The notes under the pieces were generated by a model. It was not told the DNA's origin, ran no database searches, and worked only from the letters and a program-made list of their open reading frames with translations. Source: Chloroflexota bacterium (GTDB lineage Bacteria > Chloroflexota > Dehalococcoidia > UBA2979). From it: 64,000 nucleotides of DNA. Positions 1 through 64,000 of the stretch are shown piece by piece; position 1 is the first letter of the stretch; the number at the start of each line of letters is the position of its first letter. A program made the position numbers and the translations under genes. The stretch covers positions 29,896 to 93,895 of the forward strand of contig VGPD01000003.1 of the NCBI GenBank assembly GCA_016875635.1, given 5' to 3'.

Positions 1-824
1 GGAACTGGAACGCCGAGCAGGACCAGTTGTACCTGTTCAAGGTCAGGGAACACGTCCAGCGCATCCGCCAGAGTGCGAAGATCATGCGCATGGGCCTCCG
101 CTTCAGCGACGACGAGGCCGCCGACATCATCCAGCAGGTGGTGGAGAAGTCCGGCTTCAAGGAGGACGTCTACGTCCGCCCCATGATCTACATGTCCGCG
201 GAGGTCGTGGGCGTGCGCATGCACAACCTCGAATGGGACTTCCTCGTCTACGTCACGCCGTTCGGCGCGTACCTGGACCCGGACCAGGGCGCCCGCTGCG
301 CCACCTCCTCCTGGCGGCGCGTGGACGACACCTCGATCCCCGTGCGGGCGAAGGTGAACGGCCTCTACGTCAACAACGCGATGGCCAAGAGCGAGGCCCA
401 ACTCAACGGCTTCGACGAGGCGATCATGCTCAACCAGGACGGCCACGTCTCCGAGGGCTCCGGCGAAAACATCGTCATGGTCCGCAACGGGAAACTGATC
501 ACGCCGTCGCCGAGCGACAACATCCTCGAGGGCATCACCCTCGAAACCGCGCTCGAACTTGCGGCGCGCGAGATGGGCCTCGGCGTTGAGCGCCGCTCGA
601 TCGACCGCTCCGAGCTCTACATCGCCGACGAGATCTTCATGACCGGCACCGCCGCCCACCTCACCCCGGTGGTCGAGGTCGACCGCGTCCCCGTCGGCGA
701 CGGCCGGCCGGGCCCGATCGCGAAGCGGCTCCAGTCGCTCTACTTCAGCAGCATCACCGGTCGCCAGCCGGCGTACAACTCATGGCTCACGCCCGTGTAC
801 GCCCGCGCGGGCGTCCGCGCGTAG
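1..824 (+). CDS. ilvE: Branched-chain amino acid aminotransferase (5' truncated by window edge)
   Basis: PLP-dependent fold-type IV transaminase for the last step of Val, Leu and Ile synthesis. The frame is open from base 3 and reads NWNAEQDQLYLF before the track's TTG at 27, so the real start lies outside the window and roughly 35-45 residues are missing. The Schiff-base lysine is in RAKVNGLYVNNAMAK and the cofactor phosphate region in EGSGENIVMVRNG; the C-terminal GTAAHLTPVVEVD is typical of IlvE. It precedes the ilv/leu block, which fits the assignment. Ends at TAG. Confidence 0.93.
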   Translation, partial: NWNAEQDQLYLFKVREHVQRIRQSAKIMRMGLRFSDDEAADIIQQVVEKSGFKEDVYVRPMIYMSAEVVGVRMHNLEWDFLVYVTPFGAYLDPDQGARCATSSWRRVDDTSIPVRAKVNGLYVNNAMAKSEAQLNGFDEAIMLNQDGHVSEGSGENIVMVRNGKLITPSPSDNILEGITLETALELAAREMGLGVERRSIDRSELYIADEIFMTGTAAHLTPVVEVDRVPVGDGRPGPIAKRLQSLYFSSITGRQPAYNSWLTPVYARAGVRA

Positions 825-872
825 CGTCCAGGCCGCGCCACCGATCACGCCGCCCGTAGCCAGCCGGGCGCG

Positions 873-878
873 TAGACT
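873..878 (+). promoter_or_regulatory. -10 box TAGACT upstream of the bPH gene
   Basis: TAGACT matches the -10 form seen before several genes in this window. No convincing -35 hexamer is visible. Confidence 0.35.
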
Positions 879-923
879 CGGAGGCGCGGCATCCACGCTC
901 CCGGGCGGGCCGCGGGAGGTCTG

Positions 924-1829
924 TTGCACTACCAGCCACCTCGGACGCTGGGCCTGATGATGGGCGGCGTGCTGGTCGCATGGGCGATCGCCGTCGCCGT
1001 GCTGCTCGCCGTTTTCGCCCACGGGCGGAGCACCGACCTCGCGACCGTGGGGGCGTGGCTCGGCGTCGGGTGCGCGGGCACGCTCGCCGCGCTCTTCGTC
1101 TACTGGACGATGGCCCTCGCCTCGCTCCGTTACACGGTCGACCGCAACGGCCTGGTCATCGCGTGGGCCGGCATCCGGCAGGTCGTCCCCCTGCAGGCGA
1201 TCGAGCGCCTCGTGCCGGGGACCTCGCTGGAGGTGCCGAAGGTGCGCGGGATCTCGTGGTACGGCTACCACATCGGCAGCGCCGAGATCCGCCGGATCGG
1301 GTCGGTGCTCTTCTACTCCACGCACCAGGCGCCGGAGCAGGTCCTGTACGTCATGACCAACGAGCGCAACTACGCCATCTCCGTCCCGGACCCCGCCGCA
1401 TTCGCCCGTGAGATCCAGGTGCGTCAGGACCTCGGGCCCACCGCCGAGGTCACCCACCACCTCGAGCAGACGCTGCCGACCCTGCAGGGGTTCTGGCACG
1501 ACCGCCGCGCGCTCCTGCTGCTCACGGCCTGTGCCGCGCTCGCCGTGGCCAACGCGGTGCTCCTCGGCGTGCGCTACGGCTCGCTGCCCGAGGTGCTGCC
1601 TTACGTCTTCCCCCCCGGCGACCCGCAACCACTCGCGGATGCCGCCCTCCGCTCGCGCCTGATCGATGTGCCGCGCGCCGCCGCCGCCGTCCTCGGCCTG
1701 GACGTCGCGCTGGCGCTCGCCTTCGCCCTCTGGGACCGCGTCGCCTCCTACACCGTGCTGATGGCAGGTGTCGGGGTCCAGGTCGCGCTGCTCGCGTCGC
1801 TCGGCGTCGCCCTGGCGCGCGCCTCGTGA
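924..1829 (+). CDS. Multi-pass membrane protein with bacterial PH-like domain
   Basis: Function unknown. Two hydrophobic helices (about residues 8-31 and 40-68) precede a soluble stretch with YTVDRNGLVIAWAGIRQVVPL, the look of a bacterial pleckstrin-homology (bPH) domain. Three more helices follow at about 193-212, 245-268 and 275-298. The TTG start has GGGAGGT just upstream at a short spacing; an in-frame CTG lies one codon earlier. It overlaps the next gene by 4 nt (GTGA), so the two are probably co-translated. The bPH assignment is by pattern only. Confidence 0.7.
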   Translation: MHYQPPRTLGLMMGGVLVAWAIAVAVLLAVFAHGRSTDLATVGAWLGVGCAGTLAALFVYWTMALASLRYTVDRNGLVIAWAGIRQVVPLQAIERLVPGTSLEVPKVRGISWYGYHIGSAEIRRIGSVLFYSTHQAPEQVLYVMTNERNYAISVPDPAAFAREIQVRQDLGPTAEVTHHLEQTLPTLQGFWHDRRALLLLTACAALAVANAVLLGVRYGSLPEVLPYVFPPGDPQPLADAALRSRLIDVPRAAAAVLGLDVALALAFALWDRVASYTVLMAGVGVQVALLASLGVALARAS

Positions 1830-3013
1830 CGGACGTCGAGGTCATCGTCGTCGGGGCCGGGCCGGGCGGGAGCACGGCCGCACGAGGGATCGCCGCCGCT
1901 GGCGCCTCCGTGCTGCTCCTCGACCGCGCGAAGTTTCCACGCGACAAGCCCTGTGGCGGTGGCGTGACCGTCCGTGGCGCGAACATCCTTCCGTTCTCCA
2001 TCGACCCGGTCGTCGAGGACATCGTCACCGCCGCCCGCATGCGGCTCCGCGAGCGGCGCGAGGTCACGCGCGACGCGAAGGCCCCGCTGACGTACATGAC
2101 CCAGCGACGCCGGTTGGACGCGTTCCTCGTCGAGAAGGCACAGGCCGCCGGCGTCGAGTTCCGCGACGGCCAGACCGTGACCGACGTGACACGCCACGCC
2201 GACGGCACCTTCGAAGTCCGCACGAAGGATGGGACGCACCAGGCGCGCGTGGTCATCGGCGCGGATGGCGCGAACGGCATTGTCGGCAACCGCCTCGGCT
2301 ACGAGGCCGCGGGCGAGAGCGCCGTCGCGCTGGAGGGGAATATTGCGTTCCCCGGCGGCGTGCCGGCGGAGTTCCGCGGCAAGGTCACGCTGAACTTCGG
2401 CCACGTCCCCGGCGGGTACGGCTGGGTCTTCCCGAAGGGCGACCACATCAACGTCGGCGTCGGCGGGTGGAAGGAGGCGGCGGGCCCAATCCTGCGTCCG
2501 GCGCTCCGGCGTCTCTGCCGCACCTACGGCCTCGACTTCGACACGGTCACCAACCTGCGCGGCCATCACCTCCCGATGCAGCGACGCGGGATGGTGATCG
2601 CCGCGGCCGGGTCGGCCGTCGTCGGTGACGCCGCCGGCCTCGTCGACCCGCTCTCCGGCGAGGGCATCACCGCCGCGCTCCTGTCCGGGACCGCCGTTGC
2701 GCCCGCCGTGCGCGACTACCTCGACGGCCACGTGCCGACGCTCGCCGGCTACCAGGCAACCCTCGCGCGGGAGTACCTGCCGGAGTTCGAGGCGTCCCGT
2801 GCGCTGATGGAGATCTTCAACGTGAACCCGGCGCCGTTCGTCTGGATGCTCCAGCACCTCGGGCCGTTCTGGGACGGCGCCGTCCGGATGATCCGCGGCG
2901 AGGTGACCTACCTCGACCTCACGCACGTCGCGGGGCCCGTGAGTTACGCCCTGCTCGGCCCCACGGCGAAGGTCAGCCGCCTGATCACCGCGCGCCGCGT
3001 GCCGCGCGGCTGA
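1826..3013 (+). CDS. Geranylgeranyl reductase family FAD-dependent oxidoreductase
   Basis: Flavoprotein of the GGR/BchP family, which saturates isoprenoid chains of lipids, quinones or chlorophyll tails. The N-terminal Rossmann motif VVGAGPGGSTAARG binds the ADP part of FAD. DRAKFPRDKPCGGGV is the family signature, and VVGDAAGLVDPLSGEGI (about 265-282) is the second FAD motif. Length (395 aa) is normal. It starts with GTG overlapping the bPH membrane protein, suggesting a two-gene unit acting on membrane lipids. The substrate cannot be decided; menaquinone or membrane-lipid saturation is likely. Confidence 0.85.
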   Translation: MTDVEVIVVGAGPGGSTAARGIAAAGASVLLLDRAKFPRDKPCGGGVTVRGANILPFSIDPVVEDIVTAARMRLRERREVTRDAKAPLTYMTQRRRLDAFLVEKAQAAGVEFRDGQTVTDVTRHADGTFEVRTKDGTHQARVVIGADGANGIVGNRLGYEAAGESAVALEGNIAFPGGVPAEFRGKVTLNFGHVPGGYGWVFPKGDHINVGVGGWKEAAGPILRPALRRLCRTYGLDFDTVTNLRGHHLPMQRRGMVIAAAGSAVVGDAAGLVDPLSGEGITAALLSGTAVAPAVRDYLDGHVPTLAGYQATLAREYLPEFEASRALMEIFNVNPAPFVWMLQHLGPFWDGAVRMIRGEVTYLDLTHVAGPVSYALLGPTAKVSRLITARRVPRG

Positions 3014-3026
3014 CCGAGGCTGCGCT

Positions 3027-4592
3027 GTGCGCCCCCCGGACTGGGCCCTACGAGTACTTCGACGGGTCGGGCGCGTACGCGAAGAACATCACGCGCGCCT
3101 CGACGCCGGCCGGGGCGCCATTCGAGGCGCCGCGCTGGCGCTCGCCGTCGTGGGCGTCCTCGGTGCGGGATGCGGCCTCGCGAGGAACGTGCCGGCAACA
3201 CCGGCCGAAGAAGCGGTGTTTCGGCCGGGGAAGACGGAGACCGCGACGCCGGCCAGCACCGCGCCATCGCTCCCGGCGGGGCAGGTGGAGCAGGCGCTGC
3301 GCGAGGTGATCTGCTGGTACGAGAACGCCTCGAAGGCCCGTGCCTGCCTGCCTCCGGGCGAGGCGAGCGCGCGCGTGCTGGAGTCGATCGGCGCGTCAGG
3401 CGACCGGCGGTTCATCGCGCCGCTGGTGGACATGCTCTGGCTCGACCTCGGCTGGGAGCGGCCCGTGCGTGAGGCGCTGGAGCAGGTGAGCGGCCAGCGC
3501 TACGCGACCGCCGCCGAGTGGTACGCCGCCATCGAACGCGACCCGCCACCGCTGCCGGACGGCTACGGCGAATGGAAGGGACGGCTCCTCAGCCTGATCG
3601 ACACTCGCTACCTCGACCTCGTACCCAAAGACGGGAGCGGTGTCCGCCCCGAACGATTGGTCTGGGGCTTCGGCGACACCCGCAGCCCGACGACCACCAC
3701 CACGAAGGTGATCAGGGCGACCGAGGAACGCTACCTCGCGGCAACGGATGTCGTGTTCGGGGTGCGCCTCAACGAGGCCTCACGCGCCTACCCGGAACGG
3801 ATCATCGCCTGGCATGGCGTGGTACAGGACCGTGCCGGCGACAGCGAGATCGTGGTGTTCCACTGCCTGCCCTGCGGCGGCGTGGCCGCCTACCGGCGCG
3901 CAGCCTCGGACGGAAGGTCATACACGTTCGGCGTCGCAAACCTGGTCACCGGCTCACGGCGCCTCCTCTTCGACGCGGAGACGATGAGCCTGTGGGACCC
4001 CGTCAGCGGACGCGCGGTGGCCGGCCCGCTCGCCGCGAAGAACGTCGCACTCACGCCGCTCGCTATCACGCGCACCACATGGGGCGAATGGAAGGACCGC
4101 TATCCGACCGGCGCCGTGCTCGCGCTCGATACCGGCTTCGTGCGCGACTACGCCGAAGGCGCCGCGCTGCGGGCCGAGGGCGGGCTTGAGCGCCCGCAGT
4201 TCCCGGCCGGCAGCCTCGACTCCCGCCTCCCCGCGAAGATGCGGGTAATCGGTGTGAACCTCGGCGGCGTCTGGCGTGCCTATCCCGTCGACGCAGTCGA
4301 GCAGGCCCGAGTCGTGCAGGAGACGATCGCGGGCGTCACCGTCGTCCTCGTCTCCGCCGGGCCGGGCAAGGGCGTGCAGGCGTATGACGCGCAGGGCACC
4401 CGCTTCGATCGCGTCACCGGCGCCGGGGCCGCCCTCGAAGTCTCCGACCGGGACGGCGGGCGCTGGTTCGTCGACGACGAGCGGCTGCTGAACACGCGCA
4501 ACAGCCGGGTGCGGCCCGCGCTCCCCTCGGCGCACCTCTGGTGGTTCGCCTGGGCCGGCGCCCACGCGGACACCACCGTCTGGAAGCCCTGA
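3027..4592 (+). CDS. DUF3179 domain protein, probable lipoprotein
   Basis: A hydrophobic stretch ends in a lipobox-like VLGAGCG near residue 49, so the chain is probably exported and lipid-anchored. The long charged leader before it suggests the true start may be internal. From about residue 235 the DUF3179 pattern is clear: VVFGVRLNEASRAYPERII, WHGVV, a Cys pair in FHCLPCGG, FGVANLV, SLWDPVSGRAVAGPL and TTWGEWKDRYP. The family has no established biochemical role. GTG start 13 nt after the reductase. Confidence 0.8.
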   Translation: MRPPDWALRVLRRVGRVREEHHARLDAGRGAIRGAALALAVVGVLGAGCGLARNVPATPAEEAVFRPGKTETATPASTAPSLPAGQVEQALREVICWYENASKARACLPPGEASARVLESIGASGDRRFIAPLVDMLWLDLGWERPVREALEQVSGQRYATAAEWYAAIERDPPPLPDGYGEWKGRLLSLIDTRYLDLVPKDGSGVRPERLVWGFGDTRSPTTTTTKVIRATEERYLAATDVVFGVRLNEASRAYPERIIAWHGVVQDRAGDSEIVVFHCLPCGGVAAYRRAASDGRSYTFGVANLVTGSRRLLFDAETMSLWDPVSGRAVAGPLAAKNVALTPLAITRTTWGEWKDRYPTGAVLALDTGFVRDYAEGAALRAEGGLERPQFPAGSLDSRLPAKMRVIGVNLGGVWRAYPVDAVEQARVVQETIAGVTVVLVSAGPGKGVQAYDAQGTRFDRVTGAGAALEVSDRDGGRWFVDDERLLNTRNSRVRPALPSAHLWWFAWAGAHADTTVWKP

Positions 4593-4659
4593 CCCCGGAC
4601 GGCGCATTTCCGCTACCGTGCGCGCATCGGACGAATCCGGTGACGTGGGGGTGACATCG

Positions 4660-4986
4660 ATGATCTACGAGTTGCGCATCTACACGGCGAACCCCGGAAA
4701 GATGGGCGCGCTCCAGGCCCGCTTCCGCGACCACACCGTCCGCCTCTTCGAGAAGCACGGCATTAAGAACGTCGGCTACTGGACGAACTCGATTGGCGGC
4801 CGCAGCGACGAACTCTGGTACATGCTCGGGTTCGAGAGCCTCGCCCAGCGCCAGGCCGCCTGGGCCGCCTTCCAGGCCGACCCCGACTGGCAGAAGGCCC
4901 GCGCCGACTCCGAGAAGGACGGCGCCCTCGTCCACCACATCGAGAACCGGATCATGAACCCTACGGACTTCTCGCCGCTGAAATAG
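4660..4986 (+). CDS. NIPSNAP family protein
   Basis: Small (108 aa) ferredoxin-like fold protein of the NIPSNAP family: it opens MIYELRIYTANPGKMGALQARF and ends HHIENRIMNPTDFSPLK. The track begins at an upstream GTG, but the conserved fold starts at the ATG chosen here. The biochemical role in bacteria is not established. Stands alone ahead of the ilv leader. Confidence 0.85.
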   Translation: MIYELRIYTANPGKMGALQARFRDHTVRLFEKHGIKNVGYWTNSIGGRSDELWYMLGFESLAQRQAAWAAFQADPDWQKARADSEKDGALVHHIENRIMNPTDFSPLK

Positions 4987-5016
4987 GTGGACTTGAGCAT
5001 CCGGGACTTCCCCTAG

Positions 5017-5045
5017 TTGACGGCGCGCCGCCGGTCAGCCACACT
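5017..5045 (+). promoter_or_regulatory. Promoter of the ilvB leader/ilvBNC operon
   Basis: TTGACG, a 17-nt spacer and CACACT, ending 10 nt before the leader ATG. This is the best -35/-10 pair seen on the plus strand. Confidence 0.7.
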
Positions 5046-5055
5046 CAAAAGCGTT

Positions 5056-5139
5056 ATGGCGAATCTGACTTCCCCCCTCGCCGTCTCTGCGCAGGCTGCC
5101 ACCCTCGGCGGTCTCCTCCTCGTACTCGTACTTACCTAG
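5056..5139 (+). CDS. ilv leader peptide (27 aa, attenuation)
   Basis: A 27-residue ORF from ATG to TAG, too short for the ORF track. It ends in LGGLLLVLVLT, giving 8 Leu and 3 Val in total, with seven of the nine residues before the final Thr being Leu or Val. It lies just after a strong promoter and 116 nt before ilvB, and is followed by a GC-rich hairpin. Such a run is the hallmark of leader-peptide attenuation: scarcity of charged Leu/Val tRNA stalls the ribosome and alters downstream RNA folding. No functional product is expected. Confidence 0.8.
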   Translation: MANLTSPLAVSAQAATLGGLLLVLVLT

Positions 5140-5170
5140 GCGGCGCCTGCTCTCGCAGACGTCGCCTGTG

Positions 5171-5189
5171 CCGCTCGCGTGTCGAGCGG
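5171..5189 (+). terminator. Attenuator hairpin upstream of ilvB
   Basis: CCGCTCG-cgtgt-CGAGCGG forms a perfect 7-bp stem followed by TTT but no long T-run. Bases 5139-5144 (GGCGGC), overlapping the leader stop codon, can pair with 5170-5175 (GCCGCT). That pairing uses the 5' arm of the hairpin, so it is a candidate antiterminator. Confidence 0.55.
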
Positions 5190-5255
5190 TTTCCGCGTAT
5201 CCCCCGGACGTGAACCGCGCGGCCTGACCGCGCACCGCCAGCGAAGGACCCTCCG

Positions 5256-6947
5256 ATGACCAAGATGACCGGCGCCGACATCGTCCTGACCTGCCTCGAA
5301 CGGCTGGGCGTGGACACCATCTTCGGATACCCCGGCGGCGTCGTCCTGCCCCTGTACGACCGCTTCCCCGCCCACCCGAAGGTCCGCCACATCCTCGTCC
5401 GCCACGAGCAGGGCGCGGGACACGCGGCGGACGGCTACGCCCGCGCCTCAGGCCGCCTCGGCGTCGCGCTGGCCACTTCCGGCCCCGGCGCGACGAACCT
5501 CGTCACCGCGATCACGAACGCGCACATGGACAGCGTCCCCACGCTCTTCATCACCGGGAACGTCGCCCGCAACCTGCTGGGCCGCGACGGCTTCCAGGAG
5601 GCCGACATCACCGGCATCACGATGCCGATCGTGAAGCACAACTACCTCGTCATGCGCGCGGAAGACCTCGCGCCGGCGTTCGCGGAGGCCGCCTATCTGG
5701 CGATGTCCGGCCGCAAGGGCGCAGTGCATATCGACATCCCGAAGGACGTCTTCCTGGAGGAGGCGGAGTTCGTCTGGCCGGAGCACGTCTCGGTCCGCGG
5801 CTACCGAGTCCCTGGTGAGGCCTCCATCGCCGACGTGCAGCGGGCCGCCGCAATCATCGACAGCGCGGAACGCCCGATCATCTTCGCCGGCCACGGCATC
5901 CTGCTCGGGGACGCGACCGAGGAACTGCGCGCGTTCGCCGAGCGCGGCGGCATCCCAATCCTGAACACTCTGCTCGGGCTCGGGTCGATCCCGCCGGAGC
6001 ACGTCCTCTCCTACGGGATGATGGGGATGCACGGCTCCTACTGGGCGAACCACGCCGCGAGCAACGCCGACGTGATCATCGGCCTCGGGATGCGCATGGA
6101 CGACCGCGCGCTCGGCCGGTTCCAGGACATGAACCCGACCGCCCAGATCGTCCACGTCGACATCGATCCCGCCGAGCACGGCAAGAACCTGCCGACGGCG
6201 CTGCCGGTCATCGGCAACGTGAAGCACGTCCTTCAGCAGCTGACCAACGCCATCGAGCGGAAGTCTCACGTCGACTGGCTCCGCTGGATCAACGATATCC
6301 GCGACGGACACCGCGCCTCGATGTCGGTACCGCCGGGGAACGAACTCACCACGCAGTACGTGGTCTCGAAGATCGCGGAGTTCGCCGGGCGCGAGGCCGT
6401 GTTCACCACCGGCGTCGGCCAGCACCAGATGTGGGCCGCTCAGTTCATGAACATCGGCCGGCCGCGCCAGTTCATCACCTCGGGCGGCCTCGGCACCATG
6501 GGCTTCGAGGTGCCGGCGGCGATGGGCGCGGCAGTGTCCTGCCCCGACCGACAGGTGTGGACCATCTGCGGCGACGGCGGCTTCCAGATGACCTTCCAGG
6601 AGATCGCCACCATGGTGGACGAACAGATCCCCGTGAAGATGGCCATCATGAACAACGGCTTCCTGGGCATGGTCCGCCAGTGGCAGGAGTTGTTCTACGC
6701 GAACAACTACGTCTCCGTGGCGATGTCCCAGCCGGACTTCCTGAAGCTAGCGGACGCCTACGGCATCAAGGGGATCCGCGTCACCGACCAGTCGCAGGTG
6801 GAAGACGCCATCCGCGAGGCCGCGGCCTACGCCGGGCCCGTGATCCTCGACTTCCAGGTGCAGGCGGAGGGCAACGTCTGGCCCATGGTCCCCGCCGGCG
6901 CCGCCCTGAGCGAGACCATCGAGGCGCCCGAGGGCGTCGCCCGCTAG
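5256..6947 (+). CDS. ilvB: Acetolactate synthase, large (catalytic) subunit
   Basis: ThDP-dependent enzyme that condenses two pyruvates to acetolactate (Val/Leu) or pyruvate with 2-oxobutyrate (Ile). The catalytic Glu51 is in RHEQGAGHAADGYARA; GFQEADITGITMPIVKHN is a family signature. The ThDP/Mg motif is GDGGFQMTFQEI ... NNG in the C-terminal third. Length (563 aa) is normal. First structural gene after the leader, 20 nt ahead of ilvN. Confidence 0.97.
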   Translation: MTKMTGADIVLTCLERLGVDTIFGYPGGVVLPLYDRFPAHPKVRHILVRHEQGAGHAADGYARASGRLGVALATSGPGATNLVTAITNAHMDSVPTLFITGNVARNLLGRDGFQEADITGITMPIVKHNYLVMRAEDLAPAFAEAAYLAMSGRKGAVHIDIPKDVFLEEAEFVWPEHVSVRGYRVPGEASIADVQRAAAIIDSAERPIIFAGHGILLGDATEELRAFAERGGIPILNTLLGLGSIPPEHVLSYGMMGMHGSYWANHAASNADVIIGLGMRMDDRALGRFQDMNPTAQIVHVDIDPAEHGKNLPTALPVIGNVKHVLQQLTNAIERKSHVDWLRWINDIRDGHRASMSVPPGNELTTQYVVSKIAEFAGREAVFTTGVGQHQMWAAQFMNIGRPRQFITSGGLGTMGFEVPAAMGAAVSCPDRQVWTICGDGGFQMTFQEIATMVDEQIPVKMAIMNNGFLGMVRQWQELFYANNYVSVAMSQPDFLKLADAYGIKGIRVTDQSQVEDAIREAAAYAGPVILDFQVQAEGNVWPMVPAGAALSETIEAPEGVAR

Positions 6948-6967
6948 CCGCGGCGTAAGGAGTTCAG

Positions 6968-7543
6968 ATGAAACACACCGTTGCCGCCCTGGTGGAAGAC
7001 CGTCCCGGCGTCCTGAACCGCGTCGCGTCACTGTTCCGCCGCCGTGGATTCAACATCGACAGCCTCGCCGTCGGGACGACCGAGGAGCCCGGCATCTCCC
7101 GGATGACCATCGTCGTGGACGGCCCGGAGTGGGTCGGCGACCAGGTGGAGAAGCAGCTCGACAAGCTGATCGACGTCCTGACGGTTGAGACATTGAGCGA
7201 CGATGAGGCGGTCGTCCGCGAGCTGGCCCTGATCAAGGTCGCGGCCCGCCCGGACCAGCGCCGGGAGATCCTCGATATCGTCGATATCTTCCGGGCGCAG
7301 GTGGTGGATGTCTCTACGACCACGCTGGTGGTCCAGTTGACCGCCGCCGCCAGCACCCTGGACGCGCTCATCGAGAACTTGCGGCCGTACGGCATCCGCG
7401 AGATGGTGCGCACCGGCCGGATTGCCCTCGCGCGCGGCGCGAAGACGACGGCCATCCACGAGCACGAGGCGGCGGAATCGAAGCGGTTCCACCACGAATC
7501 CGGCCGTCTGCCGGAGGGCGATCTGCCCTTCGTGAGCAAGTAG
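6968..7543 (+). CDS. ilvN: Acetolactate synthase, small regulatory subunit
   Basis: ACT-domain subunit that activates IlvB and confers valine feedback. The ACT domain starts HTVAALVEDRPGVLNRVASLFRRRGFNIDSL, and the C-terminal domain contains YGIREMVRTGRIALARG. 191 aa, slightly long because of a tail from about 165. AAGGAG lies 5 nt before the ATG. Also named ilvH. Confidence 0.96.
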   Translation: MKHTVAALVEDRPGVLNRVASLFRRRGFNIDSLAVGTTEEPGISRMTIVVDGPEWVGDQVEKQLDKLIDVLTVETLSDDEAVVRELALIKVAARPDQRREILDIVDIFRAQVVDVSTTTLVVQLTAAASTLDALIENLRPYGIREMVRTGRIALARGAKTTAIHEHEAAESKRFHHESGRLPEGDLPFVSK

Positions 7544-7618
7544 CGAGTCCAGCAGCGTCAACGGGCGGACGCGACGCGCCGCCACGAGGACACGACCAGA
7601 CATCGAGGGGGATCGAAC

Positions 7619-8620
7619 GTGGCCAAGATTTTCTACGACTCCGACACCGACCTGTCTCTGCTGAAGGGGAAGAAGGTGGGGATCATCGGGTTCGGCTCTC
7701 AGGGCCACGCCCACGCGCTGAACCTGCACGACTCCGGTGTCGACGTCGCGGTCGGCCTCTACCCCGGCTCGAAGTCGTGGCCCCTCGTACAGGCCTCGGG
7801 CCTGAAGGTCGGCACCGTCGACGATGTGTCGCGCGACGGCGACATCATCATGATCCTCGTCCCCGACCAGATCCAGAAGCAGGTCTACGACGACCACATC
7901 GCGCCCTACCTGACCCCCGGCAAGACGCTGATGTTCGCCCACGGGTTCAACATCCACTTTGGCCGCATCCAGGCGCCCGAGGGCGTGGACGTCTCGATGA
8001 TCGCGCCGAAGGGCCCCGGCCACCTCGTGCGCCGCGTCTACACCGAGGGCGGCGGCGTGCCGGGCCTCGTGGCCGTCCACCAGGACGCGAGTGAGACCGC
8101 GCTGCAGACGGCGCTGGCGTACGGCAAGGGCATCGGCGCCGCGCGCTCGGGCATCCTCATGACCACGTTCCTGGAGGAGACTGAGACTGACCTCTTCGGT
8201 GAGCAGGCGATCCTCTGTGGCGGCCTGACCTCGATGATCCTGAACGCCTTCGAGACGCTGATCGAGGCTGGCTACCAGCCGGAGTCCGCCTATTTCGAGA
8301 CCTTCCACGAGGTGAAGTTGATCGTCGACCTCATGTACGAGGGCGGCATGGCGAAGATGCGCGACTCGATCTCCGACACCGCCGAGTACGGCGACTACAC
8401 GCGAGGGCCTCGTGTCTCTCCGCCGGCACAGAAGGCAGAGATGAAGAAGATCCTGGAGGAGATCCAGAACGGCCAATTCGCCCGCGAATGGATCCTGGAA
8501 AACCAGGCTGGCCAGCCTCACTTCCGCGCCCTGCGCCGCCGCGGCGCCGAGCACCCGATCGAGCAGGTCGGTGCGGAGGTCCGGAAGATGATGGGCTGGC
8601 TGAACCAGGGGAAGAAGTAG
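7619..8620 (+). CDS. ilvC: Ketol-acid reductoisomerase (class I)
   Basis: Isomerises and reduces acetolactate or acetohydroxybutyrate using NAD(P)H and Mg2+. N-terminal Rossmann motif [15 protein letters not shown]; Mg-binding knotted domain with [19 protein letters not shown] and [18 protein letters not shown]. At 333 aa it is the short class I form. GTG start preceded by GAGGGGGA. It sits 75 nt after ilvN, with nothing terminator-like between them. Confidence 0.97.
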
Positions 8621-8690
8621 TCCTTCGATGACCGCGCGCCCGCGTCCCGTCGCCTCTCCCCGTCCCGTACACGCCGTACGGGGTGTCGAG

Positions 8691-8864
8691 GTGCGCGCGT
8701 CGCGAGGCGCGGTCGGGGCGGCCGGTGAAGACCGGCCGCTCGTCACGTCCGCGCTGACGCTGCTCGGCGGTCTGCTCCTGCTTACCCGGCCCTCGGCCGC
8801 CCCACACTGGGCGGTAGGGAGGGCCCTCCGCCACCATCGAAGTCACATCGCAGGAGCACACTGA
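8691..8864 (+). promoter_or_regulatory. Leu-rich leader region of leuA with two strong hairpins
   Basis: An ORF open from ATG 8628 (GTG 8691 is another possible start) passes LTLLGGLLLLT: seven Leu codons in ten (8754-8783). It stops 1 nt before the leuA ATG. The core LGGLLL..T resembles the ilvB leader, including the DNA CTCGGCGGTCT.CTCCT. A 9-bp stem GCGGCCGGT-gaag-ACCGGCCGC (8718-8739) lies before the Leu run. A second structure begins 4 nt after it: GGCCCTC/GAGGGCC (8788-8825) enclosing CCGCCC/GGGCGG (8797-8814). No U-tract is present. Leucine-responsive attenuation or coupling is likely; the true leader start is undecided. Confidence 0.55.
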
Positions 8865-8865
8865 C

Positions 8866-10437
8866 ATGACAAGCGAATCTGACAAGGTCTACATCTTCGA
8901 TACCACCCTGCGCGACGGCGAGCAGTCCGCCGGCATCTCGTTCTCGATGGACGAGAAGGTGGAGATCGCCCGCCAGCTGGCGAAGCTGAACGTGGACATC
9001 ATCGAGGCCGGCTTCCCCGCCACCTCGCCCGGCGACCGCGAGGCGATCGCCCGCATCACTCAGGAGGTGAGGGGCCCCGTCATCGCCGGCCTCGCCCGCG
9101 CCGTGGAGGACGACATCGACATCGCCTACGAGGCGGTGCGCCGCGCCGAGAGCGCGCGGATCCACGTCTTCCTGTCCAGCAGCGACATCCACCTCGCGCA
9201 CCAGTTGCGGAAGAACCGCGAGGACATCATCGAACTCGCCCGCTTCGGCGTGTCGCGGGCAAAGGGATACGTCTCCGACGTCGAGTTCTCGCCGATGGAT
9301 GCGACGCGTTCGAACCGCGATTTCGTCTACCAGATCGTGCAGGCCGCCATCGAAGAGGGCGCGACCACGATCAACATCCCGGACACAGTGGGGTATGCCA
9401 TCCCCGAGGAGTTCGAGGACCTGATCCGCTCGATCATGAAGAACGTGCCGGACATCCAAAAAGTTCGGCTCTCCGTCCACTGCCAGAACGACCTTGGCAT
9501 GGCGACCGCGAACTCGCTGGCGGGCATCCTCGGCGGCGCGCGCCAGGTCGAGGGCACCATCAACGGCATCGGCGAACGGGCCGGCAATGCTTCGCTCGAG
9601 GAAGTCGTGATGGCGATCAAGACGCGCCCCGACTTCATGAAGGTCCACACGGACGTCAACACCCGTGAGTTCTACGTCGCCTCGAAGATGGTCGAGCGCT
9701 ACTCCGGCATGATGATCCAGCCGCACAAGGCGATCGTCGGCAAGAACGCCTTCCGGCACTCCTCCGGCATCCACCAGGACGGTGTCCTGAAGATGCGCGA
9801 GACGTACGAGATCATGGACCCGGCGTCGATCGGCATCCCCGCCGGGAACTCGATCGTCCTCACGAAGGTCTCCGGCACGCACGCCGTCCGCTCTCGGCTG
9901 GCCGACCTCGGCTTCACGCCGACGGACGAGGAGTTCACCCGCATCTTCGCCGCGTTCAAAGACGTGGCGGACGTCCGTGACGAGGTCGACGACCGCGACC
10001 TGATGGCGATCGTCGCCGAGCAGACGCAGTCGAAGATCGAGGACACCTGGAAGCTCGACCTCCTCCAGGTCAGCACCTCGGACCACGGCAGCCCGACGGC
10101 GACCGTGCGCCTGCTGGACGCGGCCGGGCAGCCGCACGAGGACGCGGCGATCGGCAGCGGGCCGGTGGACGCGGTCTACCGCGCGATCAACCGCGTGACC
10201 GGCGCCGAGAATGTGCTCACGGAGTTCTCCGTGAAGTCCGTCACCGAAGGCATCGATGCCCAGGGCGAGGTCACGATCCGCATCGAGACGGGCGGGGTGG
10301 TCTACCAGGGCCGCGCCGCCGACAACGACATCCTGGTCGCGAGCGCGCGTGCCTACCTGCACGCGCTGAACCGCTCAATCGCTGTCGCCCAACACGCGGC
10401 TACTCAGCATGCGGTTGCCCAGCGATCCGCTCAGTAG
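8866..10437 (+). CDS. leuA: 2-Isopropylmalate synthase
   Basis: Commits 2-oxoisovalerate plus acetyl-CoA to leucine. The DRE-TIM barrel begins FDTTLRDGEQSAGISFS, and the C-terminal LeuA allosteric domain (about 390-505) is present, so leucine feedback is expected. The usual HxH metal motif reads SVHCQNDLG: Gln replaces the second His, while CimA in this window keeps HTHND. 523 aa, normal length. It heads leuA-leuC-leuD, right after the Leu-rich leader. Confidence 0.95.
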   Translation: MTSESDKVYIFDTTLRDGEQSAGISFSMDEKVEIARQLAKLNVDIIEAGFPATSPGDREAIARITQEVRGPVIAGLARAVEDDIDIAYEAVRRAESARIHVFLSSSDIHLAHQLRKNREDIIELARFGVSRAKGYVSDVEFSPMDATRSNRDFVYQIVQAAIEEGATTINIPDTVGYAIPEEFEDLIRSIMKNVPDIQKVRLSVHCQNDLGMATANSLAGILGGARQVEGTINGIGERAGNASLEEVVMAIKTRPDFMKVHTDVNTREFYVASKMVERYSGMMIQPHKAIVGKNAFRHSSGIHQDGVLKMRETYEIMDPASIGIPAGNSIVLTKVSGTHAVRSRLADLGFTPTDEEFTRIFAAFKDVADVRDEVDDRDLMAIVAEQTQSKIEDTWKLDLLQVSTSDHGSPTATVRLLDAAGQPHEDAAIGSGPVDAVYRAINRVTGAENVLTEFSVKSVTEGIDAQGEVTIRIETGGVVYQGRAADNDILVASARAYLHALNRSIAVAQHAATQHAVAQRSAQ

Positions 10438-10449
10438 GGGGAGGTCCGA

Positions 10450-11850
10450 GTGCCGAAGACGATCATCGAGAAGATCTGGGAGCAGCACGTCGTCCGCCGC
10501 CAGGCGGGTGAGCCGGACCTGCTCTACATCGACCTCCACCTGGTGCACGAGGTGACGAGCCCGCAGGCCTTCGAGGGATTGCGCCTGACCGACCGAAAGG
10601 TCCGGCGGCCCGACCTCACCCTGGCGACCATCGATCACAACGTGCCGACAACCGACCGTCGCCTGCCGAACCCCGACCCGCTCTCCGCGCAGCAGATTGA
10701 GACGCTGCGCCAGAACACGAAGGACTTCGGCGTCCCGCTGTGGGACATCTTCGACCTCCGCTCGGGGATCGTGCACATCATCTCGCCGGAAGAAGGGCTC
10801 ACCCAGCCCGGCATGACGATCGTCTGCGGCGACTCGCACACCTCGACGCACGGCGCGCTCGGCGCGCTCGCCTTCGGCATCGGCACCTCCGAGGTCGAGC
10901 ATGTGCTGGCGACGCAGACCCTCCCGCAGATGCCGCCGAAGACGATGTCCGTCGAGGTGACGGGCAAGCTCGGACCCGGTGTCACGGCGAAGGACGTCGT
11001 CCTCGCCATCATCAACAGGATCGGCGTCGACGGCGGCGTCGGCCACGTCATCGAGTACCGCGGCGACGTCATCCGCGACCTCTCCATCGAGGCCCGGATG
11101 ACCGTTTGCAACATGACGATCGAAGGTGGCGCCCGCGCCGGCCTCGTCGCCCCGGACGAGAAGACCATCGAGTACCTCAAGGGCCGTCCCTACGCACCGA
11201 AGGGCGAGGACTGGGACAAGGCCGTCGAGGCATGGAAGGCGCTCGTCACCGACGAGGGTGCGACCTTCGACACCTATGTGACGCTGAAGGGCGAGGAGAT
11301 CGCCCCCTACGTCACCTGGGGGACGACGCCCGCGCAGAGCGTCCCGGTCACGGCCGCCGTACCGAAGCCGGAAGACGCCGTCTCCGCCGCCGCGAAAGAG
11401 ACGGCGGAACGCGCGCTCGTCTACATGGACCTCCAGGCCGGCACGCCGATCACGAAGATCGCGGTCGACCGCGTGTTCATCGGTTCCTGCACGAATGGCC
11501 GGATCGAGGACCTGCGCGCCGCCGCCAGTGTCGTCAAAGGGAAGCACGTCGCGTCGACCGTCCGCGCGATGGTTGTCCCCGGCTCCGGCCTGGTGAAGAA
11601 GCAGGCCGAGTCGGAAGGCCTCGACCAGGTCTTCAAGGACGCGGGCTTCGAGTGGCGTGAACCGGGCTGTTCGATGTGCCTCGGCATGAACCCGGACATC
11701 CTGCTCCCGGGCGAGCGTGCCGCCAGCACCAGCAACCGCAACTTCGAGGGCCGCCAGGGCGCCGGCGGACGCACCCATCTCGTCAGCCCGGAGATGGCGG
11801 CCGCGGCCGCCGTCGAAGGCCACTTCGTCGACATCCGGGGGTACAAGTAG
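10450..11850 (+). CDS. leuC: 3-Isopropylmalate dehydratase, large subunit
   Basis: Aconitase-family [4Fe-4S] dehydratase that interconverts 2- and 3-isopropylmalate. Cluster cysteines are in [13 protein letters not shown] and [11 protein letters not shown]; the N-terminal region has [20 protein letters not shown]. 466 aa. GTG start with GGGGGAGGT upstream; its stop codon directly abuts the leuD ATG. Confidence 0.97.
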
Positions 11851-12474
11851 ATGCGCGCGATCAAAACCGTCAAGGGCAACGCGATCCCGCTGAACCGCGC
11901 GGACGTGGACACCGACCAGATCATGCCGAAGCAATTCCTGAAGCGCATCGAACGCTCCGGGTACGGCCCATTCGCCTTCTTCGACTGGAAGAAGGACCCG
12001 AACTTCGTCACGAACAACCCGGCCTACGCCGGCGCGCCGATCATGATCGCCCAGCAGAACTTCGGCTGCGGCTCCTCGCGCGAGCACGCCGTCTGGGGCC
12101 TCGAGGACATGGGGATCACCGCGGTGATCGCCCCGTCGTTCGCGGACATCTTCCGCAACAACTGCTCGAAGGTCGGCCTCCTGACCATCGTGCTGTCGCA
12201 GGAGGACGTGGACTACCTGATGTCGCGCGCCGAGGAACTCCCCGGCGGCAGCATCGTCATCGACGTCGCCGCGCAGACCGTCTCCGTCGAGGGCACCGGA
12301 TGGTCCCGCCACTTCGACATCGACCCGTTCGTGAAGCACCGCACCCTGAACGGCCTCGACGACATCGGCCTGACGCTCCAGCACGCCGACGACATCGAGA
12401 CGTTCGAGAAGGAGCGCCCATCGCTCAAGCCGGACACCTCCGGTGCCTTCAAGGACCCGCTCAAGATCGGCTAG
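11851..12474 (+). CDS. leuD: 3-Isopropylmalate dehydratase, small subunit
   Basis: Swivel-domain partner of LeuC. Shows NRADVDTDQIMPKQFLKRI near the N-terminus and the substrate loop NFGCGSSREHAVWGL; the C-terminus has the RHFDIDPFVKHRTLNGLDDIGLT pattern. 207 aa, normal. It begins immediately after leuC, so the subunits are coupled. Confidence 0.97.
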   Translation: MRAIKTVKGNAIPLNRADVDTDQIMPKQFLKRIERSGYGPFAFFDWKKDPNFVTNNPAYAGAPIMIAQQNFGCGSSREHAVWGLEDMGITAVIAPSFADIFRNNCSKVGLLTIVLSQEDVDYLMSRAEELPGGSIVIDVAAQTVSVEGTGWSRHFDIDPFVKHRTLNGLDDIGLTLQHADDIETFEKERPSLKPDTSGAFKDPLKIG

Positions 12475-13396
12475 TCCCCTCCCCGCCGCCGTCGTCGCCG
12501 CGCTCCGCCGTGTCGATCCGGCGGCGCGGCCCGCGTCGGCGGCGTTGCTCGGCGCCGGCTACGCGTACGCCGCCTACAGAGTCCCCTCACCGTCCGGCGA
12601 CTGGGCTGTCCGTCTCCCCAAGCGCACCGATGGCGAGTGGGGCCACGACCGCGTCGAGGACCTCGAACGCGAGGTGCGCTTTTTCAGCCTGCTCGCGGAC
12701 TACGACTTCGGCACGACCGTCCTGCGCGAGACCTCGTTGCTGCGCGACCCGCGAGGCCGCACGCTCGGCGCCGTTCACCGCTATGTCCCCGGCGCCCAGG
12801 TCGCGACAGCAGGCCTGCCCAGAGGCGCAGCCCGCGAGGCGCTCGCCCGCGACCTCGCCCGCTTCCTCTCGCGGCTGCACGCGGTGCCGCTTCCGATCGC
12901 CAAGCAGGCCGGCCTCGAATCCGTCAGCCTCGGGACCTCCACCTACACTCCACTGACGAAGCAGTCCCTCCCCTACCTCGGCGAGGCGACGGCCCGATGG
13001 CTGCGCGGGATGACCGAGGCCTTCCTCGCTGGCGGCGGGACGGCAAAGGCCCCTCGCCGCGTCATCCACGCCGATATCAGCCCCGCGCACGTCCTGCTGG
13101 ACGGCCGGCGGCGGCTCTCCGGGGTCATCGACTTCGGCGACATCCTCGTCGCCGACCCGGCCCTCGACTTCGCCGGCCTGCTCAACATCTTCACCTGGCG
13201 CGACCTCGAAAGTGTCTGGACGTACTACGAGTGGCCTCTCGACGCCGACGTGGAACGCCGCGTGCGCTACTACATCGCCGTGCAGGCGATCTTCCAGGTC
13301 GCCTACGGCGCGGACGGCGTCGGCCCGCAGGAGCGTGCGGACGGCATCCGCCGCCTGACGGCGCGGGCGGCCGCCGCGGCGCGCCGCACCGTCTGA
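12443..13396 (+). CDS. Aminoglycoside phosphotransferase-family kinase (APH fold)
   Basis: Eukaryotic-like kinase fold. The catalytic motif is [12 protein letters not shown] (Asp base; His where many members have Asn), followed by the metal-binding VIDFGD. A nucleotide-loop-like start ([13 protein letters not shown]) and [10 protein letters not shown] precede it. The GTG start overlaps leuD by 32 nt; a later TTG is possible. Wedged between leuD and leuB, but no link to Leu synthesis is known. Substrate unknown; a resistance role is not implied. Confidence 0.75.
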
Positions 13397-13439
13397 TCCC
13401 GGGCCCGGTCACGGCCCTGATCCAACCGAACCCACGCGC

Positions 13440-13445
13440 TACACT
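13440..13445 (+). promoter_or_regulatory. -10 box TACACT ahead of leuB
   Basis: TACACT preceded by TGATCC at a 16-nt spacing. It would start transcription about 28 nt before leuB, allowing expression independent of the leuACD leader. Confidence 0.4.
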
Positions 13446-13479
13446 CGCGCCTCACCAGACCGACGAAAGCGAGCACCGC

Positions 13480-14571
13480 ATGGCGACCTTCGACATCCTT
13501 GTCCTCCCCGGCGACGGCATCGGCCCGGAGGTCGCCGCTGAGGGCGTGCGCGTGATCGAGGCGGTCGGACAGAAATTCGAGCACGTCTTCAAGTTCACCC
13601 ACGACGTCGTCGGCGGCGCGAGCATCGACGCCCACGGGGTCGCGATCCGGCCGGAGACGCTCGACCGTGCGAAGGCCTCGGACGCCGTGCTCTTCGGTGC
13701 GGTCGGTGGCCCGAAGTGGGACAACCCGCTCGCCGATGTACGCCCCGAGCAGGGCTTGCTTGCCCTGCGCTCCGGCCTCCAGCTGTGGGCCAACCTGCGC
13801 CCGGTCGTCGCCATCCCGGCGCTGCTTCACGCCTCCACGCTCAAGCCCGAGATCATCGAGGGCGTCGACATCCTCGTGATCCGCGAACTCACCAGCGGCC
13901 TCTACTTCGGCAAGCCGCAGGAGCGCCGAGTCGTGAACGGCCGCCGCGAGGCCGTCGACACGAACTACTACAACGAGGACGAGATCGCGCGCATGGCCCA
14001 CCTCGGCTTCCGCACCGCACGCGGGCGGAAGAAGAAGCTGACCAGCCTCGACAAGGCGAACGTGATGGCATCCTCCCGCCTCTGGCGCGAGGTCGTCACC
14101 GAGATCGCCCCACAGTACCCGGACGTGAAGCTGGAGCATGTCCTCGCGGACGCGATGACGATGCACCTCATCCGCCGCCCGCGTGATTTCGACGTCGTGA
14201 TCGCCGACAACATGTTCGGCGACATCATCACCGACGAGTGCTCGATGCTGACCGGCTCGATGGGGATGCTCCCGTCGGCCTCGCTCGGCACGCTCGGCGA
14301 GGACGGCACCGGCCTCGGCATGTACGAGCCGATCCACGGCTCCGCGCCGGACATCGCCGGCAAGGGCCTCGCCAACCCGCTCGCAATGATCCTCAGCGCC
14401 GCGATGCTCCTCCGCCACTCCTGCGGCCTGGAGGACGAGGCCCGAGCCGTCGAGGCCGCGGTCACCGCGGTCGTCGAAGCCGGCCTCCGCACCGCCGACC
14501 TCGCCACCGCGGGCGAGAAGGTGCTCGACACGAAGGCGATGGCGGACGCAGTCCTCGAACGGCTGGGTTAG
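13480..14571 (+). CDS. leuB: 3-Isopropylmalate dehydrogenase
   Basis: NAD-dependent oxidative decarboxylase, third step of leucine synthesis. Starts [22 protein letters not shown]; has VGGPKWDN, the substrate-binding ANLRPV arginine, the metal-binding [15 protein letters not shown] and the NAD-binding [14 protein letters not shown]. The track's long ORF begins far upstream inside the kinase gene; this ATG gives the normal 363 aa. It converges with the Fic gene and overlaps its end by 4 nt. Confidence 0.96.
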
Positions 14572-15659
14572 TCGATCGAGAAGTCTTGGAGACTCAATCC
14601 CTTGTTGCCGGGGACCCGGTACTTGGTTGTAGGGCCGGATCCAACTCGCTCAACTCGTGTACGGGCCATTAGCTCGTTGAGGTCGTGGACGGCCGTCGCC
14701 CGAGCGATGCCTGCTGCGTGCTCGTAGTCTTTGGCTGTAACTTCACCGAAGAAATACATAGCCCGCACGGCCCACGCGAGTCGCGCCGGCAAGTTTCGAT
14801 CCAGAAGCACCTGCTCGAAGCGTTCAGTGGCCTCACTGTGCGTTTCAACCACTGCCACGGCGCGGCCGACGTGCTTCTCAAGACGATCGAAGAACCACTC
14901 ACACCATCCCGTCAGATCAGGCGGCGTGAGTGGATAGCGGTCACCAAGGGCATTGAGGTTCGCGTAGTACTCCGACATTGGCTCGGCGAACACCTGCTCG
15001 ATGCTCACCAAACGGCTGAGCAACCATCCCCCGCGTTCGAAGAAGTAGACCGTCAGAGCGCGGGCCGTCCGACCGTTGCCATCGTCAAACGGATGGATCT
15101 TGACGAACTCCGCGTGCATGACCGCCGCGATCACCAGCGGATGGGTCTTCCCCCGCTGGTGCCGCGCCCACAGCACGAGGTCGGTCATCAACTTCGGCAC
15201 GTCGCCCGGCGGCGGTGGCAGGTAGGCACGCCCCCTCTGACCGTCGAGCACCACGTTCTGTCTGGTGCGGTATTGGCCGGCAGTCGTCGTGTGATCGGTC
15301 GTCCGCACGGTGAGGAAGTGCAACGCACGGATCAGCCCGCCGTCGATGTCGGCGTGGAAGTCGCCGCCCGCCTGTCGCGCGAATCGTGCGGCGTCGCGAT
15401 AGTCGAGGTTCTCCAGCTCGGCACGCGTACCCGCGCCTTCCCCCTGCGGACGCGCGAAGAGATTGCGGACCTCCGGCTCCGTCATCAGGTTGCCCTCGAT
15501 GCGTGTGGACATGTGTGCGCCGCGCGCCTCGGTCTGCACCTGGAGCCACCGCTGGAGCGTCGGCGGGATGTCGAGGGCGTCGAGCTCCTGCCGGAGCCGC
15601 CCCAGGTCATCGAGGAGCGGCGTCAGCCGGGCGAGGTCGAGCGCAGGCTGAAATGGCAT
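14568..15659 (-). CDS. Fic family protein (class II, self-inhibited)
   Basis: Fic enzymes transfer AMP or other phosphate groups from nucleotides to protein side chains. The full active-site motif [14 protein letters not shown] is at about 205-218. An N-terminal STRIEGN matches the (S/T)xxxE(G/N) inhibitory helix, the arrangement that keeps class II Fic proteins off until released. A winged-helix-like C-terminus (about 300-360) may bind DNA. 363 aa. Its upstream region is AT-rich with palindromes, suggesting autoregulation. It splits leuB from cimA on the opposite strand and may be an acquired gene. Confidence 0.9.
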
Positions 15660-15680
15660 CAGGAGATCCTTCGTTCAATC

Positions 15681-15715
15681 TCCTGAATCATATGATTTAT
15701 CTTCTGAATCAGTCA
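15681..15715 (-). promoter_or_regulatory. AT-rich promoter/operator region of the Fic gene
   Basis: A perfect 12-bp palindrome AATCATATGATT (15686-15697) lies 27-38 bp before the Fic start. It is flanked by the near-direct repeats TCTCCTGAATCA and TCTTCTGAATCA. Strikingly AT-rich against the local background. Confidence 0.45.
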
Positions 15716-15738
15716 ATCATTCGATTGGACGACCAACC

Positions 15739-16284
15739 CTACAGCCCCACATCCAGCGGCTCCGAAGGCACCTCCCCCACCAGTATCGGCGGAAGCAGCC
15801 GACCGAGGTCGCGCGGCACGAACGTCTCGTACCCCGTGTGCGCCACGATCTCGTCCACCGACCACCAGCGGAACCAGCCCTCGTCATGCATGTAACCCTC
15901 GAGGGTGTCGATGAACTGCGGAGCGGGATCGAAGCGCTCCGTCCGGATCAGGTGGTACCGCTCGATGCCGCGGACGCGCGCAGGTCGGCCGTCGATCTCC
16001 CACGGGACGACCACATCCCGGGTCCAGACGTGCGGGCCGATCGGAAGCCGCTGCCCCGTCTCCTCCCACAACTCCCGCCCGCCCGCCTCCTCGTGCGTCT
16101 CGCTGGCCTCCACCCCGCCACCGGGCGGGAACCACAGCCACAGCCCCGCCGGTGTCGTCGCGCGAAACAGCAGGATGCACCCCGTCTCGTCGAGGATGAG
16201 CAGGCGCGTCGACGGCCGCTCCACCAGCGGCAGGCTGGCGTCGAGCGGCTGCTCGGCGGGCTGTCCACGGGTCGGTTCGGACAT
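15739..16284 (-). CDS. NUDIX hydrolase
   Basis: Hydrolyses a nucleoside diphosphate linked to another moiety; substrate unknown. The Nudix box GGGVEASETHEEAGGRELWEETGQ matches GX5EX7REUXEEXGU. 181 aa with a long hydrophilic N-terminus. It is divergent from the cimA leader, so their promoters share the 27-nt gap 16285-16311. Confidence 0.88.
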   Translation of the reverse strand: MSEPTRGQPAEQPLDASLPLVERPSTRLLILDETGCILLFRATTPAGLWLWFPPGGGVEASETHEEAGGRELWEETGQRLPIGPHVWTRDVVVPWEIDGRPARVRGIERYHLIRTERFDPAPQFIDTLEGYMHDEGWFRWWSVDEIVAHTGYETFVPRDLGRLLPPILVGEVPSEPLDVGL

Positions 16285-16298
16285 CGGTACGGTTCGGA

Positions 16299-16328
16299 TT
16301 GCTCGCGCGTTATGTCGGAGGCTACACT
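16299..16328 (+). promoter_or_regulatory. Promoter of the cimA leader (leaderless start)
   Basis: TTGCTC, an 18-nt spacer and TACACT, with 7 nt to GTG 16336. That spacing places the transcription start at or next to the start codon. Confidence 0.6.
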
Positions 16329-16335
16329 CGCGATT

Positions 16336-16416
16336 GTGAACGAACGCAAGTCATCGTATCGAGAGCAGGTGCCCGTCGTCCGGCCAGTGCCGGCGACGGT
16401 CATTATTCCGCGCTGA
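16336..16416 (+). CDS. cimA leader peptide (Val/Ile-rich, 26 aa)
   Basis: GTG-to-TGA ORF ending EQVPVVRPVPATVIIPR: five Val and two adjacent Ile in the last fifteen residues. An in-frame ATG at 16312 would extend it by 8 residues but lies upstream of the -10 box, so the GTG is preferred. It ends 73 nt before cimA and is followed after 4 nt by a 7-bp hairpin. Ile/Val codons ahead of the committed isoleucine gene argue for attenuation control. Confidence 0.65.
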   Translation: MNERKSSYREQVPVVRPVPATVIIPR

Positions 16417-16420
16417 ACCG

Positions 16421-16439
16421 CGAGGGGCGGCTCCCCTCG
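16421..16439 (+). terminator. Attenuator-like hairpin between leader and cimA
   Basis: CGAGGGG-cggct-CCCCTCG, a perfect 7-bp GC stem starting 4 nt after the leader stop. No U-tract, as in the other two leaders. Confidence 0.45.
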
Positions 16440-16489
16440 ACGGCTCGCCAGGCGGCATCCCAACGCGCCGAGGCCCGCGGGAGATATCG

Positions 16490-18109
16490 ATGACGACCAC
16501 AGACCCTCAGCACCGCTCGCTCACCCTCTATGACACCACGCTCCGCGATGGGCTGGGCATGGAGGGACTCTCGCTCTCCCTCCAGGACAAGCTCACCATC
16601 GCGCAGAAGCTCGCCGACCTCGGCGTCCACTACATCGAGGGCGGCTACCCCGGCTCGAACCCGAAGGACGCCGAGTTCTTTGAGCGTGCCCGCAGCCTCG
16701 ACCTGAAGCAGGCGAAGCTCGTCGCCTTTGGCTCCACCAGGAAGGCCGGCGGCGAAGCCGCGACCGACCCGGCGATCCGCGCCGTCATGGAGGCGCAGAC
16801 GCCCGCCGTCACGCTCGTCGGCAAGTCGTCCTCGACGCAGGTGCGCGAGGTCCTCGAGACCACCGAAGAAGAGAACCTCGCGATGATCCGCGACTCCATC
16901 GAGTACCTCGTCGCCAACGGGCGAGAGGTCACCTTCGACGCCGAGCACTTCTTCGACGGCTTCCGCAACGACCCCGCCTACGCGCTCGCCACCCTCCGGG
17001 CGGCAGAGCGCGCCGGCGCGACGACCGTTGCGCTCTGCGACACCAACGGCGGCGCGATGCCGTGGGAGGTCGAGGAGGGCGTGCGCGCCGCACGCGCCGC
17101 CGTCGGGATCGCCATCGGCATCCACACCCACAACGACGGCGGCACCGCGGTCGCCAGCACGCTGATCGGTGTGCGCGCGGGCGCCACGCAGGTGCAGGCC
17201 TGCCTCAACGGCTGGGGCGAGCGTACCGGCAACGCCAACATCATCTCCGTGATCGCCGACCTTCAACTGAAGATGGGCATCCAGGTCCTGCCCCCGGAGA
17301 ACCTGCGACGCCTCACCGAGACCGCGAGGTTCGCGCAGGAACTCGCCAACCTGCCGCTCGACCCCCAGCAGCCGTACGTCGGCACCGGTGCGTTCGCGCA
17401 CAAGGCCGGCCTGCACGTCGCCGCGATCACCAAGTCGCCCGGCTCCTACACGCACGTCGACCCCGAGGCCGTCGGCAACACCGAACGCGTCCTTGTCTCG
17501 GAACTCTCCGGCCGCCGCAACGTCGTCGAGAAGCTGCGCGAGCAGGGCGTCGACCTCACGCTCACCGACGCGCAGGCGACCGCCGCGCTGGAGGTGCTGA
17601 AGGACCGCGAGTCCAAAGGCTACGCCTTCGAGACCGCCGAGGCCTCGTTTGAACTGCTCGTCCGCCGCACACTCGCGGGATACGCTGCGCCGTTCAGCCT
17701 CGAGGACTTCCTGATCGTGGAGCGGCGGCGTCACCTCGCCGGCACCGGCAGCCGCGAGCAGAACGAGATGCAGGCCGAGGCCATGGTGAAGGTCAAGGTG
17801 GACGGCCGCATGAGCCAGGTGGCCGCCGACGGCAACGGCCCCGTCTCCGCCCTCGACGCCGCCGTCCGCAAGGCGCTCGCCGAGCATTACCCTGGCATCG
17901 ACCGCGTCCGCCTCGAGGACTACAAGGTGCGCATCATCGATTCGAGCGCGGGGTCGGATGCCGCCGTGCGGGTGATCGTCGAATCCTCCGACGGCACCCA
18001 CTGGTGGCGCACCGTCGGCGCCTCCACCGACATCATCGAAGCCTCATGGCTCGCCCTCTACGACGCCTACGAGTTCTGGCTCCGCCGCTGGGGGCGGACT
18101 ATCGCGTAG
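16490..18109 (+). CDS. cimA: (R)-Citramalate synthase
   Basis: Condenses pyruvate with acetyl-CoA, opening the threonine-independent route to 2-oxobutyrate and isoleucine; LeuCD and LeuB can carry out the next steps. DRE-TIM start LYDTTLRDGLGMEGLSLS (the GLGMEG variant is typical of CimA rather than LeuA), metal motif GIHTHNDGGTAVAS, and a C-terminal LeuA-type regulatory domain from about 410. 539 aa. An alternative is a homocitrate-type synthase, but the signature and context favour CimA. Confidence 0.93.
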   Translation: MTTTDPQHRSLTLYDTTLRDGLGMEGLSLSLQDKLTIAQKLADLGVHYIEGGYPGSNPKDAEFFERARSLDLKQAKLVAFGSTRKAGGEAATDPAIRAVMEAQTPAVTLVGKSSSTQVREVLETTEEENLAMIRDSIEYLVANGREVTFDAEHFFDGFRNDPAYALATLRAAERAGATTVALCDTNGGAMPWEVEEGVRAARAAVGIAIGIHTHNDGGTAVASTLIGVRAGATQVQACLNGWGERTGNANIISVIADLQLKMGIQVLPPENLRRLTETARFAQELANLPLDPQQPYVGTGAFAHKAGLHVAAITKSPGSYTHVDPEAVGNTERVLVSELSGRRNVVEKLREQGVDLTLTDAQATAALEVLKDRESKGYAFETAEASFELLVRRTLAGYAAPFSLEDFLIVERRRHLAGTGSREQNEMQAEAMVKVKVDGRMSQVAADGNGPVSALDAAVRKALAEHYPGIDRVRLEDYKVRIIDSSAGSDAAVRVIVESSDGTHWWRTVGASTDIIEASWLALYDAYEFWLRRWGRTIA

Positions 18110-19550
18110 CTGGCGCCGAGGTCGGCTTCGTCGGGCCGCCGGCGGGGAGGTAGACCGAGAACGTCGTCCCCGCCTCGGCGGTCGACTCCACGGCGACGGT
18201 GCCGCCGTGGGCCTGCACCAGTTCCTGCACGATCGACAGCCCGAGCCCGCGGTGGCGGCCGCCGGAGCGGGCGGCGTCGGCCTGATAGAAACGGTCAAAG
18301 ACCCGGGCGCGCACGTCCTCAGGGAGCGGGTCGCCCGCGTTGTGCACATCGATCAGGACCCCGCCTGATACCGCCTTCGACGTGATGGTGACCGTGCTCC
18401 CCCAGCGCGCGAAGCGGATCGCGTTGTCCACAAGGTTCGCGAGCACCTGCTCCAGCCGCCGGCCATCCGCGAGCACCGTGACGCCCGCGCCCGGGCGCGC
18501 CTCCAACCCCACCTCCGCCTCCTCCGCCTGGTGACGCAGCCGCGGCACCGTCGCCTCGACGAGGTCATCGATCGCGACATCCTCGATCTCCATGCGGACG
18601 GCGCCGGACTCGATCTCACCGAGGTAGAGCAGGTCATCGACGAGGATGCGCATCCGCTCCGCTTCTTCGTGGATCAGCTCACCCGCCTCGCGCGGGTCGC
18701 CGACGCCCTCCATCAGCGCCTGTGAGAAGCCATGGATCGAGGTGAGCGGGGTCTTCAATTCGTGCGAGACATCCGCCAGCAGGTCGCGCATCGCATGGTT
18801 GCTGCGGCTGATCTGCGCGGACATCTGGTTGAATGCGGAGGCAAGCCGTCCCACTTCGTCGCTGCCGTCCACCTCGATCCGCTGTTCGAGGTCGCCGCGT
18901 GCCATCGCCTGCGAGGCGCGCGTCATCTGGGCGATCGGCGTCGTGATCCTCGACGCCAGGATCAGCGAGAAGATCACCGCGACGACGCCCGCGCCGAGGC
19001 CGGCCAGGCCGAGCCGCGGCAGGAGCCGTGCCCACGATTGGTTGACGTCCGCCGCCGGCACGACGATCACGACCCGGGTCGGCATCTTCGTCTGCGCCAC
19101 CGCGGCGATGCCCGAGACATCGGCCTGCGCGAAGAGGTAGAACTCGCGTCCGTCGCGCGTCACGCGATACGAGCGGAACGACTCCATCCCGTCACGCACC
19201 GGCTGCTCAGGCGCACTCCCGAGGATGTCGAGCGTCTCCCCGAGCATGCCCTCGTCTGCCGCGGTGTCCATGATCACGCGCTGCTGCTGGTCCACCATCA
19301 GCACCCGGAACTGGTAGTGGTCGGCGACGTCGGCCAGTTGCGAACGGACCACGCTCGCAGGCCACCCGGCCTGCTGCAGGTTGCGCGTGCCCTCCGAGAT
19401 CGGGCCGACGAGGAGGCCGATGCGCTGCTCGGCGGCCTGGTTCTGCTCCTGCCGCAGCAGTAACACGAACCCGGACGCGGAGAGGAACAGCGCCAGCCCG
19501 ATGACCAGCGCAAAGCCGACGAACAGGCGGGCACGGAAACTCGAAAGCAT
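18099..19550 (-). CDS. Sensor histidine kinase (HAMP-HisKA-HATPase)
   Basis: Membrane sensor of a two-component system. TM1 at about 8-32, an extracytoplasmic sensor to about 170, TM2 at about 178-200, then HAMP to about 250. Phosphoacceptor His263 in DVSHELKTPLT; ATP-binding N box LVDNAIRFA and G boxes (RHRGLGLSIVQEL). 483 aa. It follows its response regulator by 8 nt and converges with cimA (11-nt overlap). The signal sensed is not evident. Confidence 0.93.
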   Translation of the reverse strand: MLSSFRARLFVGFALVIGLALFLSASGFVLLLRQEQNQAAEQRIGLLVGPISEGTRNLQQAGWPASVVRSQLADVADHYQFRVLMVDQQQRVIMDTAADEGMLGETLDILGSAPEQPVRDGMESFRSYRVTRDGREFYLFAQADVSGIAAVAQTKMPTRVVIVVPAADVNQSWARLLPRLGLAGLGAGVVAVIFSLILASRITTPIAQMTRASQAMARGDLEQRIEVDGSDEVGRLASAFNQMSAQISRSNHAMRDLLADVSHELKTPLTSIHGFSQALMEGVGDPREAGELIHEEAERMRILVDDLLYLGEIESGAVRMEIEDVAIDDLVEATVPRLRHQAEEAEVGLEARPGAGVTVLADGRRLEQVLANLVDNAIRFARWGSTVTITSKAVSGGVLIDVHNAGDPLPEDVRARVFDRFYQADAARSGGRHRGLGLSIVQELVQAHGGTVAVESTAEAGTTFSVYLPAGGPTKPTSAPATR

Positions 19551-19558
19551 CGAGAGAC

Positions 19559-20260
19559 CTACGACTTCGCGGGCTGCGGCACCAGCTTGTAACCCACGCC
19601 CCAGACCGTCTCAATCTTCGGACGGGCCGCCCTCAACTTCTCGCGCAGCCAGGCGACGTGCACATCGATCGTGCGCGCGTCCCCGTAGAAATCCTCACCC
19701 CAGACCATCGAGAGCAGCCGCTCCCGGTCCATGGCGACGTTCGGATGGCGCATGAACGCCTCCAGCAGGTCGAATTCGCGCTGGCGGAGGCGCACATGCT
19801 CACCCGCCACGATGACGTTGCGCGCCGAGGGGTCGAGCGTCAGGTCCTCGATCGTGATCGCCTGCGGCTCACCCTCGTCGCCGGCGGCCCTGTCCCAGTC
19901 GCGCCGGCGGAGGTTAGCCTTCACCCGCGCCACCACCTCCCGCGGGTTGAACGGCTTCGTGATGTAGTCGTCCGCGCCCATTTCGAGGCCCACGATCTTG
20001 TCGACGTCGTCCGAGCGCGCGGTCAGCATAATCACCGGCACGTCCGAGTCCTTGCGGATCTCCGTGCACACGTCGAACCCGTTCAGGTAGGGCATCATCA
20101 GGTCGAGCACGACGAGGTCCGGCGCCTCCGCACGGAACCGTTCGAGGGCCTCGCGTCCGTCGCGGACAGCGACCACCTCATACCCTGCCTCGCGGAGGTA
20201 GAGCCGGAGCAGCTTGATGATGTTGGCTTCGTCGTCGGCGACGAGGATCTTCGCGGTCAT
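19559..20260 (-). CDS. OmpR/PhoB-family response regulator
   Basis: Receiver domain with acidic pair DDE (10-12), phosphorylated Asp53 (VVLDLMMP) and Lys102 (DDYITKPF), then a winged-helix C-terminal DNA-binding domain (about 135-230) ending WGVGYKLVPQ. The start is set at MTAKILVADDEAN; the track's upstream extension adds 11 non-conserved residues. 233 aa. Operon with the kinase downstream. Confidence 0.94.
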   Translation of the reverse strand: MTAKILVADDEANIIKLLRLYLREAGYEVVAVRDGREALERFRAEAPDLVVLDLMMPYLNGFDVCTEIRKDSDVPVIMLTARSDDVDKIVGLEMGADDYITKPFNPREVVARVKANLRRRDWDRAAGDEGEPQAITIEDLTLDPSARNVIVAGEHVRLRQREFDLLEAFMRHPNVAMDRERLLSMVWGEDFYGDARTIDVHVAWLREKLRAARPKIETVWGVGYKLVPQPAKS

Positions 20261-20483
20261 CGGGCGTGCCTGCGGTCCTCGACGTGCCACCACGCGGCGG
20301 CTGGTGGTGGGTGGCGGAGAGAAGGGTCAGGGCCGGCCCGGGCTCCCGAGGGAGCACCGAAGCGGTTCGCAACCGCTCCCACCACAACCTGTTTCTGCGA
20401 ACCGTCCCGTCCGGGCGCGGCCCCTTCCTGAAGATGAGGATGGCCGAGCGGGGTTGGCGTTCCTTAAGGGAAGTGTAAACAAA

Positions 20484-20503
20484 GTGTGCGACTTCCGGCA
20501 CAC
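20484..20503. promoter_or_regulatory. Inverted repeat in the csrA-response regulator gap
   Basis: GTGTGC-N8-GCACAC in the 287-nt gap ahead of the response regulator, next to the minus-strand -10-like TTTACACT. It could be an operator for the two-component pair. The csrA end carries a short CCGCCT/AGGCGG hairpin (20539-20555). No other gene was seen in this gap. Confidence 0.3.
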
Positions 20504-20547
20504 AGGCCTGGAAGCTGGCAGATCGGCAGCGACAGGGGCCGCCTCCG

Positions 20548-20784
20548 CTAGGCGGTCTTGCCGAGGTACCGGAGGACTCGCGCCATCCCCGCGTGCTCGT
20601 GGGCGTTCGAAGCAGCGTGGTTCTGGTCGGCGACCTCCCGGAGAAGTTCCTCGCGGAGGACGGAGATGGCGCGCGGCGCCTCGACGCCGATCTTAATCCG
20701 CTCGCCCTCGATTGCGAGGATCCGGACCACCACCTTGCCATCGATGACGATGCCTTGCTCCAGTTTGCGTGTGAGGATCAGCAC
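20548..20784 (-). CDS. csrA: Carbon storage regulator CsrA
   Basis: Small RNA-binding dimer that represses or stabilises mRNAs by binding GGA loops, often flagellin mRNA. Begins MLILTRKLEQGIVIDGKVVVRIL and contains GERIKIGVEAPRAISVLREELL. 78 aa, with an extra C-terminal tail from about 58. GTG start with GGGAGG upstream. A flagellin gene lies 28 kb away with a GGGAGG Shine-Dalgarno sequence, the usual kind of target; that link is inference. Confidence 0.93.
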   Translation of the reverse strand: MLILTRKLEQGIVIDGKVVVRILAIEGERIKIGVEAPRAISVLREELLREVADQNHAASNAHEHAGMARVLRYLGKTA

Positions 20785-20958
20785 GGCGTGGCCTCCCTGC
20801 CCGGTAGCCGGTTCTGCGGTGCCGCGAAGCCACCTCTCCGATCATCGGCGGACTGAGTGTGCGCCCGCAGTCCCATGCCCGGACTAGGCCGAAGCCCGAA
20901 GCTCCTCGGTCGCACCCGGCTGGAGCACCCGCGTCCGCAGCGAGTAGCTCGCAGCATA
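20785..20958 (-). promoter_or_regulatory. csrA 5' region with TATGCT -10 and long leader
   Basis: Minus-strand TGCTATGCT (20953-20961) is a plausible extended -10, giving a leader of about 160 nt to the csrA GTG. The leader is GC-rich with several self-complementary stretches. It matches no riboswitch class I could recognise. Confidence 0.3.
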
Positions 20959-21056
20959 GCAGTCACCGGAGGCGACACGGGGACACGACCTCGCGGACGG
21001 CACCAACCAGCAGCCCAACAAGGGGGGGCTAGTTGAAGCTCATGACAGGACAAGGG

Positions 21057-21269
21057 TTAGAGGCGGAGCTTGCCGTGGGACGGCTGGCGGCGGCGCTGTT
21101 TGCCGGCAGCCAGACGCTCCTCCTCCTGAATGTCCTGGGGGTCGGCTCGCTGCGCCTCGTGTACGTAGCCACAGGCGACACAGGTACCGAACTTCCCGTA
21201 CCAGTCATCTTCGACGATCATGAGGCCGCGGCAGCGCGGGCACTTCTTTGGCGGGGGGCTTTGCAGCAT
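21057..21269 (-). CDS. Small zinc-ribbon protein
   Basis: 70 aa. Two Cys pairs, CPRCRGLMI near the start and CVACGYVHE about 20 residues on, form a zinc ribbon; the tail is basic. The ATG chosen has GGAGG at ideal spacing, 12 codons inside the track's ORF. Function unknown. Its transcript carries a c-di-AMP riboswitch 58 nt upstream, an unusual partner for this aptamer. Confidence 0.75.
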   Translation of the reverse strand: MLQSPPPKKCPRCRGLMIVEDDWYGKFGTCVACGYVHEAQRADPQDIQEEERLAAGKQRRRQPSHGKLRL

Positions 21270-21326
21270 CTCCGCCTCCTTCGTTTCGCAGCACGTCTCC
21301 GGCATCCCGCCGGTCGGGCTGTCCCG

Positions 21327-21448
21327 TCTGCCTCCGAGGTTAGCTGTCGGGTTCGGGCCGGTCAGTACGCCCGTCTCTGTGCGCCCTCGCTCAGAGATTC
21401 ACCCCAGGTATTGGGTCCCCCGGTCGCCGCCCTCCCGGACGGCAATTA
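21327..21448 (-). ncRNA. c-di-AMP riboswitch (ydaO/yuaA type)
   Basis: Reading the minus strand, the aptamer core shows GGGGGACCCAATACCTGGGG followed by TGAATC, and later CCGAACCCGACAGCTAACCT followed by CGGAGGCA. These match the conserved joining regions of the ydaO-yuaA aptamer (e.g. the Thermoanaerobacter ydaO RNA with CCCGACAGCUAACUCCGGAGGCA). TTGCC/GGCA closes P1. ydaO elements usually turn genes off when c-di-AMP is high. A small stem CCGGC-ggga-GCCGG lies just before the coding region. Confidence 0.9.
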
Positions 21449-21517
21449 GGCAAGTCACCCCACCCTCAATGCTCCTCGGAGATGACGTCCGTGAACCATC
21501 GTGATTGTGACGACAAG

Positions 21518-21545
21518 AGCATACTGGCGGTTAACGCCCTGTCAA
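21518..21545 (-). promoter_or_regulatory. Promoter of the riboswitch/zinc-ribbon transcript
   Basis: On the minus strand: perfect TTGACA, a 16-nt spacer and TATGCT. The start would be about 60 nt before the aptamer. The spacer contains GTTAAC flanked by GGC/GCC, a possible operator. Confidence 0.7.
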
Positions 21546-21728
21546 GGTGGATTACCTACTCATCTTGACGTAAGCCCGGAAAGTTCTCAACACCGTCATT
21601 TACGCCAGATTCAGGCGGCTGGCCCCGCTCCGGGCCCACCGCTGCCCCGGTGCCCTCCACCGCCACGCTCGCCCCTGCCTCTCGAGTTCCTCCCGCGAGA
21701 GCCCGGCGACGCACCCGAAACCCGCGCA

Positions 21729-21734
21729 TACACT
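21729..21734 (+). promoter_or_regulatory. -10 box TACACT of cobTSU (leaderless)
   Basis: TACACT ends 6 nt before the cobT ATG, so the mRNA likely begins at the start codon. Between the divergent promoter at 21545 and this box I see no gene and no cobalamin riboswitch. Confidence 0.5.
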
Positions 21735-21740
21735 CGCAAC

Positions 21741-22850
21741 ATGGCCACCTACCAACCCGTTGCCAATCCCGCCGCCCTCATCGCCGCGACCGCCGCCGCC
21801 ATCCGCCCGGCCGACCGAGAGGCGGCGGCGCGCGCCGACCGGCTCCAGGACCGACTCACCAAGCCGCCCGGCGCTCTCGGACGGATGGAGTCGCTGGCCA
21901 CACGGATCGCCGGGATCACCGCACAGGAGCGCCCACACCTCGACCGCCGCCTCGTCGTCGTCGCCGCGGGGGACCACGGCGTCACCGCGCAGGGCGTCTC
22001 CGCCTTCCCCGCCGAGGTCACCGCGCAGATGGTCGCCAACTTCCTCGCGGGCGGAGCCGCGATCAACGTGCTCGCCCACCATGCCGGCGCCCGCGTCCGC
22101 GTCGTGGATGCCGGCGTCCGAGGCGAGACCCCGGACCACCCCGACCTGCTCCGCCTTCGCCTCGGCCCCGGCACCGACAACATCTCCCGCGGCCCCGCCA
22201 TGACACATGCCCTCGCCGAACGCGCCATCGCCGAGGGCATCGCCCTCTTCGATCGCGAACGCGCCACCGAGGGCGTCGACATCGTCGGGCTGGGCGAAAT
22301 GGGGATCGGCAACAGCACGAGCGCCGCCGCGATCATCGCGGCCGTCACCGGCCTGCCCCCACGCACCGTCACCGGCCGCGGCACCGGCGTGGACGACGCC
22401 CACTACGAACTGAAGGTCGCCGCCATCGAGAGCGCCCTCCATGTCAACAACCCCGACCGCGCAGACGGCATCGCATTGCTCGCCACGCTCGGTGGCTTCG
22501 AGATTGGCGTGCTGGCCGGCGCGTACCTCGCAGCGGCGGCCGCCCGTGTGCCGGCAGTCATCGACGGCGTCATCTCCGGAGCCGCCGCGCTCGTCGCAGG
22601 TGCCATCGCCCCCGAAGCGGCCGAGTCGTTCCTAGCGTCGCACCTCTCCGTTGAGCCCGGCCACATGGCGACACTCGAATATCTGCGGCTGGAACCCGTC
22701 CTCGATCTGAACATGCGACTGGGTGAGGGCTCCGGCGCTGCGCTCGCCATCTCGCTCTGCGTCGCCGCCTGCCGGCTGCTCGACGAGATGGCGACCTTCG
22801 ACGAGGCCGGGGTTTCCGACTCCGACACTGCAGTCGAGCCGGAGTCCTAG
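21741..22850 (+). CDS. cobT: Nicotinate-nucleotide:DMB phosphoribosyltransferase
   Basis: Makes alpha-ribazole phosphate, the lower ligand of cobalamin. Shows RLTKPPGALGRMESLATRIAGI, VVAAGDHGVTAQGVSAFP, GGAAINVLA and LGEMGIGNSTSAAAI, all CobT signatures; the catalytic Glu region is near the C-terminus. The track's ORF starts 80 codons earlier in non-conserved sequence; this ATG gives 369 aa. First gene of cobT-cobS-cobU. Confidence 0.95.
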   Translation: MATYQPVANPAALIAATAAAIRPADREAAARADRLQDRLTKPPGALGRMESLATRIAGITAQERPHLDRRLVVVAAGDHGVTAQGVSAFPAEVTAQMVANFLAGGAAINVLAHHAGARVRVVDAGVRGETPDHPDLLRLRLGPGTDNISRGPAMTHALAERAIAEGIALFDRERATEGVDIVGLGEMGIGNSTSAAAIIAAVTGLPPRTVTGRGTGVDDAHYELKVAAIESALHVNNPDRADGIALLATLGGFEIGVLAGAYLAAAAARVPAVIDGVISGAAALVAGAIAPEAAESFLASHLSVEPGHMATLEYLRLEPVLDLNMRLGEGSGAALAISLCVAACRLLDEMATFDEAGVSDSDTAVEPES

Positions 22851-22851
22851 C

Positions 22852-23625
22852 ATGCGCATCCTCGGCGGCGCGCCCATCGCCCTGGAGTTCCTCACGCCGC
22901 TGCGCCTGCGCCGCGTGCAGACGTACGACGACCGCACGTTCGCCGAGGCGCTGGGCTGGTACCCGTTCGTCGGCCTGCTGATCGGGCTCGTCCTGTGGTC
23001 GCTGGACCGCGGGTTGAGCGAACTCCTCCCGCCTGTCCCCACCGCCGTCCTGCTCGTCGCCTTCCTCGCGCTCGCCTCTGGCGGGCTCCATCTCGATGGC
23101 GTTGCCGACACTGCGGACGGAATGGCCGTCCAGGGCGACCGAGCCGAACGGCTCGGCGTGATGAGCGAGGGCAACACCGGCCCCGCCGGCGTGATGGCGT
23201 TGCTGCTCGTCCTGATGGCGGAGTGGGCGGCGATCGTCTCGCTTCCGGACACCGTGCGAGGCCCCGCGCTCATCGTCGCGCCCGCGCTCGGACGCTGGGC
23301 CGTCGTCCCCGTCGGCCTCCTCTTCAAGCCCGCGCGCCCGCGCGGCCTCGGACACGCGATGCAGACCGCGATGCTCCCGGTCGCCGCGCCGCTAGCCACG
23401 CTCTTCGGCGCAGGCGCCGCGCTGGCGCTCTTCGGCCTCGCCGGCGTCGTGCTCGTGATCGCCGCGACCGTCGCCGCCCTCCTCATCGCCGCCCTCGCCG
23501 CGCGCATGCTCGAAGGCGTCACCGGCGACGTCTTCGGAGCGGCGATCGAGGTGTCGCAGGTCGTCGTCTGGCTTTCGCTGGTCGCGGCCGGGATGCACGG
23601 CTGGGCCACGCCGCTGATCGGCTAA
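22852..23625 (+). CDS. cobS: Adenosylcobinamide-GDP ribazoletransferase
   Basis: Integral membrane enzyme joining GDP-cobinamide to alpha-ribazole (phosphate), giving cobalamin. Has FLTPLRLRR, GGLHLDGVADTADG and GVTGDVFGAAIE, the CobS hallmarks, plus about six hydrophobic helices. 257 aa. ATG 1 nt after the cobT stop. Confidence 0.95.
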   Translation: MRILGGAPIALEFLTPLRLRRVQTYDDRTFAEALGWYPFVGLLIGLVLWSLDRGLSELLPPVPTAVLLVAFLALASGGLHLDGVADTADGMAVQGDRAERLGVMSEGNTGPAGVMALLLVLMAEWAAIVSLPDTVRGPALIVAPALGRWAVVPVGLLFKPARPRGLGHAMQTAMLPVAAPLATLFGAGAALALFGLAGVVLVIAATVAALLIAALAARMLEGVTGDVFGAAIEVSQVVVWLSLVAAGMHGWATPLIG

Positions 23626-23627
23626 CC

Positions 23628-24191
23628 GTGGGACAGCTCTGGTTTGTCACCGGCGGGGCACGCAGCGGGAAGTCGACCTTCGCTGAACGGCGCGCCATCA
23701 GCCTCGGCCGCCCCATCACCTACATCGCGACCCTCGAGCCGTTGGACGAGGAGATGCGCGCCCGCATCGCCCGCCACCAGGCGCAACGGCCGGCCACCTG
23801 GCGCACCGTCGAGACCCCCCGGACGCCGGACGAGGCCGTACGCGCGACCCCTGACGGCGACACGATCCTGCTCGACTGCCTTTCGCTCTGGGTCTCGAAC
23901 CGGCTGCTCGACCTCGGCACGGACGCACCGTCCGCCGCCGAGGTGGCATCACTGGAAGCCGCGCTCGACGCCGAGACCCACGCGCTCCTCGACCTCCTCG
24001 CACAGCGCGAGGGCAACGCCATTCTGGTCAGCAACGAGGTCGGGAGCGGACTGGTGCCGGAGTACCCCCTCGGCCGCACCTACCGCGATCTGCTCGGCCG
24101 CGTGAACCAGCACGTCGCGAAAACAGCAGCGCGCGCCTGGCTGTGTGTCGCCGGGCGCGCGCTGGAGTTGCCGCCGGTCGACGACCGCTAG
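23628..24191 (+). CDS. cobU: Adenosylcobinamide kinase/guanylyltransferase
   Basis: Phosphorylates and guanylylates adenosylcobinamide ahead of CobS. P-loop VTGGARSGKSTFAE at the N-terminus, ATLEPLDEEMRARIARHQ with the guanylylated His region, LLDCLSLWVSN and SNEVGSGLVPEYPLGRTYRDLLG. 187 aa. The GTG start gives 2 nt spacing from cobS. It converges with the HtrA gene, overlapping by 4 nt. Confidence 0.95.
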   Translation: MGQLWFVTGGARSGKSTFAERRAISLGRPITYIATLEPLDEEMRARIARHQAQRPATWRTVETPRTPDEAVRATPDGDTILLDCLSLWVSNRLLDLGTDAPSAAEVASLEAALDAETHALLDLLAQREGNAILVSNEVGSGLVPEYPLGRTYRDLLGRVNQHVAKTAARAWLCVAGRALELPPVDDR

Positions 24192-25321
24192 CGCAGGTCC
24201 CAGGCCTGGAGTTCCGCGGAGACCGTCATCGCCTGGCCTTTCCGGACCAGGTCCACCTGTACCTTCTCGCCGACCTCGTGCTTGTCGATCGCGCGGGCCA
24301 GCTCTTCGAAGTTCCGCACCGGCTGACCGCCGACGGCCGTAATCACGTCGCCACCGGTCCCGGCGGTGCGAGTGCTCGTGCTGCGTGCGGCCGCCTGGAT
24401 CCCCGCGCGCGCCGCCGCGCCGCCTGGCGTGACCGCCGTGACATACACCCCTCGCGTGACCTTCAGGCCGAGGTCAGCCGCCACAACGTCATCGAGCGGC
24501 GTCACCGAAACCCCCAGTTGCGGGTGACGAACATCCTGCCCCTGCACCATCTGCGGCAGGAACCGCTGCGCCGTGTTCGACGGGATCGCGTACCCCAGCC
24601 CGACGAAGAAGCGCCCGTTGGGGTTCTCGATCGAGGAATTCACCCCGACCACTTCCCCCTTCATGTTGAAGAGCGGGCCGCCCGAGTTCCCCGGGTTCAT
24701 CGCCGTGTCCGTCTGGAACACATCCCGGATTGCCCGGCCTGTGAACGACGAGGTCGTCACGCGGCCGGTCGCCGAGATGATCCCGGCGCTGACCGAGAAG
24801 CTCTGCCCGAACGGATTGCCGATGGCGAAGACGGAGTCGCCGGTGCGGACGGAGTCGGAATTGGCGAACGCCACCGGCGTCAGAAGGTTCGATGGCGCGG
24901 TGATCTTCAATACCGCCAGGTCGCTTCCGGGGTCGCTGCCCAGCACCGTCGCCTTCGAGGCGGTCCCGTCGGCGAGTATGACCTTCAGGTCGCGCTGCCC
25001 CTCGATGACGTGGTAGTTCGTCAGCACCCGGCCTTCGCGGTCGATGACCATCCCCGTGCCGCTCGATCCGCCAGTCGCCGTCGCGCCCGACCCCTCGATC
25101 ACCACCACCGAGGGGCGCACCCGTTCGACCAGGTCCGCGATGCCCCCCGTCGTCGCGCCCGTGGTCTGCTGGACCGGGACGACCGCGCGGGAAGTCCCGG
25201 GGTTGACCGTGGTGACGGTGCTCCCACCAAATGCACTCAACGCGACCGCTCCGCCGATGAGCGCAGCCGCGACGACGATGCCCGCGATGGCGGATATCCG
25301 CCAGCCATTCGTATGTGTCAT
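24188..25321 (-). CDS. HtrA/DegP-type serine protease with PDZ domain
   Basis: Envelope quality-control protease. N-terminal membrane anchor (about 10-32), trypsin-like domain with the full triad His104 (TNYHV), Asp134 (GSDLAVLKI) and Ser213 (GNSGGPL), and a C-terminal PDZ domain (about 265-370) with RGVYVTAVTPGGAAARAGI. The PDZ contains a polar insert AAARSTSTRTAGT before GDVITAVGG. 377 aa. The divergent gap beyond 25321 has no other gene. Confidence 0.94.
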   Translation of the reverse strand: MTHTNGWRISAIAGIVVAAALIGGAVALSAFGGSTVTTVNPGTSRAVVPVQQTTGATTGGIADLVERVRPSVVVIEGSGATATGGSSGTGMVIDREGRVLTNYHVIEGQRDLKVILADGTASKATVLGSDPGSDLAVLKITAPSNLLTPVAFANSDSVRTGDSVFAIGNPFGQSFSVSAGIISATGRVTTSSFTGRAIRDVFQTDTAMNPGNSGGPLFNMKGEVVGVNSSIENPNGRFFVGLGYAIPSNTAQRFLPQMVQGQDVRHPQLGVSVTPLDDVVAADLGLKVTRGVYVTAVTPGGAAARAGIQAAARSTSTRTAGTGGDVITAVGGQPVRNFEELARAIDKHEVGEKVQVDLVRKGQAMTVSAELQAWDLR

Positions 25322-25467
25322 GTCAGCCTCCCGAGGTCACCTGCGATCCGAAGAACGGATGGCATGCGCCTATCGTGACGTCGAGACGTGATCCCGCTAT
25401 CGATGAGGCGTTAAACAACGATGAACGGACGGAATGCCCCCGACGGGCCGCCGGCCCGCGTTCTGCC

Positions 25468-26265
25468 CTAGTAGCTGGGCTTCCGCTTCTCGTGGAAGGC
25501 CCGCAGCCCCTCCGCCGCGTCCTCCGTCGATTGCACGATCGTCATCGCCGCCTGTGCCGCCTCCAGCGCCTCGGGGAAGGTCTGGTCCACGGCGCGGTAG
25601 ACGAGGCGCTTCGCCAGCTGGATCGCCACGGGCGGGCCAGCCGCCAGCTTGAGCGCGGACGCCCGCGCCTCCTCCATCAGCTGCTCGTGCGGGACCACCT
25701 TCGAGACGTATCCCAATTCCAGCGCGCGGTACGCGCCAAACAGTTCACCGCTCCAGATCAGTTCGAGCGCCTTCGGCAACCCGATGATCCTCGGCAGCAG
25801 CCATGCGCCGCCGTCGCCGGGGATCAGCCCCACGTTCACGTAGCTCATGGCGAACCGGGCCTGGTCGGACGCGATCCGGACATCCGCCATGCTCGCCATG
25901 TCCATGCCGGCGCCCGTCGCGGCCCCGTTCACCGCCGCGATGTACGGCTTGTCGAGCTGCTGCACCGCCAGCGGAACCCGGTAGACCGAGTAGCGCAGCG
26001 AGTTCCGGCGGTCGGCCGCACTCCGGCCCGACATCAGGATCCGATCCTGATCGCCGGTCGCCTGGAGGTCCGCCCCGGCGCAGAACGCCCGCCCCGCCCC
26101 GGTCACGATCACTGCGCGGACACCTTCGTCCTCCGCGGACCGCCGCAGGGCATGCTCCCATTCGGTCAGCAGTTCCGAGCTGAATGAGTTCATCCGCTCG
26201 GGCCGGTTCAGGGTGATCGTCGCGACCCGGTCGCTCACCTCGTACTGGATCGCCTCGTAATCCAC
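25468..26265 (-). CDS. Enoyl-CoA hydratase/isomerase family protein
   Basis: Crotonase fold. RPERMNSFSSELL, the oxyanion-hole segments RAFCAGADLQA and AAVNGAATGAGMDMA, and PGDGGAWLLPRIIG (the acidic catalytic position is Asp where ECH1 has Glu). GTG chosen because GAGGAGG precedes it and crotonase homology begins right there; the track start is 36 codons too early. 265 aa. Substrate unknown. Confidence 0.88.
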   Translation of the reverse strand: MDYEAIQYEVSDRVATITLNRPERMNSFSSELLTEWEHALRRSAEDEGVRAVIVTGAGRAFCAGADLQATGDQDRILMSGRSAADRRNSLRYSVYRVPLAVQQLDKPYIAAVNGAATGAGMDMASMADVRIASDQARFAMSYVNVGLIPGDGGAWLLPRIIGLPKALELIWSGELFGAYRALELGYVSKVVPHEQLMEEARASALKLAAGPPVAIQLAKRLVYRAVDQTFPEALEAAQAAMTIVQSTEDAAEGLRAFHEKRKPSY

Positions 26266-26413
26266 CGCAACCTCCTCGGGAACACTTCCGGCGGGGACGT
26301 TCGGGAGTCTACACGGAGGGTAGGCGGCGTTCATGCCGTGCGTGATGCCCTGGATTCGACCGTGAATCCTCACAGAAACGACCGCCCAGTGGAAGAACCG
26401 GCGGGCGAGGAGG

Positions 26414-26419
26414 TACGGT
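26414..26419 (+). promoter_or_regulatory. -10 box TACGGT, 6 nt before the lipoprotein start
   Basis: TACGGT spaced for a leaderless start at ATG 26426. GAGGAGG just upstream could instead serve as a ribosome site for a longer mRNA. The divergent crotonase has TAGACT on the minus strand of the same gap. Confidence 0.35.
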
Positions 26420-26425
26420 GCCGTT

Positions 26426-28015
26426 ATGCGGCTCCTCCGCGCCCCCCGGGCGCTCTACCCAGCGCTGTTCGTGCTCGCTGCCCTCCTCGGGGGGTGCGAT
26501 CGTGCCGCGGACGTCATTCCCGGCGGCGGGAAGCAGACACCGGCAGCCACGGCAACCGCTGGAAACATCACCGTCGGGCCCAGAGTGGGGCCGGGCCAGA
26601 CGGTCGCCGATGCGGCGGACAATGACCTCGCCAGGGCCGTCGTGCAAGTCATCCCGTCCACGGACGACGGAAAGCCGGTCCGCATGGGCACCGGAGTCGT
26701 CGTCGACTCCGCCCGGCGGCTCATCCTGACCTCCTACCCGGTCGTCCGCCCCTACCGGGCCGACGGCGGTCCGGCCTACACGAAGATCCGGCTCGCCACG
26801 AACCGCGAGGCCGGACGCGCTCCGCAGCCGGAATACGAGGCGGAACTGCTCGTCAGCGACCAGGCGACCGGATTGGCGATCCTCCGTGTCAGCCGTGCGC
26901 TGGACGGCGCGCCGAACTTTGATCTCCCCGCCGTCATTCCCGGCGACACCGCCGGCGTGACTCCCGGCACCGTCATCCGCCTCTTCGGCCACCCCGGCGA
27001 AGGCGCGGCGCAGAATACCCTCACGGTGCAGCGGGGCGCCGTGACCGGACAGCGAAGCGAAGCGGGGCAGACCAGCCGGCTGTGGCTGAAGACCGCCGCA
27101 CGCATGCCCTCCGGTGCGGCGGGTGGCCCGGTCTTCAATCAGGCGGGCGCCCTGATCGGCGTCATGCTGCAGGAGGTCCACAACCCGAAGGCACAGGTCG
27201 GCCAGATCCGCCCCTTCCACCGTGCCGAGAACCTCATTGACCAGGCACAGAAGGACACCGAGACGTTCCGGCAGATCGCCCCCCTCTATCTGGAGGGCAC
27301 CGGCGGAGGCGTCGCGCGCCCGATCGGGTCAGACGGCATCCGTGTCGGCAAGATCTCGTTCGCGCTCAGCGCCATCGACACGCCCGCCGGCCGCGACCTG
27401 TTTGACTACGAGCAGGCCTTCAAACCCGGCATCGCCGCGCTGTACTACGAATACACCGTGGAGGGTGTCCCGGACGGCACGGTTGTCGAGGAACGCTGGT
27501 TTCTCGACAACATCAAGCAGGACTCCGTCTCCTCCTCCATGGCGTGGAAGGGCGGCTCCTTCGGGATCGTAAACGACCGCATCGCTGTCCCCGGGGCGGG
27601 TGGCCTGCCCTCCGGGCGGTGGCGCGTCGAGGTCTGGAGCGGCAATGTGCTGCGGGCACGCGGTGTCGCCTACGTTGGCGGCCGCCCCGCCTCCGAACCG
27701 GCAGCCAAGAACTTCACCGCCGGATCGCTCGCTTCGCCGGACGGGACGCCCGCTGCCCCGCCGCAATCAGGGCAGTCGCAGGTGCTCGGATTCTTCGACT
27801 ACACAGGCATGGAGGGCGTCAGCCTGATCCAGTGGATCGCCTTCCGCAATAAACAGCGCGTCTACCAGTCGCCGCCGATCGCATGGGACGGTGGCGATGT
27901 CGGAAAGTTCTGGATCGGCGTCCGCCCGATCGATGGCGTCGCCTCCGGCTCGTGGGAGTTCGAAGTCCGCGCCGATGGCAAGATCATCGGCATGGTCCCC
28001 GCCCGCGTCCCCTGA
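26426..28015 (+). CDS. HtrA-like lipoprotein with degenerate (inactive) protease domain
   Basis: Lipoprotein signal with lipobox LLGGC at about 20-24. Residues 60-280 follow the S1C protease fold, but all three triad positions are altered: the His motif reads LTSYPVV, the Asp motif TGLAILRV and the Ser motif GAAGGPVF. No hydrolysis is expected. The C-terminal half (about 300-528) has two beta-rich segments that look alike in pattern: GKISFALSAIDT..YYEYTVEGVPDGTVVEERW and LGFFDYTGMEGVSLIQWIAF, each ending in W..EV. A ligand- or peptide-binding scaffold is likely. An active HtrA lies 1.1 kb away. Confidence 0.75.
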   Translation: MRLLRAPRALYPALFVLAALLGGCDRAADVIPGGGKQTPAATATAGNITVGPRVGPGQTVADAADNDLARAVVQVIPSTDDGKPVRMGTGVVVDSARRLILTSYPVVRPYRADGGPAYTKIRLATNREAGRAPQPEYEAELLVSDQATGLAILRVSRALDGAPNFDLPAVIPGDTAGVTPGTVIRLFGHPGEGAAQNTLTVQRGAVTGQRSEAGQTSRLWLKTAARMPSGAAGGPVFNQAGALIGVMLQEVHNPKAQVGQIRPFHRAENLIDQAQKDTETFRQIAPLYLEGTGGGVARPIGSDGIRVGKISFALSAIDTPAGRDLFDYEQAFKPGIAALYYEYTVEGVPDGTVVEERWFLDNIKQDSVSSSMAWKGGSFGIVNDRIAVPGAGGLPSGRWRVEVWSGNVLRARGVAYVGGRPASEPAAKNFTAGSLASPDGTPAAPPQSGQSQVLGFFDYTGMEGVSLIQWIAFRNKQRVYQSPPIAWDGGDVGKFWIGVRPIDGVASGSWEFEVRADGKIIGMVPARVP

Positions 28016-28027
28016 CCCGATCTCGCC

Positions 28028-29101
28028 CTATTTGATCTCGCCTCTCGTGTAGAGGCCATCGACCAGACGGCCGTCGAACGCCAGCGCCAAGTCCGGTGCC
28101 TTCGGCAGCACCTGGTACTTCACCAGCGTGTCCGCCAGCGCCTGCCACTGCTCCTTCGATGAGCGGCCAATGCCGTCGCCGCGCTGCGCCGCCTTCAGGT
28201 CTTCGTCCAGCAGGAACCGCTGCTGCGCGGCGTCCGCGCCCGGCGCGTACTTCAGGACCACCTGGACCGCCTCGTCCGGATGTGCCTGCGTCCACGCGAC
28301 GGCGCGCAGCGTGGCGCGCAGGTACCGCTCAACCAGCGCCGGCTCCTTCGTTAGCGTCTCCCGGTTGACCAGCGTCGTCAGTCCCAGCGTCGGCACCCCG
28401 AAGTCCGCGGGGTCGAGGACGTTGATCGCCACCCCCGCCCTCCGGACGGCGAACGGCTCGTTGTTCAGGAAGACCGGGTACACCTCCACTTGCTTCTCGA
28501 TGAACGCACGCACATCGAAGCCGACCGAGGCGAGCTTCACGTCGTCGCGCTTCAACCCCGCGCTCGCCAGCATGCCATCGAGTTCCGCCGGGACGACGCC
28601 TGACTTGAAGCCGATCGTGCGCCCCTTCAGGTCCTTCGGCGTCTTGATGCCGGAGTCCGCCCGCGCCACGTACCCCTGATCGCCGCGCTGCCCGTACAGC
28701 GCGACCGCCACGACCGGCAGGCCGTCGCTCGACCGCCGGAGCGCCTGCGCCGCGGTGCCCGTCGTGAACTGCACTGAACCCTCGAGCAGGAATTTCAGGT
28801 GCTCGTCCGCGCCGGACGAATGCCGGATCTCCACGTCCAGGTTTTCGTCCGCGAAGAACCCTTTCTCCTTCGCCACGTACGCCGCGACGAACGGCAGGTT
28901 CGCCTGCGGCCGGAACCCCGCCATGAACGTCACCTTCGCGGGCGCCGGCTTCGGCGTCGCGGTGCTGGTCGCCGTCGCCGATGTCGCGGCGGGCGCGGGC
29001 GGCGCCTCGTCGCCGCTGCAGGCGACAAGCGCCGTTGCCGCGATCGCGACGAGCAGCGTCGCGAGACGGGTGACAGGAGACGTGCGAAGGGCGAGCGACA
29101 T
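28028..29101 (-). CDS. ABC transporter substrate-binding lipoprotein (NMT1/THI5-like)
   Basis: Periplasmic-type binding protein tethered by a lipid: signal with lipobox LVACS at about 25. FMAGFRPQANLPFVAAYVAKEKGFFADENLDVEI is the NMT1/SsuA-like opening, followed by LKGRTIGFKSG. The family binds thiamine pyrimidine precursors, sulfonates, nitrate or riboflavin; the ligand is not clear here and no TPP riboswitch was seen. ATG chosen because GAGGTG precedes it. Last gene of ATPase-permease-SBP. Confidence 0.88.
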   Translation of the reverse strand: MSLALRTSPVTRLATLLVAIAATALVACSGDEAPPAPAATSATATSTATPKPAPAKVTFMAGFRPQANLPFVAAYVAKEKGFFADENLDVEIRHSSGADEHLKFLLEGSVQFTTGTAAQALRRSSDGLPVVAVALYGQRGDQGYVARADSGIKTPKDLKGRTIGFKSGVVPAELDGMLASAGLKRDDVKLASVGFDVRAFIEKQVEVYPVFLNNEPFAVRRAGVAINVLDPADFGVPTLGLTTLVNRETLTKEPALVERYLRATLRAVAWTQAHPDEAVQVVLKYAPGADAAQQRFLLDEDLKAAQRGDGIGRSSKEQWQALADTLVKYQVLPKAPDLALAFDGRLVDGLYTRGEIK

Positions 29102-29181
29102 CGGAGACACCTCGGCTAGTCGGGGCGTACATCCGCGAGTGACGCGGGCGCTGCACGCGAACGAGTGGAGGCGGGATCGCC

Positions 29182-29994
29182 TCAGGCGCCCGTCGACACG
29201 TGCCAGCCCAGCACGCGTCTCTCAACATAGCCAACCAGTCCGGTGAGCGAAACCCCCAGCGCCGCGAGCACGAACACGGCCGCGAACAGCGCCGGAGTGT
29301 CGAACGCCCCGTTCGCGATCAGGATCAACTGCCCCATGCCCGACGACCCCGAGAGGAATTCCGCCACCACCGCCCCCACCAGCGACAGCGGCACGCTGAT
29401 CCGCAACGCCGCGAACACGTACGGCAACGACGAGGGAAAGCGCAGCCGCCGGAACACCTCCCACCGGCTCGCCGCCAGCACGCGCAACGCGTCGAGCGCC
29501 TGCGGGTCGACCGAGCGCAGACCCACGGCCGCGTTCACCAGCATCGGGAAGAACGTGATCAACGCGGCGATCGCCACCTTCGGGCCGATCCCGAACCCGA
29601 ACCAGATCGCGAGCAGCGGATACAGGGCAACGATCGGCGTGACTTTCACCAGCAGCGCCGGCGGGTAGATCGCGCGCTCCAGCAATCGCGAGTGCGCCAT
29701 CAGCACCGCCAGGCCGAACGCGATCACGCTCGCCACCACCAGCCCGCCCACCGCCGCCGTCAGCGAGGTCGCCGCCGCCGATGTGTACCGGCCGGGCTCT
29801 TCCACCAGCGCGCGGAACACGTCGCTCGGCGGCGGAAGCAGGTATCCCTTCACGTCACGCAGACGGACATACGCCTCCCACAGCAGGAGGATCGCCGACA
29901 GCGCAACCACAGGAGGCAGCACCGTCGCAGCCAGCGGCGTCCGCGGCACGCCGATCTCGGACGCCGGGGACGTGGAAGAGGCCGGACCGTTCAC
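29182..29994 (-). CDS. ABC transporter permease
   Basis: BPD-type inner membrane permease with about six helices and an EAA-like loop, ALRVLAASRWEVFRRLRFPSS, that contacts the ATPase. 270 aa. GTG start overlaps the ATPase stop by 4 nt. The track's longer ORF runs back into the ATPase gene and was trimmed. Confidence 0.92.
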   Translation of the reverse strand: MNGPASSTSPASEIGVPRTPLAATVLPPVVALSAILLLWEAYVRLRDVKGYLLPPPSDVFRALVEEPGRYTSAAATSLTAAVGGLVVASVIAFGLAVLMAHSRLLERAIYPPALLVKVTPIVALYPLLAIWFGFGIGPKVAIAALITFFPMLVNAAVGLRSVDPQALDALRVLAASRWEVFRRLRFPSSLPYVFAALRISVPLSLVGAVVAEFLSGSSGMGQLILIANGAFDTPALFAAVFVLAALGVSLTGLVGYVERRVLGWHVSTGA

Positions 29995-30776
29995 GCCGCC
30001 CCCGCATCGCCCGACCGCAACGCGGCGCGTACCGCAGCGGCGGTCGCCGCGAACGCCGGCGTCGACTCCTGCGCCTCGCTGCGCGGCCGCGGCAACGGCA
30101 CATCGATGACCGCGCGGACGCGGCCGGGGCGGCCGCTCATCACGACCACCCGGTCCGAGAGCAACACCGCCTCCGCCACCGCGTGGGTGACGAACAGCAC
30201 CGCGATCCGCTCGTGCTCCCAGATCCATAGTAATTCCAGCCGCATCGCCTCGCGCGACAGTTCATCCAGCGCGCCGAACGGCTCGTCCATCAGCAGCAGC
30301 CGCGGACGGTGCACCAGCGCCCGCGCGAGCGCCACCCGCTGACGCATCCCTCCGGAGAGCGTGGCCGGACGGTACCGCGCGAACTCCGCGATCCCGACCT
30401 GGTCGAGCAGCGCCCGCACCCGTTCCGGATCGCCGGCGCGCACGACATCGAGCGGCAGCCGCACGTTCGCCTCGACGTCACGCCACGGCAACAGCCCCGG
30501 CTCCTGCGCGACGAGTCCGAGGGCGTGCGCGCGCTGCGCCTCCCCCGGCGTGCCGCCGAGGACGCTGACCTCACCGCCTTGTGACGGCAGCAGCCCCGCG
30601 ACCAGCCGCAGCAGCGTGCTTTTCCCGCAGCCGGACGGCCCCACGACCGAGACGAACTCCCCCGCCCCCACTTCGAGGTCGACCCCGTCGAGCGCCAGCA
30701 GCGTGCGACCATCCGCCCCCGCGTAGCGATGGGTCACGCCACGCACGGCGACCGCGGGGATGGGGCTTAGGGTCAC
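29991..30776 (-). CDS. ABC transporter ATP-binding protein
   Basis: Nitrate/sulfonate/taurine-type ATPase. Walker A GPSGCGKST, Q-loop VAQEPGLLPW, signature LSGGMRQRVALARAL, Walker B LLLMDEPFGALD, H-loop FVTHAVAEAVLL. 261 aa. GTG start with GGAAGG upstream. First gene of the transporter operon. Confidence 0.94.
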   Translation of the reverse strand: MTLSPIPAVAVRGVTHRYAGADGRTLLALDGVDLEVGAGEFVSVVGPSGCGKSTLLRLVAGLLPSQGGEVSVLGGTPGEAQRAHALGLVAQEPGLLPWRDVEANVRLPLDVVRAGDPERVRALLDQVGIAEFARYRPATLSGGMRQRVALARALVHRPRLLLMDEPFGALDELSREAMRLELLWIWEHERIAVLFVTHAVAEAVLLSDRVVVMSGRPGRVRAVIDVPLPRPRSEAQESTPAFAATAAAVRAALRSGDAGAA

Positions 30777-30862
30777 AGGGGCCTTCCGTGCGTCGCGCGC
30801 TACGATCCGCGACGTATGGATGATAGGTGCGCCTCCCGAAGGCGGCGCGAGACGGAGGCGGC

Positions 30863-31531
30863 ATGCCCCACACCATCGCCCTCGTGGGCGGCACCGGGCC
30901 GGAAGGCCGCGGCCTCGCCACGCGCTTTGCGCTCGCCGGCCATCGCGTCGTCATCGGCAGCCGAGACGCGACGCGCGGCGAGGCGGGCGCCGCCGAGGTG
31001 CTCGCCGGCCTCGGCAGCCGTCCCCATGCCGCGGTCAGCGGCGCGGATAACGCCACCGCGGTCTCCGGGGCCGACCTCGTTGTGGTCGTCGTGCCATACG
31101 CCGCGCACCGCGCCACTCTTGAGGGCCTGCGCGACGCCCTCGCCGGCAAGATCGTCATCGATGCCGTCGTGCCCGTCGTCTTCAACCGCGGCCCCCGCCC
31201 GGTCGATGTCCCGGACGGCTCCGCGACGGAGGAGGCCGCCGCGATCCTCGGCGGATCGCGCGTCGTCGGCGCGTTCCACAACCTCGCCGCCGAGGTGCTG
31301 CTCGATCCGGACGCCAGCGCCGGCGCGGACGTCTTCGTCACCGGCGCGGACGCCGAGGCGAAGCAGGCCGTGATCGCCCTCGCCGGCGAGATCGCCGGCG
31401 TGCGCGGCATCGATGCCGGGCCGCTACGCTTCTCCCGCTTCGTCGAGCAGATCACGATCCTGCTCATCGGGATCAACGGCCGCTACAAGGCACACACCGG
31501 GCTCCGCGTCGTCGGCCTCGACGCGCATTAA
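30863..31531 (+). CDS. npdG: NADPH-dependent F420 reductase
   Basis: Transfers hydride between NADPH and coenzyme F420, supplying F420H2 to enzymes such as the LLM oxidoreductase at 39965. Begins HTIALVGGTGPEGRGLATRFALAGH, then VIGSRD for NADPH; VVVVVPYAAH and VVGAFHNLAAEVL are typical of the family. 222 aa. The ATG with GGAGG upstream is preferred over the track's GTG 12 codons earlier. Followed after 37 nt by cofE. Confidence 0.92.
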   Translation: MPHTIALVGGTGPEGRGLATRFALAGHRVVIGSRDATRGEAGAAEVLAGLGSRPHAAVSGADNATAVSGADLVVVVVPYAAHRATLEGLRDALAGKIVIDAVVPVVFNRGPRPVDVPDGSATEEAAAILGGSRVVGAFHNLAAEVLLDPDASAGADVFVTGADAEAKQAVIALAGEIAGVRGIDAGPLRFSRFVEQITILLIGINGRYKAHTGLRVVGLDAH

Positions 31532-31568
31532 TCCGGAGCACGCAGCTTCGCGCAGGCAGGAGTCCAGC

Positions 31569-32327
31569 ATGGCGGTCCCAGAGTTCCGCGTGATCGGCGT
31601 CACCGGCATGCCGATGGTGCAGGCAGGCGATGATCTCGCCGCCCAGATCATCGACGCCGCCGCCGCCCAGGGCACACCACTCGCTGCGGGTGACGTCGTC
31701 GTCGTCACGCAGCGGATCGTCTCGAAGGCCGAGGGACGGGTGGTCCCCCTCGACACCTTCGAGCCCAGCCCATTCGCCCTCGGCTTCGCCACCCGCTGGG
31801 AGAAGGACCCGCGCGTCGTCGAGGCCGTCCTGCGCGAGTCCAAGCGCGTCATCCGCCAGGTCGGCCCCGTCTTCATCACCGAGACGCATCACGGGTTCAA
31901 GTGCGCCAACGCTGGCGTGGACGCCTCCAACGTCGGCGGCGAGGGCCTCGTCTGCCTCCTGCCCGTCGACCCCGACGCCTCCTGCCGTCGCATCCGCGAC
32001 GCCATCCGCGCCCGCGCCGGCATCGAGGTCGCCGTCGTGATGTCAGACACCTTCGGTCGCCCGTGGCGCCTCGGCCAGACCAACATCGCGATCGGCGTCG
32101 CCGGCATGCTCGCGATGCGCGACTACGTCGGCAAGACCGACCTCGACGGCCACGTCCTCCGCGTCACGATGATCTGCGACGCCGACGAGATCACCGGCGC
32201 CGCGGAGATGGTGATGGGCAAACTCGACGCCGTCCCCGTCGCCATCGTCCGCGGCTTCCCGTACCAGCCGGGCGAGGGCTCCGCGCAGGAGATCGTGCGC
32301 GAGCAGGCGTTGGACCTGTTCCCTTAG
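31569..32327 (+). CDS. cofE: Coenzyme F420-0:L-glutamate ligase
   Basis: Adds gamma-linked glutamates to F420-0 using GTP. Shows VVVVTQRIVSKAEGRVV, VFITETHHGFKCANAGVDASNV and VVMSDTFGRPWRLGQTNIAIGVAG, all CofE signatures. 252 aa, the single-domain form without the FMN domain of mycobacterial FbiB. Starts at MAVPEFRVIGV. Confidence 0.95.
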   Translation: MAVPEFRVIGVTGMPMVQAGDDLAAQIIDAAAAQGTPLAAGDVVVVTQRIVSKAEGRVVPLDTFEPSPFALGFATRWEKDPRVVEAVLRESKRVIRQVGPVFITETHHGFKCANAGVDASNVGGEGLVCLLPVDPDASCRRIRDAIRARAGIEVAVVMSDTFGRPWRLGQTNIAIGVAGMLAMRDYVGKTDLDGHVLRVTMICDADEITGAAEMVMGKLDAVPVAIVRGFPYQPGEGSAQEIVREQALDLFP

Positions 32328-32330
32328 CTC

Positions 32331-33575
32331 ATGACCGGCCCCGGCACCGCGCTCCCCCTCGACGCATCGAAGCGCCACGCGCTCGAGCGCAACCTGCGCA
32401 TGCTCCCCTGGTGGTGGGCCACGCGCTGGGTCTGGCTCGGCGAGGCGATCTGGGTCGTCTACCTCACCCGCGAGCGCGGCCTGACGCTGGGCGAGGTCCT
32501 GCTCTTCCAGGCCGTCTACTCCGCGGTGGTCATCGCCGGCGAGGTCCCCACCGGGATGATGGCCGACCGCTGGGGGCGCCGCCTCAGCGTCATCCTCGGC
32601 TCCGCCGTCGCGGTCGGCGCGATGGCGACCTTCGGCCTCGGCCACACGATCCCGATCCTGCTCGCCTCCTACGCGATGTTCTCGCTCGCGGACGCGTTCT
32701 TCTCCGGCGCTGACAGCGCAATCCTCTTCGACACGCTGAAGGCCCTCGACCGCGACGAGGAGTTCACACGCTGGCAGGCACGCGAGCTGGTCGTCGGCGG
32801 CGCATCCATGGCCCTCTACACTCTGGCGGGCTCCCTCATGGTGCGCTGGGTCCCGCTGGAGGTGCCGTTCCTCGCGTCCGCGCTGCTCTCCATCGCCGGG
32901 TTCGCCCTCGCCTTCGGGCTCGTCGACCCGCCACGCGAGGGTGCGCGGCACTCCTTCACCCGCATCGGCATCCATGCGGCGCGCCAGGTCATCGGCCGGC
33001 GCACGCTGCTCACCGCCGCGCTCCTCATGGCGCTGACCACCGCTACGATCCACACCATGGGGATCACCCAGCAGCCCGTCGCGCTCTCCTATGGCGTGCC
33101 GGTCTGGTCGCTCGGACTGTTCGTCGCCTCCCAACTCGCGTTCTCCGCCCTGAGCGCCGCCATCGCCGACCGCCTCGGGCGGCGCATCGGGCTCATCGCG
33201 ATCTTCCTGACCATGCCCCTCATCAGCGCGCTCGCCCTGCTCGGCGGCGCCACCGGCCTGATCTGGCTCTACCCGATCTTCATCCTCCCCTCACTCGGCT
33301 GGAACGTGCTCTGGCCCTACGTCTCCGACTACATCGCCCGGCGTGTCGAGGACAATGTCCGCGCGACTGCTCTCTCCGTCTCATCCGTCCTCGTGCACCT
33401 CACCTCGGTCGCACTCCTCCCGCTATGCGGCTTTGCCATCGACCGTCGCGGGCTGGACACCGGCCTCGTCATGACCGCCACCGGCCTCGCCGTCGCGGCA
33501 CTGCTCGTGTTCGCTGTCTGGTGGCGCGCCGGCGACCATGCCTCCGCCGCCACCGAGGCGTACCCTGTTCCCTAG
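32331..33575 (+). CDS. Major facilitator superfamily transporter
   Basis: About twelve hydrophobic helices in 414 aa. The loop between helices 2 and 3 carries GEVPTGMMADRWGRRLS, the MFS motif A, partly repeated mid-protein as IADRLGRRIG. The start is 3 nt after the cofE stop, so it is likely co-transcribed. Substrate unknown. Confidence 0.88.
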   Translation: MTGPGTALPLDASKRHALERNLRMLPWWWATRWVWLGEAIWVVYLTRERGLTLGEVLLFQAVYSAVVIAGEVPTGMMADRWGRRLSVILGSAVAVGAMATFGLGHTIPILLASYAMFSLADAFFSGADSAILFDTLKALDRDEEFTRWQARELVVGGASMALYTLAGSLMVRWVPLEVPFLASALLSIAGFALAFGLVDPPREGARHSFTRIGIHAARQVIGRRTLLTAALLMALTTATIHTMGITQQPVALSYGVPVWSLGLFVASQLAFSALSAAIADRLGRRIGLIAIFLTMPLISALALLGGATGLIWLYPIFILPSLGWNVLWPYVSDYIARRVEDNVRATALSVSSVLVHLTSVALLPLCGFAIDRRGLDTGLVMTATGLAVAALLVFAVWWRAGDHASAATEAYPVP

Positions 33576-33619
33576 CCGCCCCCCTGGCCACCGTCTCGAC
33601 GCCCTGCATGCGAGGCGCG

Positions 33620-33625
33620 TACGCT
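33620..33625 (+). promoter_or_regulatory. -10 box TACGCT, 7 nt before a start codon
   Basis: TACGCT placed for a leaderless transcript beginning at ATG 33633. Confidence 0.4.
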
Positions 33626-33632
33626 CATCCCG

Positions 33633-33902
33633 ATGGCTGAACACGAAGACGGAGACGAGGGAGAGCGCGAGACGCCGGTCACGCCACGCGAATTGCTGCG
33701 TGGCGCACTGGTGGACGGCGCCGACCCTCGGTTCCCGCGCTGGCTCCCTCTCCCCGGGGCCATCCTCGCGGCCGGCTGGGCGGGCTATCAGACAGCGTCG
33801 GTGGACGCGGGGTTCATCACCACGCTCCTCTGGCCCGGCGTCGCGATCTTCCTGCTCGTGACGGTCGCCGCCTGGTTCGGCTGGCAGCTGGAGATCGACT
33901 AG
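33633..33902 (+). CDS. Small two-helix membrane protein
   Basis: 89 aa. Acidic N-terminus, then two hydrophobic segments (about 40-57 and 60-83). No recognisable family. Lies 40 nt before holA and may be co-transcribed with it. Confidence 0.55.
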   Translation: MAEHEDGDEGERETPVTPRELLRGALVDGADPRFPRWLPLPGAILAAGWAGYQTASVDAGFITTLLWPGVAIFLLVTVAAWFGWQLEID

Positions 33903-33942
33903 CGCGCGACATCGATGTCGCCGCGCGCACGGGGAGACGCTG

Positions 33943-34986
33943 GTGCCGCTGCACATCATCTACGGCGACGACGAATTCACCGCGTCCGAGGCGCTCGCCG
34001 CGTTGAAGCGAGCGCTGGACAGGGATGGCTCGCTCGCCGCGAACACCACCGTGCTGGCCGCCCGCGGACTCACGCCCTCCACGCTGCTCCAGCACGCCGC
34101 CGCGCTCCCCTTCCTCGCGCCCGCCCGCCTCGTCGTCGTGGAGGGCCTCGTGACCTCGCTCGGCGGACGTCGAGGGGCGGCCGACACCTGGCAGCCGCTG
34201 CTCGACTTCGTCCCGCAGATGCCGGACAGCAACCACATCGTCCTCCTCGAACCGCCGCCGAAACCGGGCGACCGCGAGGTCGTCGGCACGCACGCGCTGG
34301 TGACCGCGCTCAAGCGGATGCCCAACGTGACGATCACCCACTGCGCCGCGCTCAAGCCGTGGCGTGGACGCGACGGCGGCACCAGCGAGGTCGAGGCGTG
34401 GACGGAACGCCGCGCGCGCGAACGCGGGGTCGCGATCGAGCGCGCCGGCGTCGCCCTCCTCGCCGACCTCGCCGGCACGAACCTGCGGCTGATCGCGACC
34501 GAGCTCGACAAACTCGCCGCCTATACCGGCGGCCGGCCAATCACGGCACGCGACGTCGAGACCATGACCCCGCTCGCGCGCGAGGAGAGCATGTTCGAAC
34601 TCGTGGACGCGGTCATCGAGGGACGCGCCGCGCAGGCGCTCGTCATGCTCCGCCGCGTGCTGGAAGAGACTTCGGAGACCCCGATCGCCGTGATGAACCG
34701 CGTCGCGCGTCAGGTCCGCAACCTCGTCCGCGCGACCGAGCTGATCGAGGCCCGCGCCAGCGAGCAGGCGATCGGCGAGGCGACCGGCGCGCGCGGCTTC
34801 CCGCTCACCAAGCTGCTGCTTCAAGCCCGCGCCACCTCGCGCCCCGCCGCCGAGGCCGCCCTCCGCGCCGTCGAGGCCGCCGACACCGAGGTCAAGACCG
34901 GCAAACGCACCGACGTCCTCGCCCTCGAGCTCCTCGTCGTCCACCTCGCCAGCATCGCCGCCCCCACCCGCACCGCCCGCCGCTAA
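33943..34986 (+). CDS. holA: DNA polymerase III, delta subunit
   Basis: Clamp-loader subunit that opens the beta clamp. The N-terminal degenerate AAA+ part begins LHIIYGDDEFTASEALAALKRAL; then ALPFLAPARLVVVEGL, LRLIATELDKLAAYTGGRPITARDVE, and MFELVDAVIEGRAAQALVMLRRVLEE of the collar region. 347 aa, GTG start. Confidence 0.92.
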   Translation: MPLHIIYGDDEFTASEALAALKRALDRDGSLAANTTVLAARGLTPSTLLQHAAALPFLAPARLVVVEGLVTSLGGRRGAADTWQPLLDFVPQMPDSNHIVLLEPPPKPGDREVVGTHALVTALKRMPNVTITHCAALKPWRGRDGGTSEVEAWTERRARERGVAIERAGVALLADLAGTNLRLIATELDKLAAYTGGRPITARDVETMTPLAREESMFELVDAVIEGRAAQALVMLRRVLEETSETPIAVMNRVARQVRNLVRATELIEARASEQAIGEATGARGFPLTKLLLQARATSRPAAEAALRAVEAADTEVKTGKRTDVLALELLVVHLASIAAPTRTARR

Positions 34987-35150
34987 CCGCGCGCACACCA
35001 GCCTCCTTCAATCACCTCGCCAGGGACGAGCGGGGCGATGCGCCCGTCGCAATACGACAGCGGTACGCATCTACAGCACGTCGAGGCACCACGTCGATAC
35101 CGCGCCCAACAACAACGAGAGATCAAACCCTGACCCGCCAGATCTGATCT

Positions 35151-35236
35151 CCCTCCCCCTCGCCCCTCGAGGGGGAGGGGGGCGGGGAGTGGGGTGATCC
35201 TCTTCTTCTCCAACCCCCTTCCCCGAGGGAAGGGGG
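35151..35236. repeat. Two-hairpin intergenic palindromic element
   Basis: In the 347-nt gap after holA. Hairpin 1: 12-bp arms CCCTCCCCCTCG/CGAGGGGGAGGG (35151-35162, 35168-35179). Hairpin 2: 10-bp arms CCCCCTTCCC/GGGAAGGGGG (35214-35223, 35227-35236). Similar flanks GGGGCGGGGAGTGGG and GGGGCAGGGGGATGGG follow each unit. It looks like a dispersed REP-type repeat, and could also end the convergent holA and oppD transcripts. The rest of the gap holds no gene I can see. Confidence 0.6.
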
Positions 35237-35333
35237 CAGGGGGATGGGCCGACCTTCGCGCAGCGAAGGCGGTACGAGTGCCCACATCGTTGATCGATAC
35301 TCGGGAAGCCGGCGCCAGGCGGCGCCGCCGGCG

Positions 35334-36398
35334 CTACCGGTCGCGCCCCTCGCGGAGGTCGATCGCCATCGGGTTGAAGCACGCTACCCGATGCCCCGGT
35401 GCCGGCGGCTCATCGCTCCCCGGCAGCGGCCCTGCATCAACCAGGGGCGGCGACGGATCCAGGCGGCACTGCGACACCGCCTTCGGACACCGCTCCAGGA
35501 ACGCGCACTCCTCGCCCAGCGACGCCAGGTCCGGCGGATTCCCCCGCATCGGCGTCAGACGCGCCCCCGACATCACACCGGGCAGACTGCTCAACAGCCC
35601 GTATGTGTACGGGTGCCGAGGACGACGGAAGATCGTGAACACATCCCCCTCTTCGGCCACCACCCCGCCGTACATCACCATCACCCGGTCGGCCAACCGC
35701 GCGACCACGCCGAAGTCGTGCGTGATCAGCATCACCGCCGTCCCCCGGTTGCGCATGTCCTCCAGCCAGTTCAGCGTCTCCAGCCGCACCGCCGGGTCGA
35801 GGTTCGCCGTCGGCTCGTCCGCGATCACGATCTTCGGACCCAGCGCCGTCGCCATCGCGACCATTACCCGCTGAGCCATACCGCCGGACAACTGGAACGG
35901 ATACGCGTCCACGATCCGCTCCGCGTCCGGCAACAGCGGTCGCAACGCCACGATCGCCGCCGCGCGCGCCGCCTTCGGGTCCAGCCGCTCGTGCGCGAGG
36001 AAGATCTCCGCCACCTGCTCCCCCACGCGCAACGTCGGCGTCAGCCCCGCCATCGCGTCCTGGAAGATCATCGCGATCTCGCCGCCGCGCACCCGCCGGC
36101 GATCGTCTCCCTTAAGGTCGAGCAGCGATTCCCCCTGATACAGGATCGAGCCGCTCACCTCCGCGGTGGACGGCAGCAGTCCGAGCGTCGCCAGCGCCAC
36201 CGAGGATTTCCCCGCGGCTGACTCACCGACCAGCGCCAGCACCTCGCCGGGATAGAGGTCGAGCGAGACCCCGCGCACCGCCGGGATCATCCCCTCAGGG
36301 CCGCGGTACGCGGCCTGGAGATCGCGCACAGAGAGGATGGGGGTGCGTGACGTGCCCGCCACCGCGGATTCACCAGCGCCCGATGTCGCCTCGGTCAT
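35334..36398 (-). CDS. Oligopeptide/dipeptide ABC transporter ATP-binding protein (OppD-like)
   Basis: Walker A GESAAGKSSVAL (Ser-Ala in place of the usual Gly-Ser), Q-loop IFQDAMAGLTP, signature LSGGMAQRVMVAMA, Walker B KIVIADEPTANLD. The C-terminal oligopeptide extension has ECAFLERCPKAVSQC plus a later Cys, the four-Cys arrangement linked to an Fe-S cluster in DppD-type subunits. 354 aa. No permease, binding protein or OppF partner within the window on either side, so it is an orphan here. Confidence 0.88.
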   Translation of the reverse strand: MTEATSGAGESAVAGTSRTPILSVRDLQAAYRGPEGMIPAVRGVSLDLYPGEVLALVGESAAGKSSVALATLGLLPSTAEVSGSILYQGESLLDLKGDDRRRVRGGEIAMIFQDAMAGLTPTLRVGEQVAEIFLAHERLDPKAARAAAIVALRPLLPDAERIVDAYPFQLSGGMAQRVMVAMATALGPKIVIADEPTANLDPAVRLETLNWLEDMRNRGTAVMLITHDFGVVARLADRVMVMYGGVVAEEGDVFTIFRRPRHPYTYGLLSSLPGVMSGARLTPMRGNPPDLASLGEECAFLERCPKAVSQCRLDPSPPLVDAGPLPGSDEPPAPGHRVACFNPMAIDLREGRDR

Positions 36399-36511
36399 CT
36401 CGCCCGCCCGCTGTCGTCTGGTGCCGTCCTGCGTCAGTACCGGGTACGCCTGCGCGCCGCCCGCGCGAATACGGTACTCCGCCGGTCGGATGACCGCTTC
36501 GCCGCAGGCTG

Positions 36512-36552
36512 GACGCAGACATGCGGCGCTGTCGGCGCCGCATGTCTGCGTC
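36512..36552. terminator. Perfect 18-bp inverted repeat downstream of lexA
   Basis: GACGCAGACATGCGGCGC-tgtcg-GCGCCGCATGTCTGCGTC. Lies 18 nt past the lexA stop. There is no U-tract, so it may protect the mRNA 3' end or act as an intrinsic stop without Us. Confidence 0.6.
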
Positions 36553-36569
36553 TGGCTGTGGATGTCAGA

Positions 36570-37202
36570 CTAGAACGAACGGATCGTGGCGACGAGCCGC
36601 CCCTGCACCTGCACGTTGGAGGCGTCCTCCATGATCGGCGACATCGTCGCGTTCATCGGCTGCAGCCGGACCTTCCGGCCCTCGGGGTAGTACTTCTTCA
36701 GCGTGGTCTCGCCACGATCCACGATCCAAGCCGCGACGACCTCGCCCGGGTCCGCCGTCTGGCGCGGTTCCAGGACCACGATGTCGCCATCGTTGATCAG
36801 CGCGTCGATCATCGAGGTGCCCTGGACACGCAACGCGTACAGGTTCGCCTTGCCGCGCACCTGCTCGTCTGTCAGTTCGATGATGTCCAGCGGCGCGACG
36901 TTGTCCGGGTGCGTGGGGATCGGGATGCCGGCGGCGATCGGGCCGAGCAGCGGCACCTGAACGGTGCGCCGGCGACGCTCGCCCTGCCCATTCAGCAGTT
37001 CGATCGCGCGTGAGACCTCCCGGTCGCGCCGGATCAGTCCCTTCTCCTCCAGCCGCTTGAGGTTGTAATCCACAACGCTGGTCGAGGAGATGCCGCACCC
37101 CTGCTGGATGTCGCGGATACTGGGCGGATAATCATGATCCGTGATGAACCGCTCCAGAAAGCGGAGGATATCCTGCTGCTTCTCTGACAGGCCGTCCGAC
37201 AT
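36570..37202 (-). CDS. lexA: LexA SOS repressor
   Basis: Winged-helix N-terminal domain (LSEKQQDILRFLERFI...PPSIRDIQQ) and an S24 peptidase domain. Self-cleavage site Ala91-Gly92 (PIAAGIPIP), nucleophile Ser130 (VQGTSMID) and general-base Lys169 (ETTLKKYY). 210 aa. On RecA activation it cuts itself and releases the SOS regulon. Its upstream gap of about 325 nt is shared with the PIG-L gene. Confidence 0.96.
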   Translation of the reverse strand: MSDGLSEKQQDILRFLERFITDHDYPPSIRDIQQGCGISSTSVVDYNLKRLEEKGLIRRDREVSRAIELLNGQGERRRRTVQVPLLGPIAAGIPIPTHPDNVAPLDIIELTDEQVRGKANLYALRVQGTSMIDALINDGDIVVLEPRQTADPGEVVAAWIVDRGETTLKKYYPEGRKVRLQPMNATMSPIMEDASNVQVQGRLVATIRSF

Positions 37203-37380
37203 GGCGCGTCCTCTCCCGAGGCGGACGCCGGCTTGATGGCCGGCACCGCACTCCTACCCCCGCTACACCGACCGCGTCCTGGGCAGCGCGACCGGAACAG
37301 CCGCTTTCCGCTGTCCTGAAACCGACACCCGGAAGTCGCACTGCGAGGTTCCGGGGCAGAGACAGATGTGCGGCACAGAT

Positions 37381-37411
37381 GTTCTGTTCGGAACGAACGC
37401 TAATACCGTTC
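37381..37411. promoter_or_regulatory. Dyad-rich AT-rich stretch between lexA and the PIG-L gene
   Basis: GTTCG-gaa-CGAAC (37386-37398) and GAAC-N9-GTTC (37395-37411). The minus strand also has TTGACA nearby. GAAC/GTTC half-sites are the currency of many LexA operators, so this may be the lexA control region, but the spacing does not match the Bacillus box (GAAC-N4-GTTC). The rest of 37203-37527 holds no gene; a GCCGGC-ttgatg-GCCGGC stem lies near 37230. Confidence 0.35.
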
Positions 37412-37527
37412 TGTCAATTCGTCAACCATTTGTCGACACGCGGGGGGCGGGCTTCGGATCCCCGTCCGCCCGGGCCACCGGGCTAGGATCCGAGGGCGTC
37501 ACGGGCGCGCAGGCAGTTGGAGGCCAG

Positions 37528-38274
37528 ATGCCAGCGGGACTCGAGGACCTGTACGGGCGGGAACGGCCGGGGGAGCCGGATGAGGCGGCGGGCGAGTTCC
37601 GCCGCGCACTGGTGGTCGCCGCCCACCCGGACGATGCCGACTTCGGCGCCGCCGGCGCCGCCGCCCTCCTCGCACGCGCCGGCTGGGAGGTCCGCTACAT
37701 CGTGGTGACCGACGGCTCAAAGGGCTCCGACGACCCGGTGATCGCCCAGCCCGAACTGATCGCGATGCGCGCGCAGGAACAGCGCACGGCCGCCGCGATC
37801 CTCGGCGTGAAGGACGTGCGGTTCCTCGGACATACCGACGGCGAATTGGTCTGGTCGCACACCCTGATCGGCGAGATCGTCCGTGAGATCCGCGAATTCC
37901 GCCCCTACGCGGTCTACACCCACGACCCCGAAGCGGTGATCATCAGCAACGCCTTCGTCAACCACTCCGACCACCGCGCGACCGGGCTCGCGGTGGTCGA
38001 CGCCGTCTACCCCGCCGCGCGCGACCGGCTGAACTTCCCCGAACAGGTCGCCAGCGGGCTCCAGCCGCACAAGGTGCGCGAGCTCTACATCTTCGGCGGA
38101 AACGAATCGAACTTCTCCGTCGAAATCACCGAGGTCATCGAGACCAAGCTCGCTGCGATGCGCGCCCACACCTCGCAGTTCCCCCCCGACCTGCTCGACC
38201 GCATGCGCGAATACTGGCGTGACGCGGACGGCCGCTATCACGAGCAGTTTCGCCGCGTCATCATGTTCATCTAG
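37528..38274 (+). CDS. PIG-L family deacetylase
   Basis: Zn-dependent N-acetylglucosaminyl deacetylase superfamily (MshB, BshB, LmbE). Metal and catalytic motif AAHPDDADFGAAG, then YTHDPE and NHSDHRATG carrying the other ligand histidine. The ATG is chosen because GGAGG precedes it; the track's start is 54 codons earlier in unconserved sequence. 248 aa. Substrate unknown; see the short CysS/MshC-type synthetase at 42402. Confidence 0.9.
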   Translation: MPAGLEDLYGRERPGEPDEAAGEFRRALVVAAHPDDADFGAAGAAALLARAGWEVRYIVVTDGSKGSDDPVIAQPELIAMRAQEQRTAAAILGVKDVRFLGHTDGELVWSHTLIGEIVREIREFRPYAVYTHDPEAVIISNAFVNHSDHRATGLAVVDAVYPAARDRLNFPEQVASGLQPHKVRELYIFGGNESNFSVEITEVIETKLAAMRAHTSQFPPDLLDRMREYWRDADGRYHEQFRRVIMFI

Positions 38275-38308
38275 GCTCGACGCCCGTCGCGCCCGCCGAG
38301 GTCTCCCG

Positions 38309-39337
38309 ATGCCGCTGCCGTTGCCCACCCCCGCTCGCCATTGCCCGCGTTGCGGCGCCGCGTTCGCATCGCCGGCTGCCGGCGCACGCTGCACGACCGA
38401 GGGCTGCGGCTACGCCTGGTATCCGGACCCGAAGGTCGCGGTCGGCGTCGTCGCCGAACGGGACGGCCGCATCCTGCTCGTCCGTCGCAACCACGAACCC
38501 GCGCTCGGGCACTGGGCATTCCCCTCCGGGTTCGTCGACGCCGGCGAGGTCCTCACCGACGCCGGAAAACGCGAGACACGCGAAGAAGCCGGCATCGATG
38601 TCCACATCGACCGCCTGCTCGGAGTGTGGAGCGCGGCGGACGACCCGGTCGTCTTCGTCGCCTATGCCGGCACGCTCGCCTCCGGCGAACCAGTCGCCGG
38701 CGACGAGGCCATTGAAGTCGCCTTCTTCGACGCCACGGCGCTCCCGCCGCTCGCCTTCGAACACGACCACGAGGTGATCGATGCCTGGCGCGCCACTCGC
38801 GGCGACACCCTCACCGCTGCGCGCCCGATCTCCCTCCTCCAGCAGCGCGGCATTGAAGCGGAGGTGCTCGTCCCCCTCATCCGCCGCCTCGAATCCGAAC
38901 TCGGAGTCGAACGGGCCCACGCCATCGCCCGCGAGACGATCGAGGCGATCGCGCGGCAACAGGGCCGCGACGTGGCGGATGCCCTCGGTCGCGCCGACCT
39001 CCCCGGATTCGCCCACGTCAAAGACTCGTGGGGCGGCGCCGGTGGCGACCTCGCGATCGAGACGCTCCGGCAGGACGGCGAGCGGCTCGACTTCAACGTG
39101 GTCGGCTGCCGCTTCGCGGAGATGTACCGCCGCATGGGCGCGACCGATCTCGGATTCCTGCTCTCCTGCAGCCGCGACTTCGCCCTCTCCGAGGGCTACT
39201 CCCCGGCGCTCCACCTCGACCGCACGCAGACCATCATGCAGGGCTACAACTATTGTGATTTCCGCTATCGACTGGCGCAGACCACGCCGGTGCGCGAGGA
39301 TGCGGGCGGCGGGGAGGCCGTCCCCCCGACCCAGTGA
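38309..39337 (+). CDS. Zinc-ribbon NUDIX hydrolase fused to ATC-hydrolase domain
   Basis: Three parts in one frame. A zinc ribbon (CPRCGA...CTTEGCGYAWYP, about 11-38). A NUDIX domain (about 42-165) with a complete box GFVDAGEVLTDAGKRETREEAGI. From about 185, a domain resembling L-2-amino-thiazoline-4-carboxylate hydrolase (FNVVGCRFAEMYRRMGATDLGFLLSCSRDFA, then LDRTQTIMQGYNYCDFRY). ATC hydrolase opens the thiazoline ring on the way to L-cysteine in pseudomonads. I know of no common NUDIX/ATC fusion. 342 aa, 34 nt after the PIG-L gene. Confidence 0.85.
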   Translation: MPLPLPTPARHCPRCGAAFASPAAGARCTTEGCGYAWYPDPKVAVGVVAERDGRILLVRRNHEPALGHWAFPSGFVDAGEVLTDAGKRETREEAGIDVHIDRLLGVWSAADDPVVFVAYAGTLASGEPVAGDEAIEVAFFDATALPPLAFEHDHEVIDAWRATRGDTLTAARPISLLQQRGIEAEVLVPLIRRLESELGVERAHAIARETIEAIARQQGRDVADALGRADLPGFAHVKDSWGGAGGDLAIETLRQDGERLDFNVVGCRFAEMYRRMGATDLGFLLSCSRDFALSEGYSPALHLDRTQTIMQGYNYCDFRYRLAQTTPVREDAGGGEAVPPTQ

Positions 39338-39409
39338 ACGGCCGGCGCACCCCCGCGCCACCCAGCGCTCTGGCCCGCGTGCAGGCCGGCACCCGAGGAG
39401 GGACGCTCG

Positions 39410-39745
39410 ATGGAAGTCACGATGGTGCTCACCGAACTCGGCAAGAAGTACCACGACGACATTCGCAAACTGCTCCGCGAGGCCCTCGCGGAAGCCGGCC
39501 TCCCCGACCAGACGGTCACGGAGACCATCATCCGCAACGACGAAGAGGCCCTCCCGGCCAAGTGCCTCGGTTCCCCGACGATCCGCATCGACGGCTTCGA
39601 CGTTGAGTACATGGAACGCGAACCAGACGAGCGGACCGCCGGCGTCCGTTACTTCAACACCATGGCCGGCTGGAAGCCGGTCCCCGAAAAAGGCATGCTC
39701 GTCCGCGCCCTCCAGCGCGCGAAGGAGCGCGACCAGGGCAGATAA
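39410..39745 (+). CDS. Thioredoxin-fold-like small protein
   Basis: 111 aa. A C-terminal segment KCLGSPTIRIDGFDVE resembles the cis-Pro strand of thioredoxin-like proteins of the DUF2703/MerB-associated type; an N-terminal CxxC is absent and the single Cys is in KCLGS. Redox role uncertain. The start codon is chosen at MEVTMVL; an in-frame ATG four codons on is possible. A strong terminator follows. Confidence 0.6.
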   Translation: MEVTMVLTELGKKYHDDIRKLLREALAEAGLPDQTVTETIIRNDEEALPAKCLGSPTIRIDGFDVEYMEREPDERTAGVRYFNTMAGWKPVPEKGMLVRALQRAKERDQGR

Positions 39746-39764
39746 CCCTTCGCCGTGAGCCACC

Positions 39765-39799
39765 GACGGCCCGCCCACCCTCAAGGTCGGCGGGCCGTC
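39765..39799 (+). terminator. Terminator hairpin after the thioredoxin-like gene
   Basis: Perfect 11-bp stem GACGGCCCGCC/GGCGGGCCGTC with a 13-nt loop, 20 nt after the stop codon. No U-run. Confidence 0.6.
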
Positions 39800-39964
39800 C
39801 TGTATCCGTGCGCATGCGCCACATCGAAATGGCCGCACGGCGTGGAGCGCTCGTCACGATGCGACCGTGGACCGACCAGACACCCACATCGATGACGTAC
39901 GCAATCGCGCCGTCGCCGCGCGCCCGCCTGCGCTACGCTGTCCCGCGCACCCCAGGGGGACGCC

Positions 39965-41041
39965 ATGAAGGTCGCCGTCGGCCTGCACCGCTACGCCATC
40001 GAGAACTGGCCCGAGGTCACCGCCTTCGCCCTCGAATCGGAACGGCTCGGCGTCGACTCCCTCTGGAGCGCCGAGGCATGGGCGCACGACGGCGCCACGC
40101 CGCTCGCCTACCTCATCGCCAAAACCACCACACTCAAGTTCGGCACAGGCATCCTCCAGGTCGGCACCCGCTCCCCCGCTCTCGTCGCGATGACCGCGAT
40201 GACCCTCGACTCCATGTCCGGCGGACGCTTCATGCTCGGCGTCGGCACCAGCGGCCCTCAGGTCATCGAGGGCTGGCACGGCATCCCGTTCCGCAAGCCG
40301 ATCCAGCACACGCGCGAGGTCATCGAAATCTGCCGTCGAGTCTTCAACGGCGAGACCGTCTCCTACGACGGCGAGTTCTACCACCTCCCCCTCGACCAAC
40401 AGCACGGCGGATCCGGCGAGGGCAAGGCACTCCGTTCCGGCGCGCCCGCGACGCCCCATCTCCCGATCTACATCGCCTCGCTGGGACCGAAGAACCTCGA
40501 ACTCACCGGCGAACTCGCCGACGGCTGGCTGGGCACCTCATTCCTGCCGGAGCACGCCGCCCAGTTCATCGACCCGATCCGCGAGGGCGCGCGCAAAGCC
40601 GGCCGCGACTTCTCCAGGATCGACATCGCCGTCGGTGGCACCGTCTGGTTCACCAGCGACGTCGAGAAAGCCGCCGAGACGCTGCGCCCCGGCCTCGCCT
40701 TCTCCCTCGGCGCCATGGGTTCGAAGCAACACAACTTCTACAACAACGCCTACTCGCGACAGGGCTACGCCGATGAGGCGAAAGAGGTTCAGCGTCTCTG
40801 GCTCTCCGGCAAACGCGACGAAGCCCGCGCCCGCGTCCCGCTGGAACTCATCATCGGCACGAACCTCATCGGCGACGAAGCCATGGTGAAGCAGCGCCTC
40901 CGCGACTACCGCGACGCCGGCGTCACCACCTTCCGCCCCGGCCTCCACGGCGACACCTTCGAGGAGCGCATGACCTCACTCGGCCGCCTGATGGACCTCG
41001 TCCACGAAGTCAGCACCGAAGGAACAAAGGCCGCGCGCTGA
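39965..41041 (+). CDS. LLM-class F420-dependent oxidoreductase
   Basis: Luciferase-like TIM barrel. Begins MKVAVGLHRYAIENWPEVTAFALESERLGVDSLWSAEAW, then GTGILQVGTRSPALVAMTAMTLDSMSGGRFMLGVGTSGPQVIEGWHG, the F420-type signature. 358 aa, normal. npdG and cofE in this window indicate that the cell makes and reduces F420. Substrate unknown. Confidence 0.9.
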   Translation: MKVAVGLHRYAIENWPEVTAFALESERLGVDSLWSAEAWAHDGATPLAYLIAKTTTLKFGTGILQVGTRSPALVAMTAMTLDSMSGGRFMLGVGTSGPQVIEGWHGIPFRKPIQHTREVIEICRRVFNGETVSYDGEFYHLPLDQQHGGSGEGKALRSGAPATPHLPIYIASLGPKNLELTGELADGWLGTSFLPEHAAQFIDPIREGARKAGRDFSRIDIAVGGTVWFTSDVEKAAETLRPGLAFSLGAMGSKQHNFYNNAYSRQGYADEAKEVQRLWLSGKRDEARARVPLELIIGTNLIGDEAMVKQRLRDYRDAGVTTFRPGLHGDTFEERMTSLGRLMDLVHEVSTEGTKAAR

Positions 41042-41059
41042 CCGCAGCGCTTTGTTTAT

Positions 41060-41656
41060 TCAGCGTGCGATCACGGCCATGCGGATCACCGTCCGCGTCC
41101 GCTCCGGCGGCACGCGGGCCGGATCGCTCAGGTAGACCTCGATGTGACGGCTGCCCGGCCGGTAGCCCGCCTCCCGGATGAATGCCATCAGTCCGTCGAT
41201 CGTCGGCTGCCCCTGGTCGAACGCGCCAATATGCATGATCCGGGCCTGCGCCCCGGACGGCAGCGCCGCCAGCTTCACCCGGTCCAGTAGCGGCGTCTCG
41301 GGATGCTTCTCCCGCGCGGCACGGATCGCCCGACGCAGAGCAGCCGTGTCCACGGCGTCCGGGACCGCGATCGAGGCCGTCCATCTCCAGTCTTCTGTCC
41401 CCTTGAAATCGGCGATCCGGAACACGGCCTCAGGCGGCAGCACCGGGTAGTCGAGCGACTGCTCCGCTCGGATCTGGAATTTCAGCGTGTACGCCACGGA
41501 GTAGAGCGTCGCGAAAATGGGCCCCATCGTCTCCGCCCCCGGCGGTCGGGTCTCGGCGATCGTGAGGGCACGACGCGGCGGCACTTCGATCAGGTCAGGC
41601 TTCTTGCGCGCCGTGTACAGCGGGGCCCATTCCTTCTTCAACTCCAGTCGTTCCAT
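41060..41656 (-). CDS. GyrI-like small-molecule-binding domain protein
   Basis: 198 aa without a DNA-binding domain. LIEVPPRRALTIAETRPPG, MHIGAFDQGQPTIDGLMAFIREAGYRPGSRHIEVYLSDPARVPPERTRTVIRMAV follows the GyrI-like (AraC effector-binding) fold. Members bind or hydrolyse small molecules. Faces the LLM gene across 18 nt. Confidence 0.85.
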   Translation of the reverse strand: MERLELKKEWAPLYTARKKPDLIEVPPRRALTIAETRPPGAETMGPIFATLYSVAYTLKFQIRAEQSLDYPVLPPEAVFRIADFKGTEDWRWTASIAVPDAVDTAALRRAIRAAREKHPETPLLDRVKLAALPSGAQARIMHIGAFDQGQPTIDGLMAFIREAGYRPGSRHIEVYLSDPARVPPERTRTVIRMAVIAR

Positions 41657-41873
41657 CGCTCAGGTCCTTCCGCGAGACTGGCGGATCTGCCGTGGATCTA
41701 CCTCAGAGTGCTGGCGCGGGGCACGGGGGTGACAGGGCTATTCGACCGCCATGGGCAGGGACGTTCGTCCGAAGTGCGGGCATGACCGGTCACGCCAGGC
41801 TGAGGCAGCCGACGCAGCCCGACTCACGCACCACCCTGAGCCGCACAAGGAACAAGGTCGGGCGAGGGAAGGC

Positions 41874-42359
41874 CTACGCCAGATGCGGTACCGGGCACGG
41901 CACGGCCTGCGCCGGCAGCGAATCCGCCACGGCACGCGCGACCACATCGAGGTCGACCGGGGCGAGGTGCGCCTGCGCCCATTCCATCAGCTCGCGCTCT
42001 TCCCAGCGGATGTGCGCCGAAAGCGCCGCGCCGAACCGCACCAAGATCCCCGCCCGCGTCGCGACATTCGATCCGCGCACCTCGGCCGCCAGGTCGGTGA
42101 GCTCTCGGTGCTCCCGCTGCGCCCGCCCCGCGAGCGCGAGGCCGCCCTCCTGTTTCGCCGCGAGCAACGGCAACAGCGCCCGCGCCTCGACGATCAGGTG
42201 TGGCGTCATCGCCTCGTCCCAGTAGCGCAGCACATCGCGGACGAGCGCCGAAGCCTCCCGCGGCTCCGCCGTCGCGAGTTCACGCTGGATGCGCAGCGCC
42301 AGTGTCAGCGCGTGGTGGTGGTCGCGCGAGAGCCGCGCGAGTCGTGCGTCACGAGTCAT
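41874..42359 (-). CDS. Hemerythrin/HHE domain protein
   Basis: 161 aa four-helix bundle. Possible di-iron ligands: RDHHHALTLALR, YWDEAMTPHLIVEARALLPLL, QREHRELTDLA and SAHIRWEERELMEW, the H..HxxxE pattern of HHE proteins. Oxygen, iron or NO sensing are typical roles. No gene was seen in the 217 nt between it and the GyrI-like gene. Confidence 0.85.
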   Translation of the reverse strand: MTRDARLARLSRDHHHALTLALRIQRELATAEPREASALVRDVLRYWDEAMTPHLIVEARALLPLLAAKQEGGLALAGRAQREHRELTDLAAEVRGSNVATRAGILVRFGAALSAHIRWEERELMEWAQAHLAPVDLDVVARAVADSLPAQAVPCPVPHLA

Positions 42360-42401
42360 GCGTATAGGCTACGGCCCGGCCACCGCGCACACTACTCCGC
42401 C

Positions 42402-43625
42402 TCACTCGGCGCGCAGTCGCACTCCGAGCACCCCGGCGAGCTCGATCAACGTCGGCGTCCCGGTCTCCCCGGCGACGCGGCCCTCCAGCAGCGCCCGGGC
42501 GAGGTCACTGACGACCTCAATCGCCTTCGAGGTATCGAGGTCGTCGTCCATCGCGGCCTGGAACGCGTTGCGGTACGGCTGCACCCGCAGCCGGTCGGGA
42601 GGCCCTCCGGGAGCGACCGCCGCACGCTCCAGCAGCCGCGCCGTCTCCTCGCTGCGCGCCAGCACGCCACGATCAAAGTCGCGGTCGTCGCGCCAGCGCA
42701 CCGCCAGCAGCGAGAGCCGGATACCGTTGCCCGTGTGCCCCTCGCCCAGCAGGTCGCTCACCTTCACCAGGTTGCCCAGCGACTTCGACATCTTCTGCCC
42801 GTCGAGGCCCATCGTGCCGTTGTGCAACCAGAATGCCGCGTACGGCGCCCGCCCGCTCGCCGCCTCCGACTGGACGATCTCGGAGTCGTGGTGTGGATAG
42901 CGGAGGTCCTTGCCTCCACCGTGGATGTCGATCTGCTCGCCAAGATGGCGACACGCCATCGCCGAACACTCGATGTGCCAACCGGGCCGGCCCGCGCCCC
43001 ACGGCGAGGCGAAGGTCGCGCCCTCGTCCGGACACGGCTGCCAGACCAGGAAGTCGAGCGGGTTCCGCTTCAGATGCTGCGGCTCTTCCGGCATCGAGTC
43101 GCTCTTGAAGTCGAGCAACGCCTGTCCGCTCAGGCCCGCGAGCACCCCGAAGTGGGGGGTCCGTGTGACGTCGAAGAAGACGTAGCCGTCGCGCTCGTAC
43201 GCGAAGCCCTTGTCGATCAACCGCTGCACCGTCTCGATGATCTCGGGGATCGTCTCGGAGACGCGCGGGTAGGCGTCCGGCTGGAGGACGTCCAGCGCGC
43301 TCATCTCGTCGAGGTAGATCTGCTGGTTCCGGTCGGTCAGTTCGCGGATGGTCATCCCCAGCCGCCGCGAGACCCGGACCATGTCGTCATCTACATCCGT
43401 GATGTTCTGGACGTGACGCACCTCGTACGCGTTGAACTCCAGCCACCGACGGAGCGTGTCGAACGCAACATAGACCAGGGCGTGTCCCAGGTGACCGACG
43501 TCGTACGGGGTGATGCCGCACACATAGATCGAGACGGTGCGGTCCTCGCGCGGGACGAACCGCTCGACTCGCCGGGTGAGCGAGTTGAAGAGACGCAGGT
43601 TGTCGTACGGAAGCGGCTGGAGCAC
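42402..43625 (-). CDS. Cysteinyl-tRNA synthetase, short form (CysS/MshC family)
   Basis: Class I synthetase core. The HIGH motif is HLGH in YVCGITPYDVGHLGHALVY; zinc ligands are the Cys of VCG and those in PGWHIECSAMA and HGGGKDLRYPHHDSE; KMSKS is intact (GQKMSKSLGNLV). At about 407 aa it lacks the C-terminal anticodon-binding domain of most CysS. Its CGITPYD..HLGHA opening resembles MshC, the Cys:GlcN-Ins ligase of mycothiol synthesis. It may be the cell's only CysS or a thiol-pathway ligase. The GTG with GAGG at 5 nt is preferred to the track start two codons earlier. Confidence 0.8.
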   Translation of the reverse strand: MLQPLPYDNLRLFNSLTRRVERFVPREDRTVSIYVCGITPYDVGHLGHALVYVAFDTLRRWLEFNAYEVRHVQNITDVDDDMVRVSRRLGMTIRELTDRNQQIYLDEMSALDVLQPDAYPRVSETIPEIIETVQRLIDKGFAYERDGYVFFDVTRTPHFGVLAGLSGQALLDFKSDSMPEEPQHLKRNPLDFLVWQPCPDEGATFASPWGAGRPGWHIECSAMACRHLGEQIDIHGGGKDLRYPHHDSEIVQSEAASGRAPYAAFWLHNGTMGLDGQKMSKSLGNLVKVSDLLGEGHTGNGIRLSLLAVRWRDDRDFDRGVLARSEETARLLERAAVAPGGPPDRLRVQPYRNAFQAAMDDDLDTSKAIEVVSDLARALLEGRVAGETGTPTLIELAGVLGVRLRAE

Positions 43626-43722
43626 GCGCACCTCGTCAGGTGGTTGCCAGGTGGCCGCTCGGGCACCTCAATGGCGGCGGGATCGTAGCACCGACAGGCC
43701 GCCCGATAGGCGGATGAGACGA

Positions 43723-43752
43723 ACACACCCCCGGCGGTCGCCGGGGGTGTGT
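43723..43752 (-). terminator. Terminator of the histone-H1-like gene
   Basis: Perfect 12-bp stem ACACACCCCCGG/CCGGGGGTGTGT around a 6-nt loop, 28 nt past the stop codon and ahead of cysS. Confidence 0.7.
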
Positions 43753-43780
43753 CGTGTCCAGGGGGCTCGAGTGGTTCTTG

Positions 43781-44116
43781 TTACTTCTTGGCGGCGGGCT
43801 TGCGCGCCGCCGGCTTCTTCGCCGCCGCCTTTTTGGCGGCTGGCTTCTTCGCGGCGGGCTTGCGCACCGCCGGCTTCTTCGCTGCCGCCTTCTTGGCGGC
43901 TGGCTTCTTCGCGGCGGGCTTGCGCACCGCCGGCTTCTTCGCCGCGGCCTTCTTGACGGCGGGCTTCTTGGCCGCCGGCTTTCGGGCCGCTGTCTTCTTG
44001 ACCGCAGTCTTCTTCGCGGCCGGCTTCTTGACTGCCGGCTTCTTCGCAGCCGGCTTCTTCGCGGCCGGCTTCTTGGCTGCCGGCTTCTTGGCAGCGGGCT
44101 TTTTCGCAGTGACCAT
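43781..44116 (-). CDS. Histone H1-like Lys/Ala/Pro-repeat protein
   Basis: 111 aa made almost wholly of KPAAKK, KPAVKK, KKAAAKK and KPAVRK units; strongly basic and disordered. Such chains bind DNA or RNA without sequence specificity, like bacterial H1 homologues and HU tails. No folded domain is present. The DNA has a matching 60-nt periodic repeat (three near-copies of GCGGCGGGCTTGCGC followed by ACCGCCGGCTTCTTCG), so copy number may vary between strains. Its upstream region is AT-rich with a long palindrome. Confidence 0.75.
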   Translation of the reverse strand: MVTAKKPAAKKPAAKKPAAKKPAAKKPAVKKPAAKKTAVKKTAARKPAAKKPAVKKAAAKKPAVRKPAAKKPAAKKAAAKKPAVRKPAAKKPAAKKAAAKKPAARKPAAKK

Positions 44117-44207
44117 CAGTTACACCTCACCGTCACGAGGCCCCGGACGAACGAAATGCTAACACGAATGTGCGTAGTGACAATATTTTCTCGAGTCAAA
44201 ACCGGAA

Positions 44208-44224
44208 AAAAGTTGACAACTTTT
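44208..44224. promoter_or_regulatory. 17-bp palindrome AAAAGTTGACAACTTTT
   Basis: Perfect 8-bp arms around a central A, inside an AT-rich stretch (44165-44225) between the H1-like gene (minus) and DinB gene (plus). The plus strand contains TTGACA here and the minus strand TTGTCA. Operator-like. Confidence 0.5.
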
Positions 44225-44355
44225 CCCCCGCCCCCTTACCCCGTCTCCCCGCCTCACCAATGTCGATCATCCGGCACCGCGATCGAATCGCTCGCACGAT
44301 CGTGGGTCTCGATCCCGACTCGCAAACACACACTGCTCGCATGACACACGCTGCG

Positions 44356-44361
44356 TAGACT
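44356..44361 (+). promoter_or_regulatory. -10 box TAGACT, leaderless start of the DinB gene
   Basis: TAGACT with 7 nt to ATG 44369. Confidence 0.45.
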
Positions 44362-44368
44362 CGACTGC

Positions 44369-44890
44369 ATGGCTGACGACACACACACCGAGATCGACGA
44401 CCGTGCATTCTTCGAACGCGTCGACCCGTGGCTCGCGCTGCAGGATGGCCGCCGTCAACTCGTCGAGGCGATCGAAGCATGCGACTCCCGCGCGGGCTTG
44501 CGGATGCTGGCGATCCCGGAATTCGCCAGCCTGGGCGAGAGCACCGGCTCACTCAACGCGCTGCTGCTCGCGCACGCCGCACACGACCGGGCGCACGCCG
44601 CGTTCTTCGCTTCGCTCAATGCCGGGGACGGCGGACGCACGTCGACACCAAATGCCACGGCAATCGCCGATGACTGGTCGAGTGTCCGCGCTGAGGTCGA
44701 CCTCGCGCGTCGGGTGATGCTCGAATCTGCCGCGACCCTTGATCCGGAATACTGGGAGCGACCGCTGCTCCCGCCATGGGAGGGCGGCGAACAAGAACAC
44801 CTCGCCTCCCTGTTGATCGTCCGCGCGATGTGCGACGGCATCCTGGCCGCCGCCATTGCGGCGCTCACTTCCGAGGTCACCGCGCCGTAG
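44369..44890 (+). CDS. DinB-like four-helix protein
   Basis: 173 aa helical protein. HDRAHAAFF in the second third is the likely metal-His site, and LQDGRRQLVEAIEA the first helix, as in the DinB/YfiT superfamily of metal-dependent thiol transferases and related proteins. Assignment rests on pattern only. The substrate is not evident; mycothiol- and bacillithiol-dependent members are known. Confidence 0.6.
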   Translation: MADDTHTEIDDRAFFERVDPWLALQDGRRQLVEAIEACDSRAGLRMLAIPEFASLGESTGSLNALLLAHAAHDRAHAAFFASLNAGDGGRTSTPNATAIADDWSSVRAEVDLARRVMLESAATLDPEYWERPLLPPWEGGEQEHLASLLIVRAMCDGILAAAIAALTSEVTAP

Positions 44891-44951
44891 CCCGCCGTAT
44901 GGCATCGCGCGGTAGCATCGGGCGGCAGCGGTAACAGGGGGGACACGACGA

Positions 44952-45704
44952 ATGCGGATCGCACGAGTGCAGTTTGAAGGTGGCATCTACACGGCACGCA
45001 TCGAGGGGGAGACGGCCCACCTCCTCGAAGGGGATCTCTTCGACCGGCCCATCGAGATGGGTCGCGCGGTGCCGCTGGCCCAGGTCCGGTTGCTCGTCCC
45101 GAGTGTTCCGACGAAGGTCGTCGCGATCGGCATCAACTACAAGAGCCACGCCGGAGAGCGCCCGGCACCCGGCGAACCCCAGGGATTCCTGAAGGCGCCG
45201 TCCTCCCTCATCGCGCAGGGAGAGGCGATCGTCCTCCCCCCGGACAGCACGAACGTCCATATGGAGGCTGAGGTCGTCGCCGTCATCGGCCGGCGCGCAC
45301 ACGCGATCAGCGAGGCCGAAGTGGACGCGCACGTCTTCGGCTACACCGCCGGCAACGACGTCTCCGAGCGTGACTGGCAGAAAAGCGACCTCCAGTGGCT
45401 CCGCGCAAAGTCCAGCGACACATTCACCGCCGTCGGGCCCTGGATCGAGACCGACCTGAAGCCCGAGGCGATCACTGTCGCCGGCCGCATCAACGGGCGC
45501 GTCCAGCAGGAGTCCGACACCAGCCTGCTCATCCACTCCGTCCGTAAGTGCATCGCCCACATTTCCCGCTACGTCACACTCGAACCGGGCGACCTGATCT
45601 TCACCGGCACGCCCGGCCAGACCGCCGCGATCGTGGACGGCGATGTGTGCGAGGTCGAGGTGGGCGGCGTCGGCGTCCTGCGCAACCCCGTGCGACGGGG
45701 ATAG
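44952..45704 (+). CDS. Fumarylacetoacetate hydrolase family protein
   Basis: Metal-dependent C-C hydrolase/decarboxylase/isomerase family. VVAIGINYKSHAGE, FLKAPSSLIAQGEAIVLP, the metal-ligand run MEAEVVAVIG, and YTAGNDVSERDWQ; ends LIFTGTPGQTAAIVDGD. 250 aa with the usual N-terminal subdomain. Substrate unknown (acylpyruvate or 2-oxo-hept-3-ene-dioate-like). Its stop codon shares a G with the next gene's GTG. Confidence 0.9.
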   Translation: MRIARVQFEGGIYTARIEGETAHLLEGDLFDRPIEMGRAVPLAQVRLLVPSVPTKVVAIGINYKSHAGERPAPGEPQGFLKAPSSLIAQGEAIVLPPDSTNVHMEAEVVAVIGRRAHAISEAEVDAHVFGYTAGNDVSERDWQKSDLQWLRAKSSDTFTAVGPWIETDLKPEAITVAGRINGRVQQESDTSLLIHSVRKCIAHISRYVTLEPGDLIFTGTPGQTAAIVDGDVCEVEVGGVGVLRNPVRRG

Positions 45705-47164
45705 TGACGGACGTGCCGCGCCCGCTCCGCGTCGCCGCGCTGCAACCCCGGACCTTCGAGGCGGGCGACCATGCTCGCGCATGGGAATCGCTGCTCGCCC
45801 GCGTCGATCAGTCGATCGAGGGACACGCGCTTCTCGTGTTGCCGGAGGCTGCGATCCCGGGGTGGGCGTTGCTCTCCCGCGACGCGGTCGCGGCACTCGC
45901 GCTGCCGCCCGAGGATGTCTGGCTCAGTGCGCTCGCCGAGCGGTCTCACCGCACCCGCTGCGCGATCGCGGCAGGGCTCGTGCGACGCGACGCGGACGGC
46001 GCCCTGCGCAACGAGCTCGTCCTCTTCGGGCCGGACGGTCGCGAACTCGCGCACGCCGGCGAGCGCACGGCCTCGGGCTGGTTCTCGCGCGGGCGTGGCC
46101 CGGCCGTTGCCGAGATCGGAGGCCTGCGCATCGGCCTCATCGTCGGCCGCGACCTCGCCCGCCGTGACCTGACCCGCGGGCTCGCGGGCGTCCACCTGCT
46201 GATCGCCGCTGCCGCCCCGCGCGACGCCGGTCGCGTCCCCGGCGCGGAGGCGAGCCTTGAGTCCGCCCTCCTCGCGGCGCGTGCCGCGCTGCTCGGCGCG
46301 TGGGCGATCGCCGGAGGCAAATCGGGAAGCGAGGGTGGCCTGCTGCGCTACGCGGGAAGCGCAGGCGTGATTGACCCGGCAGGACAGTGGAGCGTGCGCG
46401 CCCCCGCTGACGGACCCGGCATCGTATCCGCCGAGATCGACATCGACGCCGCGCCCGGGCCAGCCCTCGACTTCGCCATGCTGCCCGCGAGCGACACGAC
46501 TGCCGCGACCCGCGAACCAGTGCGTGGCCAGGTGGCGGCGGTCGCCTTCGACCCGCTCCCCTCCGCCGTCAAATCGACCGAACGCCTGCGCACGCTCGTG
46601 CATGCAGCAGTCGCCTCGGGCGCACGGCTCGTCGTGTTGCCTGACCTCGCCGGCACCGAGCCGCGCGCCGTCACCGCGACCGAGACACTCCCGTTCCTCA
46701 AAACACTGAGCACCGAAACCGGCGCCACGATCTTCGCCGGGCTGGCCGAACGCGCCGACGGCGTCACATACAAGACCACATACGCCGTCGAAGGCGGCGA
46801 GGTCCTCGCCACGCACCGGCAGTCCGTGCTCGACCGGGATGAACGTGCCGCCGGGTTCCGTGCCGGAGGACAGGCCCCCTCCGTCGTCCACACCGCACAC
46901 GGCGCCGTCGGCTTGCTGTGCGGCGCGGAAGGACTTGCCGTCGCCGCACCCGCCGGTGCCAGCGTGGCGGTGTGGTGCGCCGGGGACGCTGCTGCGCCCG
47001 TGGGCGGCACGGCACGCGCCATCGCCATCGAAGACGGCGTTGCCGTCGTGGCCGCTGGATCGACTTCCCGTGCCGGGGGCGCCTTCGTCATCGATCCCTC
47101 GGGGCGCATGCTGGGTGCAACACCCCCGGGCGAAGCCCTCGTGGCGACGGCGCGGCTGCCCTAG
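45704..47164 (+). CDS. Tandem nitrilase-like protein, both active sites degenerate
   Basis: 486 aa with two carbon-nitrogen hydrolase domains (about 5-245 and 270-485). Domain 1 keeps the Glu (LVLPEAAIPGW) but the Cys elbow reads LIVGRDLARRD and no Lys is found where expected. Domain 2 keeps a Cys (VGLLCGAEGLA), has Asp for Glu (LVVLPDLAG) and lacks the Lys (ATHRQSVL). Activity of either site is doubtful. The GTG start overlaps the FAH stop by 1 nt, so the two are coupled. The track start lies inside the FAH gene. Confidence 0.75.
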   Translation: MTDVPRPLRVAALQPRTFEAGDHARAWESLLARVDQSIEGHALLVLPEAAIPGWALLSRDAVAALALPPEDVWLSALAERSHRTRCAIAAGLVRRDADGALRNELVLFGPDGRELAHAGERTASGWFSRGRGPAVAEIGGLRIGLIVGRDLARRDLTRGLAGVHLLIAAAAPRDAGRVPGAEASLESALLAARAALLGAWAIAGGKSGSEGGLLRYAGSAGVIDPAGQWSVRAPADGPGIVSAEIDIDAAPGPALDFAMLPASDTTAATREPVRGQVAAVAFDPLPSAVKSTERLRTLVHAAVASGARLVVLPDLAGTEPRAVTATETLPFLKTLSTETGATIFAGLAERADGVTYKTTYAVEGGEVLATHRQSVLDRDERAAGFRAGGQAPSVVHTAHGAVGLLCGAEGLAVAAPAGASVAVWCAGDAAAPVGGTARAIAIEDGVAVVAAGSTSRAGGAFVIDPSGRMLGATPPGEALVATARLP

Positions 47165-47180
47165 CGCGGACGGCGCGGCT

Positions 47181-47591
47181 TCAGTCCCAGAGCGTGCGGC
47201 GGGCGGCGCAATGGTGACACATCATCTGCACGAGCCGGACCTCACCCTCGAGACGCCGCTCGGTGACCTGACGGTCAACGAGATGCTCATCGCAGAAACG
47301 AAGACGGCAGCGTTCGCATCCATGCTGCATCCGCTCCTCGCAGCCGTCGTCCGCGCACATCGACATCCCATTCGACGGAAGGTGGGCCTCGAGCCACATG
47401 CGGTGTGCCGCGACGTCAGCGAATTTCGCGACACAGGCCTTCCGCTGGCAGACCTCGTAGTAGTCGGGATGCAACGTCCCGTGCCCGGCGCAGAACGGCT
47501 CCGCACAGTAGACACAGACGCCGACGGGGTCACGGCCGCAGGCGCGGCGCAGGAATCCGCCAACGAACGAACAGGCACCCTCGACTGGCAT
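47181..47591 (-). CDS. Cys/His-rich protein with duplicated zinc knuckle
   Basis: About 136 aa. A C-x2-C-x4-C-x2-H unit occurs twice, CVYCAEPFCAGH and CERCRLRFCDEH, each followed or preceded by a further Cys pair, and a C-terminal CHHC. The pattern recalls B-box or AN1-type zinc fingers. No known bacterial family recognised. Start taken at MPVEGACSF; a GTG 17 codons earlier is possible. Confidence 0.65.
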   Translation of the reverse strand: MPVEGACSFVGGFLRRACGRDPVGVCVYCAEPFCAGHGTLHPDYYEVCQRKACVAKFADVAAHRMWLEAHLPSNGMSMCADDGCEERMQHGCERCRLRFCDEHLVDRQVTERRLEGEVRLVQMMCHHCAARRTLWD

Positions 47592-47663
47592 CGTCGGACG
47601 GCTCCGTCCACGGGAGGAACGAGTGGACGCCGATTGTCGCACACCGATGCCGGACGACCCGCG

Positions 47664-47870
47664 TCAGCGGGCTTGCGTGAGGACCATCAGGCTGCCGGCA
47701 GAGCGCCCCACTGACATCACGGCCAGCACCCGCTGGGTGGCCACCTCCACCACCGTGACACGGCCGCCAGCCATGTCGGCGACATAGAGGCGTGCGCCGT
47801 CGGCGGAGAAGGCGAGCCCGTCAGGCGTCCCGGCAACCGTGACCGCGCGCACCCCGCCCGCTGGAGCCAC
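47664..47870 (-). pseudogene. YVTN-type beta-propeller fragment
   Basis: 68 codons with TPDGLAFSADGARLYVADMAGGRVTVVEVATQRVL, one and a half blades of a YncE/YVTN-type propeller, which normally has seven. No upstream continuation was found: going 5' the frame runs into the end of the FlaG-like gene. Probably the 3' remnant of a larger gene. Confidence 0.55.
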
Positions 47871-47898
47871 TGGCGCCGCCGAATACCATGGACGGCTC

Positions 47899-48237
47899 CT
47901 ACGACCGCGCCTGCAGCAGCAGGCCGGCCGGCAACCCGGTCTCGGCCGCCAGCACGCGCAGTTCGTCCGGAGTCAGCACGGCCACCGTCTCACCTCTCTC
48001 CGTGTCCACGATCCGCACGCGCATCTCGCCCGAATCGTCTGTGACGATCCGCGCGACGAGGTGCTTCCGCCCTTCCTCGTGCAACGCCACCGCGAGCTCT
48101 ACGATCCCCGGCTCGGCGTGCCCATCCTGATCCCGGCGCCCCTGACGAGGATTACCCCCGTCACGTCGGCGTTGGTCCGGCGTGATGGCCACCGGGCCGA
48201 GCGCGGGTTGCCCGTGTTCAATCCGCAGGTCGGTCAT
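47899..48237 (-). CDS. FlaG-like flagellar protein
   Basis: 112 aa. The C-terminal half, KHLVARIVTDDSGEMRVRIVDTERGETVAVLTPDELRVLA, follows the FlaG pattern (two beta strands ending in a hydrophobic helix), a protein affecting filament length. Downstream of flagellin on the same strand, the usual position. Start taken at MTDLRIEHG, with GAGG about 10 nt upstream; the first 41 codons of the track ORF look non-coding. Confidence 0.6.
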   Translation of the reverse strand: MTDLRIEHGQPALGPVAITPDQRRRDGGNPRQGRRDQDGHAEPGIVELAVALHEEGRKHLVARIVTDDSGEMRVRIVDTERGETVAVLTPDELRVLAAETGLPAGLLLQARS

Positions 48238-48406
48238 CAGCGCACCGTCCTCGCGAAGACCAGCGCGCTGTCCGGCGACAGGCAGAGGATCCTCGTCCGG
48301 ATTCTCGGCCGGGGCGCACCGACCGCACAGTCGGGGTTCCCCCAAGATCGTGGCCGGCACACCGCATCAGCGGCCTCCCCTCGACCCCAATGGGCACAGC
48401 ACAGCG

Positions 48407-49605
48407 TTACTGGCTGCGGAGGAGCGCCAGCACAGCCTGCGGCGCCGTATTCGCCTGGGCGAGGACCGCCACGCCAGCCTGTTGCATGATCTGTTGCGCC
48501 ACCAGCTGGCTGGAAACCTGTGCGAAGTCCGCATCCCGGATACGCGATTCCGACGCCGAGAGGTTCTCCACGGAGACCGCCAGGCTGTTTACCGCCGACT
48601 CCATCTGGTTCTGTGCCGCACCGAGCTTCGCGCGGAACAGGGACACCTGCGTCATCGCCGTGTCCACCGACTGCAGCAGAAGGTCGGCCTTCGCCGTCGT
48701 GGACACGACGTCACTATCCACGATCAGCGTCCCCATCTTGTTGGCGTCGCCCAGCGCCGCCAGACGCATGTCCGAGAACGGGACCGAGATGTTGTCAGTG
48801 GCTTCAGCGCCTACCCGGAAGCGGGCGGGCCACCGGGCCCGGTCACGACCGTCGCCCCGTTCAGGGCGTCCGCAATGTTGGCGCCCGTGTGGTTGGCGGC
48901 GTTCGCGTCGTGGAACAGGTTGAGCGTCACGCCGAGTTGCTCGAAGGTCACGGCCTGCGCCCCACTGGCGCCCATCGCCTGCACCGTGAACGTCTCGTTC
49001 CGGATGAACCCGGCGCCATCGTCATGCGTCAACGTGAGGACAGCGCCTGCCGCCGACAGCGTGTACGTCTCACCAGGATCCGCGGTCGAGACATCGATGG
49101 ACGAAACCGAGGTCGTGGCGCCGCCGCTCGCATACGTGACGGTGTCCGCCGTGGAGTTCGCCGCGTCCATGCTGACCGACAACGCGCCGGTCAGGAGCTG
49201 CTGACCGTTGAACCGCGTGCGGTTCCCGATGTTGTCGATCTCGGAACCGAGCGCGAGGATCTCCTCGCCCATCGCCTGGCGGTCGGCCACCGCCAGCGTG
49301 CTATTCCCCGCCTGGACGCACAGCTCACGGATGCGCTGCAGGATGTTGGTGACCTCGTTCAGCCCACCCTCCGTCGTTTGCAGCATGGAGATGCCGTCCT
49401 GCGCATTGCGCTGGCCCTGCGGCATCCCGCGGAACTGGGCGCGCATCTTCTCCGAGATCGCCAGGCCGGCGGCGTCGTCCGCGGCCCGGTTGATGCGCAT
49501 GCCGCTGGAAAGCTTCTCGAAGAGGTTCCCGAGGCGGTGGTTCGTGCTGGCGAGGTTCCGCTGGGCATTCAGCGCGGTGACGTTGGTGTTGATCTGGATC
49601 GACAT
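48407..49605 (-). pseudogene. fliC: Flagellin, interrupted by a frameshift
   Basis: N-terminal D0/D1: SIQINTNVTALNAQRNLAS..., LSSGMRINRAADDAAGLAISEKMRAQ; central D2-like insert; C-terminal D1/D0: AKLGAAQNQMESAVNSLAVSVENLSASESRIRDADFA, ending VLALLRSQ. The first 264 codons (49605-48811) stop at ...GGPPASG-TAG. The second part, FRVGAEATDNISVPFSDMRL onward, lies in the -1 frame from about 48827. The break sits in a G/C-rich run, so a one-base error or a true mutation are both possible. GGGAGG precedes the start (the track start is 14 codons early). Confidence 0.8.
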
Positions 49606-49710
49606 GGGTAGCCTCCCGCACCGAATCGACGGCGAACGCCGTGACACGGACCGGGGATGATTTCGCAGGCGGCTGCGCTTCGTGATCGGGAGGCACCCTA
49701 GTCCGGGGCG

Positions 49711-50859
49711 CTATCTCCCCCGGGGTTGGCCGGTTTGAACCTGCATGACCACCTGCGTGTAGGCGGAGTCCGGCTCGAACGGCCCGACCTCGGCCACGCC
49801 GGATCGCCCGTCGGAGTGCTGGAATTGCATCTGTGTGGAACTGCCGGACGGGACGTCCTGCAGCACCTGCCACCCGTCCTTCTGCAGCGCGTCCTTCAGA
49901 CGGCCGGCCAGGGCAGTGCTGCCATCCTTCGAGATGGCGGACGCGGAGAACCCCGCACCACCTGCCTGCTGCACCCACTGGAACTCGGTCACGATCAGCG
50001 CGTCGAAGAACCCCTTCACGGGGAACTTGCCCGGCAGGACCAGCGACGCGGGTTCGGTGAACGTGCGCTTGTCGACCTCGGAGGGTGGCGCGATCTGGAC
50101 CACATAGGTGACGCTCGTGCTGGGCGTCTTCTCAGCGGCGAGCGACTGTTGCGCAGCAGCAAGCGACTTCCGATCGCTGGCGGCAACCTCGCCGACCTTC
50201 ACGATCCGGTCGCCTTCCTTCAGCCCGGCCGTCTTCGCGGCTCCCGCGTCCACCCGCTTGACCGTGAGGTCGTCCCCCAGCGACGCCGCCAGCTCCGGGA
50301 CCGTCGCCCCGCGCGTCACGCTCAACGTCGTCTGCTTCCCGCCCCGCTCCACGACCAGGCGGTACGTGGCGGTCGCCGGACGCTGGTTCACGATCGCCGT
50401 CCCCTGGAGGTCCCCTCCGCTCGACGACTGGAACCGCAACAACGTGCCGGACGGATCAGCCTGCGCCCCCACCACCTGCCACGGTCGGGCGTCCAGTTGC
50501 TCCTGAACCTTCTTCACCACTTCGACCGGGGCCTCCGCAACGTCGTAGATCAGCCATACGAGGTGCGCGCCGTCCGGCTTGCGGACGACATAGGAACCGA
50601 CCAACTTGCCCGCAGGGTGGACAGGAAGTTGGACCTGTTCTGTCCCGCCTGACGCCGCACCCGGATTCAGGAGATCGACAAGGTTCGGCGGCAGTTTCGC
50701 GTCGTAGACCAGGACGTCCGCGGAGGGATCTTCTCCGACGCGCAGCCACCGTTCGGTCAGCGGTACCGCGCTGTCGGTGCTGTCGTTCCCGTCCCGGCAG
50801 GATGTCGCGAGCGGGGTCAACGCAAGCACGGCGAGGAGGGCGAGGAGTCCGCGCCGCAC
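49711..50859 (-). CDS. Lipoprotein with internal PDZ-like domain
   Basis: 382 aa. Signal with lipobox ATSC at about 21. A middle PDZ-type segment DDLTVKRVDAGAAKTAGLKEGDRIVKVGEVAA (about 192-225), flanked by unfamiliar alpha/beta regions; the region before it (PWQVVGAQADPSG) and a C-terminal one (GWQVLQDVPSGSSTQMQFQHSDG) look like repeats of one motif. Function unknown; it may dock peptides at the membrane. Confidence 0.65.
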   Translation of the reverse strand: MRRGLLALLAVLALTPLATSCRDGNDSTDSAVPLTERWLRVGEDPSADVLVYDAKLPPNLVDLLNPGAASGGTEQVQLPVHPAGKLVGSYVVRKPDGAHLVWLIYDVAEAPVEVVKKVQEQLDARPWQVVGAQADPSGTLLRFQSSSGGDLQGTAIVNQRPATATYRLVVERGGKQTTLSVTRGATVPELAASLGDDLTVKRVDAGAAKTAGLKEGDRIVKVGEVAASDRKSLAAAQQSLAAEKTPSTSVTYVVQIAPPSEVDKRTFTEPASLVLPGKFPVKGFFDALIVTEFQWVQQAGGAGFSASAISKDGSTALAGRLKDALQKDGWQVLQDVPSGSSTQMQFQHSDGRSGVAEVGPFEPDSAYTQVVMQVQTGQPRGR

Positions 50860-50965
50860 GTCTGTGTCCTTCGATGGAGGGTGGGCTTATCCGCCCGAGT
50901 GTAGCACCGCCGCGCCCGCTCCCGGATTCATTTTACCGGTGCGGCGCGGCGGGCTGAGGTCTCCA

Positions 50966-51042
50966 TGGGGTGGGTGAGGGGATTTGAACCCCCGATCTTC
51001 AGGGCCACAACCTGACGCCCTAACCGCTAGGCCACACCCACC
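50966..51042 (-). tRNA. tRNA-His (anticodon GTG)
   Basis: Full cloverleaf on the minus strand: acceptor GTGGGTG/CACCCAC, D arm GCCT...GGGC, anticodon stem TCAGG/CCTGA with loop TTGTGGC, T arm GGGGG-TTCAAAT-CCCCT. G(-1) is encoded opposite discriminator C73, the His identity pair, and the 3' CCA is encoded. Confidence 0.97.
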
Positions 51043-51103
51043 ACGGAAAGGTGATCGTAGCATCCAGCACTGACACCGGGAATCGTCCGCGGTGGCGCCC
51101 GCG

Positions 51104-51214
51104 CTAACCGACGAGATAGCGGAGCGGGTCCACCGGGCGTCCGTTCAACTGGAGGCCGAGCGCGATCCGCGCCCCGCTGTCCACGATGCCGACCGGCTGT
51201 CCGCGGCGGACCGA
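51104..51214 (-). pseudogene. C-terminal tail of the transglycosylase gene beyond an in-frame TAG
   Basis: Same frame as the upstream ORF: after the TAG at 51215-51217 it reads SVRRGQPVGIVDSGARIALG and ends VDPLRYLVG, completing an M23-like fold. A CAG (Gln) to TAG change would explain it. Confidence 0.6.
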
Positions 51215-52186
51215 CTAACCATCGGCCGGCAACTCACCCTCCACGCCCCGCATCGTGCTCGACCAGCCATTGCCATGGTCGATCGTCAGCGTCGCCCCCT
51301 CGTCGCCGTGGGTGACCCGGACCGTGCCGTCCGCGGTGGCGCGCACGGGGCTCCCCTCCCGCGCAAAGAGGTCAATCCCGTCGCCCGCCGGGCTGCTGCC
51401 GGTGCGGTCCACCGGCATCGTCAGGACGCCCACCGGCCCGTGCCCGCCGAACACCCCTGCCTTGTTCGGCGACTTCGTGAAGACGGGACGCATGTCGCCG
51501 ACGATGGCCGACAGGTACTGCCGCGTCTCCAGCGGCAGGGCCGACTCCCAGCGTTCGCCATGCGCCGCGACCAGCTGCTGCACCTTCCCCAACCCGGCGT
51601 TGTAGGAGGCCAGCGCCTTCCGCACTTCCCCACCCCACGCGCCGAGGTAATGGTCCATCGACCGCGCCCCCGCGAGGAGCGAGGAGCGCGGGTCAGTGCG
51701 GTCGACGTTCGGGTAGTACTGCGGCATCAACTGGGCGATGCCCTCCGCGCCGGCCGAAGACTTCCGCAGCCCGAAGACCACATCCGGCGCGAAGCCAGAC
51801 TCCTGCTGGATCTGCCGCTCGAAGATCGTGCCGTAGCCCGCGCCGATCACCTGCTCCCCGGTGCTGCGGGCCATCTGCCGCCAGCCGTACGGGTCTGCAC
51901 CGTCCCCGGTGGCGGCCGACTTCAACCGGGCCGCGACATCCGCGATCGACATCGGGCGCTGCGTGTCGACCGACGGGCGCGACGAAAGCGCCAGCCCCCG
52001 TGCCCCGCCCTCGCGCAGGGACGCGATCTCCGCGCGCACGCCTTCGATCTCCGACCGCGTGCTCGAGATCTGGCGCTCCAGGGCCGCCGCAAACGACGCG
52101 GGCGCCACAGGCTGAGCGCGACGCACGCCCTCGGCTGGTGCGCCGGCACCCGAAGGGCCCGTCGAGATCGGGGTCAGACCATCCAC
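51215..52186 (-). CDS. SLT lytic transglycosylase with degenerate M23 tail (ends at in-frame TAG)
   Basis: N-terminal coiled segment (LERQISSTRSEIEGVRAEIASL), then an SLT domain (about 115-225 in track numbering) with catalytic Glu136 (QQESGF), AEGIAQLMPQYY and ALASYNAG. A LytM/M23-like domain follows (GSPVRATADGTVRVTHGDEGATLTIDHGNG), but its metal sites are lost (AGDGIDL; HxH replaced by ALGLQ), so it is probably only a binding module. The GTG start with GAGGAG upstream is seven codons inside the track ORF. Lies near flagellin genes; a flagellar muramidase role is possible. Confidence 0.75.
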   Translation of the reverse strand: MDGLTPISTGPSGAGAPAEGVRRAQPVAPASFAAALERQISSTRSEIEGVRAEIASLREGGARGLALSSRPSVDTQRPMSIADVAARLKSAATGDGADPYGWRQMARSTGEQVIGAGYGTIFERQIQQESGFAPDVVFGLRKSSAGAEGIAQLMPQYYPNVDRTDPRSSLLAGARSMDHYLGAWGGEVRKALASYNAGLGKVQQLVAAHGERWESALPLETRQYLSAIVGDMRPVFTKSPNKAGVFGGHGPVGVLTMPVDRTGSSPAGDGIDLFAREGSPVRATADGTVRVTHGDEGATLTIDHGNGWSSTMRGVEGELPADG

Positions 52187-52299
52187 ACGAACTCCTCGCG
52201 ACGTCACCCCGCCGCGAAGTCAGGCTATCGGTCGATGGAGGCTCGCCCGTATCGGGGAAGTCCCGTGCTCACCCGGCCGAGCACCCTGAGCCGCAAGGA

Positions 52300-52794
52300 C
52301 TACAGGGGCTCACCGACGGTGCGGTACCTGCCGGCGTAGAACACCAGCGGATCGACATCGGGGCGGTCGACCGCCATCTCTTCGACCCGGCCGACAACGA
52401 TCATGTGATCGCCACCGGCGTAACGCGCCTCAATGCGGCATTGTGCCCACCCCATGACCCCGTCCAGGATCGGCACCCCGATCGAACCGATGCGGTAGGG
52501 CACGCCCCCCATTGGCGCGGCATGCTCACCGTGCTCCGCGAACAGGGCGGAGAACGCCTGCTGGTCAGCGGCCAGAATGTTCACGCCAAACGTCTCGGTC
52601 ACCTCGAACATCGGGTGCATCGAAGTGCCGTGCTGAATGCAGACGAGGATCAGCGGCGGGTGGAGCGAGAGGGAACAGAATGCATTCGCGGTCATGCCGC
52701 GGACAGTGTTGCCGACCTGCACTGTCAGGACTGTGACCCCGGTGGCGAAATGGCCACCCCAGTTTCGGAACTCGCGCGAGTCGATCTCCGGCAC
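52300..52794 (-). CDS. Flavin reductase-like FMN-binding protein
   Basis: FMN-binding split barrel. FRNWGGHFATGVTVLTVQVGNTVRGMTANAFCSLSLHPPLILVCI is the family opening, GVNILAADQQAFSALFA follows, and GDHMIVVGRVEE is near the end. Supplies reduced flavin to a monooxygenase or acts as a small reductase. The GTG is chosen because AGGAGG lies 6 nt before it; the track start is 6 codons upstream. 164 aa. Confidence 0.9.
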   Translation of the reverse strand: MPEIDSREFRNWGGHFATGVTVLTVQVGNTVRGMTANAFCSLSLHPPLILVCIQHGTSMHPMFEVTETFGVNILAADQQAFSALFAEHGEHAAPMGGVPYRIGSIGVPILDGVMGWAQCRIEARYAGGDHMIVVGRVEEMAVDRPDVDPLVFYAGRYRTVGEPL

Positions 52795-52907
52795 TGGCCG
52801 CCTCCTGAGCATCGGAATGCTAGCACGCAGATTCGCCCCACCCCCGCCCGGCCCGTGCGTATACTCCGCCCGCCGCTGACCTCGCCGGGCGTCTCCAGGA
52901 GGCTCCG

Positions 52908-53585
52908 ATGCCCTTCATCACCGCGAATGGGATCTCCCAGCATTACGAACTGGCCGGGGACGGCCAGCACACCATCGTCTGGATTCACGGTATCGGCTCC
53001 CGACTCGAAACCTGGGCCACCACCACACCCGGATTCCCCGCGTTCCGCCACCTGACCTATGACGTACGCGGCATGGGCGAGAGCGGACACGAGGAGGGAC
53101 CGGTCTCACTGGCCACCTGGGCACGTGACCTCGATACGCTCATGGAGGCCCTCGGCATCCGCAGCGCGATCGTCGCGGGGCACTCGATGGGTGGCGCGAT
53201 CGCCCAGCGGTTCACCATCGACTTCCCGCACCGCGTCGAGGGGCTGCTGCTCTTCGCCACCTCCAGCCGGGTCGGCGGCGCGCTGGCCGCGGGATGGCTG
53301 AAGCGCGCGGCCGAGTTCGAAGCGGAGGGTAACCGCGCGATGGCGGAGACCAATCGTGCGGTCGCGGCTTACCGCATGGACGAGGACCTCAAACGGATCA
53401 CCGCACCGGCACTGATACTCGTCGGTGGCGACGACCCGCAGACGCCGCCCGGAGGTTCAGTCATCATCTCCCGCTGCATCCCCAACTCCGAGCTGGAGAT
53501 CTTCCCCGGGATCGGACATTCGATTTATCGGGAGGAGCCGAAGTCAATCGACCGCGCGAGACACTGGCTTACCCGGTTCCAGTAG
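52908..53585 (+). CDS. Alpha/beta hydrolase
   Basis: 225 aa. Oxyanion HGIG, nucleophile elbow GHSMGG, acid Asp in LILVGGDDPQTPPG, catalytic His in GIGHSIYREEP. The cap domain is small compared with typical members (about 260-280 aa). TATACT about 45 nt upstream is a plausible -10. Substrate unknown. Confidence 0.9.
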   Translation: MPFITANGISQHYELAGDGQHTIVWIHGIGSRLETWATTTPGFPAFRHLTYDVRGMGESGHEEGPVSLATWARDLDTLMEALGIRSAIVAGHSMGGAIAQRFTIDFPHRVEGLLLFATSSRVGGALAAGWLKRAAEFEAEGNRAMAETNRAVAAYRMDEDLKRITAPALILVGGDDPQTPPGGSVIISRCIPNSELEIFPGIGHSIYREEPKSIDRARHWLTRFQ

Positions 53586-53596
53586 CGGCCCCGCGG

Positions 53597-53758
53597 CTAC
53601 CCGGCCATCCGATCCGGGGCAGACTCACCGGGCCCGTACGCCTCACGCAGCCACTCAAAACCGGAAGCCAGGTAATCCCCGCAGGAGACGCACAGCCGCA
53701 GGCTGCGCAACCCGGTCGAGCGATGCGCCACCTTCCCCTCGCCCGTCAACTGGACCAT
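53597..53758 (-). other. Possible small ORF (53 aa) or truncated gene remnant
   Basis: MVQLTGEGKVAHRSTGLRSL continuing LCVSCGDYLASGF; one Cys pair. The frame remains open further upstream but there it lies opposite the truncated SDR. No ribosome site is visible. It may be the surviving 3' end of a gene cut by the same event that removed the SDR start. Confidence 0.25.
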
Positions 53759-53765
53759 CCGCGCC

Positions 53766-54528
53766 GTGGAAATCTGCACTTCCGAGGCGCTGCGCCGGCA
53801 GGGTGGAACACTCCTCGCCCCCGTACTGCTCGATGTGACGGACGAGGCCTCGATCACGTCGGCCGCCCGACAGGTCGACGTCGCGGTGGGCACAGCCGGC
53901 CTGGGCGCCCTGGTGAACAACGCGGGGATCGCTGTCGTCGGTGCGTGGGAGCATCTCGCGCGTGAGCGGCTGCTTCAGCAGTTCGAGGTCAACCTGTTCG
54001 GCACCATCGCCGTGACACAGGCGTTCCTGCCGCTGATCCGGCGCGGACGTGGACGGATCATCACGGTCACCTCGATCGCCGGAAAGCACGCACCCCCCCT
54101 TCTTCGGCCCCTATGCCGCGTCAAAGCGCGCGCTCGAGGCGTTCGGCGACTCGCTGAGGCTCGAGCTGAAGCCGTGGGGGATCCACGTCAGCCTGATCGA
54201 GCCAGGGGCGATCGATACCCCGATCTGGGGAAAGGGCCTCTCCCTCGCGGGTGACGTCGCAAACGAGATGCCGTCAGACGCCCAGGACCGCTACGCCCCC
54301 TACATCGAGGCCGCCCGCCGCACGGGCGAACGGGCGGGCCGCCGCGGCATCCCACCCGCGCGGGTGGCGGAGGCGATCGCCCACGCTGTCCGTTCGCCTC
54401 GGCCAAAGGCCCGCTATCTGGTCGGACGGGACGCGCGTGTGCGCGCCCTCGCCATGCGGCTGCTGCCGGGACGCGTCATCGACCGGTTCACCTGGCGTGG
54501 AATGCGGATGCCGCTGCCGCCTCGCTGA
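53766..54528 (+). pseudogene. Short-chain dehydrogenase/reductase, truncated and frameshifted
   Basis: SDR body: LLDVTDEASI, NNAG, TVTSIAGKHAPP, then in the next frame FFGPYAASKRALEAFGDSLRLELKPWGIHVSLIEPGAIDTP. The shift falls in a run of seven C at about 54082-54089; six would restore the frame. The first 50-60 residues with the TGxxxGIG cofactor motif are missing and not found in any frame upstream, so it is non-functional even if the shift is an error. Confidence 0.75.
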
Positions 54529-54534
54529 CGGGCC

Positions 54535-54666
54535 TCACTTCTTCTCGTCCCCGCCCTTGCTCGTCTTCGTCGGTGCCTGTGCCGGCGGCACACGGCGCGC
54601 CTTCGGCCCGGCCACCACGAAGGCGAGCACGAAGGAGGCCCCGAGCGCGACGAAGATGTCGACCAT
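54535..54666 (-). CDS. Small single-helix membrane protein with Lys-rich tail
   Basis: 43 aa, below the track's cutoff: a hydrophobic segment VDIFVALGASFVLAFVVAG then a basic tail ending TKTSKGGDEKK. Converges with the SDR remnant. No clear ribosome site; coding status rests on the well-formed helix and positive-inside tail. Confidence 0.4.
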   Translation of the reverse strand: MVDIFVALGASFVLAFVVAGPKARRVPPAQAPTKTSKGGDEKK

Positions 54667-54777
54667 GTCCGGATCGTCGGCAGGGACGCCATGAACCGCA
54701 GGGAGCGGAACACTGAGGAGGATTCGAGCGTCTAAGAAAGGTCCCCTCCCTCGCTGTCCCCTGCGGCGAGTCCGCGC

Positions 54778-54783
54778 ATAAAA
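54778..54783 (+). promoter_or_regulatory. -10 box TAAAAT of the sortase gene
   Basis: TAAAAT overlaps the track's ATG (54783), so transcription would begin downstream of that codon. This supports the later ATG at 54831. The -35 is weak. Confidence 0.4.
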
Positions 54784-54830
54784 TGGAATTGCTTACCCGA
54801 TCAGTCTCATCACTGGTTCCGGAGTCCGCA

Positions 54831-55535
54831 ATGACACGACAGATCCAGATGGCCGTCCTCGCGCTGATCGGCGCCAGCGCCCTCGTGAGCGCGGTGCTGG
54901 TCGCGACCGGGACGATCGGCGGAGACGGCATCTCCCTCCGGTCGAACGCAAAGAACAGCCCGGTGCCCGCCGTCGCCGGTGCGTCCGCCACACCTCGCGT
55001 CCAGGACTCCGTCCCGGCATGGACAAAGAAGTACGGAGAGCCCAAGGGGACGGACTTCGCGCGGCTGCGCATCCCGTCGATCGGCGTGAACGCGCCAGTC
55101 GGGGCGTGGGCGGTCAAGGGCACCGTGATGCCCGAACCATACGGCCCGGTGGATGTCGCCTGGTACGACCTTTCCGCGTTCCCCGGACAGGGCGGCTACC
55201 CGGGCACCGGCAAGAACGCGGTTTTCGGAGCGCACGCCGACCTAAACCGCGACATCGCCAGCATCGGACAGCACTACACCGGACCGGCCGTGTTCTGGAA
55301 CCTCGACCAGTTGAAGGCGGGAGACCGCATCGACATCGACATCAACGGCCAGACGCTGAAATACTCGTTCGTCTGGTCACGCGAGGTGGACGCGAACACG
55401 ACGGACTGGGGCCAGCACTGGAGCAGCAACGTGAAGGTGGACTCCATCACGCTGTACACCTGCAGCGGGAAGTTCAACCCGGACACCCACGAGTACAGCA
55501 CGCGCCTCATCATCCGCGCGGAGCGATTGAAGTAG
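54831..55535 (+). CDS. Sortase family transpeptidase
   Basis: Membrane-anchored Cys transpeptidase. N-terminal helix (about 7-27), then a beta-barrel with His135 (FGAHADL), Cys211 (LYTCSG) and Arg225 (YSTRLII) as the triad; entry DFARLRIPSIGVNAPVG is typical of class E/F-like sortases. No LPxTG substrate in the window. ATG with GGAG at 8 nt. 234 aa. Confidence 0.9.
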   Translation: MTRQIQMAVLALIGASALVSAVLVATGTIGGDGISLRSNAKNSPVPAVAGASATPRVQDSVPAWTKKYGEPKGTDFARLRIPSIGVNAPVGAWAVKGTVMPEPYGPVDVAWYDLSAFPGQGGYPGTGKNAVFGAHADLNRDIASIGQHYTGPAVFWNLDQLKAGDRIDIDINGQTLKYSFVWSREVDANTTDWGQHWSSNVKVDSITLYTCSGKFNPDTHEYSTRLIIRAERLK

Positions 55536-55555
55536 CGTGGGGCAGCGGGCCTTGC

Positions 55556-56521
55556 CTACGCCCAACCCCGGTTCCGGAAGTACACACATTGCCCGACGGA
55601 GATCGCGACCATCCCCGAGCCGATGATCCAGAACGCCGGGTCCGTCCACACCGGTGACTGCACCATGTTCATGCCGAACGCGCCGGTGATGAAGGTCAGC
55701 GGCAGGAACATCGCCGTCAGCACCGTCAGCCGCTTCATCACGTCGCTCAACTGGTTGTTCACCGTCGCGAGGTGGACCTCCAACGCGCCCGTCATCAGTT
55801 CCCGATACGAGTCCACGATCTCGAACAACCGGATCAGATGGTCGTGGACGTCGCGAAAGTAGATCATGTGCTCGCTGCTGACGATCCCGTACGCCGGCGA
55901 TGTGAAGCGGGTGAAGATCTCGAGGTGCGGCGAGATGAGCTTCCGCAGCGTGACCCCGTTCCGCTTCATCGCAAAGATCCGCTCCAGCAGCGCGTTGTCC
56001 GGGTGGAGGATCACCCGGTCCTCGATGTCGTCCACGTCGTCCAGCATCTGGTCGAGCACCGGGAACAGCGAATCCACCACCCGGTCGGCGATCGCGTACA
56101 GCAGGTACCCCGCGTCCGAAGCTATCATCGAGGGCAACCGCACCTCGAGGTCCTCCCCGGGCAGGAGCGCCACCAGGTGCGGATCGCGGCCGGTCAGGAT
56201 CCAGTTCGGCCCGATCACCGCATCGAGTTCATGCTCTTCCAGCCTCGGGACAACCGGGTCATACCCCACGCTGTGCATCACGAGCACCGAGTAGCCGTCG
56301 AACTGCTCGAGTTTCCCGCGCTGCCCGCGGTGCTTCAGGTCCTCCACCGTCAGGTGGTTGAGCGAGAGTCCGGCCGAGACCGTGTCGATCTCTGGTAGCG
56401 ACTGCTCGTCGATGTCGAACCACACGAGCGCCTTCGGGTCGGCGACCAGCGCGAGCCCCGCCTCCAGCGAGAGGTTGAGTTCCACCGTTCCGTCGCTGCG
56501 ACGCGCGCGGACGATCAGCAT
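55556..56521 (-). CDS. corA: CorA-family Mg2+/Co2+ transporter
   Basis: Large cytoplasmic N-terminal domain, long helix, and two C-terminal membrane helices with the pore signature FGMNM. LNHLTVEDLKHRGQRGKLEQFDGYSVLVMH is typical. 321 aa. Ends 21 nt from the sortase (convergent). Confidence 0.95.
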   Translation of the reverse strand: MLIVRARRSDGTVELNLSLEAGLALVADPKALVWFDIDEQSLPEIDTVSAGLSLNHLTVEDLKHRGQRGKLEQFDGYSVLVMHSVGYDPVVPRLEEHELDAVIGPNWILTGRDPHLVALLPGEDLEVRLPSMIASDAGYLLYAIADRVVDSLFPVLDQMLDDVDDIEDRVILHPDNALLERIFAMKRNGVTLRKLISPHLEIFTRFTSPAYGIVSSEHMIYFRDVHDHLIRLFEIVDSYRELMTGALEVHLATVNNQLSDVMKRLTVLTAMFLPLTFITGAFGMNMVQSPVWTDPAFWIIGSGMVAISVGQCVYFRNRGWA

Positions 56522-56524
56522 GCG

Positions 56525-57025
56525 CTAGACATACCGTGCGCTGACCATCAACACGACGGCGAGTACGCCCAGGATCGAACCGATCCGGCTGTTCCGTCGG
56601 AGGCCCGCCTGCAGCCGGGCCATCTCCGCTGCCTGCGCCGGTGTCGGTGCACCGCTGATCTGAGCAGCAACCGCGTCCATCCGACGCAGCACGCCGCCGG
56701 CCATGCTGCCGATCCCGGCCGAGGCGACGGCAGCGACCGTGCCCAGCCCGATCGACCACCCCCATGAGGTCACAAAGAGGTCTGCGCCATCGCGCCCGGG
56801 CGTCCGCACCACCAGTGCCAGGCCCATCAAAATGCTGACGCTGGCCGCAGCAGTCAGCACCATGCTCAACTTCTTGCCGACTGCACGCATCGCCGGGCCC
56901 TGCACGGCGGGGCCGTCCGCCCTCAGCGCGGGTTCGATCACCCACGCCATCAGCAGCGCGCCACCAACCCAGAGGACACCGGGCAGGACATGCAGCACCC
57001 GCAGCAGGATCAGTTCAGCGTTCAT
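56525..57025 (-). CDS. CopD/DUF2269-like four-helix membrane protein
   Basis: 166 aa, four hydrophobic segments. RVLHVLPGVLWVGGALLMAWVIEPAL in helix 1 matches the His-containing opening of CopD/DUF2269-like proteins, which may bind heme or copper. The ATG with AGGAGGT upstream is 33 codons inside the track ORF. 3 nt before corA, so one operon. Confidence 0.7.
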   Translation of the reverse strand: MNAELILLRVLHVLPGVLWVGGALLMAWVIEPALRADGPAVQGPAMRAVGKKLSMVLTAAASVSILMGLALVVRTPGRDGADLFVTSWGWSIGLGTVAAVASAGIGSMAGGVLRRMDAVAAQISGAPTPAQAAEMARLQAGLRRNSRIGSILGVLAVVLMVSARYV

Positions 57026-57251
57026 CCGACCTCCTGAATGACACGCGGCAACCGGCCCCCGGGCCATCGCCGTTGTCCCCGCACCGCACATACTACCCTC
57101 GCATCCCGCCCTCACGGCATCCATCGAATCTATGGCGACCTCGGGGGCACCATGGCCCGACCCCCACTCCGCCGTGGAGTAACGATCGCCGTCCGCTATA
57201 GTCGCGCCACTTGCTACGGTGCCCGCCGTCGACGCTCACGATGAGGGTTCT

Positions 57252-57893
57252 ATGAACAGTCCACACACCGCCCAGGTCCGACTGCTGTTGAGCGCTGCAC
57301 TCGCGCTCTTCACGTTCACCGTTGTCATCGGCATCCTCAACGGCACCGATCTCGTCGACTTCAACCACAAGGCGCTGCTCACCCACGTCCACGTCGGCAC
57401 GCTCGGCTGGATCACCATGGGCGTGATCGCCGCGGCGCTCTGGCTCTTCGCCCTCGGCGACGCACCCGGCAAGGACGCCGGCCTCATACGCCTCCTCGGC
57501 TACGCCACGCCGCTCACGATCACGGCCTACTCCCTCGCCTTCCTCACCACGGCCAGCGTCGTGCGTCCCCTCCTCGGGACGCTCGTCGGCCTCGTCATCC
57601 TCGCCACCTTCGTCTGGACCGTGCGTCAGGCCAAGGGGCGCACCCTCAGCGTCCCCCACATCGCCATCCTCGGCTCCGTCCTCATGTCCGTCCTCGGCGC
57701 CGTCCTCGGTGTCCTGCTCGGCCTCCGTCTCGCTGGAAACGAATCGATCCCGGAGAGCATGGGAGAGGCCCACCCCGCCGCCATGGTTGTGGGCTCCCTC
57801 GTCCCGGTGGGCATGGCCTTCATCGAATGGGCGCTCGACGGCAAATCGGTCGAGCGGAAGGCCACGCTGGCCGGCTGGATCCAGGTTGGTTAG
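57252..57893 (+). CDS. Polytopic membrane protein, N-terminal part (split by TAG)
   Basis: 213 aa with six hydrophobic helices. LLTHVHVGTLGWITMGVIAAALWLF and GEAHPAAMVVG carry conserved-looking His, reminiscent of heme-copper oxidase subunit I/NnrS-like proteins, but this is not certain. The frame stays open after the TAG and continues as the next ORF (GWIQVG-stop-PLLGGVFVI), so the two probably form one protein of about 392 residues. Confidence 0.6.
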   Translation: MNSPHTAQVRLLLSAALALFTFTVVIGILNGTDLVDFNHKALLTHVHVGTLGWITMGVIAAALWLFALGDAPGKDAGLIRLLGYATPLTITAYSLAFLTTASVVRPLLGTLVGLVILATFVWTVRQAKGRTLSVPHIAILGSVLMSVLGAVLGVLLGLRLAGNESIPESMGEAHPAAMVVGSLVPVGMAFIEWALDGKSVERKATLAGWIQVG

Positions 57894-57908
57894 CCTCTGC
57901 TCGGCGGT

Positions 57909-58430
57909 GTGTTCGTGATCGCTGGGTTTCTCTTCGACAGCATCGCGCTCGTCACATTCAGCCTGCCGTTTGAGGTGATCGGCCTCGTCATCCTGATCGT
58001 GCGGATGCGGCCGGCCCTCATGGCAACCTCGTTCACCGCCACCACCACCGCCCGCCACGGCTTCATGGCGCAGGTCTACCTCATCGTCAACATCGCCCTG
58101 CTCGTCTACCTGATCGGCAAGTATTTCTCGAAGGAACTCGATCCGCCTCTGAGCACCTTGCTCGCCCTCGACCACTCGATCTTCGTGGGCGTTATGACCA
58201 ACGGAATCCTGGCCCTCATCATGCGCTTTCGCCGTCCCGTCCCGGCGATGGTTGACCACCTCGTCTTCGTCGGCCTGAACGCCGGGTTCGCCGTCTTCAT
58301 CGTCGGCCTCCTCGCTGAGTCCGCTCCGTTGAAACAGACCGGCACCCCGATCATGGGCCTCGCCATCCTCCTCGCCGTCGCCACCGGCATCCCCGCCCTG
58401 CGAGGTGCGACACAGGACGCGAGCGCATAG
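57909..58430 (+). CDS. Polytopic membrane protein, C-terminal part (same frame after TAG)
   Basis: 173 aa with about five hydrophobic helices; LALDHSIFVGVMTNGIL and VDHLVFVGLNAGFAVFIVGLL repeat a DH.vFVG motif. Same frame as the preceding ORF, five sense codons after its TAG. If separate, it would start at GTG without a clear ribosome site. Confidence 0.5.
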   Translation: MFVIAGFLFDSIALVTFSLPFEVIGLVILIVRMRPALMATSFTATTTARHGFMAQVYLIVNIALLVYLIGKYFSKELDPPLSTLLALDHSIFVGVMTNGILALIMRFRRPVPAMVDHLVFVGLNAGFAVFIVGLLAESAPLKQTGTPIMGLAILLAVATGIPALRGATQDASA

Positions 58431-58579
58431 CCGCCGATTGGAAATCGGTCGCCGGGCCCCGTAAGGAAGGCGGCCGGTTCGTGAGGATTGCCCGCCGTGA
58501 CACGCGGGTGCGACACTGATCGACATCCATTTTCCATCATGATCTTGCTTCAAGATCCGATGCCAAGGAGGAACCCGCT

Positions 58580-59296
58580 GTGTCTGACTTCGCCGCCCTC
58601 TCCACACGCCTGCAGGCCGCCCTCGGCCTCCAGGTCCCGCCCATCGCCATCACCTTCGCCGCCGCGACACCGGGGGGCGTCCCCGCCTTCGATGACCCGA
58701 TGCCCGCCCCGCACGAGGTCGACGGCCGCACCGGCCGCGTCTCCGCCGGATGCGTCTTCTGGATGAAGTCCACCGACCGCACCTTCTCCACCGTCGCCGA
58801 GGACCACGCCAACTGCTCCGTCGGCTCCGTCACCCACGGCTTCAAGACCATCAACGAGGTCGCCGCGAACGGGGACGTCGCCGCGCTCCTCGAGAGCGGC
58901 TGGGTCACGATGGACATGGTCCCGATGATCCCGGTCGTGACGCAGAAGCCCGCCGCCGTCGTCTACGGCCCCCTCACCGAGGCCACGACACCCGACGTCG
59001 TCCTCCTCCGCATCACCGGCCGCCAGCTGATGGTGCTCTCCGACGCCTTCCCCGGGCTGCGCATCGAGGGCAAACCGCAGTGCCACATCATCGCGGCAGC
59101 CAAGGAGCATGGTGAGATCGTCGCCAGCGTCGGCTGCCAGCTGAGCCGCGTCCGCACGGGCATGTCGAACGCGGAGATGACCATCGCCATCCCCGCCGCC
59201 CGTCTCGACGAGGCCGTCACCGCCCTCGAACGCACCGGCGCCATCGACAACACCGTCGCCCGCTACGCCGCCGCGGACATGGTCCGCTTCGCGTAG
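58580..59296 (+). CDS. DUF169 family protein
   Basis: 238 aa. VPPIAITFAAATP, SAGCVFWMKSTDRTFSTVAEDHANCSVGSVTHGF and a late CQLSRVRTGMSNAEMTIAIPAARL match the DUF169 pattern with several conserved Cys. Function unestablished; a metal or cofactor site is plausible. AAGGAGG before the GTG. Confidence 0.85.
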   Translation: MSDFAALSTRLQAALGLQVPPIAITFAAATPGGVPAFDDPMPAPHEVDGRTGRVSAGCVFWMKSTDRTFSTVAEDHANCSVGSVTHGFKTINEVAANGDVAALLESGWVTMDMVPMIPVVTQKPAAVVYGPLTEATTPDVVLLRITGRQLMVLSDAFPGLRIEGKPQCHIIAAAKEHGEIVASVGCQLSRVRTGMSNAEMTIAIPAARLDEAVTALERTGAIDNTVARYAAADMVRFA

Positions 59297-59319
59297 CAGC
59301 GCGCCCCGCGCCGTCGATC

Positions 59320-59353
59320 AGAGAGCCGCCACGCGACTGCGTGGCGGCTCTCT
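59320..59353. terminator. Bidirectional terminator between DUF169 and DUF805 genes
   Basis: Perfect 15-bp stem AGAGAGCCGCCACGC/GCGTGGCGGCTCTCT with loop GACT, 23 nt past the DUF169 stop and 9 nt from the convergent DUF805 stop. Confidence 0.8.
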
Positions 59354-59362
59354 GTCTTCCGG

Positions 59363-59707
59363 TTACGCCGGCGTCCCATACTCGTTCGGCCCGCCGCTCG
59401 GCTGGATGTAGAGGTAGACCAGGTAGAGCCACCCCACCACCGGGATCAGGACCAGCAGGATCCACTTCCACGACTTGCCGATGTCGTGCAGCCGTCGCAC
59501 GCCGATCGCGAGGTTCGGCACCAGCAACGCAAGGTCGAGCAGGATCTGGAACACCCTCGACGTCCCCACCACGTTGTCCAGCGTGCCGGCGACCACGCCC
59601 GCGGCGACCGTGAACAGCACCCAGTACCAGAACGCGCGGCGCGGCGTGCGTCCCGTGAACACCGCGTAGTTGTTGAACCCCGACCGCACCGCTTCGGTAA
59701 ACGTCAT
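59363..59707 (-). CDS. DUF805 membrane protein
   Basis: 114 aa; YAVFTGRTPRRAFWYWVLF, LAIGVRRLHDIGKSWKWILLVLIPVVGWLYLVYLYIQPS match DUF805, with about three or four helices. ATG at MTFTEAVRSGF with GGGG just upstream; the track start is 47 codons early. Function unknown. Confidence 0.88.
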   Translation of the reverse strand: MTFTEAVRSGFNNYAVFTGRTPRRAFWYWVLFTVAAGVVAGTLDNVVGTSRVFQILLDLALLVPNLAIGVRRLHDIGKSWKWILLVLIPVVGWLYLVYLYIQPSGGPNEYGTPA

Positions 59708-59828
59708 GGCTGACCCCTCATTCCATAACCCACCGCGCACAGACAATACGCTCACTCGCCTGCCCCTCACACAGATACCACAGTGGCGTACCCTGCCCGC
59801 GCACCGCGCAGATTCGGGGAGGCTCACC

Positions 59829-60659
59829 ATGCCGTACGAGGACATCACCTATGAAGTCGACGGCCCGATCGCGACGATCCGGCTCAACCGCCCGCAGTAC
59901 CGCAACGCCCAGAGCCTTCGCCTCCTCGACGAAGTCGGCCTCGCCTTCGACGAAGCCGGACGCGACAAGGACGTCCGCGTCCTCATCGTCCGAGGCTCCG
60001 GCGGCAACTTCTCCTCCGGCCACGACCTCGGCACACCCGAAGGCACCGCGTACCGCGAGTCCCTCGGCGCCGTCGACGGCCTCGACCGCTACGACCAGTT
60101 CAAGCGCTACAACCTGGACCTCCTCATGCGCTGGCGGAACTTCCCCAAGCCCACCATCGCCATGGTCGAGGGCTACTGCATCTACGCCGGCTGGATGCTC
60201 GCCGGCTGCCTCGACCTCGTCTTCGCCGCGCGGGACGCACGCTTCCTCCCCGGTTTCATCGAGTACATGTCCGTCCCCTGGGACCTTGGAGTGAAACGCG
60301 CGAAGGAACTCGTCTTCGAAAGCCGCTTCCTCACCGCGCAGGAGGCCCACGACTACGGCTTCGTCAACCGCGTCCTCGCCACCGAAGACCTGGAGCGCGA
60401 GACCTACGCCTACGCCCGACGCGTCGCGGAGAACCACCCGATGACCGTGCGCATCTCGAAAGTCGCGATGAACAAAGCGCAGGACATCCAGGGCTACAGC
60501 AGCCACCTCGAGGACGTCCTCGGCGACTACATGGCCTGGTCGTCATACATGCAGGGCGAGTCACGCATGCAGGGTCAGCGACGCCTCGCCGCCGTCGACC
60601 TCGCCGTCCGCGGCCTCCGAGGCGACCGCTACGGCCTCTCGGACACGTCGGGCGTCTAG
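59829..60659 (+). CDS. Enoyl-CoA hydratase/isomerase family protein
   Basis: Crotonase, 276 aa. RPQYRNAQSLRLL, oxyanion NFSSGHDLG and VEGYCIYAGWMLAG (unusual Cys-Ile-Tyr in place of Gly-rich), then FLPGFIEYMSVPWDLGVKRAKEL without the usual PxxG catalytic Glu pair. A hydratase role is doubtful; other crotonase chemistry is likely. ATG with GGGGAGG upstream. Confidence 0.85.
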   Translation: MPYEDITYEVDGPIATIRLNRPQYRNAQSLRLLDEVGLAFDEAGRDKDVRVLIVRGSGGNFSSGHDLGTPEGTAYRESLGAVDGLDRYDQFKRYNLDLLMRWRNFPKPTIAMVEGYCIYAGWMLAGCLDLVFAARDARFLPGFIEYMSVPWDLGVKRAKELVFESRFLTAQEAHDYGFVNRVLATEDLERETYAYARRVAENHPMTVRISKVAMNKAQDIQGYSSHLEDVLGDYMAWSSYMQGESRMQGQRRLAAVDLAVRGLRGDRYGLSDTSGV

Positions 60660-61987
60660 GTCGAAGGCTGGTCCGCCGAAGCCGGGCGTCGAGGCGTGGG
60701 CGTGAGCATGATCAAGACGGCGGCTGCCAAGTAGGTCGCCGTGAAAAGGTAGAACGCCACCGTATACGAACCGAAGCGGTCGTACGCGACCCCCGCGAAC
60801 ACCGGCCCGCCCGCGCTCGACACGATCGTGAACGGCTGCGCCATGCTCCGCACCGTGCCGAGGCTCAGGCGGCCGAAGAAGTCCGCCCACACCACCTCCT
60901 GCACCGTCACCACCCCGCCGATCCCCAGCCCGAGCGTGAAGATCGAGGCGTACAGCGCCGCCAGCGTGTGCGACCACAGGATCAGCGTGATCCCCAACCC
61001 CATCAGCCCGAACTCCGCCGCCGCGCACCGCCGCACCGGGAACCGGTCGAGCGCGATCCCCCACAGCGGCTTACACAGCAGCCCGGACACACCGATCATC
61101 CCGAACGCCCCCGCCGCCTGCGCTCGCGTGAACCCCGCGTCCGTCATGTACGGAATCAGGTGCAACAGCAACGCGCCCATCCCCGTGCTCGCAAGCCCGA
61201 ACGTGGCCACCAGCATCCACAACGTCGGCGTCCGAGCCGCCGCCTGCCGCGTCCACCGCACATCTGAGGCCGCACGCGCCGATATCTGCGCGCCCACGGC
61301 CGGCGCACCATCGCCGTCCGGCCGGAGACCGAAGTCCTCCGGACGCCGTCGCATCGCCACCAGGGCAGCGGGGATCACGGTCACCCACACCGCCACACCG
61401 ATCGCCGCCCACGCCGCACGCCACCCCCACGCATCGATCATCCAGTTCGCCACCGTCGGCAGCACGAGCGCCGCTACCGAGGTCCCCATCACCCCGATCG
61501 CGATCGCACGACCGCGACGCCGCACGAACCAGTTCGACAGCGCCACGTTTACGACCAGGTTCCCCATCCCGATCGAACCGACCGCCACGAGCCCCGCCCG
61601 CACCACGTAGTACTGCCACAGCTCCTGGACCTGACCCAGCGCGATGAACCCGAAGCCGCCGATGATCGCGCCACCGACCATCAATGCCCGACCGCCGCGC
61701 ACGTCCATCCGCCGCCCGATCGCGACGCCGAGGATCCCCGTCACGAACGTCGTCAGCGTCTGCCCGAGCGAGATGTCCGTACGCGACCAGCCGAGCTCTT
61801 CCGTCATCGGCTTCAGGAAGACGCCCATCGAATACGCCGTGATCCCCATCGACATCATCGAGGAGACAAACGCAACGCCGACGATGTACCAGCCGTAGTA
61901 AAACTGGCGGCCGAAGACCTGCGTCGGCAGCGGGAGGCGCGCTGGCCTCTCGATCGTCTCGCTGGTCGTATCAGCCGGCAGTGCCAT
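60656..61987 (-). CDS. MFS transporter (MCT/oxalate-formate antiporter-like)
   Basis: 443 aa, twelve helices. The N-terminus has YYGWYIVGVAFVSSMMSMGITAYSMGVFLKPMTEELGWSRTDISLGQTL, characteristic of this MFS branch, and IGRRMDVRGGR as motif A. The track's extra 50 codons have no membrane character; ATG at MALPADTT chosen. Converges with the crotonase gene (4-nt overlap). Confidence 0.88.
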   Translation of the reverse strand: MALPADTTSETIERPARLPLPTQVFGRQFYYGWYIVGVAFVSSMMSMGITAYSMGVFLKPMTEELGWSRTDISLGQTLTTFVTGILGVAIGRRMDVRGGRALMVGGAIIGGFGFIALGQVQELWQYYVVRAGLVAVGSIGMGNLVVNVALSNWFVRRRGRAIAIGVMGTSVAALVLPTVANWMIDAWGWRAAWAAIGVAVWVTVIPAALVAMRRRPEDFGLRPDGDGAPAVGAQISARAASDVRWTRQAAARTPTLWMLVATFGLASTGMGALLLHLIPYMTDAGFTRAQAAGAFGMIGVSGLLCKPLWGIALDRFPVRRCAAAEFGLMGLGITLILWSHTLAALYASIFTLGLGIGGVVTVQEVVWADFFGRLSLGTVRSMAQPFTIVSSAGGPVFAGVAYDRFGSYTVAFYLFTATYLAAAVLIMLTPTPRRPASADQPST

Positions 61988-62043
61988 GGCGCACCTCGGT
62001 CCCGCACGGGGGCGACTCCGGCGGGGAGTGTACCCCCGGCGGC

Positions 62044-62859
62044 CTACCGCCCCGTCCACTGGGGTGGGCGGCCCTCGATAAACGCGCGCTGCCCCTCGCC
62101 CGCATCTTCGGCGAGCGCGTTCCGCGTGCCCGCCCACGCCTCGTTCTGCAACTGCCGGTCGAGCCCCTCGCGCGTCAGGTCGTTCACCAACTGCTTCGTC
62201 AGCTCGATCGTGACCGAGGAGCCGCTGGCGAGTTTCGTCGCGAGCGCCATCGCCTCATCCATCAGACGGTCAGGCTCGACGAGGCGGTTCACGAGGCCCC
62301 ACTGATGCGCCGTCGCCGCGTCCACTTCATCGCCCGTCATCATCATCTCGATCGCGCGGCCGCGTCCGATCAACTGTGTAAGATGAAAACTCGTGCCCGT
62401 GTCCGGCACCAAGCCCCGCCGCGCGAAGACCGAGATGAACCGCGCGGCCGTCGAGGCGACCCGGATGTCCGCCACCAGCGCCAGCGACAACCCTGCCCCC
62501 GCCGACACGCCATTCACCGCTGCGATCACCGGCTTCGGATAATGCCCCAGCGCTGAATAAAGGACGCCCCAGTGGCCAATCGGCCCTCTCAGCATTCGGC
62601 GGTGCCCGGCCTGCTCATCCATCTCCACGTCGGCCGCGCGGTCCTCGGGCGTCCCCGCCAGATCGGCGCCCGCGCAGAAGCCACGTCCTGCGCCGGTGAT
62701 CACCACGACCTTCGTCTCGTCGTCATGCTCCGTCGACTCGACCACATCCAACAGCTCATGGACCATGCGAGGGCTAATCGCATTCAGCCGCTCCGGGCGG
62801 TTGAGCGTCACCAGAGCGACGCCACGCTCCCTACTGAACAGCAGATCCTGATACTCCAT
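62044..62859 (-). CDS. Enoyl-CoA hydratase
   Basis: 271 aa crotonase. RPERLNAISPRMV, oxyanion-hole GRGFCAGADLAG and AAVNGVSAGAGLSLA, and VPDTGTSFHLTQLIGRGRA (the catalytic acid position has Asp), LTKQLVN near the end. Start at MEYQDLLF with GGAAGG upstream. Substrate unknown; several crotonases in the window hint at fatty-acid or aromatic degradation. Confidence 0.9.
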   Translation of the reverse strand: MEYQDLLFSRERGVALVTLNRPERLNAISPRMVHELLDVVESTEHDDETKVVVITGAGRGFCAGADLAGTPEDRAADVEMDEQAGHRRMLRGPIGHWGVLYSALGHYPKPVIAAVNGVSAGAGLSLALVADIRVASTAARFISVFARRGLVPDTGTSFHLTQLIGRGRAIEMMMTGDEVDAATAHQWGLVNRLVEPDRLMDEAMALATKLASGSSVTIELTKQLVNDLTREGLDRQLQNEAWAGTRNALAEDAGEGQRAFIEGRPPQWTGR

Positions 62860-62961
62860 GCGCCGCCACCTTCCGCGCTCCACCTGCTCGAATGGCAAGC
62901 GTTGCCCGGCCTGATTCGGCGCAGTATGCACTGTTCGTCAAGCACGCGGGTAATCGAAAGA

Positions 62962-63480
62962 CTACCGCAGCAGGTCGTCCCCGGAACCGAGGCGAAGGGT
63001 ACGCCCGAGCCAGCCGCGCACCCGCTCCGTGCTCACCGCCGCGAGTAAGACGAGCACCACGAGCGCCGCCACGAAGATCGCGCCCCGACCCGCCGCGTTC
63101 GCACCATAGATCAGCGCCCAGATCACGCTGAACAGCGCCCCCAGCATGATCCCCGTCCGCAGCACATCGAGGGCCGCCGTCGCCGCGATCCCCCCGAGCA
63201 GCGCGACCGCGGCGATCCCCGTCACGGCCAGGAGCACGTTCCGATGGTGGACCTTCTCATCCGCCTGGAACCGCTTGATCTCTTCGTCGTACTTCCGCAT
63301 CGCCTCAGTCTGCTTCGGGTCGGGCGTCGCGGCCGGCGCGGGCGCGTAGCGCATCTCCGCCTCCACCGGGTACTCGGGGCGGTCGGGCCCCGGATAGAAC
63401 GTCAGCGTGCCGAAGCCGACGGTGAGCGCGAGGAACAGCGCGATCGCAGTCGCGTAGAGGAACCGGACGGCAGTACGCAT
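62962..63480 (-). CDS. Four-helix membrane protein of unknown function
   Basis: 172 aa. One N-terminal helix (about 5-27), an extracytoplasmic Pro-rich loop (YPGPDRPEYPVEAEMRYAPAPAATPDP), a charged coil, then three helices from about 80. No recognised family. Confidence 0.6.
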   Translation of the reverse strand: MRTAVRFLYATAIALFLALTVGFGTLTFYPGPDRPEYPVEAEMRYAPAPAATPDPKQTEAMRKYDEEIKRFQADEKVHHRNVLLAVTGIAAVALLGGIAATAALDVLRTGIMLGALFSVIWALIYGANAAGRGAIFVAALVVLVLLAAVSTERVRGWLGRTLRLGSGDDLLR

Positions 63481-63548
63481 CGCTCAGGCCTTCCCACGCC
63501 GCGGAGGCGCGACGGCTGCCCTCAAAGTCTACGCCGCGCCTGACCGCA

Positions 63549-64000
63549 TCAGTCGACGTCCAGCACGGCCTTCCCCGCCACCTGACGGCCGAACAGCGCC
63601 GCTCCCGCCTCCGCGATCCGCGACCACGACCCGCGCCACCCAACGTCCACCTGCAACTTCCCCGCTTGCATCAGGCTCATCAGGTACGCAATGTCCTCCC
63701 CGGAGTGCGGGCCCTTCGTGAACGCCTCGATCGTCCGCTTCATCCCCACGAGCGAAGCGAACGCCGCCGGCTCCTGCGACGTCGTGCCGATGCACTGCAC
63801 CACCCCGCCCTCGCCGAGCAGCGCCCACGCCTTCACGAGTTGCGAACCGCCCACGCTATCGATCACCACATGGATCGGGCTCGCCACACCATCGAGGCCC
63901 ACCACCACCTCGGCGGCCCCCAGCGCACGCAACCCCTCGCCGCGCGCCGTCGACCCCACACTCGCGATCACATGCGCGCCGCCGAGCGCCGCCAGTTGCA
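63549..64000 (-). CDS. Zinc-type alcohol dehydrogenase/quinone reductase, 3' part (runs off window)
   Basis: The frame is open to the window end: QLAALGGAHVIASVGSTARGEGLRALGAAEVV is the Rossmann domain of MDR-family enzymes, followed by IDSVGGSQLVKAWALLGEGGVVQCIGTTSQ and a C-terminal GRQVAGKAVLDVD. The track's start is only an internal GTG. The catalytic N-terminal domain is outside the window, so zinc dependence cannot be judged. Confidence 0.85.
   Translation of the reverse strand, partial: QLAALGGAHVIASVGSTARGEGLRALGAAEVVVGLDGVASPIHVVIDSVGGSQLVKAWALLGEGGVVQCIGTTSQEPAAFASLVGMKRTIEAFTKGPHSGEDIAYLMSLMQAGKLQVDVGWRGSWSRIAEAGAALFGRQVAGKAVLDVD

Follow-up and report, generated by a model that had tools for sequence, protein, structure and literature searches.

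Many bacteria depend on cyclic di-AMP (c-di-AMP) for survival, and the targets it is known to control through RNA relate to the cell wall, potassium and osmolytes. Within the 64,000-nucleotide stretch of Chloroflexota DNA analyzed here (the window), an initial annotation placed a c-di-AMP riboswitch ahead of an unexpected gene, one encoding a 70-residue zinc-ribbon protein upstream of csrA and a two-component system. Is the riboswitch real, and is this gene what it controls? We consider it likely that a genuine c-di-AMP riboswitch here serves a dedicated target, an unnamed zinc-ribbon protein, and most likely turns it OFF. The computational basis for this account is an aptamer, a promoter, a gene, a conserved pairing of riboswitch and gene, a covarying pseudoknot and a synthase gene.

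Promoter, aptamer and zinc-ribbon gene

The covariance model RF00379, which describes the c-di-AMP (ydaO/yuaA) riboswitch, matches the minus strand at 21462–21314 over its full length (model positions 1–134). The match scores 79.7 bits (E = 6.7e-17), compared with a curated gathering score of 38 bits, and the low score that the initial annotation would have taken as grounds for doubt did not appear. The conserved core joining sequences GGGGUGAAUC and GAACCCGNCAGCUAACC, claimed from the outset to be complete, are indeed present in the RF00379 alignment. The aptamer is an ordinary member of its family, and by its sequence this copy is expected to bind c-di-AMP. A source of the ligand is encoded in the same genome, where a search for the synthase recovered one gene with a DAC domain (PF02457, 3.6e-40). 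Most relatives with the riboswitch also have a DAC gene. One genome, G049, is an exception, and no DAC gene was seen in four family genomes with riboswitches, three of them less than 80% complete. The full-length match, conserved core, promoter and synthase gene are thus as in other RF00379 riboswitches. What differs is the target, an unnamed small zinc-ribbon protein rather than the usual cell-wall hydrolases, K+ transporters and osmolyte genes, and the presence of a target-specific pseudoknot 3' of the aptamer. The view that this gene is an unusual target for such a riboswitch is therefore borne out.

Transcription of the leader can be assigned to a sigma-70-type promoter, TTGACA-16-TATGCT, at 21545–21518 on the minus strand. 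This is the sole promoter-like site within the surrounding 1 kb (about 0.0 expected in shuffles), and its hexamers, which the initial annotation had already picked out, are conserved across genera while the spacer is not. The mRNA would start near 21511. Just after the −10 hexamer, at the predicted transcription start, most family leaders carry a conserved block, TTGTCGTCACAATCACGA (also written TTGTYGTCACAATCACGA; minus strand, 21516–21499 in the window), that has no second exact match in its own genome. A GTGAT repeat often lies about 15 bases past it in family leaders. We regard the block as a candidate operator or 5' hairpin. Locus L164 has a weaker version, TTGAAATCACAATCGCC, and L170 has one that resembles it.

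The interval first annotated, 21327–21545, covers the promoter and aptamer, and the functional leader extends to 21269. There, 45 nt downstream of the aptamer, lies the ATG of the zinc-ribbon gene (21269–21057, minus strand, stop at 21057), which encodes 70 amino acids. We favor this start because homologues support it and because a Shine-Dalgarno (SD) sequence, AAGGAGG (21281–21275, minus strand), stands five bases before the ATG. A mechanical list of open reading frames gives an 82-residue frame from 21305, but this would start inside the pseudoknot and is the less likely of the two starts.

Conservation of the pair and its neighborhood

A survey of relatives for the same neighbor, one of the checks first proposed, supports the assignment of the gene as the target. 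The window's family was sampled with 36 genomes, its own included. In all 33 that encode the protein, its gene is preceded on the same strand by the riboswitch, at a distance of 35–78 nt; the remaining three, which are 75–86% complete, lack both. Relatives thus retain the same gene downstream, rather than a different one throughout. A wider scan, in which each species was represented by a single genome, retained 80 loci; the source records bore the labels Chloroflexi, Dehalococcoidia, Tepidiforma, Thermoflexus, Anaerolinea or simply "bacterium". The aptamer 3' core precedes the cysteine motif in 77 of these 80 loci from related Chloroflexota, and the RF00379 covariance model confirmed the aptamer in all 12 loci sampled. 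Four loci, L158, L162, L177 (G050) and L185 (G054), encode the protein with no upstream RF00379 match. They are not failures of the pattern search, as the covariance model was also negative. A class-wide riboswitch search yielded additional zinc-ribbon loci, including three from other families (L222, L235 and L243).

Because the two elements occur together in nearly all related Chloroflexota genomes checked, the unnamed protein looks like a dedicated c-di-AMP output. The zinc-ribbon-linked riboswitch is also the sole RF00379 match in 12 of the 33 family genomes, and these 12 include genomes of 1.1–1.3 Mb. Since the switch is kept in 33 of 33 genomes, 12 of which showed no other switched gene, the protein may be a main, still nameless output of the pathway. 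From these distributions, we suggest that c-di-AMP signaling in these bacteria has the protein as a dedicated, and perhaps a central, output. Its invariant tail and the pseudoknot described below bring this hypothesis within reach of experiments on one small protein and a leader of about 250 nt. The label "c-di-AMP-responsive", originally attached to the putative regulator, is apt only in that the mRNA carries the aptamer.

Could the riboswitch instead serve the genes beyond, with the zinc-ribbon frame a bystander? In the window, csrA, a response regulator and a histidine kinase follow downstream on the same strand, and the same trio lies 3' of the pair in some relatives, including L121, L126 and L130. 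Elsewhere the neighbors vary: riboswitch and zinc-ribbon gene stay together even where csrA, the response regulator and the histidine kinase are missing or replaced. Moreover, about 270 bases separate the zinc-ribbon stop from csrA, and the zinc-ribbon protein is itself under strong selection. We consider it very improbable that the riboswitch serves these downstream genes, and we rejected the operon as its target since the arrangement is not conserved. The csrA and two-component context, to which significance had been attached, is incidental, because those genes are absent or different beside the pair in many relatives. Two further features of these neighborhoods lie on the strand opposite the zinc-ribbon gene: cobT and cobS in the window, and a cobalamin riboswitch (RF00174, 35.6 bits; 1362–1223, minus strand) in L130.

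The zinc-ribbon protein

The protein consists of a CPRC...CVACG cysteine motif, a short helix and a tail, QRRRQPSHGKLRL. The four cysteines and the tail residues RRRQPSHGK are invariant across 33 aligned members. The tail residues stay the same even where their codons have diverged widely, as they have between the window and L067. This combination of an invariant tail and variable codons indicates that the homologues are under protein-level selection, and together with the start codon and SD it upholds the gene as first annotated. In a structure model (mean pLDDT 72.6), the two CxxC motifs sit on β hairpins, as expected of the zinc-ribbon fold, with strands at residues 16–22, 25–30 and 36–38, a helix at 44–55 and a low-confidence tail. 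By this model the protein carries a zinc ribbon, and it is predicted to bind zinc.

Pfam gave no match above its cut-offs. The best weak matches, Zn_Ribbon_TF (PF08271; 24.4 bits against 29) and Zn_ribbon_RPB9 (PF02150; 20.5 against 25.2), share the four-cysteine zinc ribbon. However, the window's protein lacks TFIIB or RPB9 partner domains and has its own distinctive C-terminal tail. Matches in NCBIfam were weak, with none past the cut-off, those in PHROGs were likewise weak, and PDB sequences gave no good match. The tail searched by itself matched nothing among solved structures, and we rejected it as a known motif. Foldseek fold matches were weak, with Thermus ZifS and the zinc ribbons of RNA polymerase at the top. 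ZifS of Thermus thermophilus (8yoz), the best of them, is also a small bacterial zinc protein, but an E value of 0.07, a TM score of 0.38 and 23% identity are no evidence of homology. A viral or plasmid origin was rejected, since no relatives were found on viral contigs and none of the window's protein on plasmids.

A zinc ribbon joined to a nearly invariant basic tail suggests docking on an invariant partner, perhaps the ribosome, RNA polymerase or RNA. As far as we searched, the protein family under control and the pseudoknot particular to it are new: we found no earlier description of either in the open-access papers searched, although the gene may have been mentioned before as one of unknown function.

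Pseudoknot and switch direction

Between the aptamer and the start codon, the minus strand at 21318–21299 can form an H-type pseudoknot, CCC-GA-CCGGC-GGG-AT-GCCGG, whose first bases are the last five of the aptamer. Compensatory changes occur in both helices: Tepidiforma-like leaders have CCU-GG-CGAGC-AGG-UA-GCUCG, L145 has CCA/UGG and L129 has UCU/GGA. The layout, which we picked after seeing the sequences, occurs in 49 of 77 leaders compared with 4.1 expected in shuffles. We then scored an alignment of 47 leaders, figures that favor the motif because leaders not alignable by eye were excluded: pairing holds in 95.1% of cells (81.0 in shuffles), both sides change in 57 cells (19.6 in shuffles) and the covariation score is 0.454 (0.216 in shuffles). 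Shifting the paired columns against each other by one to three positions abolished both the pairing and the covariation signal. Within the three-pair helix, two-sided changes are confined to a single pair and occur there in 16 sequences. In a leader found later, L222, CCU and AGG flank the helix GCCAG...CUGGC in the same manner, but a single additional base is present.

What this pseudoknot does bears on how the leader works. Twelve relatives, Tepidiforma-like, have a terminator (left arm AAGGCC and a U-run) directly after the aptamer. Its left arm contains the pseudoknot 5' strand, so that terminator and pseudoknot are mutually exclusive, and a simple antiterminator role would fit these leaders. 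Even so, the pseudoknot is more than a side effect of the terminator, because L144 and L148 keep it as CCC/GGG while the right arm of their terminator is still AGGUCUU and no longer makes the matching pair. The terminator-less leaders of the window's family also retain the pseudoknot; it precedes the zinc-ribbon gene and was not seen by eye in the non-zinc-ribbon c-di-AMP leaders listed. These features, along with the basic and nearly invariant tail of the protein, raise the tentative possibility, one we hold with some doubt, that the pseudoknot lies outside the c-di-AMP switch and adds a separate layer of control, perhaps as the place where the zinc-ribbon protein or a ribosomal component binds this mRNA. 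Against it stands the double use of the 5' strand as a terminator arm.

Neither the window nor its family shows a U-run terminator after the aptamer. Since no U-run follows, control in this family is probably translational. An outer stem that would enclose the pseudoknot and mask the SD looked convincing by eye in L109, L111, L130 and L136. We rejected it because the mean longest stem across 23 family leaders was 4.35 compared with 4.08 in shuffles, no better than chance.

The direction of the switch can be approached from two sides. Folding predictions for the window give an SD accessibility of 0.71 with the aptamer 3' core occupied and 0.30 with the core free to pair, and drops of varying size appear in four close relatives (L103–L106). 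This is the direction of an ON switch, in which the free core ACCUCG would pair with the SD and c-di-AMP binding would release it. However, mean accessibility over all leaders is alike whether the core is available (0.44) or not (0.45), and we rejected a consistent shift. The Tepidiforma-like leaders, moreover, set the terminator apart from the aptamer, which is the OFF arrangement in the tandem Na+/c-di-AMP riboswitch of Dehalobacter (PMC9337991). That system resembles these relatives in having a c-di-AMP aptamer followed by a separate terminator; it differs in its Na+ aptamer, which is absent here, and in that the window's family has no terminator. An ON switch in the window's genus is therefore unlikely in our estimation, and OFF is the most likely direction.

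On the OFF reading, the RNA would fold the aptamer (21462–21314), then the compact pseudoknot, then the ribosome-binding site. As the DAC enzyme raises c-di-AMP, the aptamer would lock and the expression platform would most likely turn the gene OFF. In Tepidiforma-like relatives, where the left arm of the terminator and the pseudoknot overlap, this would happen by termination of transcription; in the window's family, translation is the probable point of control. High c-di-AMP has been tied to the absence of osmotic distress and low c-di-AMP to osmotic stress (PMC9337991). The zinc-ribbon protein would thus be made at low c-di-AMP, in a state associated with osmotic stress, and may then dock on a partner that is itself invariant, for instance the ribosome, RNA polymerase or RNA.

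A bolder proposal, which we think rather improbable, combines these elements: the protein would be the core c-di-AMP output in this part of the Chloroflexota, a stress-time factor whose nearly invariant tail docks on the ribosome or RNA polymerase and which, in addition, recognizes the pseudoknot of its own leader. If so, one leader would combine a c-di-AMP switch with product feedback, and small zinc proteins would be a recurrent class of c-di-AMP target (also in L006, L007, L088, L091, L225 and L227).

Other c-di-AMP riboswitches, with downstream genes named by translation, precede different genes. In the window's own genome, two lie before glycosyltransferase-like genes, at 29939–30073 (minus strand) of contig C17 and at 68861–69016 (plus strand) of contig C2 in G000. 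The gene on C2 is followed by a D,D-carboxypeptidase-like gene. Among relatives, trehalose-phosphate-synthase-like genes follow c-di-AMP riboswitches in L009, L005, L095, L229 and L240, and an antiporter/NADH-dehydrogenase-like gene also occurs in this position. In L006, L007, L088, L091, L225 and L227, the genes just downstream encode small zinc-finger proteins of other families.
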